Shown here piece after piece: positions 1-64,000 of a stretch of 64,000 nucleotides of DNA. How positions within the stretch are numbered: position 1 is the first letter of the stretch; the number at the start of each line of letters is the position of its first letter. The stretch comes from Schleiferiaceae bacterium. Its GTDB lineage: Bacteria; Bacteroidota; Bacteroidia; Flavobacteriales; Schleiferiaceae. The notes under the pieces were generated by a model that was not told the origin of the DNA, did no database searches, and saw only the letters and a program-made list of their open reading frames with translations. Both the position numbers and the translations under genes were made by a program. The stretch lies in contig JAOMWM010000002.1 of NCBI GenBank assembly GCA_028357285.1, positions 62,001 to 126,000 of the forward strand, read 5' to 3'.

Positions 1-1
1 C

Positions 2-451
2 AAGCAAACCATCACGGCACTGCCGGGTGCGAGCTTCTTTTCCAGCGAGCTCAGTTTCGGAATGATTCGCGGTCAACACGTTCAATTGACCGTTTTGGGC
101 GCCATGGAAGTGAGCGATCGCGGCGATATTGCGAACTGGAAGATTCCAGGGAAGATGGTTAAAGGAATGGGCGGTGCTATGGATTTAGTGGCTTCCGCAG
201 AAAACATCATCGTAGCCATGCAACACACGAATCGTGCAGGAGAAAGTAAACTCCTCAGTGACTGTTCCTTGCCGCTTACCGGTGTTGCTTGTGTAAAGCG
301 CATTGTAACGGATCTCGCCGTACTAGAGGTGGACGCAGAACGCGGCTTCCTTTTAATTGAGCGCGCACCAGGTGTCACTGTCGAAGAAATTCAAGCAAAG
401 ACCGCAGGTCGCCTAGTCGTTGAAGGTGATGTACCGGAAATGAAATTTTAA
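2..451 (+). CDS. scoB: 3-oxoacid (succinyl-CoA:3-ketoacid) CoA-transferase subunit B, C-terminal part; 5' end outside window
   Basis: Frame 2 is open from the window edge ([38 protein letters not shown]...); family-typical GAMDL / [14 protein letters not shown] motifs. Confidence 0.85.
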
Positions 452-468
452 GGCCTTGGATAAGGACT

Positions 469-497
469 AAAAAAGGCGCCCAAGGGCGTCTTTTTTT
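469..497 (+). terminator. Rho-independent terminator
   Basis: AAAAAGGCGCCC-AA-GGGCGTCTTTTT stem (12 bp, one G-T pair) followed by a T run. Confidence 0.85.
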
Positions 498-566
498 ATT
501 TCGTCTAATCGCAATACATGCGCTTACAGAAAATTATCTTTTTAATAATCAATAATAAGTAAGTAA

Positions 567-1094
567 TCACTCATTTATAATTAATTCACGCAAACCGCGC
601 AACAGCATCAAAGAACTTTCTTCATCGCCGCGAAAGGCAAGCAGTATTGACCGTTCCAAAATTTCAATAGCGGTGCGAGCCACTGCTTCCTCTGCACCGT
701 GACCAACACTTGAGATGGCCCAACGCAAGCGTTCCAAAACAAATGCGTCTATGGTGCGACTCTCTGGATTTTCCCTTGTAATTCGAATCATAGCTACCCA
801 CGCGAGAACACTCTCTGAATCATTTAATACATTGAGTTGAATGGCTGTAAAGGAACGTAAGACTTGGGTGGGATCTGGGTCATTAAGACGACCGTAAATC
901 ATTTCAGATCTCGCTCGCTCGCCAGCGGACAGAACTGCTGAAGCCAATCCTTTTTTAGATTTAAAGTGACGAAAAATCAATGCTTCACTCACACCTGCAT
1001 GCGCAGCAATCTTCGCTGTCGATACGGCAGAAAATCCGTGTGAAGCGATGAGCGTCTGAGCGCTTTTTAGCAAGGCTTGTTGTTTTTCGGTCAT
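567..1094 (-). CDS. TetR/AcrR-family transcriptional regulator
   Basis: N-terminal HTH: LIASHGFSAVSTAKIAAHAGVSEALIFRHFKSKKGL. Confidence 0.85.
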   Translation of the reverse strand: MTEKQQALLKSAQTLIASHGFSAVSTAKIAAHAGVSEALIFRHFKSKKGLASAVLSAGERARSEMIYGRLNDPDPTQVLRSFTAIQLNVLNDSESVLAWVAMIRITRENPESRTIDAFVLERLRWAISSVGHGAEEAVARTAIEILERSILLAFRGDEESSLMLLRGLRELIINE

Positions 1095-1114
1095 TGTAAG
1101 TATTCACTTACAAT
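1093..1114. promoter_or_regulatory. Palindromic operator candidate for the adjacent TetR regulator
   Basis: Perfect inverted repeat ATTGTAAGT-ATTC-ACTTACAAT overlapping the TetR start codon. Confidence 0.7.
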
Positions 1115-1137
1115 AATACAAAAATTAGAATACCGAA

Positions 1138-3972
1138 TTAATGTGCCTCTAGCCAAGTTTTCCCAGTTCCTACTTCGGCAATCATCGGCACGGCTAAATC
1201 CACAGCAGCCTCCATTTTTTCTACAACTAACGCCTGGAGAACCTCTAATTCCTCTTTAACCACATCAAAGACCAGTTCATCATGCACCTGCAGAAGCATC
1301 TTCGACATTAATCCCTCTACACGCATAGCTCTATCAATTTCGATCATAGCAAGCTTGATAATATCTGCTGCAGAACCTTGAATAGGCGCATTTACTGCAT
1401 TGCGTTCGCTGTGTCCTCGAACCACCGCATTGCGACTCTCGATGTCTTTAAGGTACCTACGTCGACCCGTTATAGTCTCTACATACCCGTTTTCACGGGC
1501 AAACGCCACCTGTTCATCCATATAGGCTTTGATTCCCGGATACGTTCGGAAGTAACCGTCAATTGCGGCTTTAGCTTCTTTACGACTCATGTCTGTTTGT
1601 TGACTTAAACCGAAAGCGCTCACACCATAGACAATACCGAAATTGACCGTCTTGGCGTTAGAACGTTGTTCACGAGACACTTCTTCCAGCGGTACTTCAA
1701 AAACCTTCGCTGCCGTAGCCTTGTGAATGTCCTCCCCGTTGCGGAAGGCCTCGATCATCGCAGTATCTTTTGCCAAAGCCGCAATCACACGCAATTCTAT
1801 CTGACTATAATCTGCCGCAAGCAACAAATGATTTTCGTTAGCAGGAATAAACATAGCGCGCACGCGGCGACCGTTTTCTGTACGGATAGGAATGTTCTGA
1901 AGGTTCGGGTTAGTCGAACTTAATCGTCCCGTTGCAGCGACTGTCTGGTTATAACTGGTATGGATACGCCCTGATGCTGGATGGGCTAATTCTGGTAAAG
2001 CGTCTACATAGGTACTCTTCAGTTTTTTTAACTCGCGGTAGGTCAAGATCGAATCCACAATCTCGTGTTTGTCTCTGTAACCTTGCAAGATGTCCTCCGA
2101 TGTGGCGTATTGGCCTGTTTTTGTTTTCTTAGGCTTATCAGATAATTTCAAATCTTCGAACAGGACCTCACCCAATTGACGTGGGGAGCCCACATTAAAA
2201 GGACGGCCAGCCAATTCAATAATAGTTTCCTCTAAGGATTCAATTAATTGGCCCAATTCATGACTGTAACTGTTCAATGCAGCAACGTCAACCTTAATCC
2301 CTTCACGCTCCATTCGCGCTAAGACTGGGACCAACGGCATTTCAATATTTTCAAACACCTTCGCAACGCCGGTTTCTCTCAATTTTGGTGCAAAAACCTC
2401 CTTTAACTGTAGCGTAATATCTGCATCCTCCGCAGCATAATCGGTTACTGCTTCTAACGTCACCTCACGCAAGGTCTTCTGCGTTTTACCCTTTTTACCC
2501 ACCACACTTTCGTAGGAAATAGTGGTATAATTCAAATAGGTCTCCGCGAGAATATCCATTTTGTGGCGCATATCCGGCTGCAGTAAGTAATGGGCAATCA
2601 TAGTATCAAACAAGGGACCGTGCACTTCAACACCATAATTCAGTAATACACCGATATCGTACTTTAGATTCTGACCGATTTTACGTACCGATTCCGATTC
2701 GAAAAACGGCTGAAAGGCAGCGAGCCATGGTTGTGCCGCATCGCGCTCTTCGGGCAGGGGAACGTAATAGGCTTTGCCTGCTTCGAAGGAGAAACTAATA
2801 CCGATAAGCTCGGCAGAGCGTATATCTAAAGAGGTGGTTTCTGTATCGAAACAAACTTCTTCCTTCTCGAGCAGTAATCGGCCCAATTCTCGGGCTTCAG
2901 GTAATGTCTCTACACATTGATAAAGATGGCCCGCCGTGGAAATCGACTTTCTGCCGCTCGGGACTTCAACAGCCGTATTGGTCTGTTGCGGCTCACCGAA
3001 AAGACTCATTTGGTCATTACTGGCCAATTCCACTTTCTTTGTTGGTGCAGGCTTTGCACTCACTTCATCCGCGGCTTCCCGTTGTAATCCCAACCTTCTC
3101 CCTAGTGTTCGAAACTCCAATTCCTCGAACAAATCCAATAGTGCCTCTTGATCCCATGGATCTCGAGTAAGTGTTCCTGGATTCAGCTCTACGGGTACTT
3201 CAAGTATAATCCGAGCTAGTTTTTTCGAGAGGAGCCCTAATTCTGCATTATCGCGAATTTTCTCTCCTAGTTTGCCTTTGATTTCATCTGCATGTGCCAG
3301 CGTTTCTTCTAAAGAACCGTATTGCTTTAAGAGCTTAGATGCGGTCTTCGCACCAACACCTGGTAAGCCAGGTATATTATCGACAGCGTCACCCATCATT
3401 CCTAGGTAATCAATCACTTGCTCGACGCGATCCAAGCCAAACTTCTCGCAAACCTCAGCTTCACCCCAAATCTCCGGCGGATTGCCGCCTCGAGCAGGGC
3501 GGTACATGAAAATATTCGGCGACACCAATTGGCCAAAATCCTTATCGGGAGTCATCATGTAGGTGGTATAACCTTCTTTTTCCGCTTGCTTGGCTAAGGT
3601 TCCGATCACATCATCCGCCTCGTATCCCGGAACTCCAATGGCAGGGATTTTAAAAGCCTCCAACAACCGATGAATAAAGGGCACGGCCAGTTTTATTGCT
3701 TCCGGCGTGGCATCGCGATTCGCTTTGTATTCAGGAAAAATCTCATGACGTTCCGTCGGCTGTGGCAAATCGAAACATACAGCGATGTGTGTAGGGTTCT
3801 CCTTCGATAACAGGTCCAGTAATGCACTCGTAAATCCGTATACTGCGCTCGTATCTAACCCACCAGAAGTTACTCGGGGATTTTTGGCAAAGGCAAAGTA
3901 TGCCCTGAAAATCAGTGCGTAAGCATCTAATAAAAACAGTTTTTTTTCTTGATCTGGTGTTTCTTGACCCAT
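1138..3972 (-). CDS. polA: DNA polymerase I, with 5'-3' exo, 3'-5' exo and polymerase domains
   Basis: DAYALIFRAYFAF, FDTETTSLD, YAAEDADITLQL, AADYSQIELRVIA, QVHDELVFDV motifs. Confidence 0.97.
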   Translation of the reverse strand: MGQETPDQEKKLFLLDAYALIFRAYFAFAKNPRVTSGGLDTSAVYGFTSALLDLLSKENPTHIAVCFDLPQPTERHEIFPEYKANRDATPEAIKLAVPFIHRLLEAFKIPAIGVPGYEADDVIGTLAKQAEKEGYTTYMMTPDKDFGQLVSPNIFMYRPARGGNPPEIWGEAEVCEKFGLDRVEQVIDYLGMMGDAVDNIPGLPGVGAKTASKLLKQYGSLEETLAHADEIKGKLGEKIRDNAELGLLSKKLARIILEVPVELNPGTLTRDPWDQEALLDLFEELEFRTLGRRLGLQREAADEVSAKPAPTKKVELASNDQMSLFGEPQQTNTAVEVPSGRKSISTAGHLYQCVETLPEARELGRLLLEKEEVCFDTETTSLDIRSAELIGISFSFEAGKAYYVPLPEERDAAQPWLAAFQPFFESESVRKIGQNLKYDIGVLLNYGVEVHGPLFDTMIAHYLLQPDMRHKMDILAETYLNYTTISYESVVGKKGKTQKTLREVTLEAVTDYAAEDADITLQLKEVFAPKLRETGVAKVFENIEMPLVPVLARMEREGIKVDVAALNSYSHELGQLIESLEETIIELAGRPFNVGSPRQLGEVLFEDLKLSDKPKKTKTGQYATSEDILQGYRDKHEIVDSILTYRELKKLKSTYVDALPELAHPASGRIHTSYNQTVAATGRLSSTNPNLQNIPIRTENGRRVRAMFIPANENHLLLAADYSQIELRVIAALAKDTAMIEAFRNGEDIHKATAAKVFEVPLEEVSREQRSNAKTVNFGIVYGVSAFGLSQQTDMSRKEAKAAIDGYFRTYPGIKAYMDEQVAFARENGYVETITGRRRYLKDIESRNAVVRGHSERNAVNAPIQGSAADIIKLAMIEIDRAMRVEGLMSKMLLQVHDELVFDVVKEELEVLQALVVEKMEAAVDLAVPMIAEVGTGKTWLEAH

Positions 3973-4069
3973 TGAATAGATTTTGCGAGTGGCTACAGAA
4001 AAATAAGGGAAGTAAGATAGCTACTTCAAGGCAAATACCGAGTTTTGCAATCGAAACAATCCTAATCGC

Positions 4070-5326
4070 ATGGCGTTGTTATTAAGCATCCACTCAGATA
4101 TTATGATCTTCAGAATATTCTTCACCCTCGGGTTCGTGCTCGCCATCGACCTTTACGCGTACCAAGCGTTTAAAACCGTCTTCCGTAGCAGCGCCACACC
4201 CTATGTCTATTGGAGTATTACGGTCGCCTATATCATATTCTCTATCGTAATGGCGACTGTAATGACTAGTGGGAAAGTCGACTATAAATACCTAAGTCTT
4301 CTTATGGGGGTCTCTGTATTGCTCGCTGTACCTAAACTCATCGCAATCGGCCCGCTGCTTATCGAAGATGTGGTCCGATTAGGCCAATTTATTTTCCGTG
4401 GTGTAACCACTCAGCCCACGGTATTGCCAGAGCGCAGAGCCTTTATTTCGAAATTGGCGCTTGGACTTGCTGCCATCCCTTTCTTAGGCATTATTGACGG
4501 GATTTGGAAAGGACGTTACCGCTATCGAGTCATTTCGCACACCCTCGAATACGAGGACCTACCAGATGCATTCGATGGCTTTACCATCGCCCAGATTTCA
4601 GACATCCACAGCGGTTCATTCGACAATACAGAAAAGGTGCAATACGGCGTCGACATGGTCACAGAACTAGGAGCCGATTGCATTGTGTTCACCGGCGACA
4701 TGGTCAACAACACGGCCAGTGAAGCGGAACCATGGATCCCTGTTTTCCAACGCTTAAAGGCTAAATCCGGTATATTTTCAATCTTAGGCAATCACGATTA
4801 TGGTGATTATTGGCGGTTTCCAACGCCAGAAGCGAAAGTCGCCAACATGGATAGATTGAAAGAAATCCATGCAGAAATGGGCATGGATCTTCTGCTCAAC
4901 GACAGCCGATATTTCGAGAGAAACGGCGCAAAATTATACCTTGCGGGAGTTGAAAACTGGGGTTTACCTCCGTTTCCGCAATACGGAGATATAAACACTG
5001 CATTAGAACAAATCCCTGAAGATGCGTTCACTGTGCTTTTGAGCCACGACCCGTCTCATTTTGACGCTGAAGTGAAGCAACACCCCAACAAAATTCACTT
5101 AACGTTAAGCGGTCATACGCACGGAATGCAGTTTGGGATTGAAATTCCTGGATGGATCAAATGGTCGCCTGTAAAATTCAAATATCCAAAGTGGGCGGGA
5201 CTATATCCTGAACAAGATGGGAGAATACTGCATGTAAACCGCGGATTTGGGTTTTTAGCCTTTCCAGGGCGTGTAGGCATGTGGCCTGAAATCACGCACA
5301 TTACCTTGAAAAAGAAGGTCGTTTAG
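4070..5326 (+). CDS. Membrane-anchored metallophosphoesterase (YkuE/YaeI-like); true start may be ATG at 4103
   Basis: N-terminal TM segments; QISDIHSGSF, FTGDMVNN, GNHDYGDY, LSGHTHGMQ metallophosphoesterase motifs. Confidence 0.88.
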   Translation: MALLLSIHSDIMIFRIFFTLGFVLAIDLYAYQAFKTVFRSSATPYVYWSITVAYIIFSIVMATVMTSGKVDYKYLSLLMGVSVLLAVPKLIAIGPLLIEDVVRLGQFIFRGVTTQPTVLPERRAFISKLALGLAAIPFLGIIDGIWKGRYRYRVISHTLEYEDLPDAFDGFTIAQISDIHSGSFDNTEKVQYGVDMVTELGADCIVFTGDMVNNTASEAEPWIPVFQRLKAKSGIFSILGNHDYGDYWRFPTPEAKVANMDRLKEIHAEMGMDLLLNDSRYFERNGAKLYLAGVENWGLPPFPQYGDINTALEQIPEDAFTVLLSHDPSHFDAEVKQHPNKIHLTLSGHTHGMQFGIEIPGWIKWSPVKFKYPKWAGLYPEQDGRILHVNRGFGFLAFPGRVGMWPEITHITLKKKVV

Positions 5327-7302
5327 AATCGGTCCTTGTAAAGCTTCGACATGAAGTAAATGTGTGGTAAGCTAATGGCGCTGAGGAACACTAAAAAATA
5401 GCTCGACCAAGCCAATAATGAGCTCTTGTCAAATCTAAACACCAATAGAAAGAGCGCGACAGCACCTATGGTAAACGGCAAGGCTTTCATCCACATTTCG
5501 GCATTCGTCCATTTGTGTGACAATTTTAAGTGGCTCCAACCCGACAGACTGTGTTGTAAAACAAAGTAAATTCCAAATGCCGTAGCCAGCGGTAAGTAAG
5601 CCGTCAGACTTAGCGTCACCATGGCAACCACCCAAGGAATGGAGCGGAACCAGAAGCCCATAAAAAGTCCGAGTGACAGCGCCATTCTGTAAACCATGTT
5701 CATGAATTCCGTGGACCATGTTACTTTACCAATACCCATGACTTCAAGCACTGTGTTCACTTCAATCGAATGGGGTATAAGTATCAGCGCCAATAGTAAA
5801 GTCCCCCATAAAAACGACAGACCAATACTAGGAAAGCCCCATTCTCGTAGGTCTGTTTCTCCAAAATGCCATGCACTGTAAATCAAAAAGGCAAGTAGTC
5901 CTGTTACAGGACTCGCCGCCCAGAATAAAACAACCATCAGCATAATAAAGCAGTAACGCAAAATAAATTTCGGTAACCGTTCCTGATTCGCATGGCTATA
6001 ACCGTCCAGTGCTCCATGTGGAATACCGTATAAGAATAACAAGAAAACGAGTACCGCTTGTAACCCGTAAGAAACGGAGCTTGGCAATAAAGCTTCAGCA
6101 GCTAAGGCAAGTACGGCGAATAAAATGGGAGCCCAGCGCGAAGGCTTTGCCACTACAATCGCCACGAATGATGCCGCTAACGCCCATAAAAATTTCATGA
6201 TGGGTAGACGGAAAAACATGCTCAATTCCCATTTAAAGGAAGACTTCTCATCTAAGAACTGAAAGACTTTATTGGCTTTCTGAGTCGCGAATAACGTTTC
6301 AAAGATCTCCTTGCCCCAATGCGGTTTGTGTTTTAAGATGTGTAGCAACAAGTGATCATAGAAATTGAAGCGGTCCATATTACTCTTTGGCAGCCGCAAC
6401 CATGACGAATCTTTGCGCTCTTGGGCGATACTTTCCGCGAGTTCTTTTGCATGCTCAAACATGCTTTTAAAGGCATAACCGGTTGTAGCCTTTACTCTTC
6501 CGGCACGCGCACCTGTTGAAACGATGCGTGCATCTTGATCTTTAACCTCAGCATATTGTGTCATCGGGATTACACCGCGCTCCTCGTGCAGTATCTCAAA
6601 GGACAACCCTCTTGAGAGCAGGTAGTTTCTAAGGTGATTGCTGGCCAATTCATGAGGTAATTGTTCGCTACCGAATCGTGTCATTTCAACCAGCGCTTCC
6701 TTAGCGTCCGTTGGGAGAACATACATGAATTGAGTAAAGTCATTCTGTGGAATACCAAAATCCATCAGCGTCATTTGATTCGGTGTCCAGTAGTCTTCCT
6801 GCAGTTTCACCCGCCAACCCACGAAACTTTGTAATACTAATGGCCCCATCGGCTCCTTAATGATGGGTGGTCTGCTGTCAAATAATTGCTGAACCTCCCA
6901 AGAATGACTCCCGCTAGAAACAACAATACTTTCCTGCTCTCCCTTTAGTCCATCTACAGCACCCCGTATCCATTTAACGTTATCATAGGATTGTGCTATA
7001 CTTTTAACCTTATTATATAGCGCAATACTTTCAACCATATAATAATGTTGATCCTCAAGTGACTCTAAACCATCAACCGTATCAATTGTATCCCACTGAT
7101 GGAACATAACATCTTTAAGCTGTGTGCGTATTTCATGTTTCGCATCTGCCCAAAAACAGTACGTTTTATCGTTTTTTAATTTTGCGTCGGGCTCCAAAAC
7201 AAGAACGTTTAGCGAACGGAGTAAATTCTTTCGCTCCAATTCAAGCAAAAGCAATCCGTTGGCTGCACCCATTCCTAGAAAACCTATATCGTAACGCTCC
7301 AT
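5323..7302 (-). CDS. Fusion protein: N-terminal lycopene beta-cyclase (CrtY-type, ~aa 1-375) and C-terminal Brp/Blh-type beta-carotene 15,15'-dioxygenase (~aa 385-659)
   Basis: CrtY part: GFLGMGAANG dinucleotide fold, NDKTYCFW, TLMDFGIPQ..FMYVLPT..ALVEMT, GVIPMT, TGYAFKSM. Blh part: multi-TM, GIPHGALDGYSH, SAWHFGETD, IYFVLQHS, SLPHIYF. Single open frame in the track. Confidence 0.88.
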   Translation of the reverse strand: MERYDIGFLGMGAANGLLLLELERKNLLRSLNVLVLEPDAKLKNDKTYCFWADAKHEIRTQLKDVMFHQWDTIDTVDGLESLEDQHYYMVESIALYNKVKSIAQSYDNVKWIRGAVDGLKGEQESIVVSSGSHSWEVQQLFDSRPPIIKEPMGPLVLQSFVGWRVKLQEDYWTPNQMTLMDFGIPQNDFTQFMYVLPTDAKEALVEMTRFGSEQLPHELASNHLRNYLLSRGLSFEILHEERGVIPMTQYAEVKDQDARIVSTGARAGRVKATTGYAFKSMFEHAKELAESIAQERKDSSWLRLPKSNMDRFNFYDHLLLHILKHKPHWGKEIFETLFATQKANKVFQFLDEKSSFKWELSMFFRLPIMKFLWALAASFVAIVVAKPSRWAPILFAVLALAAEALLPSSVSYGLQAVLVFLLFLYGIPHGALDGYSHANQERLPKFILRYCFIMLMVVLFWAASPVTGLLAFLIYSAWHFGETDLREWGFPSIGLSFLWGTLLLALILIPHSIEVNTVLEVMGIGKVTWSTEFMNMVYRMALSLGLFMGFWFRSIPWVVAMVTLSLTAYLPLATAFGIYFVLQHSLSGWSHLKLSHKWTNAEMWMKALPFTIGAVALFLLVFRFDKSSLLAWSSYFLVFLSAISLPHIYFMSKLYKDRF

Positions 7303-7510
7303 TGATTAAATGTCGATTAGACCCTTTATATTATTTGCAACAATTACGAGCTGTTTTTGTTCTGTCCGTAGTGCTTATTAGATATATAATTGGGTTTTTT
7401 GTTGGAAAACAGGCAGGTTTATAAGCTTTTCTACTCAATTTTTTGATGTCGTGAACAAAACTATTATTCGTAAGTTAAGTGGTAGTTATAACCTTTAATA
7501 TTTTAACACC

Positions 7511-8254
7511 ATGTCATTATTTTTAGACGGATCTATGGGATTCGATCCGAACGATTACGTATCGTTCACATTCTTCGCCGGTTACATGGCGATGTTAGCC
7601 GCTTCGGTATTCTTCTTCTTCGAAAGAAGTAGAGTTGCAGACGAGTGGAAAACTTCAATGCTCGTTAGTGGGCTTATTACTGGTATTGCAGCAGTGCACT
7701 ACTACTACATGCGTGATTTCTACGCTGCCGGTAATGGAAGTCCAGTTGTTCTACGTTATGTAGACTGGACCTTAACTGTTCCACTTATGTGTGTTGAGTT
7801 CTATTTGATCACCAAGAAAGCTGGTGGTACGAAGTCAATCTTGTACAAACTGATCTTAGCTTCAGTTGCGATGTTAGTTACCGGTTACATCGGTGAGGCA
7901 TTTTACGCAAACGATGCTGTTTCATGGGTTTGGGGTGCTATTTCTGGTGCTGCTTACTTCTACATCGTATGGATGGTATGGAAAGGAGACGTTGCGAAAT
8001 TGGCAAACAACGCTGGTGGTGCAGTAGCAAAAGCAAACGGAGCTTTGGCTAAATTTGTTATCATCGGTTGGGGTATCTACCCTATCGGTTACATCTTAGG
8101 TACAGCTGGTGGATTCTTCGGAATGGACCTCGGTATCGCGGCAAACGAAGAAGTACTAAACTTGTGCTACAACCTTGCTGATGCAATCAACAAAATTGGA
8201 TTCGGTCTTGTAATCTATTCTCTAGCAATAAGCTCAGAGACAGAAGCGGCTTAA
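7511..8254 (+). CDS. Proteorhodopsin, predicted green-absorbing outward proton pump
   Basis: Seven TM; RYVDWTLTVPLMCVEFYLI (D85, T89, M93, E96, equivalent to D97/T101/L105/E108 of the reference green proteorhodopsin), H63 in VHYYYMR, retinal Lys K228 in NLADAINKIGFGL. Confidence 0.97.
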   Translation: MSLFLDGSMGFDPNDYVSFTFFAGYMAMLAASVFFFFERSRVADEWKTSMLVSGLITGIAAVHYYYMRDFYAAGNGSPVVLRYVDWTLTVPLMCVEFYLITKKAGGTKSILYKLILASVAMLVTGYIGEAFYANDAVSWVWGAISGAAYFYIVWMVWKGDVAKLANNAGGAVAKANGALAKFVIIGWGIYPIGYILGTAGGFFGMDLGIAANEEVLNLCYNLADAINKIGFGLVIYSLAISSETEAA

Positions 8255-8277
8255 TCATACGTTTCAGAGTGTTAGTG

Positions 8278-8311
8278 AGCCCCGCGACGAAAGTCGTGGG
8301 GCTTTTTTTTT
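8278..8311 (+). terminator. Rho-independent terminator of the proteorhodopsin gene
   Basis: AGCCCCGCGAC-GAAA-GTCGTGGGGCT followed by T8-9. Confidence 0.93.
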
Positions 8312-8343
8312 AACAAGTCTATAGCGCCTTATATTTATATGTA

Positions 8344-8361
8344 TAGAACTGTTTAGTTCTA
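8344..8361. promoter_or_regulatory. Inverted repeat upstream of the M61 peptidase gene
   Basis: TAGAACT-GTTT-AGTTCTA, perfect 7-bp arms in the intergenic region. Confidence 0.4.
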
Positions 8362-8407
8362 AAACGATGTAATTGTCTTCCTAGAAATAACGCTCTTTAC
8401 TGACACA

Positions 8408-10282
8408 ATGAGATCTAAGCTTCTAATTCTAATTCTTTTCATCGCTTCAAACGCTTTCGGTCAACCCACTGGCATGCATTCGTACGCTATTGACCTTACT
8501 GAAGTAGTAGATGACCGCGTCAAAGTTACTGTTGATGCCAAATTGATTCAATGGTCCAATTCTAAACAAAACATTTATAATTTTCATTTCCCGGCCACTA
8601 TTCCAGGCACTTATGCCACGCTTGACTACGGCAGGTTTATTCAAAATTTCCAAGCTTATGACGCCTATGGAACAAAGCTCAAAGTAAAAAAAAAGGGAAA
8701 CACTTTTAGGATTTACGGCCAACCGGAAAGTCTTGAATACTGGGCTGATGATACCTTCGATGCACGAATACGCAAGAACAAAGTTTTTGAACCTGCCGGT
8801 ACTAACAATCAAGAGCATGCAAATTTTCTCCTAAACGCAGCCGGTTACTTTGGTTTCTTTGAAGGACAAGAAGAATTACCCGTATCCCTCGAAATCACTA
8901 AAAGTCCTAGTCTATATGGTCTAAGTGCCATGGATAGTTACAGTTATGGTAATACACAGAATTTTTATGCTCGTAATTACCATCACTTCTTAGATTCCCC
9001 AGTTATGGTCAGTAAACCGGACACCACTTCCTTTAAGCTGGGCGGTGCTAAGGTTACCATAGGGGTATTTACAGAAAATGGGAGATCGCTGTCGCAAGAA
9101 ATTTACAAGCAAGTAGAAACGAGTATGAAGGCTATTGAGGCCTTTTTAGAAGGCGAGCTACCCGTAGAAAATTATGCCTTTATTTTTTACATCAAAGATC
9201 ATACAGAGTTCGAAAGTCTATTCAGCGGGCAGGAAATTAAAATAGGCACCATTTTTAAAGCCATTCGTAAACTAGCAGGCAAAGGCTTTGGGGCACTCGA
9301 ACATGGCAATAGCTCCGTATACTATTTACCCGATTTCGGAGGAACAACAGTCCTTGATGGAATGGCGGACGTTTGTATCCATGAATTCTTCCACATACTC
9401 ACTCCGCTTGGACTGCACAGTGAAGAAATAGGAAACTTCAATTATATCAATCCGGAAATGAGTCAACATTTGTGGCTCTATGAAGGTATTACTGAATATT
9501 TCGCTGGTATTAGCCAACTTAAAGGCAGCGTGTTAGATGAAGAAACGTATGTGCGGAGCTTACTTCGAGGAAAAATCCGTGCGGCGGACCGATACCCAAC
9601 TAAAAAAATGTCATTCACTGAAATGAGTGAAAACGTTTTAAAAAAGCCCTACAAAAAACAGTACGCCCAGGTGTATCAACGCGGAGCACTTATGGCCGCC
9701 TTGCTTGATATACGCATTATGGAATTAACACAAGGACAAAAAGACTTACACGATATCATACTTACCCTTCGAGATACTTACGGTCCAGAAAATAGCTTTA
9801 AGGATGAAACCATCATCAGTGAATTCGTTGCTTTAGTTCATCCAGATCTTCAACAATTCTTTGACGACTATGTCACTGGGCGAGAAGAGCTACCTACTCG
9901 AGCGTATCTAAAAAAGGTTGGTATCGATTATAATCGTCGATATGAAGGTGCCGTCGTCATGGATCCCCTTCGCGATAATGGGTATAAAATAAGAGGGATT
10001 CGTTCTGTAGACTACATCGAGGTAAGAAAGGTATCAAAAGAAAATCCCTACCAACTTCAAGAAGGAGACCGAATCGAGCGTTACAGTGCGGAACTAGAAA
10101 ATAAATACGGTGGGCTTGAAGAGGGAACTTCTATGATCCTCAAAGTAAATCGGGAAGATTCATCATTCACCATTCCCTATAAGGTGAAATATCAGACAGG
10201 TTCTAAGAAGCATTTTATTCGCTTCCAAAGAACCCCAACCCCTGAGCAATTAGCTTTGAGAAAGTATTGGTTTGAGAATTAA
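8408..10282 (+). CDS. Secreted M61-family (glycyl aminopeptidase-like) metallopeptidase
   Basis: Signal peptide MRSKLLILILFIASNAFGQ; CIHEFFHILTPLGLHSEEI zinc motif and LYEGITEYF; C-terminal PDZ-like region. Confidence 0.82.
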   Translation: MRSKLLILILFIASNAFGQPTGMHSYAIDLTEVVDDRVKVTVDAKLIQWSNSKQNIYNFHFPATIPGTYATLDYGRFIQNFQAYDAYGTKLKVKKKGNTFRIYGQPESLEYWADDTFDARIRKNKVFEPAGTNNQEHANFLLNAAGYFGFFEGQEELPVSLEITKSPSLYGLSAMDSYSYGNTQNFYARNYHHFLDSPVMVSKPDTTSFKLGGAKVTIGVFTENGRSLSQEIYKQVETSMKAIEAFLEGELPVENYAFIFYIKDHTEFESLFSGQEIKIGTIFKAIRKLAGKGFGALEHGNSSVYYLPDFGGTTVLDGMADVCIHEFFHILTPLGLHSEEIGNFNYINPEMSQHLWLYEGITEYFAGISQLKGSVLDEETYVRSLLRGKIRAADRYPTKKMSFTEMSENVLKKPYKKQYAQVYQRGALMAALLDIRIMELTQGQKDLHDIILTLRDTYGPENSFKDETIISEFVALVHPDLQQFFDDYVTGREELPTRAYLKKVGIDYNRRYEGAVVMDPLRDNGYKIRGIRSVDYIEVRKVSKENPYQLQEGDRIERYSAELENKYGGLEEGTSMILKVNREDSSFTIPYKVKYQTGSKKHFIRFQRTPTPEQLALRKYWFEN

Positions 10283-10285
10283 TCC

Positions 10286-10327
10286 AAAAACAAAACCCGC
10301 GTTTTATAAAGCGCTGGTTTTGTTTTT
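10286..10327. terminator. Bidirectional terminator between convergent genes
   Basis: AAAAACAAAACCcGCG...aGCGctGGTTTTGTTTTT hairpin with A/T-rich flanks. Confidence 0.75.
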
Positions 10328-10368
10328 AGTAACGACAGGTCATCGTTCACCGCCATATCGGTAACGGT

Positions 10369-13080
10369 TTAATGCGCTATAATTAGTTGCTCTGTAAATC
10401 TATTCGAAGTTGAAGCCGCAGTTACATGATAAATTCCATTAGGCAACGATTGAATATTTAAACTAATCTTTGAGCCCTCATACATGCGCTTTTCGCGAGT
10501 CCAAAGCTTACCTGTAGTATCGTAAATGTATATGTCAAGAGGCGTCCCCGAAAGCCAAGCACCGTCGATGAACAGTTCGTCGTTCGCTGGATTAGGATAC
10601 AACATGATTGGTCTCGACAGATCTTGCTCTGAAAGTCCAATTCCCTGAACAAATTCGAACCAATTTAAATTGAACTCGGAACCCACATCAAGTCGAAGCT
10701 TATAATCGCCTTGAGATAGAACACCGCCAGGCTGATTAGTTGTTTGCCATGTTTGCCAACCTCCAGTTGCGCCAAGTGAAATCGAGGGGAAACTCGTTAC
10801 ATAATTACCCAACGTATCCATAAAAATGAACTGCATATTGACTCCTGACTGTGAAGAATGCCTGTAATCCACACTGTAAGTAGCACTATTTAAAACTTTG
10901 ACATCGTAAATGAGGTAATCACCAGCTCCCAAATAACCTATGTTTTGACCACCGCCTATATCCGTGGTATTCTCTAACGAGATACCGTCCATACTGGAAT
11001 ATGCTTCCGCTTCAATTTTACCCGGTATGACATGCACCGTAGGCAAGGTGTTTTCAACCAACTCTTGACTAAATGACTGAACGTTGGTTCCATCTTTTGC
11101 TTTTAGCGTCGTTCCAGCGTAGGATATTTTTATTTCATCTAGGAAAGTAAGCGCCTGCCCAACCCCAATAAGTACATTACGTGAATTCGATAAACTTTTA
11201 GTTATGGAAGTCACTGTCGCTGGCACTCCATTCACTGTTACATAATAAGATGCAGCGAGACCAAGATTGGCAGTATCTAGAGGTTTATTCGTTTGCACCT
11301 CAATCGTGGTATTATCGTAGGTCACCCCATGTACATAATCAGCCGTGATGGTGTTCGTTGCACCTGTGGCTACGAACTCAAAACTAGTGACATTAAACCC
11401 GCCTTGATTCGCTACAAAACGCATCTTCTTATCGGTGGAAGAAAGAACAACATTAGGAATAGTCTTAGTAGACATAACCGTCCAACTGCCTGTATTCGTA
11501 GCGTAATAGTTCGGTGTTAATCGCACACCATCCGCTTCGAAATAAAAATTTCCTCCCGTAGAACCGCTACAACCTTGTCTAACTTTAATAGTGTATACAC
11601 TGTCTTGGGGAATATTGACGCTGTAGCTCATCCAATCCTCAGTATCGACAAACCCTACCATATAACCATTACTGTTAACGGCATCAGTGAATTTCTCAAT
11701 ATCTACACCGTCATTTCTATACGTCCATCCAGAATTCCATGAGGGCGGTGGGTTAAGTTGGTACGACTCTGTATCGAAGTATGCGTCTCCTAATGGGCCC
11801 ATATCATATTCTGAGGCATGCACTACACCTGGTAAATCATGCGTTTTCCACGGGAGAGATGTGGGATCTTGAACTTGACGGAACATCGCGTCAATAACTC
11901 CTCTATTATACGTACAATTCTGAGCTTTCAAATCCGTCGTCAACTGCATAAGCGTTGCTGTGGCAGCAGCTACTGATGGAGCCGAACCATTACCGCTCCA
12001 GTAATCCAATAGATCTTGATAGCCAGCAGACTTCGTTATACTAAGGGGAGCGTTGATTGTTTCTATCTTTTTCAAAGGCCACCACGCCCATCCTACACCT
12101 TCTGCCTCAAATAAACTGATGAGCCCGGTATACCAAGCATTTGAATTTTCGCCGGATTCCCCAAACCAGATGGGTATGTTGTAGGTGTCTCTTAAATCTA
12201 ATCCGTACTGAATATCAGCAACACTATTCACAGGAGACCAGTATTTATGTGGAGAATACACCATATTATTATCCCACGGAGGGGTTAAACCTGTAAATGT
12301 ATTAGCGAACCAATTCCCCTCTATAAAGATCACATGATTCGTATCCACCGAACGGATACTATCGGTTATGTCCTCATACATTGATCTCAGTAGAGTTCCT
12401 CCAGGTAAGTTCCAGTTGGGCTCATTGATCAAATCATATCCAGCAATGGTTGTATCAGTAGCGTATCGCTCCGCAAGTTTTCGCCACAGTGAAGACGTCT
12501 TATTTCTGTTATGAACACTTTCCCATAGTGATGGCTTTGAAGGATCGTAATCACTAATCCCTTCGTCATAACCTTGTCCACCCGGTGCAGCATGTAAATC
12601 GAGTATGACATACATATCGTTTACTCGACACCATTTAACAACGGAATCAAGCAGGTAGAAACCTTTAGTCAGCCATGTGTTTTGTCCTAAGACAGGTTCG
12701 TCCTCAATCGGCAAAGTGAAAAGATTGTAGTGCATTGGAACACGGACCGTATTAAAACCCCAAGCGGCCATTGAATCTACATCGGCTTTGTTAAAGTGAT
12801 TTTCTAACCATGCATCATAGAAAGCATCCGTTGCTGTAACTCCGATAAGATCTTCGATCGTGTCTCTAATTTTATGCTGCGGACTTGCAAACGAAGCCGT
12901 CTGAAGCATGTAACCCTCTTGAACCATCCAACCACCGACACCCATCGATCGAATAAGCAGGGTGTCTCCATTACCATCTAAGATTACCTTACCTGCGGTC
13001 TGAACATATTGTCCTTTAAGTGGCGTTAATACACTTATGAAGCAAAACACCAAAAGCCCTGCCAATGAATTCTTTTTCAT
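10369..13080 (-). CDS. T9SS-secreted glycoside hydrolase family 5-like protein with two CBM6-like modules and a C-terminal sorting domain (ORF extends to 13107; likely start MKKNSLAG)
   Basis: GVGGWMVQEGYM, FNTVRVPMHYNLF, YDLINEPNW, WFGESGE; CBM6-like modules HASEYDMGPLGDAYFD... and PGKIEAEAYSSMDGISLENTTDIGGGQNIGY; CTD MLYPNPANDELFIDG...LPNGIYHVTA. Confidence 0.82.
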   Translation of the reverse strand: MKKNSLAGLLVFCFISVLTPLKGQYVQTAGKVILDGNGDTLLIRSMGVGGWMVQEGYMLQTASFASPQHKIRDTIEDLIGVTATDAFYDAWLENHFNKADVDSMAAWGFNTVRVPMHYNLFTLPIEDEPVLGQNTWLTKGFYLLDSVVKWCRVNDMYVILDLHAAPGGQGYDEGISDYDPSKPSLWESVHNRNKTSSLWRKLAERYATDTTIAGYDLINEPNWNLPGGTLLRSMYEDITDSIRSVDTNHVIFIEGNWFANTFTGLTPPWDNNMVYSPHKYWSPVNSVADIQYGLDLRDTYNIPIWFGESGENSNAWYTGLISLFEAEGVGWAWWPLKKIETINAPLSITKSAGYQDLLDYWSGNGSAPSVAAATATLMQLTTDLKAQNCTYNRGVIDAMFRQVQDPTSLPWKTHDLPGVVHASEYDMGPLGDAYFDTESYQLNPPPSWNSGWTYRNDGVDIEKFTDAVNSNGYMVGFVDTEDWMSYSVNIPQDSVYTIKVRQGCSGSTGGNFYFEADGVRLTPNYYATNTGSWTVMSTKTIPNVVLSSTDKKMRFVANQGGFNVTSFEFVATGATNTITADYVHGVTYDNTTIEVQTNKPLDTANLGLAASYYVTVNGVPATVTSITKSLSNSRNVLIGVGQALTFLDEIKISYAGTTLKAKDGTNVQSFSQELVENTLPTVHVIPGKIEAEAYSSMDGISLENTTDIGGGQNIGYLGAGDYLIYDVKVLNSATYSVDYRHSSQSGVNMQFIFMDTLGNYVTSFPSISLGATGGWQTWQTTNQPGGVLSQGDYKLRLDVGSEFNLNWFEFVQGIGLSEQDLSRPIMLYPNPANDELFIDGAWLSGTPLDIYIYDTTGKLWTREKRMYEGSKISLNIQSLPNGIYHVTAASTSNRFTEQLIIAH

Positions 13081-13145
13081 CTGATTTAATGATTTAAGAG
13101 GTATCAAGTTCTATTAAAATCTCAATAATCTACGATGAAACCGGT

Positions 13146-13161
13146 GGACAATAACTGGACA
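13146..13161. promoter_or_regulatory. Direct repeat GGACA-N6-GGACA upstream of the GH5 gene; putative PUL operator
   Basis: ccggtGGACAataactGGACAcggttaaagg, 11-bp period; same arrangement as 23853-23868. Confidence 0.5.
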
Positions 13162-13164
13162 CGG

Positions 13165-15981
13165 TTAAAGGCCCTGAATATATTCGTCCAGAGCATCTTC
13201 TTTATTAAGCGCTATTTTCTTTTTTAATCGGTATTTCGCTTTTTCAATCGCAGCCGGGCTCACATTTAGAACCGTAGCGATCTCTTTATTACTCATTTTC
13301 TGACGTATTAAATAACAAAGGCGAACCTCCCCTTTGGTGAGCTTAGGGAACTGCTTTATTAAACGTCTTGAAAATTCTTCGTGTAACTCTCGGTAATTCC
13401 GTTCAAAATGATCCCAATAGTTTTCGCTCTGTAATTCCCTATTAATCTCACGAGTCATCGATTTTAGAAATGTCAATACTTCATCTGAGCGGTTTTTTTG
13501 TTTGCTTTCACTTTCCAATCGCTCTTTAAAGGAATGCAGAAGCTCGAGTCTGCTTGATGTTTTTAATAATTGGAAACTTAATTCGGTTTTTTGCTGGTTT
13601 GACTTTACCTCAAGCTCCGATGCTTTTGCTTTAAGTAACTCTCTTTCTGTTTCTACCAATTTAAGGCGGGTTGACCTGTACTTTCTCTCTTGATAAAAGG
13701 AAACAGCCGTGCCTATTAGAAGTATAATAATGACAAAAATTAATATTCTGAACCAGGATCGCTGGATAAGAAACGACTTTATTCTGAAGGAAATTAACAC
13801 TGTTTTTTCAACCGCATTAGCTCCAAGAGACCGCACCTCCAATAGATACTTCCCTGGCGGCAACTCTTGCAAGTCAATAGTGCGGGTTCCATAAGGCAAC
13901 TCCACATAGTAATCTCCGAGCTCCTTTATTCTATATGCATTGCTTATACCATTCCGGAGCGTATTGCTGGCCAATTCAAAATTAAAACGTACAGATTTAG
14001 TTCCTGCCGCGAATACTACCGTCCGCGCTGAAGAAATGCCGTCCTTAATAATGGGAATAGGCTCTGGAAGATTATCTGCAAATACTTCCGTAATAAGCAT
14101 TGGAGGAATCGCTGCTGCAGAGGAGTCTTCAGTTGATATTTCAACTACCCCTTGAGTACCTCCTAACAACAGGCGTTCCCCATTCCATAACAACGCTTTT
14201 CTATTCGAGAGACCTACTTGAAGTTCATCAAGCTCTTTGAACACTTCATAAGACCATTCCAATTGGTCATTTAATTTAATCTCTAAAAGACCTACACTTG
14301 TCGCTGCATATACCCTTCCTTTTCTTTCGCTAATGGAATAGCAATTCACAAACGTCTCCTTCCCAATAATTGTATCAACGACTCGACCCTCATCGATCAC
14401 AATTATCCCACTGCCTTCAGTGCCTACCAGTTTATAATCTAAATAGGTCTCTATATCTAAGACTGAATTTTTTATAGGTATACTTTGAATGGAGCCTTGT
14501 CTTGAAAGGGTATAAATGCCTTGAAATTCTGTACCTACCCAAAGTAAGTCACCATCGAACTCTAAATCCATTATGTTTCGACCTACACGCCATGGAGTAT
14601 CAAATGGCGATGTGATTTCCGCCCCATCCCAGAATTGTAAACCGTAAAGCGTACCAATCCATAAACTATCGCCCCAGGTTTTCTCCAACGACCAAATATT
14701 TGAATTTTCGAGTCCACGCGACGATTGAGAGTAGGCTAAGAATTGTTCTTTAATGGTACCCGATGTATCCATCACAAATAATCCCTGACCCAGACTGCCT
14801 ATCCATAATTCGTCTTGATAAAACTCAAGACTTGTAACCACGTCGGGTAAATAAGGGTTATCAAATGTAGTGGGCTGCCAGCCTGCCGGCGATTCTCGGT
14901 AGCGAACGAGACCATCTCCATCAAAACCAACCCACAAATCGTTATCGCTCACCATGCTAATGGCACTTTGAATACTCGATGCGACGAATTTTTTAGGCTT
15001 CGGAAGTAACGATACCGCACTGTTGTTTACCGGAAATTGCGCGACACCGCCATTATAGGTGCCTAACCAGAGGGCATCATACACTTCATATATTCCATAA
15101 AATTGATCCGTAATAATTCCTGAGGTTGGATCTTGTTTCGTAAAATGTTGAATAGCACTACCGTTCCATTGGTATACGCCATATCCATCCGTGGAAATCC
15201 AAACATTGCCCTCGTAAAAAATGGCATCACGCTGGGTTCCCTTTGTCGGAATCGCTAATTCGTAAAACACATCGCCTGACAGTTCAAAAACGCCAGTTCC
15301 TTCAACAGAAAAAATGACTCGCCCGCCAGATACATCCACCGATTTTCGAAAAGAACTCACGCTTTTATTTGCCTCAAGCGCATAAACAGACTTTTGCGAC
15401 TTTAAGTAATACAGCAGGTGATCACCGCTCGTCGCAATCCACAAAGTATCACCTTGATCTTCAAAATCGAATATAAATTTTAAGTCCTCGGCATATTCGT
15501 CAGAAACAAAACGCTTCCATTTTTCACTGCCCGGTCTTAGTTGGAATATTCCGGAACCAGAACTTCCTGCCCATATAGTTCCTTCCGAATCTTGATGAAG
15601 GGAGATTATTGATATCTCTCTTGGAAGTTGCGGAATCTTACTGTCTGGAATTGGCCGAAGACTTTCAAGATCAACTCCCATTATGCCACCTAGCTGCAGA
15701 CCAATAAGCAGTACTGAGTCTTGAGTGACCAATAAGCTTTGGACATTATTTGATCTACGAAAATCTGTAGAATCTAGAAAAGGAAAAGAGCGTGCTCGAC
15801 CTTCATTGTATTTATATAAACCGTCACGCGTTCCTATCCAAACAAAACCCCAGTCGTCCTGCACTATGGAATACACTGTGGGATTGTTGAGTCCCTCAGC
15901 AGCGCCTATATGACGTATGGACTGGCCGCTTGCAAAAAGTGAACAGGCAACAAAAAGAACGATATATAAGAAACTTCGCAT
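13165..15981 (-). CDS. Membrane-spanning PUL regulator: periplasmic beta-propeller plus Y_Y_Y-like sensor, one TM, coiled coil, C-terminal LuxR-type HTH
   Basis: Propeller repeats (WVFWIGTRDGLYKYN-type, DNDLWVGFDGDGLVRY, DSLWIGTLYGLQFW); TM WFRILIFVIIILLIGTAVSFY; HTH LTKGEVRLCYLIRQKMSNKEIATVLNVSPAAIEKAKYRLKKK; no histidine kinase motifs seen. Confidence 0.85.
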   Translation of the reverse strand: MRSFLYIVLFVACSLFASGQSIRHIGAAEGLNNPTVYSIVQDDWGFVWIGTRDGLYKYNEGRARSFPFLDSTDFRRSNNVQSLLVTQDSVLLIGLQLGGIMGVDLESLRPIPDSKIPQLPREISIISLHQDSEGTIWAGSSGSGIFQLRPGSEKWKRFVSDEYAEDLKFIFDFEDQGDTLWIATSGDHLLYYLKSQKSVYALEANKSVSSFRKSVDVSGGRVIFSVEGTGVFELSGDVFYELAIPTKGTQRDAIFYEGNVWISTDGYGVYQWNGSAIQHFTKQDPTSGIITDQFYGIYEVYDALWLGTYNGGVAQFPVNNSAVSLLPKPKKFVASSIQSAISMVSDNDLWVGFDGDGLVRYRESPAGWQPTTFDNPYLPDVVTSLEFYQDELWIGSLGQGLFVMDTSGTIKEQFLAYSQSSRGLENSNIWSLEKTWGDSLWIGTLYGLQFWDGAEITSPFDTPWRVGRNIMDLEFDGDLLWVGTEFQGIYTLSRQGSIQSIPIKNSVLDIETYLDYKLVGTEGSGIIVIDEGRVVDTIIGKETFVNCYSISERKGRVYAATSVGLLEIKLNDQLEWSYEVFKELDELQVGLSNRKALLWNGERLLLGGTQGVVEISTEDSSAAAIPPMLITEVFADNLPEPIPIIKDGISSARTVVFAAGTKSVRFNFELASNTLRNGISNAYRIKELGDYYVELPYGTRTIDLQELPPGKYLLEVRSLGANAVEKTVLISFRIKSFLIQRSWFRILIFVIIILLIGTAVSFYQERKYRSTRLKLVETERELLKAKASELEVKSNQQKTELSFQLLKTSSRLELLHSFKERLESESKQKNRSDEVLTFLKSMTREINRELQSENYWDHFERNYRELHEEFSRRLIKQFPKLTKGEVRLCYLIRQKMSNKEIATVLNVSPAAIEKAKYRLKKKIALNKEDALDEYIQGL

Positions 15982-15998
15982 ACAGCAATTTACAAATG

Positions 15999-16026
15999 AA
16001 AAAGGGACCCGTTACCGAGTCCCTTT
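15999..16026 (-). terminator. Terminator of the minus-strand PUL operon end (16055 gene)
   Basis: AAAGGGAC...GTCCCTTT stem; reads on the minus strand into TTTTTC. Confidence 0.65.
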
Positions 16027-16054
16027 ATCACTTACTTACTAACTAAATTAAATT

Positions 16055-17077
16055 TTAGTTGAGTGAGATACGAATTACACTATCCGTTTCCTCGTTTTGT
16101 AAACGCACGATGTACATACCGCGTGGCAATGTTGCAACATCAAGGCGTGTATTCGCCTCAAAGCTTTCCTCCATTACTTTGGCACCTGTTACGTTATATA
16201 CAGCTACAGAAGTAGTAGTTCCTGTGGTATTTTCAATGAATAACACATCAGAAGCTGGGTTCGGCTTTACGGTAAAGCTAGCAGCAACCTCTTCAACTCC
16301 AATGTTAGAGTAACCACCACACTCTTCCCAAGCATGTATCATCAAAGTAGTATCAGACGTTCCAACTGTAAGAACGCGATCAGTGAAACCTGCAGAATTA
16401 GTGTTGATACAAGTAGTGTCGCTCATGGATGCAGGAACGAAGTTTTCTTGAATCGCCCAATCATCAGCAGTAAACTTGTAGCGGTAGTCTCCTGGCGTTA
16501 ATGACATAACAACAGTGTACACACCATCTCCATCTGTATCCGTCATCGGATAAGCAGTACCATTCCACGCAACCGGGAATGTACCAGAAAGATATGCATT
16601 TGTAAATGCTGGACTGTTAGAGCGATCAGATTGGAAAGTCACGTCAACAGGTGTTAATGGCGTTGGACAAACTGTATCTGTTGCACAGGTACCAAAACAA
16701 AACATTAACGTGGTATCCTGAGTAAACGATGGTAAAATACGATCATCATAATTACTCGGGTCAGAACACGGTAATCCGTTTAACGATTCCTTTGTACCCC
16801 AATCTGCATCATTTGCTGGACTGTTAAGGAAGATGAAATTACCTCCACCAGTTCCATCTAAAGTATCAGTTCCTTCATAAACACCGTTACCATCTGGATC
16901 GGTTAATTGAACTGCGTTTGCACCACCAATGACACCACCGCCTAAGAATAGACCGTTAGCACCTACTGTGATGTTAGCTGTATTGACTTTAAAAGTCACT
17001 ACATGTGTTGTTTGTGCGAAACCCAACATAGGTAGGGCAAGCATTAATAAAGCGTAGATTTTTTTCATGTTAAGCAT
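16055..17077 (-). CDS. Small T9SS-secreted protein with two tandem beta-domains, putative glycan-binding
   Basis: Signal peptide; DPDGNGVYEGTDTL and DTDGDGVYTVVMSLTPGDYRYKF domains; CTD VKPNPASDVLFIEN...LPRGMYIVRLQ. Confidence 0.7.
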   Translation of the reverse strand: MLNMKKIYALLMLALPMLGFAQTTHVVTFKVNTANITVGANGLFLGGGVIGGANAVQLTDPDGNGVYEGTDTLDGTGGGNFIFLNSPANDADWGTKESLNGLPCSDPSNYDDRILPSFTQDTTLMFCFGTCATDTVCPTPLTPVDVTFQSDRSNSPAFTNAYLSGTFPVAWNGTAYPMTDTDGDGVYTVVMSLTPGDYRYKFTADDWAIQENFVPASMSDTTCINTNSAGFTDRVLTVGTSDTTLMIHAWEECGGYSNIGVEEVAASFTVKPNPASDVLFIENTTGTTTSVAVYNVTGAKVMEESFEANTRLDVATLPRGMYIVRLQNEETDSVIRISLN

Positions 17078-17093
17078 TATTTATAGTTAGTAA

Positions 17094-18254
17094 TTATTGA
17101 AATACTCTTATGTAATCCACCAGCATGTACTGAGGGAATGTTGTTGAAGGGCCAACTGGACCTGGCCAGTTTCCTTCTACGGCAATGTTTAGTATGAAGA
17201 AGAACTTCTCTTTAAACGCCCCTAAGTTGGAGATGTTCAAAGTGTGAAATAAAATATCATCACGAAACCACTTGATGGAACCACTATCCCAAACTATGGA
17301 GAATACATGAAATTCGTCATTATACTTTCCAGAAGTAAGGCTGTTATTTCCGCCATATTCTGCATGACTACCATTATTCGACCAATGTGCTGTACCATAA
17401 ACAGTGCGATCATTATAACCGTCACCTCCGATCAACTCCATAATATCAATCTCACCACAGCTGGGCCAGCCATCCGTAGAAAAGTTATCGCCCAACATCC
17501 AGATCGCAGGCCATATACCCGGACCGTATGGCACTTTTGCGCGAATATCTATTCTCCCGTACTTAAATGACTGCTTTCCTTGAGTGGTAATTCGAGCCGA
17601 AGTATAGGGCGCGCCTAAATGCGTTTCCTGTTTAGCCGTTATGCGTAAATATCCCTGATCTAGCTCTGCATTGCGATTACCACCACGGTAGTATTGACTT
17701 TCATTATTTCCCCAACCTGAAGCACCGGTCTCGTAATTCCAATCCGATAAATTTAAATCTGTACCTGAAAAATCTTCTTCCCAGACTAATGTTTTTCCGG
17801 AATAGGAGTTCGGAGTAGTGTAACCTATATCTTCAATAGGTGGTGCACCGTCGTCGTTACGTAAAGTGATTGACGCATAAGGCTCCGGTATCGTTACATT
17901 CACAGCATTACTGAAAGAAATCCAAAATGTCTCGGTCTCCTCAGACTCCTCATCTCCATAAATAGTGAGTGGAATGGACGCCATTGTTGCGCCTTTCGGA
18001 ATTTCTAAGGTGCCTTGTGCCAATTCAAAATCATCACCAGATTCTGCATTAACGTCGCTTGTAGTATAATCGAGCGTTATAGTCTTTGCCGCAGGTGCTG
18101 AAAGAAAAACGTCAAAGTCAATCGTTTTAGTCGCGTTACCCTCGTCTATTTCAATGCTGTACGCAGTGAGTTGAGGAACCGAAGGGGCTTCGCAACCAAC
18201 GGTTGCAAGGCCTACTACGATTGTTATTGCTGTATTTCTTAGGGTCTGAATCAT
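17094..18254 (-). CDS. GH16 endo-beta-1,3-glucanase (laminarinase-like) lipoprotein with N-terminal Calx-beta-like domain
   Basis: Lipobox VGLATVGC; catalytic motif GEIDIMELIGG; WPAIWMLG. Confidence 0.92.
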   Translation of the reverse strand: MIQTLRNTAITIVVGLATVGCEAPSVPQLTAYSIEIDEGNATKTIDFDVFLSAPAAKTITLDYTTSDVNAESGDDFELAQGTLEIPKGATMASIPLTIYGDEESEETETFWISFSNAVNVTIPEPYASITLRNDDGAPPIEDIGYTTPNSYSGKTLVWEEDFSGTDLNLSDWNYETGASGWGNNESQYYRGGNRNAELDQGYLRITAKQETHLGAPYTSARITTQGKQSFKYGRIDIRAKVPYGPGIWPAIWMLGDNFSTDGWPSCGEIDIMELIGGDGYNDRTVYGTAHWSNNGSHAEYGGNNSLTSGKYNDEFHVFSIVWDSGSIKWFRDDILFHTLNISNLGAFKEKFFFILNIAVEGNWPGPVGPSTTFPQYMLVDYIRVFQ

Positions 18255-18260
18255 CTATTA

Positions 18261-19130
18261 TTATTCAGAATAAAGCGTGAAACGCCAAAGGCCACCGCCA
18301 AAGTCACATTCAATTTCCATGTAACGATCACCAGCAACATCAGTCATCGATAAAATATCATACGTCACAGACGTTACTGGAGAAGATACCTCACCGCCGT
18401 TTGCTGCCTTAGGTATCCCGATAAAGGCACCTAAACCGTTTACTTTTAATTGATCTGGAAGCGGTCCATTACCCGGTATAATTTCAAACGAATGCGTTCC
18501 ACTCGCCCATGCATCATGAGGAGAAGTCAAAGCCGTCTCAGGAGTACATCCCTCAGTAGCAACACCGAAATATGTTTCAGCATAAACATCACCGTTAGCA
18601 TCGTATTCCATCGTGCCGTCCTCACTGAAAATCCACTCGTCATTGAATAAACATGGACGATCCGTAGGGCCTGAAGCAGGGATTGCCCACCACGTAGTGT
18701 TGCCATCAGGACCAACCCATAAAGAGCCCGCCTGTGGAGCTAATTTCCATGTACGAGATGTACATTCTGTTAACCACTCCATGGCACCTATACAAGGCAT
18801 CGGGCCATCTATCAAAATTTCAATCTGACCTGTTGCAGATGCACTACCCCCTTGATTGAAGACGGTGTGTGAAACATCATAAGTACCCATAGCACCGATG
18901 AATACTTCAATACTTTCACCGGTGTAGGTACCAACACCGTCGATTTCCCATTGATATAGGAATGGATCACCGGTAGAGGTTGAAACCAATTGTACAGTAT
19001 TACTGTCAATGAAGGTTACGGAGTAATCTGCTTGAGGGAGTGCCCCCAATTCTGTATGTCCCGCCTCGCTTGGTTCACAAGCGATAAAACCGAGAGCTAC
19101 AAGACTAAATAAAGCTAATTTCTTTAACAT
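18261..19130 (-). CDS. PKD-domain lipoprotein, putative surface glycan-binding protein
   Basis: Lipobox LGFIAC; YQWEIDGVGTYTGESIEVFIGAMGTYDVSHTV; position between GH16 and susD. Confidence 0.8.
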   Translation of the reverse strand: MLKKLALFSLVALGFIACEPSEAGHTELGALPQADYSVTFIDSNTVQLVSTSTGDPFLYQWEIDGVGTYTGESIEVFIGAMGTYDVSHTVFNQGGSASATGQIEILIDGPMPCIGAMEWLTECTSRTWKLAPQAGSLWVGPDGNTTWWAIPASGPTDRPCLFNDEWIFSEDGTMEYDANGDVYAETYFGVATEGCTPETALTSPHDAWASGTHSFEIIPGNGPLPDQLKVNGLGAFIGIPKAANGGEVSSPVTSVTYDILSMTDVAGDRYMEIECDFGGGLWRFTLYSE

Positions 19131-19142
19131 CGTTATCGATTT

Positions 19143-20657
19143 TTAGTATCCTGGATTCTGAGTTAATACATCTGGTGCAGCATCAATTTCCTGCTGCGGG
19201 ATTGGAAGGTAAGTATGCGTAGACGCAACAAAACCTTGATCACCCAATACTTCCGTGGCTTTACCGGTTCTGAGAAGATCAAAGAAACGGTGTCCTTCCG
19301 TCGCTAATTCCATGCGACGTTCTGTATAAATATCTTCAAGTAGTTGGTTGCCTGTGCTCGTTAAAGCGGCAAGACCAACGCGGCTTCTTACCTGGTTTAA
19401 ATACGTTCGAGCCGTACCTTCTGAACCACCGCTTCTAACGATTCCCTCAGCAGCCATTAATAAAACGTCTGCATAGCGAATTTCGCGAATGTTGTTCCCC
19501 CAGTTAAGAGCAGGATCACCGTCTGGCGCAACATTTGATGCGATCGGTGCATATTTGCGCATCCAGAACCCAGTGTTTTGATACCCAGGCGTGTATTCTG
19601 CACCTGGTAATGCATCTGCATCGATAATGGTGTAGCCATAACGTGGATCACCGTCCATCGCAGCCTCTAATTCAGTTGACACTGGGCAGAAGCCCCATCC
19701 TGTTGCATACGTAGGGCCGTTGTAGTCACGCATTCCAATGAACTGGACACCAACGTTTCCTTCTCCACCGCCCCAGCCGAACGAGCCCCAGTCAGAAGCT
19801 GAGTTTTCACTGTAGGTTATTTCAAAAACACTCTCCGAAGACCACTCCCCTTCTGCAGACCAAATGTCAGAGAAACTTGAAAGAAGTGAATACTCTCCTG
19901 ATTGAATTACTGACTCACATAGAGAAGCCACTTGTGCCATGCTAGATGCGTCGTCTTCGAAAAGTAAAACGCGTGCTAGAAGTGCTTGTGCAGCACCTTT
20001 AGTAACACGGCCTAATTGGTTGGAACCAACAGAGCTCGGTAAATCTGTAATTGCTGCTTCAAGATCAGAAACAATAAATGGATAAATTTGATCAGGACCT
20101 ACCTGCTCCACAGTGTAATATTCTGATGCTCCTAGCGTATGATCAATTAAAGGGATATTCCCGAACAGACGAACTAGATCAAAGTAAAACTTCGCACGGA
20201 GGAATTTCGCCTCTGCCTTTGTGCGCGTTCTAAATGCTTCACTCGCATCTTCGATTTCGTCAATTTTTTCAAGGAATAAATTAGCGCGGTAAATTCCTTT
20301 ATACCCTTTTCTCCAAAAACCACGCTGTGGCCCTAGGTTCGGGGTTAGTGTAAAGTTATTGTAGGCAACCCATGAAGGTTGATCGGAAGCATCACTACCT
20401 CCTGCATATGTATCGTCAGAAGCAACATTCTGTAAGAATCTAAACATGGTGAAACCATATTGATCATTCCACTGTAGTACATCGTAAATACTTACCAATG
20501 CTTCGAAAGCTTGCTCCTCAGTCTGGTAGTAGTTCACCTCTAATACACGGCCAACGGGTCTAGTATTCAAAAAGTCTTTTGAACACGAGCCCAGAATCAT
20601 AGTAAGCGCTAGAAGCAAGCTTACCCAGATACCTTTTGTTTGGTTTAACTTATTCAT
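19143..20657 (-). CDS. susD: RagB/SusD-family outer membrane nutrient-binding lipoprotein
   Basis: Lipobox LGSCSKDFL; LRAKFYFDLVRLFGNIPLI; ADVLLMAAEG; YTERRMELATEGHRFFDLLR. Confidence 0.96.
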   Translation of the reverse strand: MNKLNQTKGIWVSLLLALTMILGSCSKDFLNTRPVGRVLEVNYYQTEEQAFEALVSIYDVLQWNDQYGFTMFRFLQNVASDDTYAGGSDASDQPSWVAYNNFTLTPNLGPQRGFWRKGYKGIYRANLFLEKIDEIEDASEAFRTRTKAEAKFLRAKFYFDLVRLFGNIPLIDHTLGASEYYTVEQVGPDQIYPFIVSDLEAAITDLPSSVGSNQLGRVTKGAAQALLARVLLFEDDASSMAQVASLCESVIQSGEYSLLSSFSDIWSAEGEWSSESVFEITYSENSASDWGSFGWGGGEGNVGVQFIGMRDYNGPTYATGWGFCPVSTELEAAMDGDPRYGYTIIDADALPGAEYTPGYQNTGFWMRKYAPIASNVAPDGDPALNWGNNIREIRYADVLLMAAEGIVRSGGSEGTARTYLNQVRSRVGLAALTSTGNQLLEDIYTERRMELATEGHRFFDLLRTGKATEVLGDQGFVASTHTYLPIPQQEIDAAPDVLTQNPGY

Positions 20658-20664
20658 GTTTTAT

Positions 20665-23600
20665 TTATTTAAATGTGATGTTCAATCCTATTGTATTCAC
20701 TCGTGCTTGCGGGTAGATACCTCTGTCTATACCGAAACCAGCACCGATTTCCGGATCAAATCCACTGTATTTAGTGAATGTAAGAAGGTTCGTACCGCTG
20801 TAGTATATACGCATTTTACGAAGACCTATACGCTCGGCAGTTGGACCCGTTATATTGTATCCTATCTGTAACGACTTCAATCTAAAGAAGCTACCGTCTT
20901 CAACATAGAAATCTGAACTACGTGCAAAGTTTCTATTTACGTCGTTGAACGTAAGTCTTGGATATTCATTCGTAGAACCTTCTCCTGTCCAGCGATCGAT
21001 TGCCTTAGCAGGCATGTTCGAGGTTGGTAAGTCGTAACGGCGTGTAGCATTGTAAATCTGATTTCCAAATACTCCTTGACCGAAAATATTTACGTCCCAA
21101 TTTTTGTAGCGCATATCGATCGTTAAACCAGCAGTCCAATCCGGTGTAGGATTACCAATCATAGTTCTATCATCCGCGTCAATTACACCGTCACCGTTGA
21201 CATCAACAAAACGGAAATCACCAGCTTGTGCCATTGGCTGCAGAGTATCGCCATCGCCACTCGTGTAACTGAATACATCATCCATATTTTGGAAGATTCC
21301 GTCCGTTTGATATCCGTAGAGGTAACCGATAGGTAAACCTTCTGTAATACGAGTGATTTCGATACCCTGTGGTCCCCATCCGGCACCTGTAAGGTAACCG
21401 GCATCATTACCGATCAAGATTACTTCGTTTTTGATAAAACTTGCATTTCCGCTAACACCGAAAGAGAAATCTTTACTGTAGCTGCGGTCGTATCCGAATT
21501 CAATATCAACACCCTGGTTCAACATTGAACCAACGTTCGCTGTAGAAGGGTCATTACCAATGTAATCAGGTAATGGTGGACGCGTTTTCATACCATTGGT
21601 ACGACGACTAAATACATCTACTCCTAATACAAGGTAATCATAGGCACGAATTTCTGTACCAACGTTTAATTGAGCAACACTCTCCCAACGTAAATCAGGA
21701 TTCGCTACTTGTGCTGGTGTCGTACCATTAACAAGTACTTCGTTTGCACCAAATGTGTACGAACGACCACCGATGATGGTAGAAGCATACTCTAAAGAAC
21801 CTGCTGCGTCACTACCATTCAAACCGTAACCGGCCTTAAACTTCAACGTGTTTACATTATCGTAAATCCACCAATTTTCTTTGTGAACATTCCATCCAGC
21901 AGATAACGAAGGGAAATATCCCCAACGGTTGTTCTGTCCAAAACGAGAAGAAGCATCGGCACGAAGAATTGCAGTGGCCACATATTTACCATCGTAGTCA
22001 TAGTTTACACGACCGAAGTATGATTCGATTGCATAACGCTCCCACTTACCACCGTATACTTGCTCTGAAATTTCGTTACGGGCATAGTCGATGGTAGCGT
22101 CTTGAAAGTCTTGTGTAGGTACATCACGCTTATTTCCGCCGATATAACGACCGTTTACTTCTTGAGCACTGTGACCCACCAAATAGTTGAGGTTGTGCTT
22201 ACCTATGCTTTGAGTGTAGGTCAAGGTATTGTCCCATATCCATGTAAAACCTCTATTGAAACTAGAGTAGACATTATTAGTGTCTAGAAGGTTTGTCGCA
22301 TTCAGATAGTGTGATGGAGTCATTCCATCATTTCCCCAAAATGCAAGGTCAATACCCATGCTAGAACGCGCTTTCAATCCAGGTAGGATTTCAAATTCAG
22401 CGTAGGTATTATTGACGATTTTATCTGCCCAACCTACATTATTAATCATCGAATAAGCAGCCACAGGATTTACTACCTCAGATGTTACACGATTTGAAAT
22501 ACCGAAAATTCCATTCTCATCGCGAACTAAATTTCCGCGAAGAACACCTCCTGAAGAATAGGGAGTTCCTGACAATACTGTAGGATCTGTTTCGTAAAGT
22601 GGTGTAATTGGGTCAATGTTTAATGCACGACCTAAAGGCGAGCCCCATTCTGTATTTTCTGCAACACCATTGCTTTGATTGTGTGTATAAGCTACATTCC
22701 AGCCTACTGTCAAACGGTCATTGACTTTCGTTACAGTATTTAGGCGAGCCGCCAATCTTTCATAGTACGACTTGCCTTCCGCGACAATACCTTCTTGATT
22801 GAAGGAGCTAATAGAGGCATAGTACGAACCACGGTCTGTTCCGCCAGCGATACTAATATCGCTGTTCTGAATCACTGCGTTTCTGTTAAATACAGCGTCT
22901 TGCCAATCTGTACCTGTACCGTACATGCTTGGATTGCTGTAAGGTAAAGTTTGGCCTGCAGCACCGGCCATTTCATTTTGCAATGTAGCATACTCAGTAG
23001 CATTCAATACTGGTGCTTTCTTCCATGGATTCTGCAGACCCGTGTATGAAGTAACCTTCACTTCCATACCTCGAGCTTTCGATCCGTTTTTCGTTGTAAT
23101 GATAATAACACCATTCGCGCCACGAGCACCATAGATAGCGGCAGAAGCTGCATCCTTAAGTACTTCTATAGTTTCAATGTCGTTAGGGTTTAAATAATCT
23201 ATACCGCCGCCAATAACAACACCGTCAATCACGAAGAGTGGATCTGAGCCGTTTATTGATGAAGTACCACGTACACGAATCACCGCGCCAGCACCTGGCT
23301 GACCAGAACTCTGAACGACACTAACTCCTGATGTTCTACCTTGAAGCGCAGTTTCAACGCGAGGCAAAACAATATCCTCTAAGTCTTCCGACTTAACACT
23401 AGATATCGCTCCGGTAACATTTGACTTCTTTTGAGTTCCAAACCCAACAACAACTACTTCATCTAAGGTAGAAGCGGCTTTGTCGTAGACTAGTTTTATG
23501 TTAATACTTTTTGAAGCACCCAGAGACACCTCTGTGGTAACATATCCCACGAAGGAAACTGTTGCCGTTGAGCCCTCTTTGGCGTCAAGCGTCCATCTAC

Positions 23601-23772
23601 CTTCCATGTCTGTCATTGCAGATTTCTGACCGGCCTTCACTACGGCACCCGGCAGCGGTGAGTTGTCAGTAGCATCGACTACCGTTCCCCTGTACTGAGC
23701 ACTTACCTGCGCCGAAAATCCTAAGAAAAGAAGGACTAGAAAGGACGCGATGTAATGTTGTCGTTTGTTCAT
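20665..23772 (-). CDS. susC: SusC-type TonB-dependent receptor (ORF track extends to 23814)
   Basis: Carboxypeptidase-like N-domain, VVVGFGTQKKSNVTGAISSV, plug DPLFVIDGVV..LNPNDIETIEVLKDAASAAIYGARGANGVIIITTK. Confidence 0.97.
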   Translation of the reverse strand: MNKRQHYIASFLVLLFLGFSAQVSAQYRGTVVDATDNSPLPGAVVKAGQKSAMTDMEGRWTLDAKEGSTATVSFVGYVTTEVSLGASKSINIKLVYDKAASTLDEVVVVGFGTQKKSNVTGAISSVKSEDLEDIVLPRVETALQGRTSGVSVVQSSGQPGAGAVIRVRGTSSINGSDPLFVIDGVVIGGGIDYLNPNDIETIEVLKDAASAAIYGARGANGVIIITTKNGSKARGMEVKVTSYTGLQNPWKKAPVLNATEYATLQNEMAGAAGQTLPYSNPSMYGTGTDWQDAVFNRNAVIQNSDISIAGGTDRGSYYASISSFNQEGIVAEGKSYYERLAARLNTVTKVNDRLTVGWNVAYTHNQSNGVAENTEWGSPLGRALNIDPITPLYETDPTVLSGTPYSSGGVLRGNLVRDENGIFGISNRVTSEVVNPVAAYSMINNVGWADKIVNNTYAEFEILPGLKARSSMGIDLAFWGNDGMTPSHYLNATNLLDTNNVYSSFNRGFTWIWDNTLTYTQSIGKHNLNYLVGHSAQEVNGRYIGGNKRDVPTQDFQDATIDYARNEISEQVYGGKWERYAIESYFGRVNYDYDGKYVATAILRADASSRFGQNNRWGYFPSLSAGWNVHKENWWIYDNVNTLKFKAGYGLNGSDAAGSLEYASTIIGGRSYTFGANEVLVNGTTPAQVANPDLRWESVAQLNVGTEIRAYDYLVLGVDVFSRRTNGMKTRPPLPDYIGNDPSTANVGSMLNQGVDIEFGYDRSYSKDFSFGVSGNASFIKNEVILIGNDAGYLTGAGWGPQGIEITRITEGLPIGYLYGYQTDGIFQNMDDVFSYTSGDGDTLQPMAQAGDFRFVDVNGDGVIDADDRTMIGNPTPDWTAGLTIDMRYKNWDVNIFGQGVFGNQIYNATRRYDLPTSNMPAKAIDRWTGEGSTNEYPRLTFNDVNRNFARSSDFYVEDGSFFRLKSLQIGYNITGPTAERIGLRKMRIYYSGTNLLTFTKYSGFDPEIGAGFGIDRGIYPQARVNTIGLNITFK

Positions 23773-23852
23773 TGTGTCTAGTTTTATTGATAAAGTGTAT
23801 TTTGTACACTGCAATGTGCTAATGAATTAGTCAAGGAACAACTTCTTAGCCC

Positions 23853-23868
23853 GGACAAATGCCGGACA
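23853..23868. promoter_or_regulatory. Direct repeat GGACA-N6-GGACA upstream of susC; putative PUL operator
   Basis: cCCGGACAaatgCCGGACAttttaac, 11-bp period, ~80-96 bp upstream of the susC start. Confidence 0.5.
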
Positions 23869-23932
23869 TTTTAACATTATTAAAGGATTTACAGCCTATT
23901 AAGAAGGCTCACAGAGCGAATGTACGTGAATT

Positions 23933-24301
23933 TTATTCGAGAAAATCATCGATGTCTCGACGTTCTTTTTTGGTGGGCCTTCCGACCCCTTTTTGTCGAC
24001 TTACGTTTCTTGCTAAGCGAAGAAAGTTCTTTTTATCTAACTCAATTTGAGGGGTTTGATCGCTAATTAATTCCTCCACGAACTTTGCACTCACTCTGCT
24101 TTTAGGGAGACCAATAACTTCATAAATCTCATCATATCCGTGACGTTTAAGCGTAAACACATCCCCTTCCTTCACGTCTCTTGAAGGTTTTACAGGTAAT
24201 TCCGACATCAAAACCCGGTTATTGCGGATGTGCTCACCTGCTAAGGTGCGGGTTTTGAACAATCGGACACACCACAAGAATTTGTCTATACGCATGACCA
24301 C
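23933..24301 (-). CDS. S4-domain RNA-binding protein (HslR/Hsp15-like)
   Basis: MRIDKFLWCVRLFKTRTLAGEHIRNNRVLMSELPVKPSRDVKEGDVFTLKRHGYDEIYEV. Confidence 0.9.
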   Translation of the reverse strand: MVMRIDKFLWCVRLFKTRTLAGEHIRNNRVLMSELPVKPSRDVKEGDVFTLKRHGYDEIYEVIGLPKSRVSAKFVEELISDQTPQIELDKKNFLRLARNVSRQKGVGRPTKKERRDIDDFLE

Positions 24302-24353
24302 AAAATTGCACGTTTTCCACTAATTTCAAGCCTTCAAGATTAAAAAACATCGA

Positions 24354-25280
24354 ATGAAGAAATTAACGCTCCTCGGTGCTGTTAGCCTATGTACATTCTT
24401 TGCCTGCCAAAACACAGACAAAAACGCCATAGCCCAAAACAATGAAAGCACACGTACTATGAATAACGCTGAAAAAGGATACCAGTTATATACTGTACGC
24501 GAAGCCCTAACGGGTGCGGACTCTATTGCAGTGACTTTACAAGCAACGCGGGATATGGGCTATGATAAAGTTGAGAGTTTTGGATATGCCGAAGGCGGTT
24601 TTCTAGGCCTAAGTACCTCAGATTTCAAAACCGCTATCGAGGATGCTGATCTAAAAAGTCCATCAGGACATTATATGCCATCGGAATTAGAGAGCGCAAA
24701 CATGGTAACTATTGATCCTGAATCCATAAATGATTTCCTAAATGCAGCCGAGGCATTAGGGCAAAAATGGGTGGTTATACCCTGGATGAACGAAGCGTGG
24801 AGAAATAAGGAAGGGTACGATCATTTGATCGAATACCTTATCAAATTAGGAGAGGCAGCAGCAAAACGAGGCATGGTCGCAGGCTGGCACAACCACGATT
24901 TCGAATTTGAGCCTTTAGAACCCAATCAGCCGGGATCACCCTTCGCTTATGAATACCTTCTGAACGCCTTAGAGGGGAGCAATGTCGTCTTTGAAATGGA
25001 TATTCATTGGGTCGCCTTCGCAGGGCAAAATCCTGTAGAATGGATGGCCAATTATCCCGGTAGATTTCCTTTATGGCACGTTAAAGATTTTGCTGCAGAT
25101 ACTGCGACTCAAGTTCCCGTAGGGCAAGGCGTCCTAGATTGGGCGGAAATATTTGCCATGGCAGAAACAGCAGGACTCGAACACTACTATATTGAACAGG
25201 ACTTCTGTTCAGCGGACAAAGCCGTCCAATGTCTTAAAGAAAGTATAGAATGGGCGAATGAGCAGCCCTTCATGAATTAA
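24354..25280 (+). CDS. Sugar phosphate isomerase/epimerase-like TIM-barrel lipoprotein
   Basis: Lipobox CTFFAC; YQLYTVREAL..., GWHNHDFEFEPL, VVFEMDIHWVAFAGQNPVEW, LWHVKDF. Confidence 0.85.
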   Translation: MKKLTLLGAVSLCTFFACQNTDKNAIAQNNESTRTMNNAEKGYQLYTVREALTGADSIAVTLQATRDMGYDKVESFGYAEGGFLGLSTSDFKTAIEDADLKSPSGHYMPSELESANMVTIDPESINDFLNAAEALGQKWVVIPWMNEAWRNKEGYDHLIEYLIKLGEAAAKRGMVAGWHNHDFEFEPLEPNQPGSPFAYEYLLNALEGSNVVFEMDIHWVAFAGQNPVEWMANYPGRFPLWHVKDFAADTATQVPVGQGVLDWAEIFAMAETAGLEHYYIEQDFCSADKAVQCLKESIEWANEQPFMN

Positions 25281-25328
25281 ACTAAACCGCTCACGCAGCG
25301 TTAACACCACAACGAATACAACTGACCT

Positions 25329-26519
25329 ATGTACGGAGGATTAAAAGAACATTTGACCACACAGCTCGAAGAAATCACAGCAGCCGGCTTATTCAAGCGC
25401 GAACGTGTCATTACAACACCCCAAGATGCCATCATTAAAACTACTGAAGGCGAAGAGGTTCTGAATTTTTGTGCAAACAATTATTTAGGCTTGAGCTCAC
25501 ATCCGCGAGTATTGGCGGCAGCTCAAAAGACATTAGAAACGCACGGTTTCGGCATGTCATCCGTACGTTTTATTTGCGGGACACAAGACATTCACAAAGA
25601 ATTGGAAGCAAAACTTGCGGAGTTCTTGCACTGCGAAGACACAATACTATACGCAGCCGCCTTTGATGCCAACGGAGGAGTGTTCGAACCGCTGCTTACC
25701 GCAGAAGACGCTATTATTTCTGACAGTTTAAATCACGCCTCCATTATTGATGGGGTTCGACTTTGTAAAGCGCAACGTTACCGTTATGCGAATAACGACA
25801 TGGCAGATTTAGAGTTGCAATTAAAAGCAGCTGAAGGTGCCCGATTCAAAATAATTGTGACCGACGGTGTTTTTTCTATGGACGGCTATGTCGCCCAATT
25901 GGATAAAATATGTGATCTCGCCGACAAATACGATGCGTTAGTAATGGTAGATGAATGCCACGCAACCGGGTTTATTGGAAAGACGGGACGTGGGACGGTC
26001 GAGCTGAAAAACGTGCTGGGGCGTGTAGATATTATCACAGGAACCTTAGGTAAAGCTCTAGGCGGTGCAATGGGTGGTTTTACTACAGGACGAAAGGAAA
26101 TTATCGAGATGTTGCGTCAAAAATCGCGTCCATACCTTTTCTCTAACTCATTAGCGCCGGCTATTGTAGGGGCTTCTATTGAGGTATTGAATTTGCTAAG
26201 TGAAACTACGGACCTCCGTGACCAGTTGGAATGGAATATTAACTACTTCAAAGACGGCATGAAGGCTGCAGGGTTTGACTACAAGGATGGTGAAAGTGCC
26301 ATTGTACCGATCATGCTTTATGATGCAGCCTTAAGTCAGGAGTTTGCAGATAAACTACTTACCGAAGGTATCTACGTTATAGGCTTCTTTTATCCGGTTG
26401 TGCCGCAAGGTCAGGCGAGAATAAGGGTTCAGTTGAGTGCTGCACATAGCCAATCACACCTCGATAAAGCCATTGCGGCATTTACAAAGGTGGGTAAGGA
26501 ATTAGGCGTAGTACAGTAA
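25329..26519 (+). CDS. kbl: Glycine C-acetyltransferase (2-amino-3-ketobutyrate CoA ligase)
   Basis: [60 protein letters not shown]. Confidence 0.95.
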
Positions 26520-26622
26520 GGACGTCCACTTTTAACAACACTTTATCGAGGTTTATTAGCTGCTCAAAGTGCTCATCTGCAACCGTAGCGTTACTTTTGA
26601 CCCTCAATTAGAACTACAGCAC

Positions 26623-27951
26623 ATGCTTATTCAGATTTTACAGTTCGTTTTAGGACTCTCTATATTAATCGTACTTCACGAGTTTGGTCACTACCTACCT
26701 GCACGCTTTTTTGGAGTGCGTGTCACTAAATTCTACCTCTTTTTCGATTATAAATTTTCATTATTAAAGAAAAAAATCGGGGAAACTGAATGGGGAATTG
26801 GCTGGATTCCATTAGGCGGATATGTAAAGATTGAAGGCATGGTGGACGAAAGCATGGATACCGAAAACCTCAGCGAAGAGCCTGAAGATTGGGAATTCAG
26901 AGCGAAGCCGGCCTGGCAACGCGTGATCATTCTTACCGGGGGCGTCATCATGAATTTCATTACTGCGTACTTCATTTACGTCTTCTTATTGATGTCGTAC
27001 GGAAAGGACTATTTGCCTAACGAAAGTTTAGTAAACGGCATCTGGACCAACGAAATGGGACTTTCAATGGGGCTCGAAAACGGTGATAAAATTGTGAGTA
27101 TCGGAGATATGGTCCCCGAAAGCTACCGTGAAATTCCAATGGAGATTCTATTAAGCCAAGAAGAAGATATCGTCGTGGAGCGCGCGGGTAATCTAGTTAC
27201 CGTACCCATCACCATGGAAGCTATCGAAGATATGATCAGCAACAAAAAATTTGTTGGATTGATCAAACCCCGTATGCCCTATGTCATAGGCGCATTTGGC
27301 GAGGTTAGTGCCGGTGCCGATGCAGGACTTGCCGTGGGCGATAGCATCGTCGGTCTTAACGGTCAGGAGCTGCTGTTTTTTGACCAGTACAAAGAAGCCT
27401 TACCGGAATTCGTAGGGCAAGAGATTGTACTTTCTGTGTACCGCGAAGGCCAATTAGACAGTGTTAAAATGACCGTCCCTGAATCTGGTCAGATTGGTGT
27501 TTACAATACTGGCGAGGTCTTTAAATACTACGAAATCAAGAACAAAGCCTACACCTTTGCTGAAGCCTTGGGCGGCGCTGGTGGCGAGGTCCAGAATAAA
27601 TTAATGAGCTATATCCGTCAATTCAAGCTCATCTTCAACCCTAAAACGGAGGCGTACAAAGAGGTTGGCGGTTTCTTGACTATTTTAAAGCAATACGACC
27701 AAGCCTGGAATTGGCGTCATTTCTGGGAATTCACTGCATTTTTAAGCATCATGCTCGGATTCTTAAACATCCTCCCTATTCCCGCATTAGACGGTGGTCA
27801 TGTGATTTTCACAGTAATCGAATGGGTATCGGGTAGAAAACCATCCATCAAAGTGCTGGAATATGCACAAATGGTTGGATTCTTCTTACTTCTCGCACTA
27901 CTCATTTTCGCAAATGGGAACGACATAATGAAGGCCGTTGTAGGCGGGTAA
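26623..27951 (+). CDS. rseP: Site-2 metalloprotease RseP (RIP protease)
   Basis: VLHEFGHYLPARFFGVRV; PDZ domains; ILPIPALDGGHVIF. Confidence 0.95.
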   Translation: MLIQILQFVLGLSILIVLHEFGHYLPARFFGVRVTKFYLFFDYKFSLLKKKIGETEWGIGWIPLGGYVKIEGMVDESMDTENLSEEPEDWEFRAKPAWQRVIILTGGVIMNFITAYFIYVFLLMSYGKDYLPNESLVNGIWTNEMGLSMGLENGDKIVSIGDMVPESYREIPMEILLSQEEDIVVERAGNLVTVPITMEAIEDMISNKKFVGLIKPRMPYVIGAFGEVSAGADAGLAVGDSIVGLNGQELLFFDQYKEALPEFVGQEIVLSVYREGQLDSVKMTVPESGQIGVYNTGEVFKYYEIKNKAYTFAEALGGAGGEVQNKLMSYIRQFKLIFNPKTEAYKEVGGFLTILKQYDQAWNWRHFWEFTAFLSIMLGFLNILPIPALDGGHVIFTVIEWVSGRKPSIKVLEYAQMVGFFLLLALLIFANGNDIMKAVVGG

Positions 27952-27955
27952 TCCT

Positions 27956-28516
27956 ATGGATTTAAGCAGTACCATATACACGCATCTCGGTCAGGTCAAC
28001 GATCCTGAGATTCCGGTACTGAGCCTTCACGATATGGGCATTTTACGCGCAGTAAAAGTGCTCCCAGAGAACGACGAACGCCATGCGCAGGCACTAGAGC
28101 GCTTTCGCACGAGCCATCCCGACGCTCCAAAGGAACATGCCGATAGTGTCTATGAGATTGTCATCAGCCCAACCTACGTAGGCTGCCCAGCAATGGACCG
28201 CATGTCCCAAGATATTGAAGAGGCAATGTTTGTGCGCCAATTGCCCTTTGCCATCACCCAACAACTCCAACCTTCCTGGACCACCGAATGGATTTCGGAA
28301 GAAGGAAGAAAAAAAATGGAAGCTTACGGCATTGCACCCCCTGTATCTGGGTCAGCTGATAAAAGAGCCCTCTTTGCGGAGGCACCGAAAGTACGCTGTC
28401 CCAAATGCAAAGACCAAGATACCCGAATGCTCAGTTTACACGGCAGTACGGCTTGCAAAAGCCAGTACGTCTGTAACAGTTGTTTGGAGCCGTTCGAATA
28501 CTTTAAGTGTTTGTAG
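27956..28516 (+). CDS. paaD: PaaD-like protein (phenylacetyl-CoA epoxidase-associated, DUF59-type)
   Basis: VNDPEIPVLSLHDMGILRAVKV, SPTYVGCPAMDRM, C-terminal CPKC...YVCNSCLEPFEYFKCL. Confidence 0.85.
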   Translation: MDLSSTIYTHLGQVNDPEIPVLSLHDMGILRAVKVLPENDERHAQALERFRTSHPDAPKEHADSVYEIVISPTYVGCPAMDRMSQDIEEAMFVRQLPFAITQQLQPSWTTEWISEEGRKKMEAYGIAPPVSGSADKRALFAEAPKVRCPKCKDQDTRMLSLHGSTACKSQYVCNSCLEPFEYFKCL

Positions 28517-28575
28517 AAACGACCGAGGACAAATGCGCTCCATGTCCTAACTTTGAGGAGCCCAAACACAGACTC

Positions 28576-30633
28576 ATGTCAAAAAAGACCACTATTCCGT
28601 TCGAAAAAGCGTTTAAGCTCATGGCCACGGCCAAGAGCATGACTGAGCTGTATGAGCGGGAAAAGGATACGACATCAAAATATGTTCACGCGACGAGCCG
28701 TGGCCACGAATCGGCCCAGCTTGCGCTTGCCTTGCATCTAGAGCCAAAAGATTATGTCGCTCCATATTACCGCGACGACAGCTTGCTACTAGGTATCGGC
28801 ATGACCCCAAAAGATTTAATGTTGCAACTGCTGGCAAAAGTGGACGATCCCTTTTCCGGTGGTCGCACCTATTACAGCCACCCAAGCCTCAACGACGCGG
28901 ATAAACCAAAAATTCCGCACCAGAGTTCTGCAACTGGAATGCAAGCCATTCCCACAGCCGGTGTGGCCATGGGGATACAATACCGCGAGCAGCAGGGGTT
29001 AGCCAGTAAAGAGGAATTGGGCGGAATCGCCGTATGTAGTATTGGCGACAGTGCCATGACGGAAGGTGAGATTTCTGAAGCACTGCACATGGCAGCTTTG
29101 AAGCAATTCCCGCTACTTATGTTTGTTCAAGACAACGGCTGGGACATCAGTGCCAACAGGGCGGAGGTTCACCACAGCAATGCGGTGGAGTATGCGAAAG
29201 GGTTCACTGGTATTGAAGCCGTAGATATAGACGGGACAGATTTTGAATCGGCGTATTCGGAATTGGGCAAGATTATCAAGACCATGCGCAAAGAGCGTCG
29301 TCCGTTCTTAGTTCGCATGGATGTCCCGCTGCTGAACCACCATACTTCTGGTGTGCGAAAGGAATGGTACCGCGACGATTTGGAGGAAGCGGCAAAACGC
29401 GACCCCTATCCTATTTTGAAGGCGCAATGTTTGAAGGCCGGGGTGAGCGAAAAGGAATTGGACCAGTGGGAAACCGAAGCGGGCCAATTCGTTCAAGCCC
29501 AGTACGAAAGCGCCCTATCCATGCCAGATCCGCAACCGGCAGATCTACTTACTCATGATTTCGCGCCCACCCCCATTACTGAAGAGCGCGGCGAACGTGC
29601 GCCCAAAGGTGCTGAACCTACGGTAATGGTGGATGCCGCATTGTTTGCCATCAAAGAACTCATGGCAGCGCATCCGGAAGCACTATTGTACGGGCAGGAT
29701 GTCGGTGGAAGATTGGGCGGTGTGTTCCGCGAAGCGGCCACGCTTGCGCAGAAATTTGGTGACGAGCGCGTGTTCAACACACCCATTCAAGAAGCATTTA
29801 TCATCGGTTCTACAGTCGGAATGTCGGCTACTGGGCTCAAGCCATTTGTCGAAGTTCAGTTCGCAGATTACCTCTGGCCAGGCATGAACCAATTGTTCAC
29901 TGAAGTCAGCCGCAGCTATTACCTCAGCAATGGAAAATGGCCGGTGAGTACCGTCATCCGCGTCCCCATCGGCGCATATGGATCCGGCGGACCCTTCCAC
30001 AGTTCTTCTATTGAGACAGCCGTGACGAGCATTCGAGGTATTAAAATCGCTTACCCATCGACAGGAGCGGATCTGAAAGGATTGATGAAATCGGCGTTTT
30101 ATGACCCTAATCCGGTGGTTATTTTTGAACATAAAGGCCTGTATTGGAGCAAAATACCGGGAACCGAAGGGGCTAAAACCCCAGAACCTAGCGCAGACTA
30201 CGTCATTCCGTTTGGAAAAGCGCGTATGGTGATCGAAGCGGAAGCTTCTGCAGTTACCTCGGGTGAATCTGCGGTAGTGGTGACCTATGGCATGGGAGTG
30301 TATTGGGCGCAAAAAGCGGCCAAAGCTTTCCCAGGGCAGATCAGTATATTGGATTTACGCACGCTCGCACCGTGGGACCGTGCTGCGGTCATGGCGGAAG
30401 CTAGAACTCACGGCCGCGTGCTGGTGCTTACTGAAGAATGCAGCAGCCCTAGTTTCGCTCAAAGTGTGCAAGGTGCTATTGCCGAGGAATGCTTCGAATT
30501 TTTAGATGCGCCCGTGCAACTTCTGGGTGCAGTGAATGTACCGGCGATTCCATTGAACACTACCCTCGAACAAACCATGCTCCCGAACGCCGATAAAGTG
30601 GAAGGAGCATTGCGCAGTTTGCTCGCGTATTAA
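28576..30633 (+). CDS. Fused alpha/beta E1 component of a 2-oxoacid (branched-chain) dehydrogenase complex
   Basis: ThDP motif ...GDSAMTEGEISEALHMAALKQFPLLMFVQDNGWDIS; beta part LLYGQDVGGRLGGVFREA...VEVQFADYLWPGMNQL. Confidence 0.9.
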   Translation: MSKKTTIPFEKAFKLMATAKSMTELYEREKDTTSKYVHATSRGHESAQLALALHLEPKDYVAPYYRDDSLLLGIGMTPKDLMLQLLAKVDDPFSGGRTYYSHPSLNDADKPKIPHQSSATGMQAIPTAGVAMGIQYREQQGLASKEELGGIAVCSIGDSAMTEGEISEALHMAALKQFPLLMFVQDNGWDISANRAEVHHSNAVEYAKGFTGIEAVDIDGTDFESAYSELGKIIKTMRKERRPFLVRMDVPLLNHHTSGVRKEWYRDDLEEAAKRDPYPILKAQCLKAGVSEKELDQWETEAGQFVQAQYESALSMPDPQPADLLTHDFAPTPITEERGERAPKGAEPTVMVDAALFAIKELMAAHPEALLYGQDVGGRLGGVFREAATLAQKFGDERVFNTPIQEAFIIGSTVGMSATGLKPFVEVQFADYLWPGMNQLFTEVSRSYYLSNGKWPVSTVIRVPIGAYGSGGPFHSSSIETAVTSIRGIKIAYPSTGADLKGLMKSAFYDPNPVVIFEHKGLYWSKIPGTEGAKTPEPSADYVIPFGKARMVIEAEASAVTSGESAVVVTYGMGVYWAQKAAKAFPGQISILDLRTLAPWDRAAVMAEARTHGRVLVLTEECSSPSFAQSVQGAIAEECFEFLDAPVQLLGAVNVPAIPLNTTLEQTMLPNADKVEGALRSLLAY

Positions 30634-30682
30634 TAGGGACCAATTCAGTAAAAATGGGTACTTTAGTCGCTCAAAATCAGTA

Positions 30683-30865
30683 GTGATGAACACAGTATTT
30701 CTAGGGATCATGGGTCCCAACCAAATGATTCTCATCCTTGTGGTGGTTCTGTTGCTTTTTGGAGGCCGCAAAATCCCGGAATTAATGCGTGGTTTAGGTC
30801 GCGGTGTTAAAGAATTTAAGGACGGCGTTGCCGACGAAGAATCAAAGGACGACTCGAAAGAGTAA
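30683..30865 (+). CDS. tatA: Sec-independent translocase subunit TatA/E
   Basis: MGPNQMILILVVVLLLFGGRKIPELMRGLGRGVKEFKDG. Confidence 0.95.
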   Translation: MMNTVFLGIMGPNQMILILVVVLLLFGGRKIPELMRGLGRGVKEFKDGVADEESKDDSKE

Positions 30866-30886
30866 ACCCATCCCAACGTAACGCAT

Positions 30887-32245
30887 ATGAGTACCACGGC
30901 CCAGGCGGTTGAACAGTTTTTGGCAAAAATTGACCAAACGAAAGACCTCAACATCTTTCTAGAAGTTTGGGCAGATGAAGCGCGCGCGCAAGCGGCGCAA
31001 GTCGATGAAAAAATTGCTGCAGGAACGGCCGGTTCTCTCGCAGGTATGGTCATTGCGTTGAAAGACAATATTTGCTACCGCGGACACAAAGTCAGTGCTG
31101 CGTCAAAAATCTTAGACGGTTTCGAAAGCCAATTTTCAGCCACCGCCGTTGAACGTTTGCTTGCTGCAGATGCGGTGTTTATAGGCCGCACCAACTGTGA
31201 TGAATTTGCTATGGGTTCTGGGAATGAAAATTCTGCCTTTGGCCCAACCAAAAACCCTCACGACCCAACGAAAGTACCTGGCGGTTCTTCAGGCGGCTCT
31301 GCTGCTGCAGTAGCAGCCGGTCTTTGCCATGCCGCGCTAGGATCAGATACGGGTGGATCTATTCGCCAGCCCGCTAGTTTTACGGGTACCGTTGGCTTCA
31401 AGCCTTCCTACGGCCGCGTCAGTCGCCACGGGTTGATCGCTTATGCCAGCAGCTTTGACCAGATCGGTCCGTTCACCACTTCGGTGAAAGACGCGGCCCG
31501 CATCATGGAAGTCATTGCCGGACCGGATGCTTTTGACGCCACCGCCATGCAAGAGCCCTTAGCTCCTGCAACAAAAGGCCAGCCGAAAAAAGTAGCTTAT
31601 TTAAAAACTGCTGTAGACAATCCCGCAGTGGACGAAGGCGTTCGCAAGGCGTTCATGACCCAGTTAGAATTGCTTGAAAATGCGGGGGTCATCGTTGAGC
31701 CAGTAGAACTGGAGCTCTTGAATACGCTCGTTCCCATTTACTACATTATTACTACCGCTGAAGCCAGTTCCAACCTCGCAAGGTTTGACGGTGTTCACGC
31801 AGGTTACCGCCATCCTGAAAGTACCGATCTTGAGAGCGTATATAAACTCAGCCGCAGTGCAGGGTTTGGCAAAGAGGTTCAACGCCGTATTATGCTGGGG
31901 ACCTTTGTGTTGAGCTCAGGGTATTACGATTCTTTCTTTGGCAAGGCACAATCGGCCCGTCGTTTGGTTCAGGAGTGGACCGACAAAACGTTGGAAGAAT
32001 ACGACGCCATTTTATGTCCTACTTCGCCGACTACGGCGTTTGAGATTGGGCGTGAGGTGAGCGACCCTACCGTGAATTATTTAGAAGATATTTTTACAGT
32101 TCAAGCAAATATTGCAGGCGTTCCCGCCGTTAGTATACCTATGGGCGTCCATGCAAACGGACTACCGATGGGTCTTCAACTCATGGGGAGCAACGGTGCG
32201 GATTTGGACGTATTGGCCATGGCCGATTGGATCCAAAACCACTAA
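30887..32245 (+). CDS. gatA: Glutamyl-tRNA(Gln) amidotransferase subunit A
   Basis: ALKDNICYRG, PGGSSGGSAAAVAAGLCHAALGSDTGGSIRQPASF amidase signature. Confidence 0.95.
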   Translation: MSTTAQAVEQFLAKIDQTKDLNIFLEVWADEARAQAAQVDEKIAAGTAGSLAGMVIALKDNICYRGHKVSAASKILDGFESQFSATAVERLLAADAVFIGRTNCDEFAMGSGNENSAFGPTKNPHDPTKVPGGSSGGSAAAVAAGLCHAALGSDTGGSIRQPASFTGTVGFKPSYGRVSRHGLIAYASSFDQIGPFTTSVKDAARIMEVIAGPDAFDATAMQEPLAPATKGQPKKVAYLKTAVDNPAVDEGVRKAFMTQLELLENAGVIVEPVELELLNTLVPIYYIITTAEASSNLARFDGVHAGYRHPESTDLESVYKLSRSAGFGKEVQRRIMLGTFVLSSGYYDSFFGKAQSARRLVQEWTDKTLEEYDAILCPTSPTTAFEIGREVSDPTVNYLEDIFTVQANIAGVPAVSIPMGVHANGLPMGLQLMGSNGADLDVLAMADWIQNH

Positions 32246-32247
32246 GA

Positions 32248-33525
32248 ATGCGCACGACAACTACCTTACTTTTTACTTTCATTTTTGCAGCCGCTTTTGG
32301 TCAAAACAGCGATACAACTGCCTTATCGACTGATACTACGACCACGGCATTAGCTGCGTCAACCACTTTAGATAGCGCGGCCTTGTGGGCACTGGATGAT
32401 CGTCTTGCAAAATTGGATGCTGAGCATGTTTTTCGCACCGCTGCACAGATTAAAGTCATTGATACCGTACATCCGCTGCCCTTAACAGACAGCATCTTCG
32501 AGCACTACATGGCCGAATTGGACCAACGTACGCCGTTTGAAATGACCTACAATCCCACCGTGCGTAAATACATTGAGCGTTACCTCAAGCACGGTACGGC
32601 GCGGTTGAGTCGCATGATGGCCCACGGTCAATATTACTTCCCCATGTTCGAGGAACACCTCGACAAATATGACATGCCGTTAGAGCTTAAATATTTAGCG
32701 GTGGTTGAAAGTGCGTTGAATCCTAAGGCCCGCTCCTACGTTGGCGCGACCGGTTTGTGGCAATTCATGTACAGCACGGGGAAAATGTACGATCTCAAGG
32801 TCAACAGCTACGTTGATGACCGCAACGATCCATTAAAAAGTACCGAAGCCGCGTGCCAATACATGCTTAAAATGTATGATGTTTTTGAAGATTGGAACCT
32901 CGTTCTAGCTGCGTACAACAGCGGTCCAGGCAATGTCCGTAAAGCCATTCGCCGCAGTGGAGGGAAAACGTCCTACTGGGAAATTCGTCCGTTTTTACCG
33001 CGCGAAACTTCGGCGTACGTACCGCTCTTTATCGCAGCGACTTATGCGATGGAATACGGGCATTTGTACGGTGTAGGGCCCGCCGATATACCCGCCTACT
33101 ACGTTGCAACAGATACGGTTCGCGTTACGAACCAATTGCACTTTCAACAGCTAGAACAACAGCTCGGCGTTGCATCCGACCTACTGGAATTCTTAAATCC
33201 GCAGTACCGATATAAGATCATTCCTGTTGTCGATGGCACCGATTATTTCATCACCCTACCAAAGGAAAGTGCCGTAGCCTTTAGAGCACAACAAGATTCC
33301 ATTTACACCATAGCCGCCGGCTATTTTGAGTCGCGCGCGAGCACGATGCCAGAGTTCACACAAATGAACGAACGGACTACGCACCGGGTTCAAAGCGGCG
33401 AAACCTTAGGACACATCGCTGGGAAATACGGCGTGGGGGTAAGTGAGATTAAACGTTGGAACGGGCTAACTTCGGATATGATACGTGTGGGTCAGCGCAT
33501 TGTCGTTTATCCGCGCCGCATCTAA
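32248..33525 (+). CDS. Lytic murein transglycosylase (MltD-like) with C-terminal LysM
   Basis: LAVVESALNPKARSYVGATGLWQFMYSTGKMYDL, LAAYNSGPGNVRKA, HRVQSGETLGHIAGKYGVGVSEIKRWNGL. Confidence 0.93.
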   Translation: MRTTTTLLFTFIFAAAFGQNSDTTALSTDTTTTALAASTTLDSAALWALDDRLAKLDAEHVFRTAAQIKVIDTVHPLPLTDSIFEHYMAELDQRTPFEMTYNPTVRKYIERYLKHGTARLSRMMAHGQYYFPMFEEHLDKYDMPLELKYLAVVESALNPKARSYVGATGLWQFMYSTGKMYDLKVNSYVDDRNDPLKSTEAACQYMLKMYDVFEDWNLVLAAYNSGPGNVRKAIRRSGGKTSYWEIRPFLPRETSAYVPLFIAATYAMEYGHLYGVGPADIPAYYVATDTVRVTNQLHFQQLEQQLGVASDLLEFLNPQYRYKIIPVVDGTDYFITLPKESAVAFRAQQDSIYTIAAGYFESRASTMPEFTQMNERTTHRVQSGETLGHIAGKYGVGVSEIKRWNGLTSDMIRVGQRIVVYPRRI

Positions 33526-33589
33526 AACAAAAACTGTCAGAAGGCTTTGGTCTACTTTTTGCCTAATTTCCAGTACTAATTCCTGCATT

Positions 33590-34597
33590 ATGTTACGCAA
33601 CAGCGCTTTACTTCCACTTCTTGTTACTGCTTCGCTCTCCCTCTTCTTCTTTAGTGGATGTACAGAGAAAAACGCAGACGGTACCACTAAAAAAAAGGAG
33701 CGCATACTGCCCCCGTCCAGCGGTACTCACAGTGAGCTTTTACTGGTAATGCCTGATGCGCTTTGGGAAGGTGCACCGGGGGAAGAATTCAGAGCACTAT
33801 ACCTTGCAGATGTAGAAGGGTTGCCTCAGGCAGAAGCCTATTTCGATGCTTCTAGAGTTGAACCTAAGGACGTCAATAAAATTCTACAGAAAACAAAGAG
33901 CATCCTTTGGGTTGAAAAAAGCGATACCTCGTTTGTGAAAATGCAGAAAGATTTGTGGGCGCGACCGCAACGAATCGTACGCATCACTGCACCGAGCGAA
34001 GAAGCAATAGCAAAGTCCATAAAAGAAAGTGCGAAGCAATTGATGGACGCTTTTAAGGAGCACGACATGGGCGTAATTCAGGGTAGGTTGAAGAAATCGT
34101 CTTATGCCTATACCCATGAGAACTTAAAAGATATCGGCATTAAAAGCATGCTACTCCATCAAGGGTTCGACCCCACGCTAGACAAGGAAGATCTGAAAAT
34201 TTTCGCAACGAAGACGGTAAAGACCATTCAGTACGTTATCGTGAGCGAACGCCCTATGTCTGAAGGTTTGGTCAGTGTTGATGCCATTATTGCGCACCGC
34301 GACAGCATCGGAAAAAATTATTTTGAAGGCACCTACGAAGGGTCGTTTATGTCTACGGAACTGATGATCCCGCCCAGCATTGAGAATACAGAAATCAGCG
34401 GGATGTTTGCCATTGAAACGCGCGGATTGTGGCGAATGAATGGCGATTTTATGGGCGGCCCGTTCTTATCCTACACCATTTACGACGAGAAAAACGACCG
34501 CATATTGACCATTGAAAGTCTCCTGTATGGACCTACTGCGAAGAAGCGAAATGTAGTGTTAGAAATGGAGGCAATGATGCGTTCCATTAAGTTGTAG
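33590..34597 (+). CDS. DUF4837-type lipoprotein
   Basis: Lipobox SLFFFSGC; ...SELLLVMPDALWEGAPGEEFRALYLADVEGLPQAE...; Bacteroidetes-typical family, recognised by eye. Confidence 0.65.
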   Translation: MLRNSALLPLLVTASLSLFFFSGCTEKNADGTTKKKERILPPSSGTHSELLLVMPDALWEGAPGEEFRALYLADVEGLPQAEAYFDASRVEPKDVNKILQKTKSILWVEKSDTSFVKMQKDLWARPQRIVRITAPSEEAIAKSIKESAKQLMDAFKEHDMGVIQGRLKKSSYAYTHENLKDIGIKSMLLHQGFDPTLDKEDLKIFATKTVKTIQYVIVSERPMSEGLVSVDAIIAHRDSIGKNYFEGTYEGSFMSTELMIPPSIENTEISGMFAIETRGLWRMNGDFMGGPFLSYTIYDEKNDRILTIESLLYGPTAKKRNVVLEMEAMMRSIKL

Positions 34598-34642
34598 CAA
34601 AGCCGCCTATACTGTACCTTGGGGAGACAAACCCAAGGAAGC

Positions 34643-35413
34643 ATGTTAGAAGTAACTACTAAGGAAGGTGTATTGACCATTACCTTCGATCGTCCCGACA
34701 AATTCAATGCATTTAACCGCGAACTTGCCTTAGGTGTGCAGGAAGCATTACGTCTGGCTGCAACGGATACAGCGGTGCGTTGTGTGGTCATCACCGGTGC
34801 AGGCAAAGCCTTTTGTGCAGGCCAAGACCTCGGTGAAGCCATCGCAGAAAATGGCCCAACCTTGCGCGATATCGTCGCGAAGCATTACAACCCCATCATT
34901 AAAGCCATTCGAGAATTACCGAAGCCCGTCATAGCAGCGGTCAACGGCGTTGCTGCCGGGGCAGGTGCAAATATTGCGCTCGCTTGTGACATTGTAGTGG
35001 CACACGAAAAGGCCAGTTTTGTGCAAGCCTTCAGTAAAATTGGTCTAATTCCAGACAGCGGCGGTACGTTTACACTGCCCAGATTGGTCGGTTTTCAGCA
35101 CGCGAGTGCACTGATGATGACCGGCGATAAGGTGCCTGCTGCTCAAGCGCAGCGTATGGGCATGGTCTATCAAGTGTTCCCGGAAGAACGCTACGAAGGA
35201 GAAGTTGCTGCATTAGCGCTGCGCATGGCTCAGATGCCGACTAAAGGTTTGGCATTGACTAAACGAGCGTTGAACGCGGCGGCAACGAATGATCTTAACA
35301 CACAATTGGACTTAGAAGAAGCACTGCAGACTAAAGCAGGAAAAACATACGATTTCAACGAAGGTGTCCAGGCGTTTTTAGAAAAGCGTGCACCTGAATT
35401 TAAAGGAGAATAA
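34643..35413 (+). CDS. paaG: Enoyl-CoA hydratase/isomerase, PaaG-like (epoxyphenylacetyl-CoA isomerase)
   Basis: ITGAGKAFCAGQDLGE, AAVNGVAAGAGANIALACDIVVA, IGLIPDSGGTFTLPRLVG. Confidence 0.85.
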   Translation: MLEVTTKEGVLTITFDRPDKFNAFNRELALGVQEALRLAATDTAVRCVVITGAGKAFCAGQDLGEAIAENGPTLRDIVAKHYNPIIKAIRELPKPVIAAVNGVAAGAGANIALACDIVVAHEKASFVQAFSKIGLIPDSGGTFTLPRLVGFQHASALMMTGDKVPAAQAQRMGMVYQVFPEERYEGEVAALALRMAQMPTKGLALTKRALNAAATNDLNTQLDLEEALQTKAGKTYDFNEGVQAFLEKRAPEFKGE

Positions 35414-35414
35414 A

Positions 35415-36611
35415 ATGAAAGTAGCCGTATTAGGTGCTGGTGCGATGGGCACAGGAATTGGACAGATTGCCGTACAGAACGGTTGTCATGTAGTGTATTA
35501 CGACAGCTTCCCCGGCGCTACAGACCGCAGTAAAGCTTCAATAGAAAAAATCTTTGGCCGACTGGTCGAGAAAGGTAAAATCACGTCAGACCAAAAAGCA
35601 GAAATGCTGGGCCGCATGCATTGGAGTGCAGATGTAGACGCCGTTACAGGTGCAGATCTTGTGGTTGAAGCCGTGATTGAAGACCTCGACGTGAAAAAAG
35701 CGTTGTTCGCTCAGGTGGAGCCATTACTCCGTTCAGATGCTTGGCTATGTACGAACACCTCGAGCTTAAGTATTGCTGCCCTTTCGAGCGGGTTAACACA
35801 TCCAGAACGTTTCGGCGGGTTGCACTTTTTCAACCCTGCGCCGCTGATGCCCTTAGTAGAGATAGTGCCTGGCGTGAAAACCGGTGATGACTTTACGGAG
35901 ACTATGGAAGCTTTAATGCTGGAATGGGGCAAAGTACCCGTTGTGGCAAAAGATACCCCAGGGTTTATCGTGAATAAAGTAGCCCGTCCGTTTTACAGTG
36001 AGGCTATAAAACTCTATGAAGAAGGCGTAGCAAGTGTAGCGGAGATTGATGCGGCAGTGAAAAGTATCGGGTTTCGAATGGGACCTTTTGAATTGACTGA
36101 TCTCATCGGTCACGACGTGAATTATACGGTGACGGAAACCGTCTGGAGCCAATTCTTTTACGACCCACGCTTCCGCCCTTCCATCACCCAAAAAAGACTG
36201 AAAGAAGCCGGATTGTTCGGTCGTAAAACCGGCCGTGGTTTCTACAACTACGCTAGTGGTATGGACGCCGCAGTAGTGGCACAGGAAGAAGTGGAAATTG
36301 ATCCCATGCTGAGTGAAAAAATTGTCGAGCGCATTCTATGCCTTATTATCAATGAGGCCTTAGATGCGGTGTGGCAGGGCATTGCTTCTCCTGAAAATGT
36401 CGACCTCGCCATGACTAAAGGAGTAAATTACCCCAAGGGACCCATTCAGTGGGGACGTGAAATGGGCTGGGACCAAGTGCTCGGCACCTTAAAACGCTGC
36501 CACAAACACTATGGGGACGACCGCTACCGCCCATGTCCGTTATTGCGTCACCTGAACACTGGAAATGCAGAATTAGGCGAAGGACAGCTCACTGATAATT
36601 TTATGGTGTAA
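35415..36611 (+). CDS. 3-hydroxyacyl-CoA dehydrogenase, PaaH/Hbd-like
   Basis: VAVLGAGAMGTGIGQIAVQNG, HFFNPAPLMPLVEIVPG, DTPGFIVNKVARPFY. Confidence 0.9.
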   Translation: MKVAVLGAGAMGTGIGQIAVQNGCHVVYYDSFPGATDRSKASIEKIFGRLVEKGKITSDQKAEMLGRMHWSADVDAVTGADLVVEAVIEDLDVKKALFAQVEPLLRSDAWLCTNTSSLSIAALSSGLTHPERFGGLHFFNPAPLMPLVEIVPGVKTGDDFTETMEALMLEWGKVPVVAKDTPGFIVNKVARPFYSEAIKLYEEGVASVAEIDAAVKSIGFRMGPFELTDLIGHDVNYTVTETVWSQFFYDPRFRPSITQKRLKEAGLFGRKTGRGFYNYASGMDAAVVAQEEVEIDPMLSEKIVERILCLIINEALDAVWQGIASPENVDLAMTKGVNYPKGPIQWGREMGWDQVLGTLKRCHKHYGDDRYRPCPLLRHLNTGNAELGEGQLTDNFMV

Positions 36612-36615
36612 TACC

Positions 36616-39396
36616 GTGACTCAACCCAGCGATAAACTCCTTCAACGTGCCTATGCGCAAGATGCTTCCATCTACCAGGAAACGCCCGAATCTGTAGCCT
36701 TTCCAAAATCGGCGGATGATGTGGTCGATTTAGTGCGAAGCGGCGCCCAACTGATCCCACGCGCCGCAGGAACCTCCCTGGCCGGCCAAGTCGTGGGCAA
36801 TGGTACCGTATTAGATACCGGCAGGCACATGAACGCCATTCTCCACATCAACGTAGAGGAGCGATGGGCAGAAGTACAACCGGGTGTCGTACGTGATGAA
36901 CTGAACCACTATCTTAAAGAACACGGGCTGTTTTTCGGTCCCAACACCTCCACCTCGAACCGCTGTATGATGGGCGGAATGGTGGGCAATAACAGCTCCG
37001 GCTCCACCTCTATTTCCTACGGAACCACACGCGAAAAGCTGCTTGGCCTTGAACTGGTCACCGCAGATGGCGTGTTGCGCGCGATGGGCGCAATCAACGC
37101 TGAAGGATCTCGAGAAATTCCCAAAGCAGTCGAAAGCTGGCTCAAGCAATGGTCGGAGGCGTGGACCGCAGAAAATCTTGCAATCCATTTCCCGGATCCG
37201 AGCATTCACCGAAGAAATACCGGTTATGCCATTGATCTTTTGGGAGCAAACCCGGAAGCACTCTTGCAAGTACTGTGTGGCTCTGAAGGAACTTTAGGCA
37301 TTACCACGAAGATTCGTATAGCCTTAGATCCGCTCCCACCTGCGCATGTCGCAGTAGCAGCACTGCACTACCAGAGTATGGACGATGCCATGGGGGCCAC
37401 GCCCAAACTAATGGCTTATAAGCCTTATCAACTCGAGCTCATGGACCGCATCATCTTAGAATGTACGCGTGAGAGTAAAGAATATTCAAGCTACCGCGAT
37501 TTCGTACAAGGCGATCCGGCTGCCATTTTATTGGTGGAAGTACGCGGTGAAAGCGAGAAAGAACTGACCGAAAATTTAGCTGCACTTCAGTGTGAGACCA
37601 GCTATGCAAGAGCCGAACTCTTTGGCGAGGACAGCGATAAAGTTTGGAAGCTCCGCGCTGCCGGATTGGGACTGCTTTCTAATGTCCCTGGCGATGCAAA
37701 ACCCGTTGCGTGTATTGAAGATACTGCCGTGCGCATCGATGTGCTCCAAGACTATATCCGGGAATTTGATGCATTAATGCAGGACTTCGGCCAGGAAAGT
37801 GTCTACTACGCGCATGCCGGTGCTGGGGAATTGCACCTGCGCCCTATTCTAAATTTAAAGACTTCCGAGGGGGTCCGATTATTATACGAAATCAGTAAAG
37901 CCAGCGCCGCGCTCGTCAAAAGATACGGCGGCTCGCTCTCAGGCGAGCACGGTGACGGTCGCGTTCGTGCGGCCTTCATCAAAGATTTTTACGGCCCCGA
38001 GGTCTACCCGTGGATGGAAAGCTTTAAGAAAGCTTGGGATCCCGAGAACCAATTAAACCCAGGTAAGATCGTGGGCGCAAAGCCCATGGACGAAGATTTG
38101 CGCTATAAAGTGGATCGTGAGGAGCCCGTTTTAGACACCCAATTCCCGTTTAGCGAGGAAGGCGGATTCTTACGCGCTGTAGAAAAATGCAACGGATCGG
38201 GCGATTGCAGAAGACTTCCGCATACCGGAGCCCTGATGTGCCCTTCGTATATGGCCTCTCGCAATGAATGGGACAGCACGCGTGGTCGGGCCAATGTGCT
38301 GCGGAGCGTATTGACCGAACAAAGTATAGCCGGGTTCAAAGCACCAGAATTGGCAGAAGCCATGCAACATTGTGTGGGCTGTAAAGGGTGTACGAAGGAA
38401 TGTCCTTCTGGGGTTGATATGGCCGCCATGAAGTCTGAATACCTCTATCAAAACCGTTCTAAACGTACGATGGCGGATAAGGCCTTTGCCAACTTCCATA
38501 AGAGCTTAAGCTACCAAGGATTATGGCGTTTGATCAATCCTGTCCTGAAATCTGGACTGACCAAACGATTGATGGGCATTCACCCGGAGCGATCAGTTCC
38601 AGGGCTTGCACCACCGGCCTATATGAAAGCCTATGAAAAAAACTATTCGGTAGAAAGTGCCGCGGACCAGGAGCGCACAGTGATTTTGTGGGTAGATGAA
38701 TTTACGCAAGCTCAAGATCCCCTGCTTGTGGGAAAAGCACTGGACGTGCTCGGCGCGCTCGGATATAGTCCAGCGGTTGTTTGTGGCCCGAGTGGACGCG
38801 CAGCGATAAGTGGTGGTTTTTTGCCAGAATCGAAGAAAATAGCCCAAAAAGCGCTGAAAAATCTTCAAAATGCGACAAAAACACTCAAAAACGCACCTAT
38901 TTTGGGTCTAGAGGCAAGCGCCGTACTCAGTGCAAAGGACGAATACCCGCGTTTGCTTCCCGCAGATAACGAATGGCTTAAGGCGCAGCGCTTCGAAACC
39001 GTCGATAAATTCTTAGCGTCGGAACTGCCAAAGCTGACCGGGACAAAGCAACTCTTCGCACCGCACCCAGAGGAAATTTTACTCCACGTGCACTGCCACC
39101 AGAAAAGTTTAGAAAGCGCTGGCGATACGGCCTACGTGCTCCAACTCCTGTTAGGCGCAAAGGTCAACCGCGTGAAAAGCAGTTGCTGCGGTATGGCCGG
39201 GTCCTACGGTATGAAGCGCGAAAATTTCGAAATGAGTAAAAAGATGGCCGATTTAGTCTTACTTCCGACCGTTGAAGCCTTCGAAGGTGAACACATCGTC
39301 GCCACTGGAACTTCATGCCGTCACCAGATCGACGACCTCAGTTCACGGAGCGCAGTACATCTAATGGATGTGCTTTGGGAGCAACTGCTGTTCTAA
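36616..39396 (+). CDS. FAD-linked oxidase fused to Fe-S/CCG-domain reductase (D-lactate/glycolate dehydrogenase-like)
   Basis: PRAAGTSLAGQVVGNGTVLDTGRHMN, CGSEGTLGITTKI, GSLSGEHGDGRVR, CVGCKGCTKECPSGVDM, VKSSCCGMAGSYGMK. Confidence 0.9.
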   Translation: MTQPSDKLLQRAYAQDASIYQETPESVAFPKSADDVVDLVRSGAQLIPRAAGTSLAGQVVGNGTVLDTGRHMNAILHINVEERWAEVQPGVVRDELNHYLKEHGLFFGPNTSTSNRCMMGGMVGNNSSGSTSISYGTTREKLLGLELVTADGVLRAMGAINAEGSREIPKAVESWLKQWSEAWTAENLAIHFPDPSIHRRNTGYAIDLLGANPEALLQVLCGSEGTLGITTKIRIALDPLPPAHVAVAALHYQSMDDAMGATPKLMAYKPYQLELMDRIILECTRESKEYSSYRDFVQGDPAAILLVEVRGESEKELTENLAALQCETSYARAELFGEDSDKVWKLRAAGLGLLSNVPGDAKPVACIEDTAVRIDVLQDYIREFDALMQDFGQESVYYAHAGAGELHLRPILNLKTSEGVRLLYEISKASAALVKRYGGSLSGEHGDGRVRAAFIKDFYGPEVYPWMESFKKAWDPENQLNPGKIVGAKPMDEDLRYKVDREEPVLDTQFPFSEEGGFLRAVEKCNGSGDCRRLPHTGALMCPSYMASRNEWDSTRGRANVLRSVLTEQSIAGFKAPELAEAMQHCVGCKGCTKECPSGVDMAAMKSEYLYQNRSKRTMADKAFANFHKSLSYQGLWRLINPVLKSGLTKRLMGIHPERSVPGLAPPAYMKAYEKNYSVESAADQERTVILWVDEFTQAQDPLLVGKALDVLGALGYSPAVVCGPSGRAAISGGFLPESKKIAQKALKNLQNATKTLKNAPILGLEASAVLSAKDEYPRLLPADNEWLKAQRFETVDKFLASELPKLTGTKQLFAPHPEEILLHVHCHQKSLESAGDTAYVLQLLLGAKVNRVKSSCCGMAGSYGMKRENFEMSKKMADLVLLPTVEAFEGEHIVATGTSCRHQIDDLSSRSAVHLMDVLWEQLLF

Positions 39397-39402
39397 GTGG
39401 AC

Positions 39403-39912
39403 CTAGTTTTCTGCCTGCTCAAATTTAACAACGACGTCTTGAATCCCCGTGAGTACAGTATCGCGCATTCCATGAATAATGGACAGGGTATACCGCTCGT
39501 TTCCTTTGAAGCGAACTGCACCGCCGCCTATGGGTGCGAAGACCGTTTTAAGCGTACTCATTCCGGTTCCGTTCCAACGGCCCAGGTCATCCGCCAATGC
39601 GATGTTCACGGTGTCCGAATATTCCACGCCCTGACTTGAGCGTATGGTGCGAAACAGGTACAGGTTGTTGTACGGATAGTCGACTAAATGGCGTACATAC
39701 ATGCCCATGAAAACTGGTTTTTCCGCATCCTGAGGTGCCCACTGCACGGTGATCGCGCTGTCCATATGCCACCGGTTGTTTTCAAAGGTGGTCAGTTCAT
39801 CTAAGATTGGCGTGGGCGAGCAACTTTGCATGAAAAGAAAAAACAGTGAAAAAAGACCCAAAACGAGTCCATTTCCAGCTGTTTTTATGTGTTTTTGCGC
39901 TAAAAAGGGCAT
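39403..39912 (-). CDS. gldH: Gliding motility lipoprotein GldH
   Basis: Lipobox FLFMQSC; FENNRWHMDS..., YPYNNLYLFRTIR, DTVNIALADDLGRWNGTGM. Confidence 0.85.
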   Translation of the reverse strand: MPFLAQKHIKTAGNGLVLGLFSLFFLFMQSCSPTPILDELTTFENNRWHMDSAITVQWAPQDAEKPVFMGMYVRHLVDYPYNNLYLFRTIRSSQGVEYSDTVNIALADDLGRWNGTGMSTLKTVFAPIGGGAVRFKGNERYTLSIIHGMRDTVLTGIQDVVVKFEQAEN

Positions 39913-41111
39913 TATTCTGCTTTTTTCGGTGCGTTTGGTTTTTTACCACTGCGGTTACGACCGCCACGATTGCGGTTGCGTCCACCGCGATTGCGACCGC
40001 CTTTGGGCTGATCGAAACGGGTAATACTATCTTCCGCACTTCCGCCTACGAAATCGGCCACCGCAACTTCAGCCTTCACTTTAGGCTGCTCGACGTAAGC
40101 AAATTCTGCAAGGTCGTCGGGAGTTTCCCCTTGTTTGTTCGCTTCCACAATCTCAAGCACCTGGTCGAGCTTTAACGGCACCCAATTGTTGGGATCGCTA
40201 TCGAGCGAATACCAGAGCATCTCCTTAAAAATGTCCATTTTCTGGAAGAACGCTACGCCTTTCGCGAGCTTGAGTTTCTTTGAAGGTGATGGGAAACGCT
40301 TTACGGCTTCGATGTAGCTGTCCAATTCATAGTTCAAACAACACTTCAACTTCCCACACTGTCCCGCCAATTTCTGCGGATTCAGACTGAGTTGCTGATA
40401 ACGCGCCGCCGCAGTATTCACACTACGGAAATCACTAAGCCAAGTTGAACAACACAGCTCACGACCACACGACCCGATCCCACCCAAACGTTGGGCTTCC
40501 TGGCGTGCACCGATCTGTTTCATTTCAATACGTACGGAGAACAGTTGGGCCAGTTCACGGATCAATTGGCGAAAATCTACCCGCTCATCTGCCGTATAAT
40601 AGAACGTCGCTTTTGAACCGTCGCCCTGGAATTCAACGTCGGATATTTTCATCCGCAACCCTAGACGCTGCGCCACATCGCGGCTCTGCATCATGGTTTG
40701 TTTTTCACGCGCTCGAGCTTCCGCCCACTTTTCTAAGTCGTGTTCTGAAGCTTTACGGTACACCTTGTTCGGATGCTCTTCCGATTCGTATTTAAACTTC
40801 TTTTTATTCATCTGGAGCTTTACCAGCTCCCCGGTGATAGAGACGTTTCCTATGTCGTGTCCGGAGTGGGCTTCAACAGCCACAGCATCTCCGATCTGGA
40901 GTGGAAGACCTTCAGCATTGTGGAAAAATTCCTTGCGTCCGTTCTTAAATCTGACCTCGACCCAGTCAAAAGCTTGATCTGTCGAGGGTAGTTCCATATT
41001 TGAAAGCCAGTCATAGACCGACAGTTTTCCGCATCCTCCAGTTCCACATGAGCCGTTGCTTTGACAACCCTTTGGAACGCCACCACCGCTGCCACAATTA
41101 CTGCATGCCAT
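39912..41111 (-). CDS. RicT/PSP1-family protein with C-terminal GGRNR-rich tail
   Basis: KATFYYTADERVDFRQLIRELAQLF, IGSCGRELCCSTWL, CGKLKCCLNYELDSY; tail GGRNRGGRNRNRGGRNRSGKK. Confidence 0.92.
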   Translation of the reverse strand: MACSNCGSGGGVPKGCQSNGSCGTGGCGKLSVYDWLSNMELPSTDQAFDWVEVRFKNGRKEFFHNAEGLPLQIGDAVAVEAHSGHDIGNVSITGELVKLQMNKKKFKYESEEHPNKVYRKASEHDLEKWAEARAREKQTMMQSRDVAQRLGLRMKISDVEFQGDGSKATFYYTADERVDFRQLIRELAQLFSVRIEMKQIGARQEAQRLGGIGSCGRELCCSTWLSDFRSVNTAAARYQQLSLNPQKLAGQCGKLKCCLNYELDSYIEAVKRFPSPSKKLKLAKGVAFFQKMDIFKEMLWYSLDSDPNNWVPLKLDQVLEIVEANKQGETPDDLAEFAYVEQPKVKAEVAVADFVGGSAEDSITRFDQPKGGRNRGGRNRNRGGRNRSGKKPNAPKKAE

Positions 41112-41184
41112 GGTCGTTATATTTATGCTATCAAACAACAACTTTGTTGTGTTGTTTGCGATACTAAGGTCGTAAATTGAACCC

Positions 41185-43644
41185 ATGATTGAACGGAATC
41201 TGTTTAAAATTCTCCTCACCGCTTGTTTCGCGGTTCTAGTTGCCCCGTTAGCGAAGGGACAAGACGGGAAATGGCAGGCTGCGAGCGCCTTTGAGCACTG
41301 GGTGGATCACCTTCCCTACAACACGTTTGAGCACGTGGACCAATTGGACCCGCTCGTTTTCTGCGCCTCCCAGGACAACCTGCTCATTATCGACGGCAGC
41401 ACCGACGAATTTTCCAGGTACTCCCGCATCAACGGACTTTCAGGAACCAACATCACTGCCTTGCGCTCGGATCCTTCCTCGCAGACCGTTTGGATTGGCT
41501 ATGCCAACGGGCGCATCGATGTTTGGCGCAATGGCTCTTTTCAACCCATCACCGCCATCGAAGAAACTCCCTCTTTTACCGGACTCAAACAAATCAATGG
41601 CTTCGCCTTTTTTGATGGAAACGCCTACGTCGGAACGGACTTTGGATTGGTCGAATTTGAAATTTCTTCCCGCCTTGCCGGTCGAACTTTTCTTCTCGGC
41701 GACAACTACAGTCCTATTGCCATCGCTTCCTTTGACATCAACCCATCGGGCACCGCCTGCGTCTATTCCCCTGACCAACAAAATGCGTTTTTAGTCGCCG
41801 ACCTCACCCAAAACTTACCGCAGTGGACCCCCATAAATTACCGCGTTTTCTCCAGCGTCTACGACCCCAGCCATATCGTGTGGTACGGAGTCGAAGCGTG
41901 TTTTTTGTATGCCGCAACCGACCTTACTTCAGGAACTCTGCTTTTTGATGTCACCGAAAACAGCAACGGCGATTGGGAGGCTGGAACCTACCCGCAGCCT
42001 TGGGGTAGCGGAAGCTTAAGTCAGGAAATACAAGATGTACGCGTGAACGAGAACTGGCTCGTGGTTACACGAGATTTCAATGTCATCGGTAAAAAATCGG
42101 ACCAAAAAAACAGTCCTGTGGATTCCGTCAATATTTCCAACGCGCTCTTCGCTCCTGGGGTGCTTCGGCCCCTCTCCTCTGCGTTTGTAGCCAGTGAGAA
42201 TGCCTTCTACACGGGTAATTTTCAAACGGGCATGGTACGCGTTAAGGACCGCACTAAAGTCAAACGCATTCTCCCGAGCAGCCCGTACAGCAACAAAGCT
42301 TTTCACCTCGTGCCTTTCGGATTGGGCAAGGATAACGACCCTAATCCAGATGGTGCCAATCCATACGCAGCAACCTACCGCGGCAATACAGGCGGTGTCC
42401 TTCATTTGCCGGGCGCCTTAAATGAACTGTGGTCAAAAGCCTATTCGAGCGACGGCGCCGGTCGCTACGAGAACCAGCAATGGCTGCATTGGGATAAAAA
42501 TTACCTGTACGGTTTGACGGATTTTGTGAGTGCGGCGCACGAATTCACCGCATCGGGCGAGCGACTCTACCTCAGCAGTTGGGGTGGCGGGATTGTTGAG
42601 CTGACCGACGGTGATACGACGGGCTGGTTTCGCGCAAGTAATACTGATGGTGCGCTGCTCGCCGTGAACGGAAATGCAAATGATCTGCGGACCGGTGGTT
42701 TGACCTTTGACGATGAAGGGAATCTATGGGGTGTGCAAAGTTTAGTCGCTGCGCCGTTGTTTAAGAAAGATGCGGCAGGAAATTGGTCCAATTTCGCTTT
42801 AAGTCCCGGTGCAGACGCCGTGGCATTAAAAAACATCGTTCACCACAACGGCATGTTCTTTATTCAAAGCCGAACGAACGGCATCTACGCCTACCGTGCT
42901 TCCGACGGACTGAAACGGCAGATCAGCTCGGGTACGGGAAGCGGCAACCTGCCTTCCAACCACGTACTGAGTATGGCCGTGGATCACGACGGAGAATTGT
43001 GGATTGGCACGGATGAAGGGTTAGTGGTACTGTACAGTCCCTCAAATATTTTTAACGGTGGAACTTCCGATGCGCGTCCTATTCTCTTCGAGGAAGACGG
43101 TGTTGTACAAAAGCTTTTGGGTGAAACGCCCATAACGAGCGTATTCGTGGACGGCGGCAACCGCAAGTGGATCGGAACACGCGGCGCTGGACTCTTTTTA
43201 GTCAGTCCCGAGGGGTTGCAAACCCTACAGCAATTTACAGCGACCAATTCCCCTTTACTCGCCAATGACATCCTCAGTATTGCAGCGGACCCAACCAGCG
43301 GAGAGCTCCTCATTGCTACCTCAAAAGGGTTGATCGGCTACCGCGGAGATGCGACACCCGGCTACACCGGCAATGTACCCGAAGCTTCCATCTATCCCAA
43401 CCCAGTACGCCCCGGGTATGAAGGGCTCATTTTTGTCCAGGGCTGCCCGGAAGGTGCGGTAGTAAAGTTTACGGACATAACCGGGGCGCTGGTGTATGAA
43501 ACGCAATCCAACGGGGGGACAGCACGGTGGAACGGTACAAACCTGGGCGGAGCGCCCGCAGCTAGTGGCGTTTACCTGGTCTACATTACAGATGCATTAG
43601 GCACCGTTACTGCACAAGGAAAAGTTCTTCTCATCCGGCAGTAA
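41185..43644 (+). CDS. porZ: T9SS attachment-complex protein PorZ-like (propeller plus CTD-like C-terminus)
   Basis: WVDHLPYNTFEHVDQLDPLVFCASQDNLLIIDGSTDEFSRYSRINGLSGTNITAL; C-terminal IYPNPVRPGYEG...GVYLVYITD. Confidence 0.82.
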   Translation: MIERNLFKILLTACFAVLVAPLAKGQDGKWQAASAFEHWVDHLPYNTFEHVDQLDPLVFCASQDNLLIIDGSTDEFSRYSRINGLSGTNITALRSDPSSQTVWIGYANGRIDVWRNGSFQPITAIEETPSFTGLKQINGFAFFDGNAYVGTDFGLVEFEISSRLAGRTFLLGDNYSPIAIASFDINPSGTACVYSPDQQNAFLVADLTQNLPQWTPINYRVFSSVYDPSHIVWYGVEACFLYAATDLTSGTLLFDVTENSNGDWEAGTYPQPWGSGSLSQEIQDVRVNENWLVVTRDFNVIGKKSDQKNSPVDSVNISNALFAPGVLRPLSSAFVASENAFYTGNFQTGMVRVKDRTKVKRILPSSPYSNKAFHLVPFGLGKDNDPNPDGANPYAATYRGNTGGVLHLPGALNELWSKAYSSDGAGRYENQQWLHWDKNYLYGLTDFVSAAHEFTASGERLYLSSWGGGIVELTDGDTTGWFRASNTDGALLAVNGNANDLRTGGLTFDDEGNLWGVQSLVAAPLFKKDAAGNWSNFALSPGADAVALKNIVHHNGMFFIQSRTNGIYAYRASDGLKRQISSGTGSGNLPSNHVLSMAVDHDGELWIGTDEGLVVLYSPSNIFNGGTSDARPILFEEDGVVQKLLGETPITSVFVDGGNRKWIGTRGAGLFLVSPEGLQTLQQFTATNSPLLANDILSIAADPTSGELLIATSKGLIGYRGDATPGYTGNVPEASIYPNPVRPGYEGLIFVQGCPEGAVVKFTDITGALVYETQSNGGTARWNGTNLGGAPAASGVYLVYITDALGTVTAQGKVLLIRQ

Positions 43645-43677
43645 ACCGGTCTGAGATATTGGTATTTTTGAGAGGCT

Positions 43678-45987
43678 ATGGCACAAGAGACAGAAAAAAA
43701 GAAACGCAATTACCGCAAGCAAATCATCTGGACGGTGGTCGTGCTTACGGGACCGGTTTGGGGCTTGACGGTTTTGCTCAGTTTGACGAGCATGGGCGTG
43801 TTTAGTGAATTGCCTAACATCGCGCAGATTGCAAATCCCGATACAAAATTGGCCACTGAAATCATTACCGAAGACGGTGAAACCCTAGGTACCTTCTTCC
43901 GCGAAAACAGAACGGCTGCAACCTTCGATGAACTCTCGCCATGGCTTGGTAAAGCGCTCGTAGCAACGGAAGATGAACGCTTCTATTCCCACAGCGGGGT
44001 GGATGCAAAGGCACTGGCACGTGCTGTTGCGTATCTGGGATCCAAAGGTGGGGGCTCTACGCTCACGCAGCAATTGGCGAAGATGCAGTACAACGAACCC
44101 GCGCGTAATTTGGTGGAGCGCATTGGACAGAAATTGGGCGAATGGATCATCGCGGTGCAGCTGGAAAGGCTCTACACGAAAGACGAAATTATTGCCTTGT
44201 ATTTGAACCAATTGGACTTTCTCTACCAAGCCGTCGGTATCAATTCTGCAGCCCGCGTCTACTTCAACAAGAAGCCTATTGACCTCACCATCGAGGAGGC
44301 TGCGGTATTCGTTGCCATGGCAAAAAACCCCTCCCTCTACAATCCTAAACGCTACCCGGAACGCACCAAACAACGCCGCGATCAAGTGTTCGTACAAATG
44401 GTTAAAAACGGCATGCTTACGGTAGCAGAAAAAGACAGCCTGCAACAAATCCCCCTTCAGCTGGAATTCCGACCACAGAGTCATACGGCCGGTCTAGCGC
44501 CGTATTTCCGCGAATATTTACGTGGCTACATGAAGGAGTGGATCAAAGATTACGAGAAACGGACCGGCCGTGAATTGGACCTCTACAGTGGCGGTTTAAA
44601 AATCTACACGACCATCAATGCAGAGATGCAACAGAATGCGGAAGAAGCCGTGCAAGAGCATTTGAGCAATTACCAACGCATTTTTGACATCATCAAAGAA
44701 GACCGCAAATACGGTCCGTTCTACTTCGATGAAGATCCCGCCGGGAATGTAAAGCGCATCGTAGACCGCGCCATGAAAAACACACAGCGCTACCGCGGTA
44801 TGAAGCGCCGGGGCGCCAGCCAGGACAGCATTCAGAAGGCCTTTGCTACCCCTATCCCCATGACCGTATTCACGTGGAACGGGGACAAAGACACCGTGCT
44901 ATCGCCGCGCGACAGCATCATGTATTACAAGGGACTCTACCAGGTGGGCATGATGAGCGTGGAACCACAGACCGGCCACGTCAAAGCATGGGTAGGCGGT
45001 AACGACTACCAGTACTTTAAATACGACCACGTAAAGCAAGGAAAACGCCAGGTGGGCTCCACCTTCAAACCGTTCGTTTATGCTTCTGCCATTCTAGAGA
45101 AAAACTACAGCCCCTGTATGGAGGTACCCAACGCCAAGATCTGTATTGAAAAAGGAGAGTTTGGGCTCATTGAGGATTGGTGCCCGTCCAATTCTGATGA
45201 TAAATACGGCGGTACGAAGAGCTTAAAACACGCCTTAGCAAATTCCATGAATACCGTGACGACCTTCCTGATGAAGCAGGTAGGGCCACGTCCTGTTATT
45301 GACCTGGCCAGACGAATGGGCATTACGGGCGACATTCCAGAAGTGCCTTCTATTGCACTAGGTACGGTCGACCTCAGCGTGTATGAGATGGTAGGCAGCT
45401 ACACTACCTTCGCTAACAAAGGGCGCTATGTGCAGCCCATCATGGTGACGCGTATAGAAGATAAGAATGGTGTCGTATTGGAAGAATTTACGCCCGAAAC
45501 ACGTCAGGTCATGAGCGATCGCGATGCCTATGTAATTCTTAAACTCCTCATGGGAGTGACGGAAGACGGCACCGGGGTCCGATTGCGCCACGATTTAGGC
45601 AAAACCTTCTACCGCAATAATGCAGTAACCGGCTATCCCTACAAGTTCACTAATGAAATCGCCGGTAAAACGGGGACGACGCAAAACAACTCTGACGGTT
45701 GGTTTATGGGCGCTGTACCTAACCTAATCACTGGGGTATGGACCGGTTGTGAAGATCGTGCTGCGCACATGGGCGGCAGGTTCGGCACGTATTATGGACA
45801 AGGCGCTACGGCGGCACTTCCCATCTGGGCCGTCTACATGAAAAAGAACTACGCCAACCCTGATCTCGGCATCAGCAAGAGTCCGTTTGAACGTCCTAAA
45901 GGTGCGTTGGGTATCGATGTAGATTGCATGCCCACCACATTCGACTTTGATAGCGGCGAAGGCGACGATTTTGACGAAAATTTCTAA
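43678..45987 (+). CDS. Penicillin-binding protein 1A-type bifunctional transglycosylase/transpeptidase
   Basis: ATEDERFYSHSGVD, GGSTLTQQLAKM, RQVGSTFKPFVYASAI, NEIAGKTGTTQNNSDGWF. Confidence 0.95.
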   Translation: MAQETEKKKRNYRKQIIWTVVVLTGPVWGLTVLLSLTSMGVFSELPNIAQIANPDTKLATEIITEDGETLGTFFRENRTAATFDELSPWLGKALVATEDERFYSHSGVDAKALARAVAYLGSKGGGSTLTQQLAKMQYNEPARNLVERIGQKLGEWIIAVQLERLYTKDEIIALYLNQLDFLYQAVGINSAARVYFNKKPIDLTIEEAAVFVAMAKNPSLYNPKRYPERTKQRRDQVFVQMVKNGMLTVAEKDSLQQIPLQLEFRPQSHTAGLAPYFREYLRGYMKEWIKDYEKRTGRELDLYSGGLKIYTTINAEMQQNAEEAVQEHLSNYQRIFDIIKEDRKYGPFYFDEDPAGNVKRIVDRAMKNTQRYRGMKRRGASQDSIQKAFATPIPMTVFTWNGDKDTVLSPRDSIMYYKGLYQVGMMSVEPQTGHVKAWVGGNDYQYFKYDHVKQGKRQVGSTFKPFVYASAILEKNYSPCMEVPNAKICIEKGEFGLIEDWCPSNSDDKYGGTKSLKHALANSMNTVTTFLMKQVGPRPVIDLARRMGITGDIPEVPSIALGTVDLSVYEMVGSYTTFANKGRYVQPIMVTRIEDKNGVVLEEFTPETRQVMSDRDAYVILKLLMGVTEDGTGVRLRHDLGKTFYRNNAVTGYPYKFTNEIAGKTGTTQNNSDGWFMGAVPNLITGVWTGCEDRAAHMGGRFGTYYGQGATAALPIWAVYMKKNYANPDLGISKSPFERPKGALGIDVDCMPTTFDFDSGEGDDFDENF

Positions 45988-46670
45988 CGACCTACAGCCA
46001 GTTTCAATGCCGTTGTAAATTCTGCTGGAACCAGCAATTCGTCTACCGGTTCGACCACAAATTGTGTATTGCTGCTTCGTGATGAAGAATTGCGTCCCGC
46101 CTCGCGCTGCTGTATTTCTGCTCTGTTGTCTAAGGCCACTTTTGTGCCTTTAATCAATCCTGCTGCCACAGAGATCACTGCACCCACAGTTGCCACAAGC
46201 AGTCCTGTGAAAAACCCAACGAACAACGCGAAGCCATCGCCATCGTCTAAGGCCGCTATAGCCGCAAAAACCACCACTCCAGAACCTAAAGAAATGAGGT
46301 ACCCTCTTCCTGCAGTCTTCGCCCCCTGCACGGTTGCAGAAGGCAAGGGTGTAAGCTCTTGAATATACGGCTCGTCGGAACCTCCAACTTCTTTGGGGCC
46401 CATATAGAGGTAAGCCAATTGGCCCGCTGTATCCATACAAAGCGCATAGTAAAAGGTTGCCGGCTTGAGCAACGTGAGGTAACTGCTGGCTGTATCAAAG
46501 GTGAATTCTGAAAGTTCACCTGCATCCGTGACCACTGCGGCCACTTCATACCCCTGGGTTAATGCACCACGTAAATCGTACACAACGGGGTCCATAATGG
46601 AACGTTCTGCGCTGAGAGAAAACGGGGTGATAAAAAGGGCAACGAGTGCGAGGCGGATCAAATGTTTCAT
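45984..46670 (-). CDS. Hypothetical exported/membrane protein with Gly-rich TM pair
   Basis: Signal peptide MKHLIRLALVALFITPFSLSA; hydrophobic region VVFAAIAALDD...FVGFFTGLLVATVGAVISVAAGL; overlaps PBP1A stop tail-to-tail. Confidence 0.6.
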   Translation of the reverse strand: MKHLIRLALVALFITPFSLSAERSIMDPVVYDLRGALTQGYEVAAVVTDAGELSEFTFDTASSYLTLLKPATFYYALCMDTAGQLAYLYMGPKEVGGSDEPYIQELTPLPSATVQGAKTAGRGYLISLGSGVVVFAAIAALDDGDGFALFVGFFTGLLVATVGAVISVAAGLIKGTKVALDNRAEIQQREAGRNSSSRSSNTQFVVEPVDELLVPAEFTTALKLAVGR

Positions 46671-46740
46671 AGCTCAATTTAAAAAATACCCCGAAAATAT
46701 CCGGTTGCGTAAAATTAAGTCACAATGGTATAAAAATGAA

Positions 46741-49224
46741 TTAGAACATGTCCATATCCATTCCTCCACCACCGCTTCCACGGTCCATTTGACGACGACG
46801 GCGTTGTACTTCGCCAAAGTTGTAGGTTAGACCGGCTTCAACAATGCGGTTGCTCCAGCGGAATTGCCCCTCTTGGTAGAAATTGGGGCCCATGGATTCG
46901 TAATTCCATCCCATGGTATTGAAGAGGTCCCGGCAATTGATGGACAGGTTCAAACGGTCGTTCATGAACCCTTGTTTGAATCCACCGCCCATAAAATAGA
47001 ACGGACGGCCTATGCCCTGCGCCATAACACGTTTACTGCGGTAATTCCCCATGATTTGTAAGCTCGCGCCTTTCCAAAGCGGCGTGCTCACCATAGTGTT
47101 CAAACCAAAACCATATCCGCTGTTGACCCAGCCGCGGCCGTCGATATCGCCGCTGACCTGGCTGTAAAAATAATTTCCTCCGAGCGTCGCGAACGCACCT
47201 TTGCTGCCGAGACGGCCGCGGAAATTAAAGTCCATACCCACATCTTCGCCATTATTGAGGTTTTTATGGGTGGTCGTGTTGATCCCGTTGGTGTCGACTT
47301 GGCTGAACCAAGTAATGAGATTGCTCTTATCCCGGAAGTAGACGTTTGCGCTCAGGGTAGAACCTTTTTTCAAAATGTGCGTGTACCCTACTTCATACGA
47401 TCCTGTGAACTCTGGAAGGAGGTACGGATTTCCTTGACGAAGGTTGAATGGATCGCTGTAGTCAATAAATGGGTTGAGCTGTCGACCACCGGGGCGCTGG
47501 ACACGGCGGCTGTAACTGAAATTAAGTTCACGTCCACGCGCGATCTCGTAGGTCATGAACGCACTGGGATATATTTGGAAATAGTCATTGACGAAGGTCG
47601 AATCCTGAGTGATTTGTGTGGCCTCGATGTTCGCTTGTTCTGCGCGAAGTCCCAACTGGAAGCCCCACGGACCCTTTTTGAAGCCGTAGTTTGCGTAGGC
47701 AGCGAAAATATCTTCAGAGTATAAAAATTCATTTACTGAAAGGGGATCTAACGTGGCGATGCCCGTGTTGATGTCGGTATTCGTTCTATTGAAGCCGTCG
47801 AGATCATCGCGAAGAATCATCTTCACACCCACCTCTAATTTGCGGTCCTCGTTCCACTTCTTGACGTAATCGGCTAAACCGTTAAACTCCCATTGGTCGC
47901 CAAAACTTTCTGTTGCATAGCGCAGTGATGGCGATTTAATGCTCCCTGAGTTAAGCGTATCTTGTTCAAAGACCATGTCGTCGTGACGGTTTCCGTCGGT
48001 GTAACTGAACCGGACGTTGAGTTCCTCGCCTTTTTTCGGTTTGTAGTCGTAAATAAGGTCGGCACTGTTGTTCCAACGAATGCCGTTTTCTTCATTCGCC
48101 TGGAGAATGGTATAGATGCTCGTTGGCGTGGTCCAATCCGTGGTTTTCTCTTCCGAACGCGGACGCAACCCTTGATTGATGGTGCCTTGAAGCGTGAGGG
48201 TATGTTTGTCGTTCGGGGTCCAATCGATCCCCGTTTTAACATTGTTTCCATTGCGACCGCCCAGTCCATCCGTCACTTGCTCAAAGCTGTAGGTGCCGTC
48301 CGTAAGGTAATTTTCACGATTTGCCCACGAACTGCGTGGGGTAAACCCTGAACTGTGTCCTGCATTAAAAAAGAGGTTCACGTTATCCACCTTGTAGTTC
48401 AAATTGAGTCCACCGCGCACGCGATCTGCTCCCGAATAGGAGGCATTGACCGATCCATTTAAACCTTGCAACGCCGATTTCTTCAATACGATATTGATCA
48501 TACCCGCAGTACCGTCCGGGTCGTATTTTGCGCTTGGATTCGTCATCACTTCAATCTTCTCAACACTATTGCCCGGTAAACTTTGCAACAACGCGGTAAG
48601 GTCCTCCCCTGTGAAACGCGAAGGGCGCCCGTCGATCATAATGCGCACTGCACTAGAACCGCGGAGCGTGATGTTGCCATCGAGGTCCAATTCCACCGAC
48701 GGTATATTTTCAAGAATGTCCGTCGCAGAACCCGTCTTACTTAAGATCAGCTTCGAAGGATCGTACACTTTGCGGTCGATCTCATTCGTCATGAACTGGC
48801 GTTCCGCTTGCACGGTTACTTCGTCAAGCTCTACTCCAGAATGTTGTAGGCCAATTTCACCGAGCGACTGCTCCACACCTTCACGCCCTAAACGTACTTC
48901 CTGCGTCTTCGTTTTGTACCCTACATACGCAAATTCGATCACGTTAGGACCGAGCGTAATGCCTTCGATTTTGAACTGGCCACGATCGTTGGTCATTCCC
49001 CCGGTAACGAGTTCTTCACTCATTTTGTGGGTGACTTTCACCGCAGCAAACGCAAGCGGTTCTTTGGTTTCAGCGTCCACCAATTTTCCGGTGATCACAC
49101 CAATTTTCGGGAGTTTAGAAGGGTCGAAATTTCCGCCGCGCTGGGCGCCCGGTTGCTGGGCGTGGAGTGTTCCGGTCAAAATCACGGTGAGAAATAGGAG
49201 TAGGGTGTTGCTTAGGTTCTTCAT
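46741..49224 (-). CDS. Outer membrane beta-barrel TonB-dependent receptor-like protein (OMP_b-brl_3 type) with carboxypeptidase-like domain
   Basis: GVITGKLVDAETKEPLAFAAVKV, ATDILENIPSVELDLDGNITLRGSSAVRIMIDGRPSRFTG; C-terminal strands. Confidence 0.88.
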   Translation of the reverse strand: MKNLSNTLLLFLTVILTGTLHAQQPGAQRGGNFDPSKLPKIGVITGKLVDAETKEPLAFAAVKVTHKMSEELVTGGMTNDRGQFKIEGITLGPNVIEFAYVGYKTKTQEVRLGREGVEQSLGEIGLQHSGVELDEVTVQAERQFMTNEIDRKVYDPSKLILSKTGSATDILENIPSVELDLDGNITLRGSSAVRIMIDGRPSRFTGEDLTALLQSLPGNSVEKIEVMTNPSAKYDPDGTAGMINIVLKKSALQGLNGSVNASYSGADRVRGGLNLNYKVDNVNLFFNAGHSSGFTPRSSWANRENYLTDGTYSFEQVTDGLGGRNGNNVKTGIDWTPNDKHTLTLQGTINQGLRPRSEEKTTDWTTPTSIYTILQANEENGIRWNNSADLIYDYKPKKGEELNVRFSYTDGNRHDDMVFEQDTLNSGSIKSPSLRYATESFGDQWEFNGLADYVKKWNEDRKLEVGVKMILRDDLDGFNRTNTDINTGIATLDPLSVNEFLYSEDIFAAYANYGFKKGPWGFQLGLRAEQANIEATQITQDSTFVNDYFQIYPSAFMTYEIARGRELNFSYSRRVQRPGGRQLNPFIDYSDPFNLRQGNPYLLPEFTGSYEVGYTHILKKGSTLSANVYFRDKSNLITWFSQVDTNGINTTTHKNLNNGEDVGMDFNFRGRLGSKGAFATLGGNYFYSQVSGDIDGRGWVNSGYGFGLNTMVSTPLWKGASLQIMGNYRSKRVMAQGIGRPFYFMGGGFKQGFMNDRLNLSINCRDLFNTMGWNYESMGPNFYQEGQFRWSNRIVEAGLTYNFGEVQRRRRQMDRGSGGGGMDMDMF

Positions 49225-49337
49225 GTCTAATAGACGCGTATTGGGGTCAAAAGGTTTAATACTCAGCAATTTTCTTGCTAAGACACGCGAAGATAAGGTA
49301 CTTCTGTCGCCTAAACTGTTGGTGATGTGTTAACGCC

Positions 49338-50057
49338 CTAAACGGCCCGGTAACCGAGGCTATTTTTAACGTGAATGCGGCGCAAGAATAATTGGATCAA
49401 CCAAAAATTCAAGGCAGCGAAAACCTCGAAGAATACCACATGGAGGTAGGCAAAGCTTTCGCTCGTAATGATCAGTGGGTTATCTGCGATTGGGGGTTCC
49501 ATGAGGTACATGTAATTTCCACCGGTCAGTAGATTTACACCAAGCGCAATAAGCGCCATGAGTTGTATTCGACCGAAGCTGCGGAGCCACGCCCACTTCT
49601 TGAGGCGATTGTGCTGTACCACAATAATGTAAAAGCCCACCGCGATGATGGATGCGTGGTTTACGTAGTAGTCAAAGGCGTAAACCACGTTGATACCGTG
49701 GGTAAATTCTGGAGTAAGCAAGCTTTGCAAACCACCTGCAATGCCAGTGAAGGTGACCAATTCTCCCATCCAGCGTTTACCGGTAAAAAAGTAACCGATG
49801 AGCAAGAGTCGCGAGAAGCCGCACATGTGAAATAGCAAGGAACTGCCCCAGCTAAATTCGCCTCGAGAAATGGAAAGTCCCGTCATCGCGAGGTACGCAG
49901 CCACTAAAACCAGTGCCCAACCGCGCTCAAATTTTCTTCGGGCTACAGGACCTAATTGGCCGCCCAACCACAGCGGGAAGAGGATGACAAATAGTGCTGC
50001 CGCCCAGCCAAACCAGTACAGTACATCTCCAGGAGATAATGCAACATGCAAGTCCAT
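49338..50057 (-). CDS. YwaF/TIGR02206-like integral membrane protein
   Basis: Multi-TM; LLFHMCGFSRLLLIGYFFTGKRW..., GGNYMYLMEPP. Confidence 0.75.
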   Translation of the reverse strand: MDLHVALSPGDVLYWFGWAAALFVILFPLWLGGQLGPVARRKFERGWALVLVAAYLAMTGLSISRGEFSWGSSLLFHMCGFSRLLLIGYFFTGKRWMGELVTFTGIAGGLQSLLTPEFTHGINVVYAFDYYVNHASIIAVGFYIIVVQHNRLKKWAWLRSFGRIQLMALIALGVNLLTGGNYMYLMEPPIADNPLIITSESFAYLHVVFFEVFAALNFWLIQLFLRRIHVKNSLGYRAV

Positions 50058-50115
50058 TCGCGATTTTGTTCGTTCGTTTCAGTCGTAGTGCTAGGTCGAC
50101 GGGGACTCCGAATAT

Positions 50116-50143
50116 AAAAAAAGGCGGCCATGTGGCCGCCTTT
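50116..50143 (-). terminator. Terminator of the prohibitin-like gene
   Basis: AAAGGCGGCCA-TG-TGGCCGCCTTT stem; T-run on minus strand. Confidence 0.85.
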
Positions 50144-50171
50144 CTATCTCAATTTTAATCAGTTGAACCGA

Positions 50172-50981
50172 TTAGTTATTTCCCAATATCAAAGGAAGTC
50201 CATCGCTTCCACCTACTACGATCACTTTACTGTTCGGACTTTCTGCCAACTTCAAGGTGGCATCAATCCCTTTGTCTTGAAGAATCTTGTCCGTAAGTGA
50301 CTGGCTCAACAAACGGTTCGCTACTGCTTTACCCTCTGCTTCAATACGCTGACGTTCTGCCTCTTTTTGAGCTCGAGTCAAACGGAATTCATATTCTAAA
50401 GAAACCTGCTCTTGCTCCAGCTTACGCTCGATCGCTTGCTTCAATTTATCCGGTAACCCTACATCACGAATCAAAACTGCATCCAATTCAATGTATTTAT
50501 CCTTGATGCGATCTGCAGCCAATTCAAAAATCTCCGTCTGGATGCTATCACGCTTCGAACTGTAAAGCTCTTCAGGTAAATATTTACCGATGATTTCGCG
50601 CGTTGCAGAACGAATTTCCGGTATGATAATGCGCTCATGGTAATTCTCACCTACTTCATTGTGTAAGTAGCCAATTTTATCTTGGAACGGACGGTAACGG
50701 TAGGAAAGCTCGGCACGAATGGTCAAACCGTTCGCACTCAGTACCTCCATTACGGAGCGGTCTTCCTGAATACGCGTGCTGTAGATAAACATGCGGTTCC
50801 ACGGCGCGATGATTTTCAAACCTTGGTCGTAGACACGGTCCACTTTAAGACCTTTAACTAGATCGTATTGAACACCCGCTTCACCGGATTCAATTTTAAC
50901 AAACAATCGTGACGAAAACACGAGGATTAAGAGGAAGGCTGCAAATGCAGGGATCAACCACTTTGGAAAAGAATTATTCAT
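50172..50981 (-). CDS. SPFH/prohibitin-family membrane protein
   Basis: GEAGVQYDLVKGLKVDRVYDQGLKIIAPWNRMFIYSTRIQE..., long coiled-coil AEGKAVANRLLSQSLT. Confidence 0.92.
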   Translation of the reverse strand: MNNSFPKWLIPAFAAFLLILVFSSRLFVKIESGEAGVQYDLVKGLKVDRVYDQGLKIIAPWNRMFIYSTRIQEDRSVMEVLSANGLTIRAELSYRYRPFQDKIGYLHNEVGENYHERIIIPEIRSATREIIGKYLPEELYSSKRDSIQTEIFELAADRIKDKYIELDAVLIRDVGLPDKLKQAIERKLEQEQVSLEYEFRLTRAQKEAERQRIEAEGKAVANRLLSQSLTDKILQDKGIDATLKLAESPNSKVIVVGGSDGLPLILGNN

Positions 50982-51170
50982 GTAGTTCTTTTAGTATTAA
51001 TTACACGGTTAAAATAGCAAATATCCTACCAACCTGTTTCGGGTGTCAGAGTGTCGGGGTATTTACGGATTTTGTCCGATTTCGGCTGATTTTCCCTCTA
51101 TTTTCAGCGAATTTTTGATTTTTTCGCCGATTTTTTATTGAAATCTAGCATTTTCCCCAAACTGCCTGCG

Positions 51171-51896
51171 CTACACAAACAGCTCTTTCAGCACGTCTAA
51201 ACTCTTGAAGGTGCCAAATCCATCGAGGTGAATGTTCATGTACCTGCTCAATCCATCCATTAAATCTGAGCGGCCCTGCTTGGATATGCCCAGCGGCCCG
51301 TCAAAATTCCACTCCAATGCAATCCGGAGGTATTCGCTCGCTTCCGGCTGAAGATACCCGTGCAGCAGGGGCGGTTCCGGGACGAAGTTGCCGTTGTGGA
51401 GGTCGAAATAATTGGTCCCGTTCGACGCATTGAGGTTGGGAGCGAATCCCAGGTAGGTGGTTAATCGGGCCCAAACAGCGAGGTGAAAGGCGGGCGGAAT
51501 AGGATCTATGGTATCTAGCGCCAGGCACGCGGAACGGACAAAATCGAACTTTTCTGAATTCGCCTCCCCCGTCTGCAACACCTTTTGAAAGAGTTCAGAA
51601 AGGAAGAGCGCCAGCGCATTGCGCACGGGATCATACGGAATACTCGTGAAGGTCAGGTCCATCTTCGCCTCCTTGATGCGGTCCAGTTTTCCTTCCCCCT
51701 TGTTCGTATGGACCAATTCCAGCAAGGACAGCGGCAACAGCATAGAACTGCGCACCACCCCGCGCTTGCTCCCAACACTGTTCACCAGAAAACTCAATAG
51801 CCCAAATTCCTCCGTATACACGCGCACAATCCTACTGCTTTCGCCGTACTTCAGCGCGCTTAAAACAATGCCTTTACTATGGTGGTATTGAGCCAT
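51171..51896 (-). CDS. recO: DNA repair protein RecO
   Basis: KGIVLSALKYGESSRIVRVYTEEFGLLSFLVNSVGSKRG. Confidence 0.92.
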   Translation of the reverse strand: MAQYHHSKGIVLSALKYGESSRIVRVYTEEFGLLSFLVNSVGSKRGVVRSSMLLPLSLLELVHTNKGEGKLDRIKEAKMDLTFTSIPYDPVRNALALFLSELFQKVLQTGEANSEKFDFVRSACLALDTIDPIPPAFHLAVWARLTTYLGFAPNLNASNGTNYFDLHNGNFVPEPPLLHGYLQPEASEYLRIALEWNFDGPLGISKQGRSDLMDGLSRYMNIHLDGFGTFKSLDVLKELFV

Positions 51897-51975
51897 GCCC
51901 TAAAATTAGGGAAGTCCCAGGGTCTTTAAACTTTTTGGAAAATAAGTTGTCTTAAAGATGTACCGAACCCCTTGA

Positions 51976-54900
51976 CTAATGGATCAACTCCACCATTCGA
52001 ACTTCCTCCCATCCGGTTCCTCGGATTCTCAACCAATATGAGCCTGCAGGAAGGGTTGATAAATCCAATTGCGTCGAACAAGGTGTGCGAAGTACATGTT
52101 CTCCACGTGCATTATACACCTCAACGAATTCAACGATTGCATTTGTTTGAATATGAATTGGCCCGGTGGTTGGTGCAGGGTAAATGATCAAGGAATTGGG
52201 TTTCAAATCAACAAGGCCAATATCATTTTTGATGTAAATCATTCGGACTTCTGTTTCCGTGCAACCCGCCGCATTTTCAGTCCCCAATGTCACGAAATAG
52301 GTACCTGGGGAATTGTAGGTGTGGAAGAGCGCGGAATCTGTCGAAGTGTTTCCATCTCCAAAAGACCATTGGCGGCTGATGGGGACTAGGGAAGAATCCG
52401 AGAAGAGAATAGGACCAAGTCCAGCCGTATCGGGATATACCCCATGGGTGAACAACACATCCGGCAGATTGACATTCATGGTTACCGTATCTCCGCCCAC
52501 TACATTCTGCGCAATAAGCATCACTACATAGGTGCCTGGTTTATCAAATGTGGTATTCGGATCCGTGGCGCTTGAAGAATTCCCATTGCCAAAATCCCAC
52601 AGGTACGAAGTAGCAGCAGTAGAGGTGTTGGCGAATGATACCTTGCCCTTACATGAATTGGTGATTTGGTAGGTAAAGTTCGCGGTAGGTGCCACTTGAG
52701 CGGTACCATTTACATAGATGATTCGAGTCGTATCGTTGCTCAATAACGTTAAAGTTCCAGAAGCATTTCCGGGAGTTTGGGCGGTGTAAGTAATGGGTAA
52801 CCATTCCCCATTTCCTACCCCAATATTTTTGGTTGTCCAACCGGGAATAAACTCATTGTTACTCGAACTGATATTCGAAATTTGCAGGGTATTACAGCCC
52901 GTATTTACGACAAGAACACTGTCATGAGCCCCACCGATGGAGGTAATAGTACCGTAATAAATAGAATCATTTGATAGGGCCAATTCTGGCAAGCTCATTA
53001 CCTCAAATTCGATAGGCAATCTGGCCAACGGTTTACTCGCATCGTTCGAGCTTATGAACAACGTCGTTTTATGGGTGCCCACAGCCAAACTGCTTGGGTC
53101 TAAAGTGATGGTTCGACTGTTTTGACCCGACGTATCTATACTCCCTTGATTCGGACCTGAAAAAGTAGCCCATGGACAGGAATTGTACTGTGCTACATTC
53201 ATGGTACAATATTGTCCAGTGTGGAACGTACCGTCGAACAAATACACATCAAGCTTAACAAAACCCTGATTCAAAGCATTTTGCAAAACTGATCCCGTGA
53301 AGTAACCCGAAATAGTATCATTGGTATAATCTGGTTTATCATTGTCGTAGAAGAATGCAGAACTAGTACCGTTTACGTAGATGTAAAATCTACTGGTGGA
53401 ACCTGAAAACTCTCCATTGATGATCATCTCATAGAACAATGTATCTGAGCTGATGACATTGTTGAAGGTATGGGTTACTTTCTGGTAATACTGAGACGGG
53501 TTATAATTCCACTCTTGCGTGTCAGTGGAATCATAGCGATCTCCTATTTGTAAGTGGTAGTTCAGAGTATCGAGTCCAATATTTTCTAGAGAAATAACCT
53601 TATTGATTGACCCTTTACATTGATTGACCGAGGCGTACAAGGTGGTATCTGGATCAAATTTGAGTTTGGCCGCACCTAAGCTTTCATAGCTCACACATAG
53701 CGCTAAGGTATCGGCATTCGTGTAGAAGGTGATGGTATCTTGGTGTACACCTAAGGACGGATGGTTCAGGGACAATGGGAAGGCACTAGAATCTGCTGGC
53801 GCTATTCTGACCCCTGGCAACGTAGCCCATGCAGAAAGTGAGGTATCTGTGGATGACATTGATTGCAGAAGAAGATCCGCACACCCAATGTTCTCCAATG
53901 AGAGGGTAGCAATGGTCCGTGCATTGTACGGCACCTCGCCAAGATCTATACAACCCGAGCCCGATGCCAACTCACCCTTGCCTTGTAGGTTGAATTGCAG
54001 CGGTAGAATAGTACTTGATTGAAGCGGATCATTTGTGCTGATCTCGATCACACATTCTTTAATACCGCTACGTAAACTACTAGAAAAAATCTGTCCTGTT
54101 ACTTGGGTAGAGTCCCCGCCGGTGATGAAACCTTGTGTCGGCGAAAGGCTTAACCACGAAAAATCAACAGATTTTCGGTCATAGGCTTCCTTCATGAGGT
54201 TATGAAGCAACAGCTTTATTTCATCATATACCTGCGCAAATGTGAATCCAAAATAAATCAACTTTCCATCCTCAAGATTCATGATGGAATAGATATGATC
54301 ATTGGCAGTTTTGGTGATAATATGCTGCGCAGGCGGCTTCACATGATTAAAGATCAATGAATACGCAGCGTTTTGAGCAGTGAAGCTGGTCACACCATTA
54401 GTATATGGCGGGACGTTACTCACACTTAAAAGTTGATTACTGTGATTCGAGCCCACGGTGGCGTTCATAAAGTCGATGGACAGAATCTTTGAGATGTTCG
54501 GGGAACCCATCACAACCATCGTTCCTCCCTTGGCGACGAAGCCTTGAAGGTCTGTTTCGATGTTTTGGTAATTTGAGGAAACAGCAATCGTTGTTACCGG
54601 CGGGAAGATGACGACATCCGCCCAAGATAATTGGGCAACAACATCTTGTACACTGTTGACTTTTTTGATTTGAATTAACGGATTCTCCTCTAATACATCC
54701 TCAATATTTCCTGCTAACGTGGCGAACACTTGAGCGTTGACCATGACCACGTTCAAATGGTTCTTTGGCGCCAAGGACCATCTCAAGGATGTGGCCGAAG
54801 GGGCGTCATTTCCTACGTAAAACTGAACGTCTATGGTATCTTGACAATCTAAGGATACGGCTGTTATAGAATCCTCACTCAAGGTTAAGGATGGGGCCTC

Positions 54901-57816
54901 CAATACCCATCCAGAATAGCAAAGGGACAGCAATGAATCTGTCGTGCTAATAAAGATGGAGTCTTGAATGCTTTTGATTTGCTTGGCCTCATATTGGACC
55001 ACTAGATACGTGGTATCAAAAGGCGCCAATGCAGTATCTGCCCAATAAACAGTCAGCAGAGAGTCGGTAGACCATGCGGAATCTAATTGGGCCCAACCAC
55101 ACCCCTCATTCCATAGCAAAATGCTATCGACGACTAGAGCATTACTTAATAACGTATCAAAATTTGAACATGATAAGGCCGAATGCGCCAAAGACGAAGG
55201 GCCGTCCAGTTCCAGCGTAACAGGCAAATTCATCAACGGATGATCGGGATCTCCATTGATGAACTCAATGCCTAGGTTATACATCCCTGAGGCCAATCCT
55301 TTGGTATATACCTGAAGGACGACCTTTTGCGAATCTCCGGGCAATATGGATCCGGAGGTGGGGTTAGTTTGTACCGACCTGTTGGCATTACTCATGATTT
55401 TTACATTATCCACCACCCAACTATTCCCGCTACTCGCATATGTTTTTTGGATGAAACGAATCTGTGTATGTGATGACCTCCCCGCAATGGGCAGCACCGC
55501 AAAGAAAGTTGGATAGGTGGACCACTCCCAGGTGTGGAATTGAGCGAAATCTGTCCAATTCGTTCCATTCAAACTGTACTGAAGGAACATAGGCATGTTG
55601 CCTCCAGCCGTGCCACAATTCCCTTGATACATCTGAAATTCAACGGTAGCGCCATCAATTACATTCAAAGGCCGTGTCGTAGCGGTCCGATTGTTGCCCC
55701 AGGCGCCTTTGAAGGTCAAACTCTTGCTGCCGGCGATGCTACCACAATTCAATGTGTCGGTCGCTCCTGGACCCCAGTTCAGCCAAAGCGTACTATCCAT
55801 TCCAGCGCCTTCAAAATCGTCGAAGTAAAATGTATCTGATTGTGTGATGGACCAATTCAAATTCTGCGTTCCCAGATTATATATGGTCATCGTATCCGAG
55901 ACCGTGTCCAAGCAAAGTGTTGAATACAAATAATAGGCATTGGTGTCCAATTCCGTGATGGGCGCATCCGATACATTGAGCGCGACACAAAAGGCATAGG
56001 TACTGTCCTGGGTGGCTATAAAAATGGTATCAGAGAATTGGCCACTCGTTGCACTAAAAAAGTCAAAGGGGACATACATCGAATCGTACGGCTGGACATT
56101 AGCCGGCAAAACCAAATTTTGTAGTCTACCGCTCGAACCTTGAATGGAAGTAAACCGCAAAGAATCACACCCCGAATTATACATCAATAGTGAATCCCGG
56201 TGAACTCGCTTTGTATAACCGTAGCTCAAGGGACAACTGCCCTCTGCACTGTTTAATATCCCGGTGCCTTCGACCAACACCTCAACGGGCACGACTACGG
56301 TTGCATTGACCGTATCTTTCAACTGGAACACCATGTCGTAATGTTGCGTGCCTACACTGCCATTGGCTAGGAATGAGAATGTCACATAGGTGGAATCCCC
56401 GCCATACACAACAGCTTGATCCGTGCTAAGTTGAGTGCTGTAGGCGTCGCCCTCGAAGGATATTTCGTCAATAAAACAAACCGCACTTGTGCTGTTCGTG
56501 TAGACCTCAAAGGAGCGTATGTCTTGGGCTTGATCATAAAACTCACAATCTGCGATGTAGAGCGAATGATTCAAATACAAATCGAAGGTTTCGTTTTCCC
56601 AATCAATATTTTCATAGCTCACATGCACCCATGCAGGCCCTGTTGGTGAGGCAATAAAATTTTGGTTGGTTTGGGTATAGCCGTTTTTTCTATACCCCAC
56701 CGTGAGATATGCTGTGGCATAATCATAGGCGACAAAGCCAAAAACCGAATTATCCTGGTCGTCTCTTAAGTAAACAAATGAGCCCCGTTGATTATAGGTT
56801 CCTCCCCTAAAAGCAAATGAAACTTTGTTAGGACGCTGGGCCGGAAAAGTTCTTTGAACTGGATCGTATCCACCGGTTTTTCCAGAAATACGAAGTGAAC
56901 TCCCTCCACCATAGTTCTGGGTACTGGATTGCAGCGTGACCGCATTACTTCCATTAAAAACAAACCCGTCGAGGTTGCCCGGCAAATCAAAATCAGCGTG
57001 GAAAGACTCGTTGGTATCGAGCAAGGAGATATTGGTAATCATCCGGCCTGAACTGGCCAAATTATAAATGGTCACACCTGCGGTTACGGAATCACCACAT
57101 GATGCAACCAATTGTACGCTATCCGGGCTTACATCAAACACTGGACGCTCCTCGACAACAATGGTTTTTGTGGTAGAATCAGATCCCTGACAATTCGATG
57201 CTTTCAGTTGAACCAAATGACTTCCTGCCGCGCTAAAAACATGGCTGGGTGAAAACTTTGAAGATGTTGTGCCGTCGTCAAAATCCCATTCCATTTCATC
57301 TTGGCTGGAGCTCAAGTTTGTGAAATCCACCGAGGTGTTGAACGGAATTACTGTGTCACTCGCAGTAAAGGCTGCAGACGGGGCGGTTGTAGAATCTGTG
57401 GTCCAGCTTAACTGAAAACCAGGATTAGAATTAAAACTGGCATAAAACCTGAAATACAACACCTTGGCGCTCGTCACTATGGGCGTATTTAATGTAGGAG
57501 GGTTTGTATTCGTATAGACGGCGATCCAAGAATTATTAGACTCGTCCCTACAATACAAAGCGGAACCAAAGCTTCCTACACTAAAAGATGTAAAGGTGAA
57601 TGTCACCACACCATCGCCTGGAGGATCGATAAACACTTCGCCAACATCGCCGGAACTGTAATTACCGTTGGCCCCTCCACCGTCTACCAATATACCAGAA
57701 CACGCTCTAATGGTATCCTTAGAATAATCTGTTGGAATCAAATATGTGTTTTGACTTTTCGAAACGAAGGCCATTCCCAAAAACAGGATTGAAAGTAGGG
57801 CTTTGATAGATTTCAT
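51976..57816 (-). CDS. 1946-aa T9SS-secreted multidomain protein: CUB-like, PKD, LamG-like, repeated HYDIN/ASH-like, GATase-fold-like and PKD modules, CTD
   Basis: Signal peptide; EMEWDFDDGTTSSKFSPSHVF, YLWDFGNGNSSSATDP, RQWSFGDGNTS; repeats with xGC(D/G/A/N)xLxx; CTD LIIYPAPTTGPIHIQT...LPAGSYWLRI. Confidence 0.8.
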   Translation of the reverse strand: MKSIKALLSILFLGMAFVSKSQNTYLIPTDYSKDTIRACSGILVDGGGANGNYSSGDVGEVFIDPPGDGVVTFTFTSFSVGSFGSALYCRDESNNSWIAVYTNTNPPTLNTPIVTSAKVLYFRFYASFNSNPGFQLSWTTDSTTAPSAAFTASDTVIPFNTSVDFTNLSSSQDEMEWDFDDGTTSSKFSPSHVFSAAGSHLVQLKASNCQGSDSTTKTIVVEERPVFDVSPDSVQLVASCGDSVTAGVTIYNLASSGRMITNISLLDTNESFHADFDLPGNLDGFVFNGSNAVTLQSSTQNYGGGSSLRISGKTGGYDPVQRTFPAQRPNKVSFAFRGGTYNQRGSFVYLRDDQDNSVFGFVAYDYATAYLTVGYRKNGYTQTNQNFIASPTGPAWVHVSYENIDWENETFDLYLNHSLYIADCEFYDQAQDIRSFEVYTNSTSAVCFIDEISFEGDAYSTQLSTDQAVVYGGDSTYVTFSFLANGSVGTQHYDMVFQLKDTVNATVVVPVEVLVEGTGILNSAEGSCPLSYGYTKRVHRDSLLMYNSGCDSLRFTSIQGSSGRLQNLVLPANVQPYDSMYVPFDFFSATSGQFSDTIFIATQDSTYAFCVALNVSDAPITELDTNAYYLYSTLCLDTVSDTMTIYNLGTQNLNWSITQSDTFYFDDFEGAGMDSTLWLNWGPGATDTLNCGSIAGSKSLTFKGAWGNNRTATTRPLNVIDGATVEFQMYQGNCGTAGGNMPMFLQYSLNGTNWTDFAQFHTWEWSTYPTFFAVLPIAGRSSHTQIRFIQKTYASSGNSWVVDNVKIMSNANRSVQTNPTSGSILPGDSQKVVLQVYTKGLASGMYNLGIEFINGDPDHPLMNLPVTLELDGPSSLAHSALSCSNFDTLLSNALVVDSILLWNEGCGWAQLDSAWSTDSLLTVYWADTALAPFDTTYLVVQYEAKQIKSIQDSIFISTTDSLLSLCYSGWVLEAPSLTLSEDSITAVSLDCQDTIDVQFYVGNDAPSATSLRWSLAPKNHLNVVMVNAQVFATLAGNIEDVLEENPLIQIKKVNSVQDVVAQLSWADVVIFPPVTTIAVSSNYQNIETDLQGFVAKGGTMVVMGSPNISKILSIDFMNATVGSNHSNQLLSVSNVPPYTNGVTSFTAQNAAYSLIFNHVKPPAQHIITKTANDHIYSIMNLEDGKLIYFGFTFAQVYDEIKLLLHNLMKEAYDRKSVDFSWLSLSPTQGFITGGDSTQVTGQIFSSSLRSGIKECVIEISTNDPLQSSTILPLQFNLQGKGELASGSGCIDLGEVPYNARTIATLSLENIGCADLLLQSMSSTDTSLSAWATLPGVRIAPADSSAFPLSLNHPSLGVHQDTITFYTNADTLALCVSYESLGAAKLKFDPDTTLYASVNQCKGSINKVISLENIGLDTLNYHLQIGDRYDSTDTQEWNYNPSQYYQKVTHTFNNVISSDTLFYEMIINGEFSGSTSRFYIYVNGTSSAFFYDNDKPDYTNDTISGYFTGSVLQNALNQGFVKLDVYLFDGTFHTGQYCTMNVAQYNSCPWATFSGPNQGSIDTSGQNSRTITLDPSSLAVGTHKTTLFISSNDASKPLARLPIEFEVMSLPELALSNDSIYYGTITSIGGAHDSVLVVNTGCNTLQISNISSSNNEFIPGWTTKNIGVGNGEWLPITYTAQTPGNASGTLTLLSNDTTRIIYVNGTAQVAPTANFTYQITNSCKGKVSFANTSTAATSYLWDFGNGNSSSATDPNTTFDKPGTYVVMLIAQNVVGGDTVTMNVNLPDVLFTHGVYPDTAGLGPILFSDSSLVPISRQWSFGDGNTSTDSALFHTYNSPGTYFVTLGTENAAGCTETEVRMIYIKNDIGLVDLKPNSLIIYPAPTTGPIHIQTNAIVEFVEVYNARGEHVLRTPCSTQLDLSTLPAGSYWLRIRGTGWEEVRMVELIH

Positions 57817-57923
57817 GGATTGGTATAGAGGCAGGTCAAATAATCTCTATCCAATTTAACGCTTTATTCTTCAATTAGGTAAAAAATTTCTTCCGTACCG
57901 TGAACTGACCCAGTGCCCAAAAT

Positions 57924-57952
57924 AAAAACCCGAGCCTCCGGCTCGGGTTTTT
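57924..57952 (-). terminator. Rho-independent terminator downstream of the DUF1080 gene
   Basis: AAAAACCCGAGCC-TCC-GGCTCGGGTTTTT, perfect 13-bp stem. Confidence 0.92.
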
Positions 57953-57983
57953 ATTTTTCTAGGAAAATTTTCGGAATCGAAAA

Positions 57984-58820
57984 TTATTCTTCAATCGCTT
58001 CAGCTTCTGCCGACGCAAGCGACTTAATCTTCAAGTTGCGGTACCACACGTTATCGCCGTGGTCCTGCAGCGCAATCCCACCCTTGCGGTAGGTGCCGTA
58101 TCCAGGGAATTCATGGAATTTCGACGCCGCAACATCCGCACGCCACGCATCGTCGAAGAGGTCGCGATCCACGATGACCACGCCGTTGAGCTTCTGGGTG
58201 AGGTGACCGTTTTGAACGATAATTTCGAACTGGTTCCATTCCCCTGCGAGCTTGGCGGCGCCTTCCGGAGCTGCATTGATATCGTACAGATCCCCTGCAC
58301 GGTGTTTGTGGATCGCGGCATCGGGATGGCCTTCAGTGGAATCGGTCCCGTTGTCTAACACTTGCATTTCTAATCCCGTCATCCAGCAGTACGGATACTG
58401 CTCGGTATCCTCGTTGATGAGGTAGATGATGCCGGAATTTCCGCGTTCGCCTATCTTCCATTCCCCCTTGAAGTGGAAGTTTTCAAATTCCCGGATCGAA
58501 CCGTCAATATCCTGGTACACGATATCGCCACCACCGTTGACTTGCCAGTCCTCTTTGTTGCTCGCGTCCAAATGCAAGGCCTCGTCTTCGATGACCCACG
58601 CTTTGCCAATCACCGTATCGCCGTACTTGCGGAAATTGCCGGTGCATTGGCCGTCGAACAGGAGCTCCCAGCCGTCGATGATTTCGGCTTCTGTGATGTT
58701 ATTGTGCAATTTTTCAGGAGCGTCGGCCGTTTCTTCGGCCGGCGCATCAACGGGTGCTTCAGCAGGTGCGGTGCAGGCGACGGCAAAAAGAGCCGCGGCA
58801 GATAGAAGGAGATGTTTCAT
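57984..58820 (-). CDS. DUF1080 (3-keto-disaccharide/3-keto-glycoside hydrolase-like) lipoprotein
   Basis: Lipobox FAVAC; GWELLFDGQCTGNFRKYG, FENFHFKGEWKIGERGNSGIIYLI, GIALQDHGDNVWYRNLKIK. Confidence 0.92.
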   Translation of the reverse strand: MKHLLLSAAALFAVACTAPAEAPVDAPAEETADAPEKLHNNITEAEIIDGWELLFDGQCTGNFRKYGDTVIGKAWVIEDEALHLDASNKEDWQVNGGGDIVYQDIDGSIREFENFHFKGEWKIGERGNSGIIYLINEDTEQYPYCWMTGLEMQVLDNGTDSTEGHPDAAIHKHRAGDLYDINAAPEGAAKLAGEWNQFEIIVQNGHLTQKLNGVVIVDRDLFDDAWRADVAASKFHEFPGYGTYRKGGIALQDHGDNVWYRNLKIKSLASAEAEAIEE

Positions 58821-58850
58821 TCGTGCTAAAAATTGAGTTTTGAGTTGAGT

Positions 58851-60158
58851 TTATGGTTTAATCTTCACGGTCAATTCGTCCAGACGCTCTTTGTAGCGGG
58901 GCAAAGGATCCAGTAAAATCGCTTTTTTCATGCATTCTGCCGCCGCAGGATAGGCTTGAGTGGCTTCATAAAAATCGGCCATAGAATCATAGGCATTCGC
59001 ACTGTTAGGAAAATGTTCCAGCGCTGCTGTAAAATACATTTCTGATTTCTCCAGATCGCCCATATCCATTTGCATGTAGCCTGACATATTGAGCAATTCC
59101 TCTGGATACGGGGGCACCGCATAGCCGAAGTTGTGTTCCAATTTTGCTGCTCTATTATTGATAATCTTCGACAGCGTTGCAACCGACGTCGCTGGATCGT
59201 TGATTTTGTGCGTACCCTCCATTTGATACCAATCGAACAGGGCAATCAACCCCTCCATTAAAGAGGGCAAGGGTACCGTACCGTGCAAATCTCTTTCAAA
59301 GAATTGGAATCCCACACGAAGTCCAGTAGGGGCTAATGCTTCCAATTGGTCGACAGTCTTGAGGATGGCACGAGGAAATTCGGTTGGCCAAGAATCGTCT
59401 TCACGCACATTTTCCAATGTTACAGAAGTGTCTTGCATATGCAATTGGCCACTCATGGTGATGAACACCGAACGGCCCTCGAGGGAGGGCGTACTCAACT
59501 TTTCCGGGAGTACCTCATGATAATGTCCGCCGCTCCAATCCATGCTTGGATCGATCGCGAGGTAGTAGTTGAACAGTTCGGGGCGCTCGGCTAGGGCAAA
59601 TAAGGTGAAGAGTCCGCCGTAGGAATGTCCGATCAGGGTTCTGAATTGGGTCACCGGATAATTGGCCTCCACATGAGGGACCAATTCTTTCTCAATAAAT
59701 TCCAGGAAAGCAGCCGCTCCACCATCAGCAACGGCATTGGGCGTCATCGCCACCTCCATCTTATCTGCAGACCCAATGGCCTGCGCTTTCACAACCTTCG
59801 GCGGCGTCAAATCCCGAGTTCGATCTACTGCATTTGAAATGCCAATGATGATCATATCCGGCGTGTATCCGCCACTGTAATAATCCTGCACCGTACCTGC
59901 CGCCGGCAACAGCACATCGCCGTCCAGTAAAAATGCCACCGGGTACTTCTGCGCACTGCCCGGCGTATAGGTCAAAGGAAAATCCACATAAATGAGCCGG
60001 TCCTCATTCAACACTTCAGAATGTACGGTGTCTGGAACGCCGCGCTGCTGTAAAAATTCTGGGCCCGATTGCGCAACGGCGCCCCGGAGTCCCATCAGCA
60101 TACTGCACATCAAAAGAAAGGCGAAGCGACACTGCGACATTGAGAATTTGTAACTCAT
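58851..60158 (-). CDS. Putative alpha/beta-hydrolase esterase (PF00756-like) with C-terminal TPR
   Basis: YPVAFLLDGDVLLP, TLIGHSYGGLFTLFALAERPELFNYYLAIDPSM; C-terminal TPR-like YFTAALEHFPNSANAYDSMADFYEATQAYPAAAECMKKAILLDP. Confidence 0.85.
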   Translation of the reverse strand: MSYKFSMSQCRFAFLLMCSMLMGLRGAVAQSGPEFLQQRGVPDTVHSEVLNEDRLIYVDFPLTYTPGSAQKYPVAFLLDGDVLLPAAGTVQDYYSGGYTPDMIIIGISNAVDRTRDLTPPKVVKAQAIGSADKMEVAMTPNAVADGGAAAFLEFIEKELVPHVEANYPVTQFRTLIGHSYGGLFTLFALAERPELFNYYLAIDPSMDWSGGHYHEVLPEKLSTPSLEGRSVFITMSGQLHMQDTSVTLENVREDDSWPTEFPRAILKTVDQLEALAPTGLRVGFQFFERDLHGTVPLPSLMEGLIALFDWYQMEGTHKINDPATSVATLSKIINNRAAKLEHNFGYAVPPYPEELLNMSGYMQMDMGDLEKSEMYFTAALEHFPNSANAYDSMADFYEATQAYPAAAECMKKAILLDPLPRYKERLDELTVKIKP

Positions 60159-60173
60159 TTATTTGGGGGGTTT

Positions 60174-61232
60174 TTATTGATCCAATCCTAATGCCTTGCG
60201 GTTCGCGGCTCTGTCTACGCCCGTTGCGGCGAAGTCGTCGAAGGCGCGCGAGGCCACTGGGATGATCCAATCGGCGATGCGTTCTGCGCCCTCGCGCGCA
60301 CCGGCAGCCGAATCTTTCAAACAGCACTCCCATTCTAGCACGGCCCAACCTTCGTAATCGTATTGGGCGAGCTTGGCAAAAATGGCAGGAAAATCGATCT
60401 CTCCATCGCCCACGGAACGGAATCGGCCGGCGCGTTCTACCCAAGGAAGGTAGCCACCGTAGGCACCGGTTCTAGCGTCCGGGTTAAATTCTGCGTCCTT
60501 CACATGGAAGGCTTTAATGCGTTCGTGGTACAGGTCGATGTAGCCCAAATAATCCATCCCCTGCAAAACCAGGTGGGAAGGATCGTACAGCATGTTTGCA
60601 CGCTGGTGGCCGCCTACCACATCGAGGAAGCGTTCAAAGGTGGCTCCGTCATGCAGGTCTTCACCCGGATGAATTTCATAGGCCAGATCTACGCCACAAC
60701 TGTCGAAATGATTAAGAATTGGCAACCATCTACGGCCCAATTCCTCAAACGCCTCTTCCACCAACCCCGCCGGTCGTTGCGGCCAAGGATAGAAATACGG
60801 CCAGGCCAATGCGCCTGAAAACGTCGGATGGGCTGTAAGTCCCAAACGTTGTGAAGCCGTTGCGGCAAGATGTAATTGGTCCACCGCCCACGCCATGCGC
60901 GCTTTGGGATTTCCATGAACCTCAGCCGGGGCAAATGCATCAAATTGCGCGTCGAAGGCCGGGTGAACAGCCACGAGCTGGCCCTGTAAATGGGTACTTA
61001 ATTCCGTGATTTGTATACCGTGCTCCGCAGCAATGCCTGTGAGTTCATCTGCCGCATCTTGGCTGTTCGCCACCTTTTTAAGGTCCATGAATCGGCCATC
61101 CCAGGAAGGGATTTGTATCCCCTTGTACCCAAGGTCGGCAGCCCATTTACAAATGGACGCCCATGAATTGAACGGGGCGAGGTCGTCTGCGAATTGGGCG
61201 ATAAAAATGCCCGGTCCTTTCAGCGTTTTCAT
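60174..61232 (-). CDS. Sugar phosphate isomerase/epimerase (xylose isomerase-like TIM barrel)
   Basis: WAADLGYKGIQIPSWDGRF, LAYEIHPGEDLHDG, NMLYDPSHLVLQGMDYLGYIDLY, AFHVKDAEF, AVLEWEC. Confidence 0.92.
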   Translation of the reverse strand: MKTLKGPGIFIAQFADDLAPFNSWASICKWAADLGYKGIQIPSWDGRFMDLKKVANSQDAADELTGIAAEHGIQITELSTHLQGQLVAVHPAFDAQFDAFAPAEVHGNPKARMAWAVDQLHLAATASQRLGLTAHPTFSGALAWPYFYPWPQRPAGLVEEAFEELGRRWLPILNHFDSCGVDLAYEIHPGEDLHDGATFERFLDVVGGHQRANMLYDPSHLVLQGMDYLGYIDLYHERIKAFHVKDAEFNPDARTGAYGGYLPWVERAGRFRSVGDGEIDFPAIFAKLAQYDYEGWAVLEWECCLKDSAAGAREGAERIADWIIPVASRAFDDFAATGVDRAANRKALGLDQ

Positions 61233-62374
61233 AGTGCTGTGTATTTTTCGTTTCCAGCGTTGTTGGTGACAATCGCTTCGATGAATTTCATACCGCGCAC
61301 ACCGTCTTCAATACCCGGGTAGTCCAGGTGCGGATGCTGCGCTTTTCCAGTTTCGTGGGCACGAACATGGGCCGCGAAATTTTTGTAGAGGTTGGCAAAC
61401 GCCTCAAGGTAGCCTTCCGGGTGGCCCGGAGGTATGCGGTGGTTCGCCAGGGACCAGTCCGATGTCCCCGGGCCTCCCGTACGCAATTTTACCACTGGCG
61501 CGTCCAATGGCATAAGCGTTAAGCTGTTATTATCGGTGTGTTCCCAGCAAAGACCGCCCTTTTCTCCAAAAACACGAATCTTCACATTGTTTTCCTCACC
61601 TGCGGCAATTTGCGTCGCCATGAGAACGCCCGTGGCGCCTGAGGTGGTGCGGAAGAGTACGGCACCATCGTCGTCCAAAGCGCGCCCGTGGACGACGGTG
61701 TTTAATTGGGCACAGACCTCCACAATCTCTTCGCCACTCACGTATTCCGCAAGGTTAAAAGCGTGTGTCCCTATATCTCCCATAGCGCCAACTTTCCCCG
61801 ATTTTGTCGGGTCCGTTCGCCACGCCGCCTGCGTATGGTCCCCGCCCTCTAAATAGGTCGACAACCAGCCTTGCGGATATTCTACATAGATCTTACGGAC
61901 TTTTCCGAGCGCACCGGAAGCGATCTGGTGCTTGGCCTCTTTGACCATGGGATACCCGGTGTAGGTGTGCGTCAAACAGAAGAGCCCTTTGGCGTTTTTC
62001 ACCCCTGCTTCGATGGCATAGGCTTCTTCCATGGAGGTGCAGAGGGGCTTGTCGAGCACGACGTGATAGCCGGCTTCGAGCGCCGCGATGGTGGGAGCCG
62101 CATGCACGTGGTTGGGCGTAGTGATCATAATGACTTGGACACGCTCACTTGCGGGACGCTCCAACTCGGCTGAAATCAATTCTTGCCAACTCCCGTAGGC
62201 GCGGTCGTCGGAGATGCCTAGTTCACGTGCCGTTTCCAAACATTTTTCGGGTTTAGAGGAGAAGGCGCCAGCGACCAATTCATAGTCACCATCAATACGC
62301 GCAGCGATGCGGTGCACGCCGCCGATAAAACTACCTGGTCCGCCGCCAATCATGGCAGCACGTATCTTTTTCAT
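61229..62374 (-). CDS. Gfo/Idh/MocA-family NAD(P)-dependent oxidoreductase; ATGA overlap with the downstream isomerase
   Basis: AAMIGGGPGSFIGGVHRIAAR, ITTPNHVHAAPTIAALEAGYHVVLDKPLC, GAMGDIGTHAFNLAEYV. Confidence 0.95.
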   Translation of the reverse strand: MKKIRAAMIGGGPGSFIGGVHRIAARIDGDYELVAGAFSSKPEKCLETARELGISDDRAYGSWQELISAELERPASERVQVIMITTPNHVHAAPTIAALEAGYHVVLDKPLCTSMEEAYAIEAGVKNAKGLFCLTHTYTGYPMVKEAKHQIASGALGKVRKIYVEYPQGWLSTYLEGGDHTQAAWRTDPTKSGKVGAMGDIGTHAFNLAEYVSGEEIVEVCAQLNTVVHGRALDDDGAVLFRTTSGATGVLMATQIAAGEENNVKIRVFGEKGGLCWEHTDNNSLTLMPLDAPVVKLRTGGPGTSDWSLANHRIPPGHPEGYLEAFANLYKNFAAHVRAHETGKAQHPHLDYPGIEDGVRGMKFIEAIVTNNAGNEKYTAL

Positions 62375-62419
62375 AGGAGAGTTAACGCGTTAGAACGCCC
62401 AAAATACACAATAAACTAC

Positions 62420-62436
62420 GACACTAAAAAAGTGTC
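62420..62436. promoter_or_regulatory. Inverted repeat in a divergent intergenic region
   Basis: GACACT-AAAAA-AGTGTC. Confidence 0.35.
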
Positions 62437-62475
62437 TCAACTTTAATGTATCTTCATTGCACAAATTGATTTCCC

Positions 62476-64000
62476 ATGAACCTAAAGCGTATCCTGTTCG
62501 TTGCCACCGCACTTTTATTTTCTCTTGTTGGTCAAGCCTCACACCAACGCGGAGGCTCCATTCGTTACACCAACGTGACCACTGCCAATACTCCCAGCGG
62601 TTTTAATGAGTATTACATAGAAATTGAGCTGCTGAGAGACCCCAGTGGGATCACCATGCCGGCCAACTTATCTGTCACTTTTACCCGTAGACCCATTGGG
62701 AATTACTCGGCAACTAATTATACTTTCCCACAAATAGGGAGCTACACCACCTTGTCGCAAGCATGTGGGGCCACAGGAACCGTTGAATCCTACATTTATG
62801 GAGATACCGTTTCCTTAGTGGAATATGGGGCCTATGATATACGCTATGCCAATTGTTGTAGAAACGCCAACATCAATAACATTGCGAATGCAAGTGGTCA
62901 AGGAAATGTAGTATTGGCCACACTCGTTTCAGGCAAGCCGGCGCGTAATTACAACAACTCACCTACTTTCTCTTCGTCTGTAAAGTCCTTTCCTGTGGGT
63001 CAAGCCACCTTCGATATTTGTGGTCCCGATCCCGACGGAGATAGCCTGTATATTGAACTTATTACTCCACATAACAACACCACAAATTCTGCCTACATAT
63101 ATCCGGTAACCTATGCTACAGGGTATTCGCTTTCCGAGCCTTTTGGGGATAGCGCTTCTTTCTTTATTGATACATTGAACAGGACCATTACGGTGCAATC
63201 TTCTATTCAGCAGATATGTGTCATTGCCTTCAAAGTATCGGAATATGTAAAAGATACCTCGGGCGTATGGCGCTACTATGGCAGCATTGAGCGCGATGAA
63301 CAATATTACATCACGGCACCGATCAGTGGCACTGCGGGAGACACCTTGGAGATTGTCAATGCAGGCACGCCCACAGGTAATCCATCAGATTCTGTATTGG
63401 TTGATCTAAACTTCAACGCCTATCCGGTGATGTTTGATGTGGATTCGGTTCAGATGGTGTTGAGTCACGCGACGAAATCTGCCTACGTACAAAGCGTGGA
63501 GAGAACGACCAGTAATGACCAATTGTTATTGCGCACCGATGTGCCGTTGGCACCAGGGAATTGGACCCTACATATTGGAGAAAGCGCGGACAGTATTGTC
63601 CTTTACAGCAAATGTGGCAATACGCTTGACGATAGCCTTACCTTCTATGTGGATATACCTATCGATACCAACTATATCGTAGGCCAAGATAGTGCTTACA
63701 CAGGGGTAAGTGAATTTTACCACCTGTACGACACTTCCTATGTGGACAGTGTGAATTATTCAGTAACCAATGGCTTTTGGTGGAACCCAACCTCGGCGCC
63801 TTATGATACGGTTGAAATTACTTGGACTGTACCTCCAGCAAAACTTGAGGCCTCTGTCTTCATTGGGGACACCATCATCGTACTCACTAAAGAAATCACC
63901 GTCAATGGCATTGGACTTGGAGAAAATGATTTGAACGGAATTACCTTGGCGCCACAACCTTCCAATAGCCATGTTGTATTACTAGGTCTTGTGGAACCTA
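62476..64000 (+). CDS. Secreted protein with T9SS sorting-domain-like C-terminus, truncated by the window edge (not in ORF track)
   Basis: Frame open from ATG 62476 (MNLKRILFVATALLFSLVGQASHQRGGSIRYTN...) to the edge (...GLGENDLNGITLAPQPSNSHVVLLGLVEP). Confidence 0.8.
   Translation, partial: MNLKRILFVATALLFSLVGQASHQRGGSIRYTNVTTANTPSGFNEYYIEIELLRDPSGITMPANLSVTFTRRPIGNYSATNYTFPQIGSYTTLSQACGATGTVESYIYGDTVSLVEYGAYDIRYANCCRNANINNIANASGQGNVVLATLVSGKPARNYNNSPTFSSSVKSFPVGQATFDICGPDPDGDSLYIELITPHNNTTNSAYIYPVTYATGYSLSEPFGDSASFFIDTLNRTITVQSSIQQICVIAFKVSEYVKDTSGVWRYYGSIERDEQYYITAPISGTAGDTLEIVNAGTPTGNPSDSVLVDLNFNAYPVMFDVDSVQMVLSHATKSAYVQSVERTTSNDQLLLRTDVPLAPGNWTLHIGESADSIVLYSKCGNTLDDSLTFYVDIPIDTNYIVGQDSAYTGVSEFYHLYDTSYVDSVNYSVTNGFWWNPTSAPYDTVEITWTVPPAKLEASVFIGDTIIVLTKEITVNGIGLGENDLNGITLAPQPSNSHVVLLGLVEP

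Follow-up and report, generated by a model that had tools for sequence, protein, structure and literature searches.

The window analysed here is a stretch of 64,000 nucleotides from a Schleiferiaceae bacterium (contig JAOMWM010000002.1, positions 62,001 to 126,000), whose source genome is a MAG of 1.67 Mb, 74% complete. It carries on its minus strand a single ORF with an ATG start, without internal stops or N, in which a CrtY-type lycopene cyclase domain is directly followed by a Brp/Blh-type dioxygenase domain (Table 1). The original prediction had described an uninterrupted CrtY-Blh frame of this length at this place and next to a rhodopsin gene, and coordinates, length, both domains and the adjacent proteorhodopsin gene were all confirmed. 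The boundary between the two halves had been placed at 6150-6190; this interval does overlap the junction, but the junction itself lies at about 6174-6073 (about aa 377-410). On the other side of the fusion, its order with the phosphoesterase gene is kept in most of the genus, and to our knowledge neither this phosphoesterase nor the M61 aminopeptidase-like protein has a link to carotenoids. Further along, positions 10369-23814 hold a likely beta-glucan utilisation locus with a CBM6-bearing GH5, a GH16, SusD, a SusC-like receptor, a propeller regulator and type 9 secretion tails.

Table 1. Features of the fusion locus, in positions of the window
Feature	Position	Strand	Description
CrtY-Blh fusion, putative lycopene beta-cyclase + beta-carotene 15,15'-dioxygenase	5323..7302	-	659 aa; Pfam, NCBIfam, genus relatives
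CrtY half, aa 1-380	6163..7302	-	GMGAAN aa 10-15 (dinucleotide-binding start), DKTYCFW aa 45-51, conserved E206 and T208
Junction, aa 381-410	6073..6162	-	hydrophobic, without long linker, least conserved part
Blh half, aa 411-659	5323..6072	-	multi-helix membrane domain; conserved H429, H479, H584, H647; stop included in positions
Proteorhodopsin	7511..8254	+	divergent to the fusion, 208-bp gap; D85, T89, E96, K228, M93 (tuning site), Gly142
Calcineurin-like phosphoesterase	4070..5326	+	convergent; 4-bp overlap with 3' end of the fusion
M61 aminopeptidase-like protein	8408..10282	+	far side of the rhodopsin gene

The N-terminal half is matched by the Pfam profile Lycopene_cycl (PF05834) over aa 5-370, with 154 bits for a cut-off of 23.4 (E 8e-45) and with positions 1-374 of the 380 of the profile covered. 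The C-terminal half is recognised by two models of the Brp/Blh family, namely the Pfam profile BCD (PF15461; aa 421-655, E 1e-22, 81.5 bits, cut-off 28) and the NCBIfam model TIGR03753 (109.9 bits, cut-off 95.25). On the other hand, the CrtY half stays below the cut-offs of the NCBIfam lycopene-cyclase models, with 68.6 of the required 215.2 bits for TIGR01789 and 117.7 of 209.5 for the subfamily model TIGR01790. Since these cut-offs are missed, this half is named CrtY-type after Pfam and not as a TIGR01789 equivalog.

Residues G10 and G12, the glycines of the dinucleotide-binding start, as well as E206 and T208 of the CrtY half are invariant across 15 aligned fusions, and E206 would be the acidic residue that lycopene cyclases conserve at their centre, with a catalytic role. 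In the Blh half, the four histidines pointed out in the original prediction, H429, H479, H584 and H647, are indeed all present, and they are kept in every covering row of an alignment of fused and stand-alone Bacteroidota Blh proteins. Both halves are under purifying selection: among near relatives, pN is about 0.04-0.09 versus a pS of about 0.56-0.84, that is, synonymous change is near saturation and amino-acid change is low. Constraint is weaker over the 30 residues of the junction (pN 0.11-0.23), and the gap between the two profiles measures 23-31 residues in 77 fused ORFs (duplicate fetches counted).

One of the two halves could nevertheless be catalytically dead or use another substrate, so that the protein would not be bifunctional in practice. 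The low NCBIfam scores of the CrtY half are compatible with such a loss, and so is the position of the last histidine. Indeed, H647 lies 63 residues past H584, whereas a review (PMC9227343) gives 21, 78, 188 and 192 as the four essential histidines of the 66A03 Blh, so that the last two histidines are spaced otherwise than reported, in a comparison made by the review's numbering. However, the stand-alone Bacteroidota Blh proteins share the same histidine set, the family landmarks and low pN/pS are kept in both halves, and no second copy of either the CrtY half or the Blh half was found in the source genome, all of which makes the loss of one activity improbable. The separate idea that the fused proteins have lost an active-site histidine as a trait of their own clade was dropped, since stand-alone Bacteroidota Blh proteins also mostly lack a histidine four residues past H584.

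The fusion occurs as a single open frame in 23 of the 25 genomes of the genus, at 48-97% identity, and the remaining two copies are cut by contig ends. The outcomes that would speak against the original prediction did not arise: the junction showed neither frameshift nor stop, and crtY and blh were not split into two genes throughout the close relatives. The named relatives in a close-relative scan are MAGs of Schleiferiaceae, Cryomorphaceae and other Flavobacteriales, and two further genera of the window's family (g15 and g17) carry the fusion too. Scans at the level of order, class and phylum, the latter two on drawn samples of genomes, revealed full-length fusions in 14 Bacteroidota families: beyond the window's own, these are one more family of Flavobacteriales, represented by a one-contig genome (G102), 11 more families of Bacteroidia and one family of another class. 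Single-ORF fusions were recorded in 30 further genomes of Bacteroidia and in three of another class. The search covered Bacteroidota together with plasmid records, and in the latter only cyclase halves but no full-length fusion were found. An origin of the frame by misassembly or frameshift, for which the incomplete state of the source MAG could be invoked, is exceedingly improbable, given that the same ORF recurs in the genus, in many families and in one-contig and near-complete genomes; the intact ORFs of relatives rule out an assembly artefact. The original prediction had also implied that the architecture is rare, crtY and blh being normally separate, and this part was not supported. Across 371 sampled Bacteroidia genomes, the source genome included, 29 of the 65 BCD genes lie in frames of at least 640 aa and 36 in shorter ones, which puts the fused share at about 45%, a rough ratio since some of the short genes are contig-cut or frameshifted. 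Collectively, these data show that the CrtY-Blh fusion is real, old and common among rhodopsin-bearing Bacteroidota.

A tree of the Blh sequences, with 78 rows, unites all 47 fused ones in a single clade with support of 100/99. This clade takes in just two unfused ones, from G002 and G678, and most unfused Blh genes are placed outside it. The CrtY tree gathers 45 of the 47 fused sequences into a single clade (SH-aLRT 99); the remaining two, both from family f66, are placed among stand-alone CrtY proteins from the family of the window. Furthermore, the fused genes of that family turn up at three separate places, which points to horizontal transfer. The simplest reading of the two trees would be one old fusion, a small number of later splits or another joining event, and horizontal transfer. 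An origin in Bacteroidota that happened once or very few times, with a spread that was partly horizontal, seems to us the best explanation of the distribution.

Rhodopsin is present in nearly all of the fusion genomes checked. In the window the two genes are adjacent and they share the same genome, as befits a rhodopsin-linked module, and rhodopsin is present in 25 of 25 genomes of the genus. Outside the family, rhodopsin was found in 33 of 34 fusion genomes, a raw count without the background rate of the class and with the unfused G886 left out. By position, 19 of these 34 have the rhodopsin gene directly beside the fusion and one has it at a distance of about 3 kb; in 12 it sits on a different contig or much farther off, and in two it is unplaced. 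In genome G034 (L062, 7767-11864), a rhodopsin gene stands on either side of the fusion and broken pieces of cyclase are nearby, an arrangement that suggests a duplicated rhodopsin-fusion unit. Several genomes of g17 and g5 carry rhodopsin without a match to the fusion or to its halves; these may rely on a distant Blh or on uptake of retinal. In the window's proteorhodopsin, Gly142 aligns opposite a phenylalanine of green proteorhodopsin. A conserved glycine, Gly156 in XR, is the main mark of the carotenoid-antenna site (PMC12308411), and our reading is that Gly142 would correspond to this position. A hydroxylated antenna would need an outside source, because CrtZ was not found in the source genome.

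As to the supply of carotenoids, the source genome carries crtI, crtB and idi together in a separate operon, which is also found in three relatives; neither crtZ nor a second lycopene cyclase was found at or with these genes. The CrtI of this operon (L053, 3546-5033) scores above the NCBIfam threshold of the model for bifunctional phytoene desaturase/3,4-desaturase (731.5 versus 640), and its product may therefore not be plain lycopene. Next to the operon (L053, 5058-6548) are genes for an ECF sigma factor and for a MerR regulator that has a B12-binding domain, and a photolyase gene is near, which suggests control by light. The only PF04116 match of the source genome was rejected as CrtZ, being a lipid desaturase (PF10520). 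Across the genus, only one of the 25 genomes, many of them incomplete, yielded a PF04116 protein of CrtZ size whose full match exceeds the cut-off, in a scan that is not fully sensitive, as it missed the CrtZ of G524.

On these grounds, the fusion is very probably a bifunctional lycopene-to-retinal enzyme that serves the rhodopsin branch. Both of its enzyme activities are inferred. It would act as one membrane-bound polypeptide, receiving lycopene made by the products of the separate crtI-crtB-idi operon. The CrtY half would close both ends of lycopene to give beta-carotene, and the Blh half would then cleave this at its central double bond into two molecules of retinal, the vitamin A aldehyde, which would become the chromophore of the rhodopsin whose gene lies across the 208-bp gap. 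Since no other user was found in most of these genomes, the beta-carotene made by the fusion would go mainly to retinal. The original prediction had proposed such a commitment of beta-carotene to retinal, and the gene context fits it.

What the fusion adds to two separate enzymes can be approached from the unfused genes. Many unfused crtY-blh pairs overlap, sharing either 4 bp or 11-14 bp, in another frame. In G886, a genome of another class, crtY and blh share the same frame with a single TGA between them (L100, 1465-3597) and are thus one stop codon short of a fusion. The step to fusion is therefore small, and its ancestor was probably such a crtY-blh gene pair, of the kind still overlapping by a few bases in other genomes. 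Translation of the overlapping pairs is already coupled, so that the fusion could do no more than fix a 1:1 ratio and a joint membrane insertion of the two enzymes, with beta-carotene released and shared. The overlapping pairs and the one-stop arrangement of G886 speak for this form of the bifunctional enzyme, to which we give an even chance, whereas the persistence of the fused state in at least 14 families hints at an advantage over the overlapping pairs.

Channelling would be a stricter version of the bifunctional enzyme: the cyclase half would hand beta-carotene over to the dioxygenase half, so that it never entered the membrane pool and nearly all of it became retinal. The short junction of near-constant length and the long joint inheritance of both halves seen in the trees are in favour of it, and so is the arrangement of the CrtZ-bearing fusion genomes. 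Indeed, 14 of 18 such genomes have a second lycopene cyclase beside CrtZ, of CrtYcd type in 13 and a stand-alone CrtY in one, as if the beta-carotene of the fusion were unavailable to CrtZ. Three genomes (G507, G649 and G517) have kept a stand-alone CrtY as well. However, in the other four CrtZ-bearing fusion genomes no second cyclase was found near CrtZ (G947, G959, G1037, and G757, where the sequence ends at the contig end). Furthermore, in a control set of eight fusion-less genomes of the window's family CrtZ also lies beside CrtYcd, and in some of these genomes crtY and blh overlap each other close to the rhodopsin gene. The two-cyclase layout as a result of fusion is weakened by these unfused relatives, and the use of separate cyclases for retinal and for xanthophylls therefore seems a wider habit of the group, of which the fusion would be the tightest form. 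Searches of solved structures with the full protein and with a fusion profile found no true relative of either half, and the AlphaFold model of the whole protein, made from 8 sequences, is too poor for use (mean pLDDT 49, pTM 0.31), so that geometry is uninformative on the mechanism. Channelling appears plausible, though less likely than not. We hold with equal caution the tentative picture in which beta-carotene would be a bound intermediate, one old fusion would have become a private retinal line for Bacteroidota rhodopsins and the second cyclase would feed the xanthophylls.

The bifunctional enzyme is of interest beyond this locus. Phototrophy by rhodopsin requires retinal, and the way in which bacterial lycopene is divided between this product and the protective carotenoids is an open question. 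With its last two steps joined in nature and in many genomes, the pathway also offers a ready test of channelling for a very hydrophobic intermediate within the membrane, and the fusion is a compact candidate for engineered production of retinal. The fusion also matters to annotation, since a survey with one Pfam profile for crtY and another for blh, as in PMC8386455, would score this gene twice. No published bacterial CrtY-Blh fusion was found in the literature, as judged from titles and abstracts, with subscription papers thinly covered, and from terms looked up in PMC10016063, PMC2889829, PMC9227343, PMC5877348 and PMC8386455. It is very likely that domain databases already contain the architecture.

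Compared with known systems, the CrtY half resembles the CrtY-type lycopene beta-cyclases (PF05834), with a nearly full profile above the Pfam cut-off, but it differs in missing the NCBIfam CrtY cut-offs and in carrying a dioxygenase at its C-terminus. Similarly, the Blh half passes the family cut-off of the Brp/Blh dioxygenases (TIGR03753), whose characterised member comes from the marine bacterium 66A03, but it is joined to a cyclase and its conserved histidines are spaced off the reported numbers. Haloarchaeal and Salinibacter-type genomes have crtYcd instead of crtY, together with blh, according to PMC5877348. The protist Thecamonas trahens has a four-domain CrtIBY-Blh protein, described in PMC10016063, in which Blh is likewise C-terminal to a lycopene cyclase within one protein, presumably for retinal; it is, however, a eukaryotic protein, its cyclase is of the CrtYc/d type and not CrtY, and CrtI and CrtB are fused to it as well. 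Where Bacteroidota with proteorhodopsin have crtY and blh as separate genes, these belong to the same enzyme families, correspond to the same pathway steps and are often adjacent to rhodopsin too, but they encode two polypeptides, often from genes that overlap by 4-14 bp.
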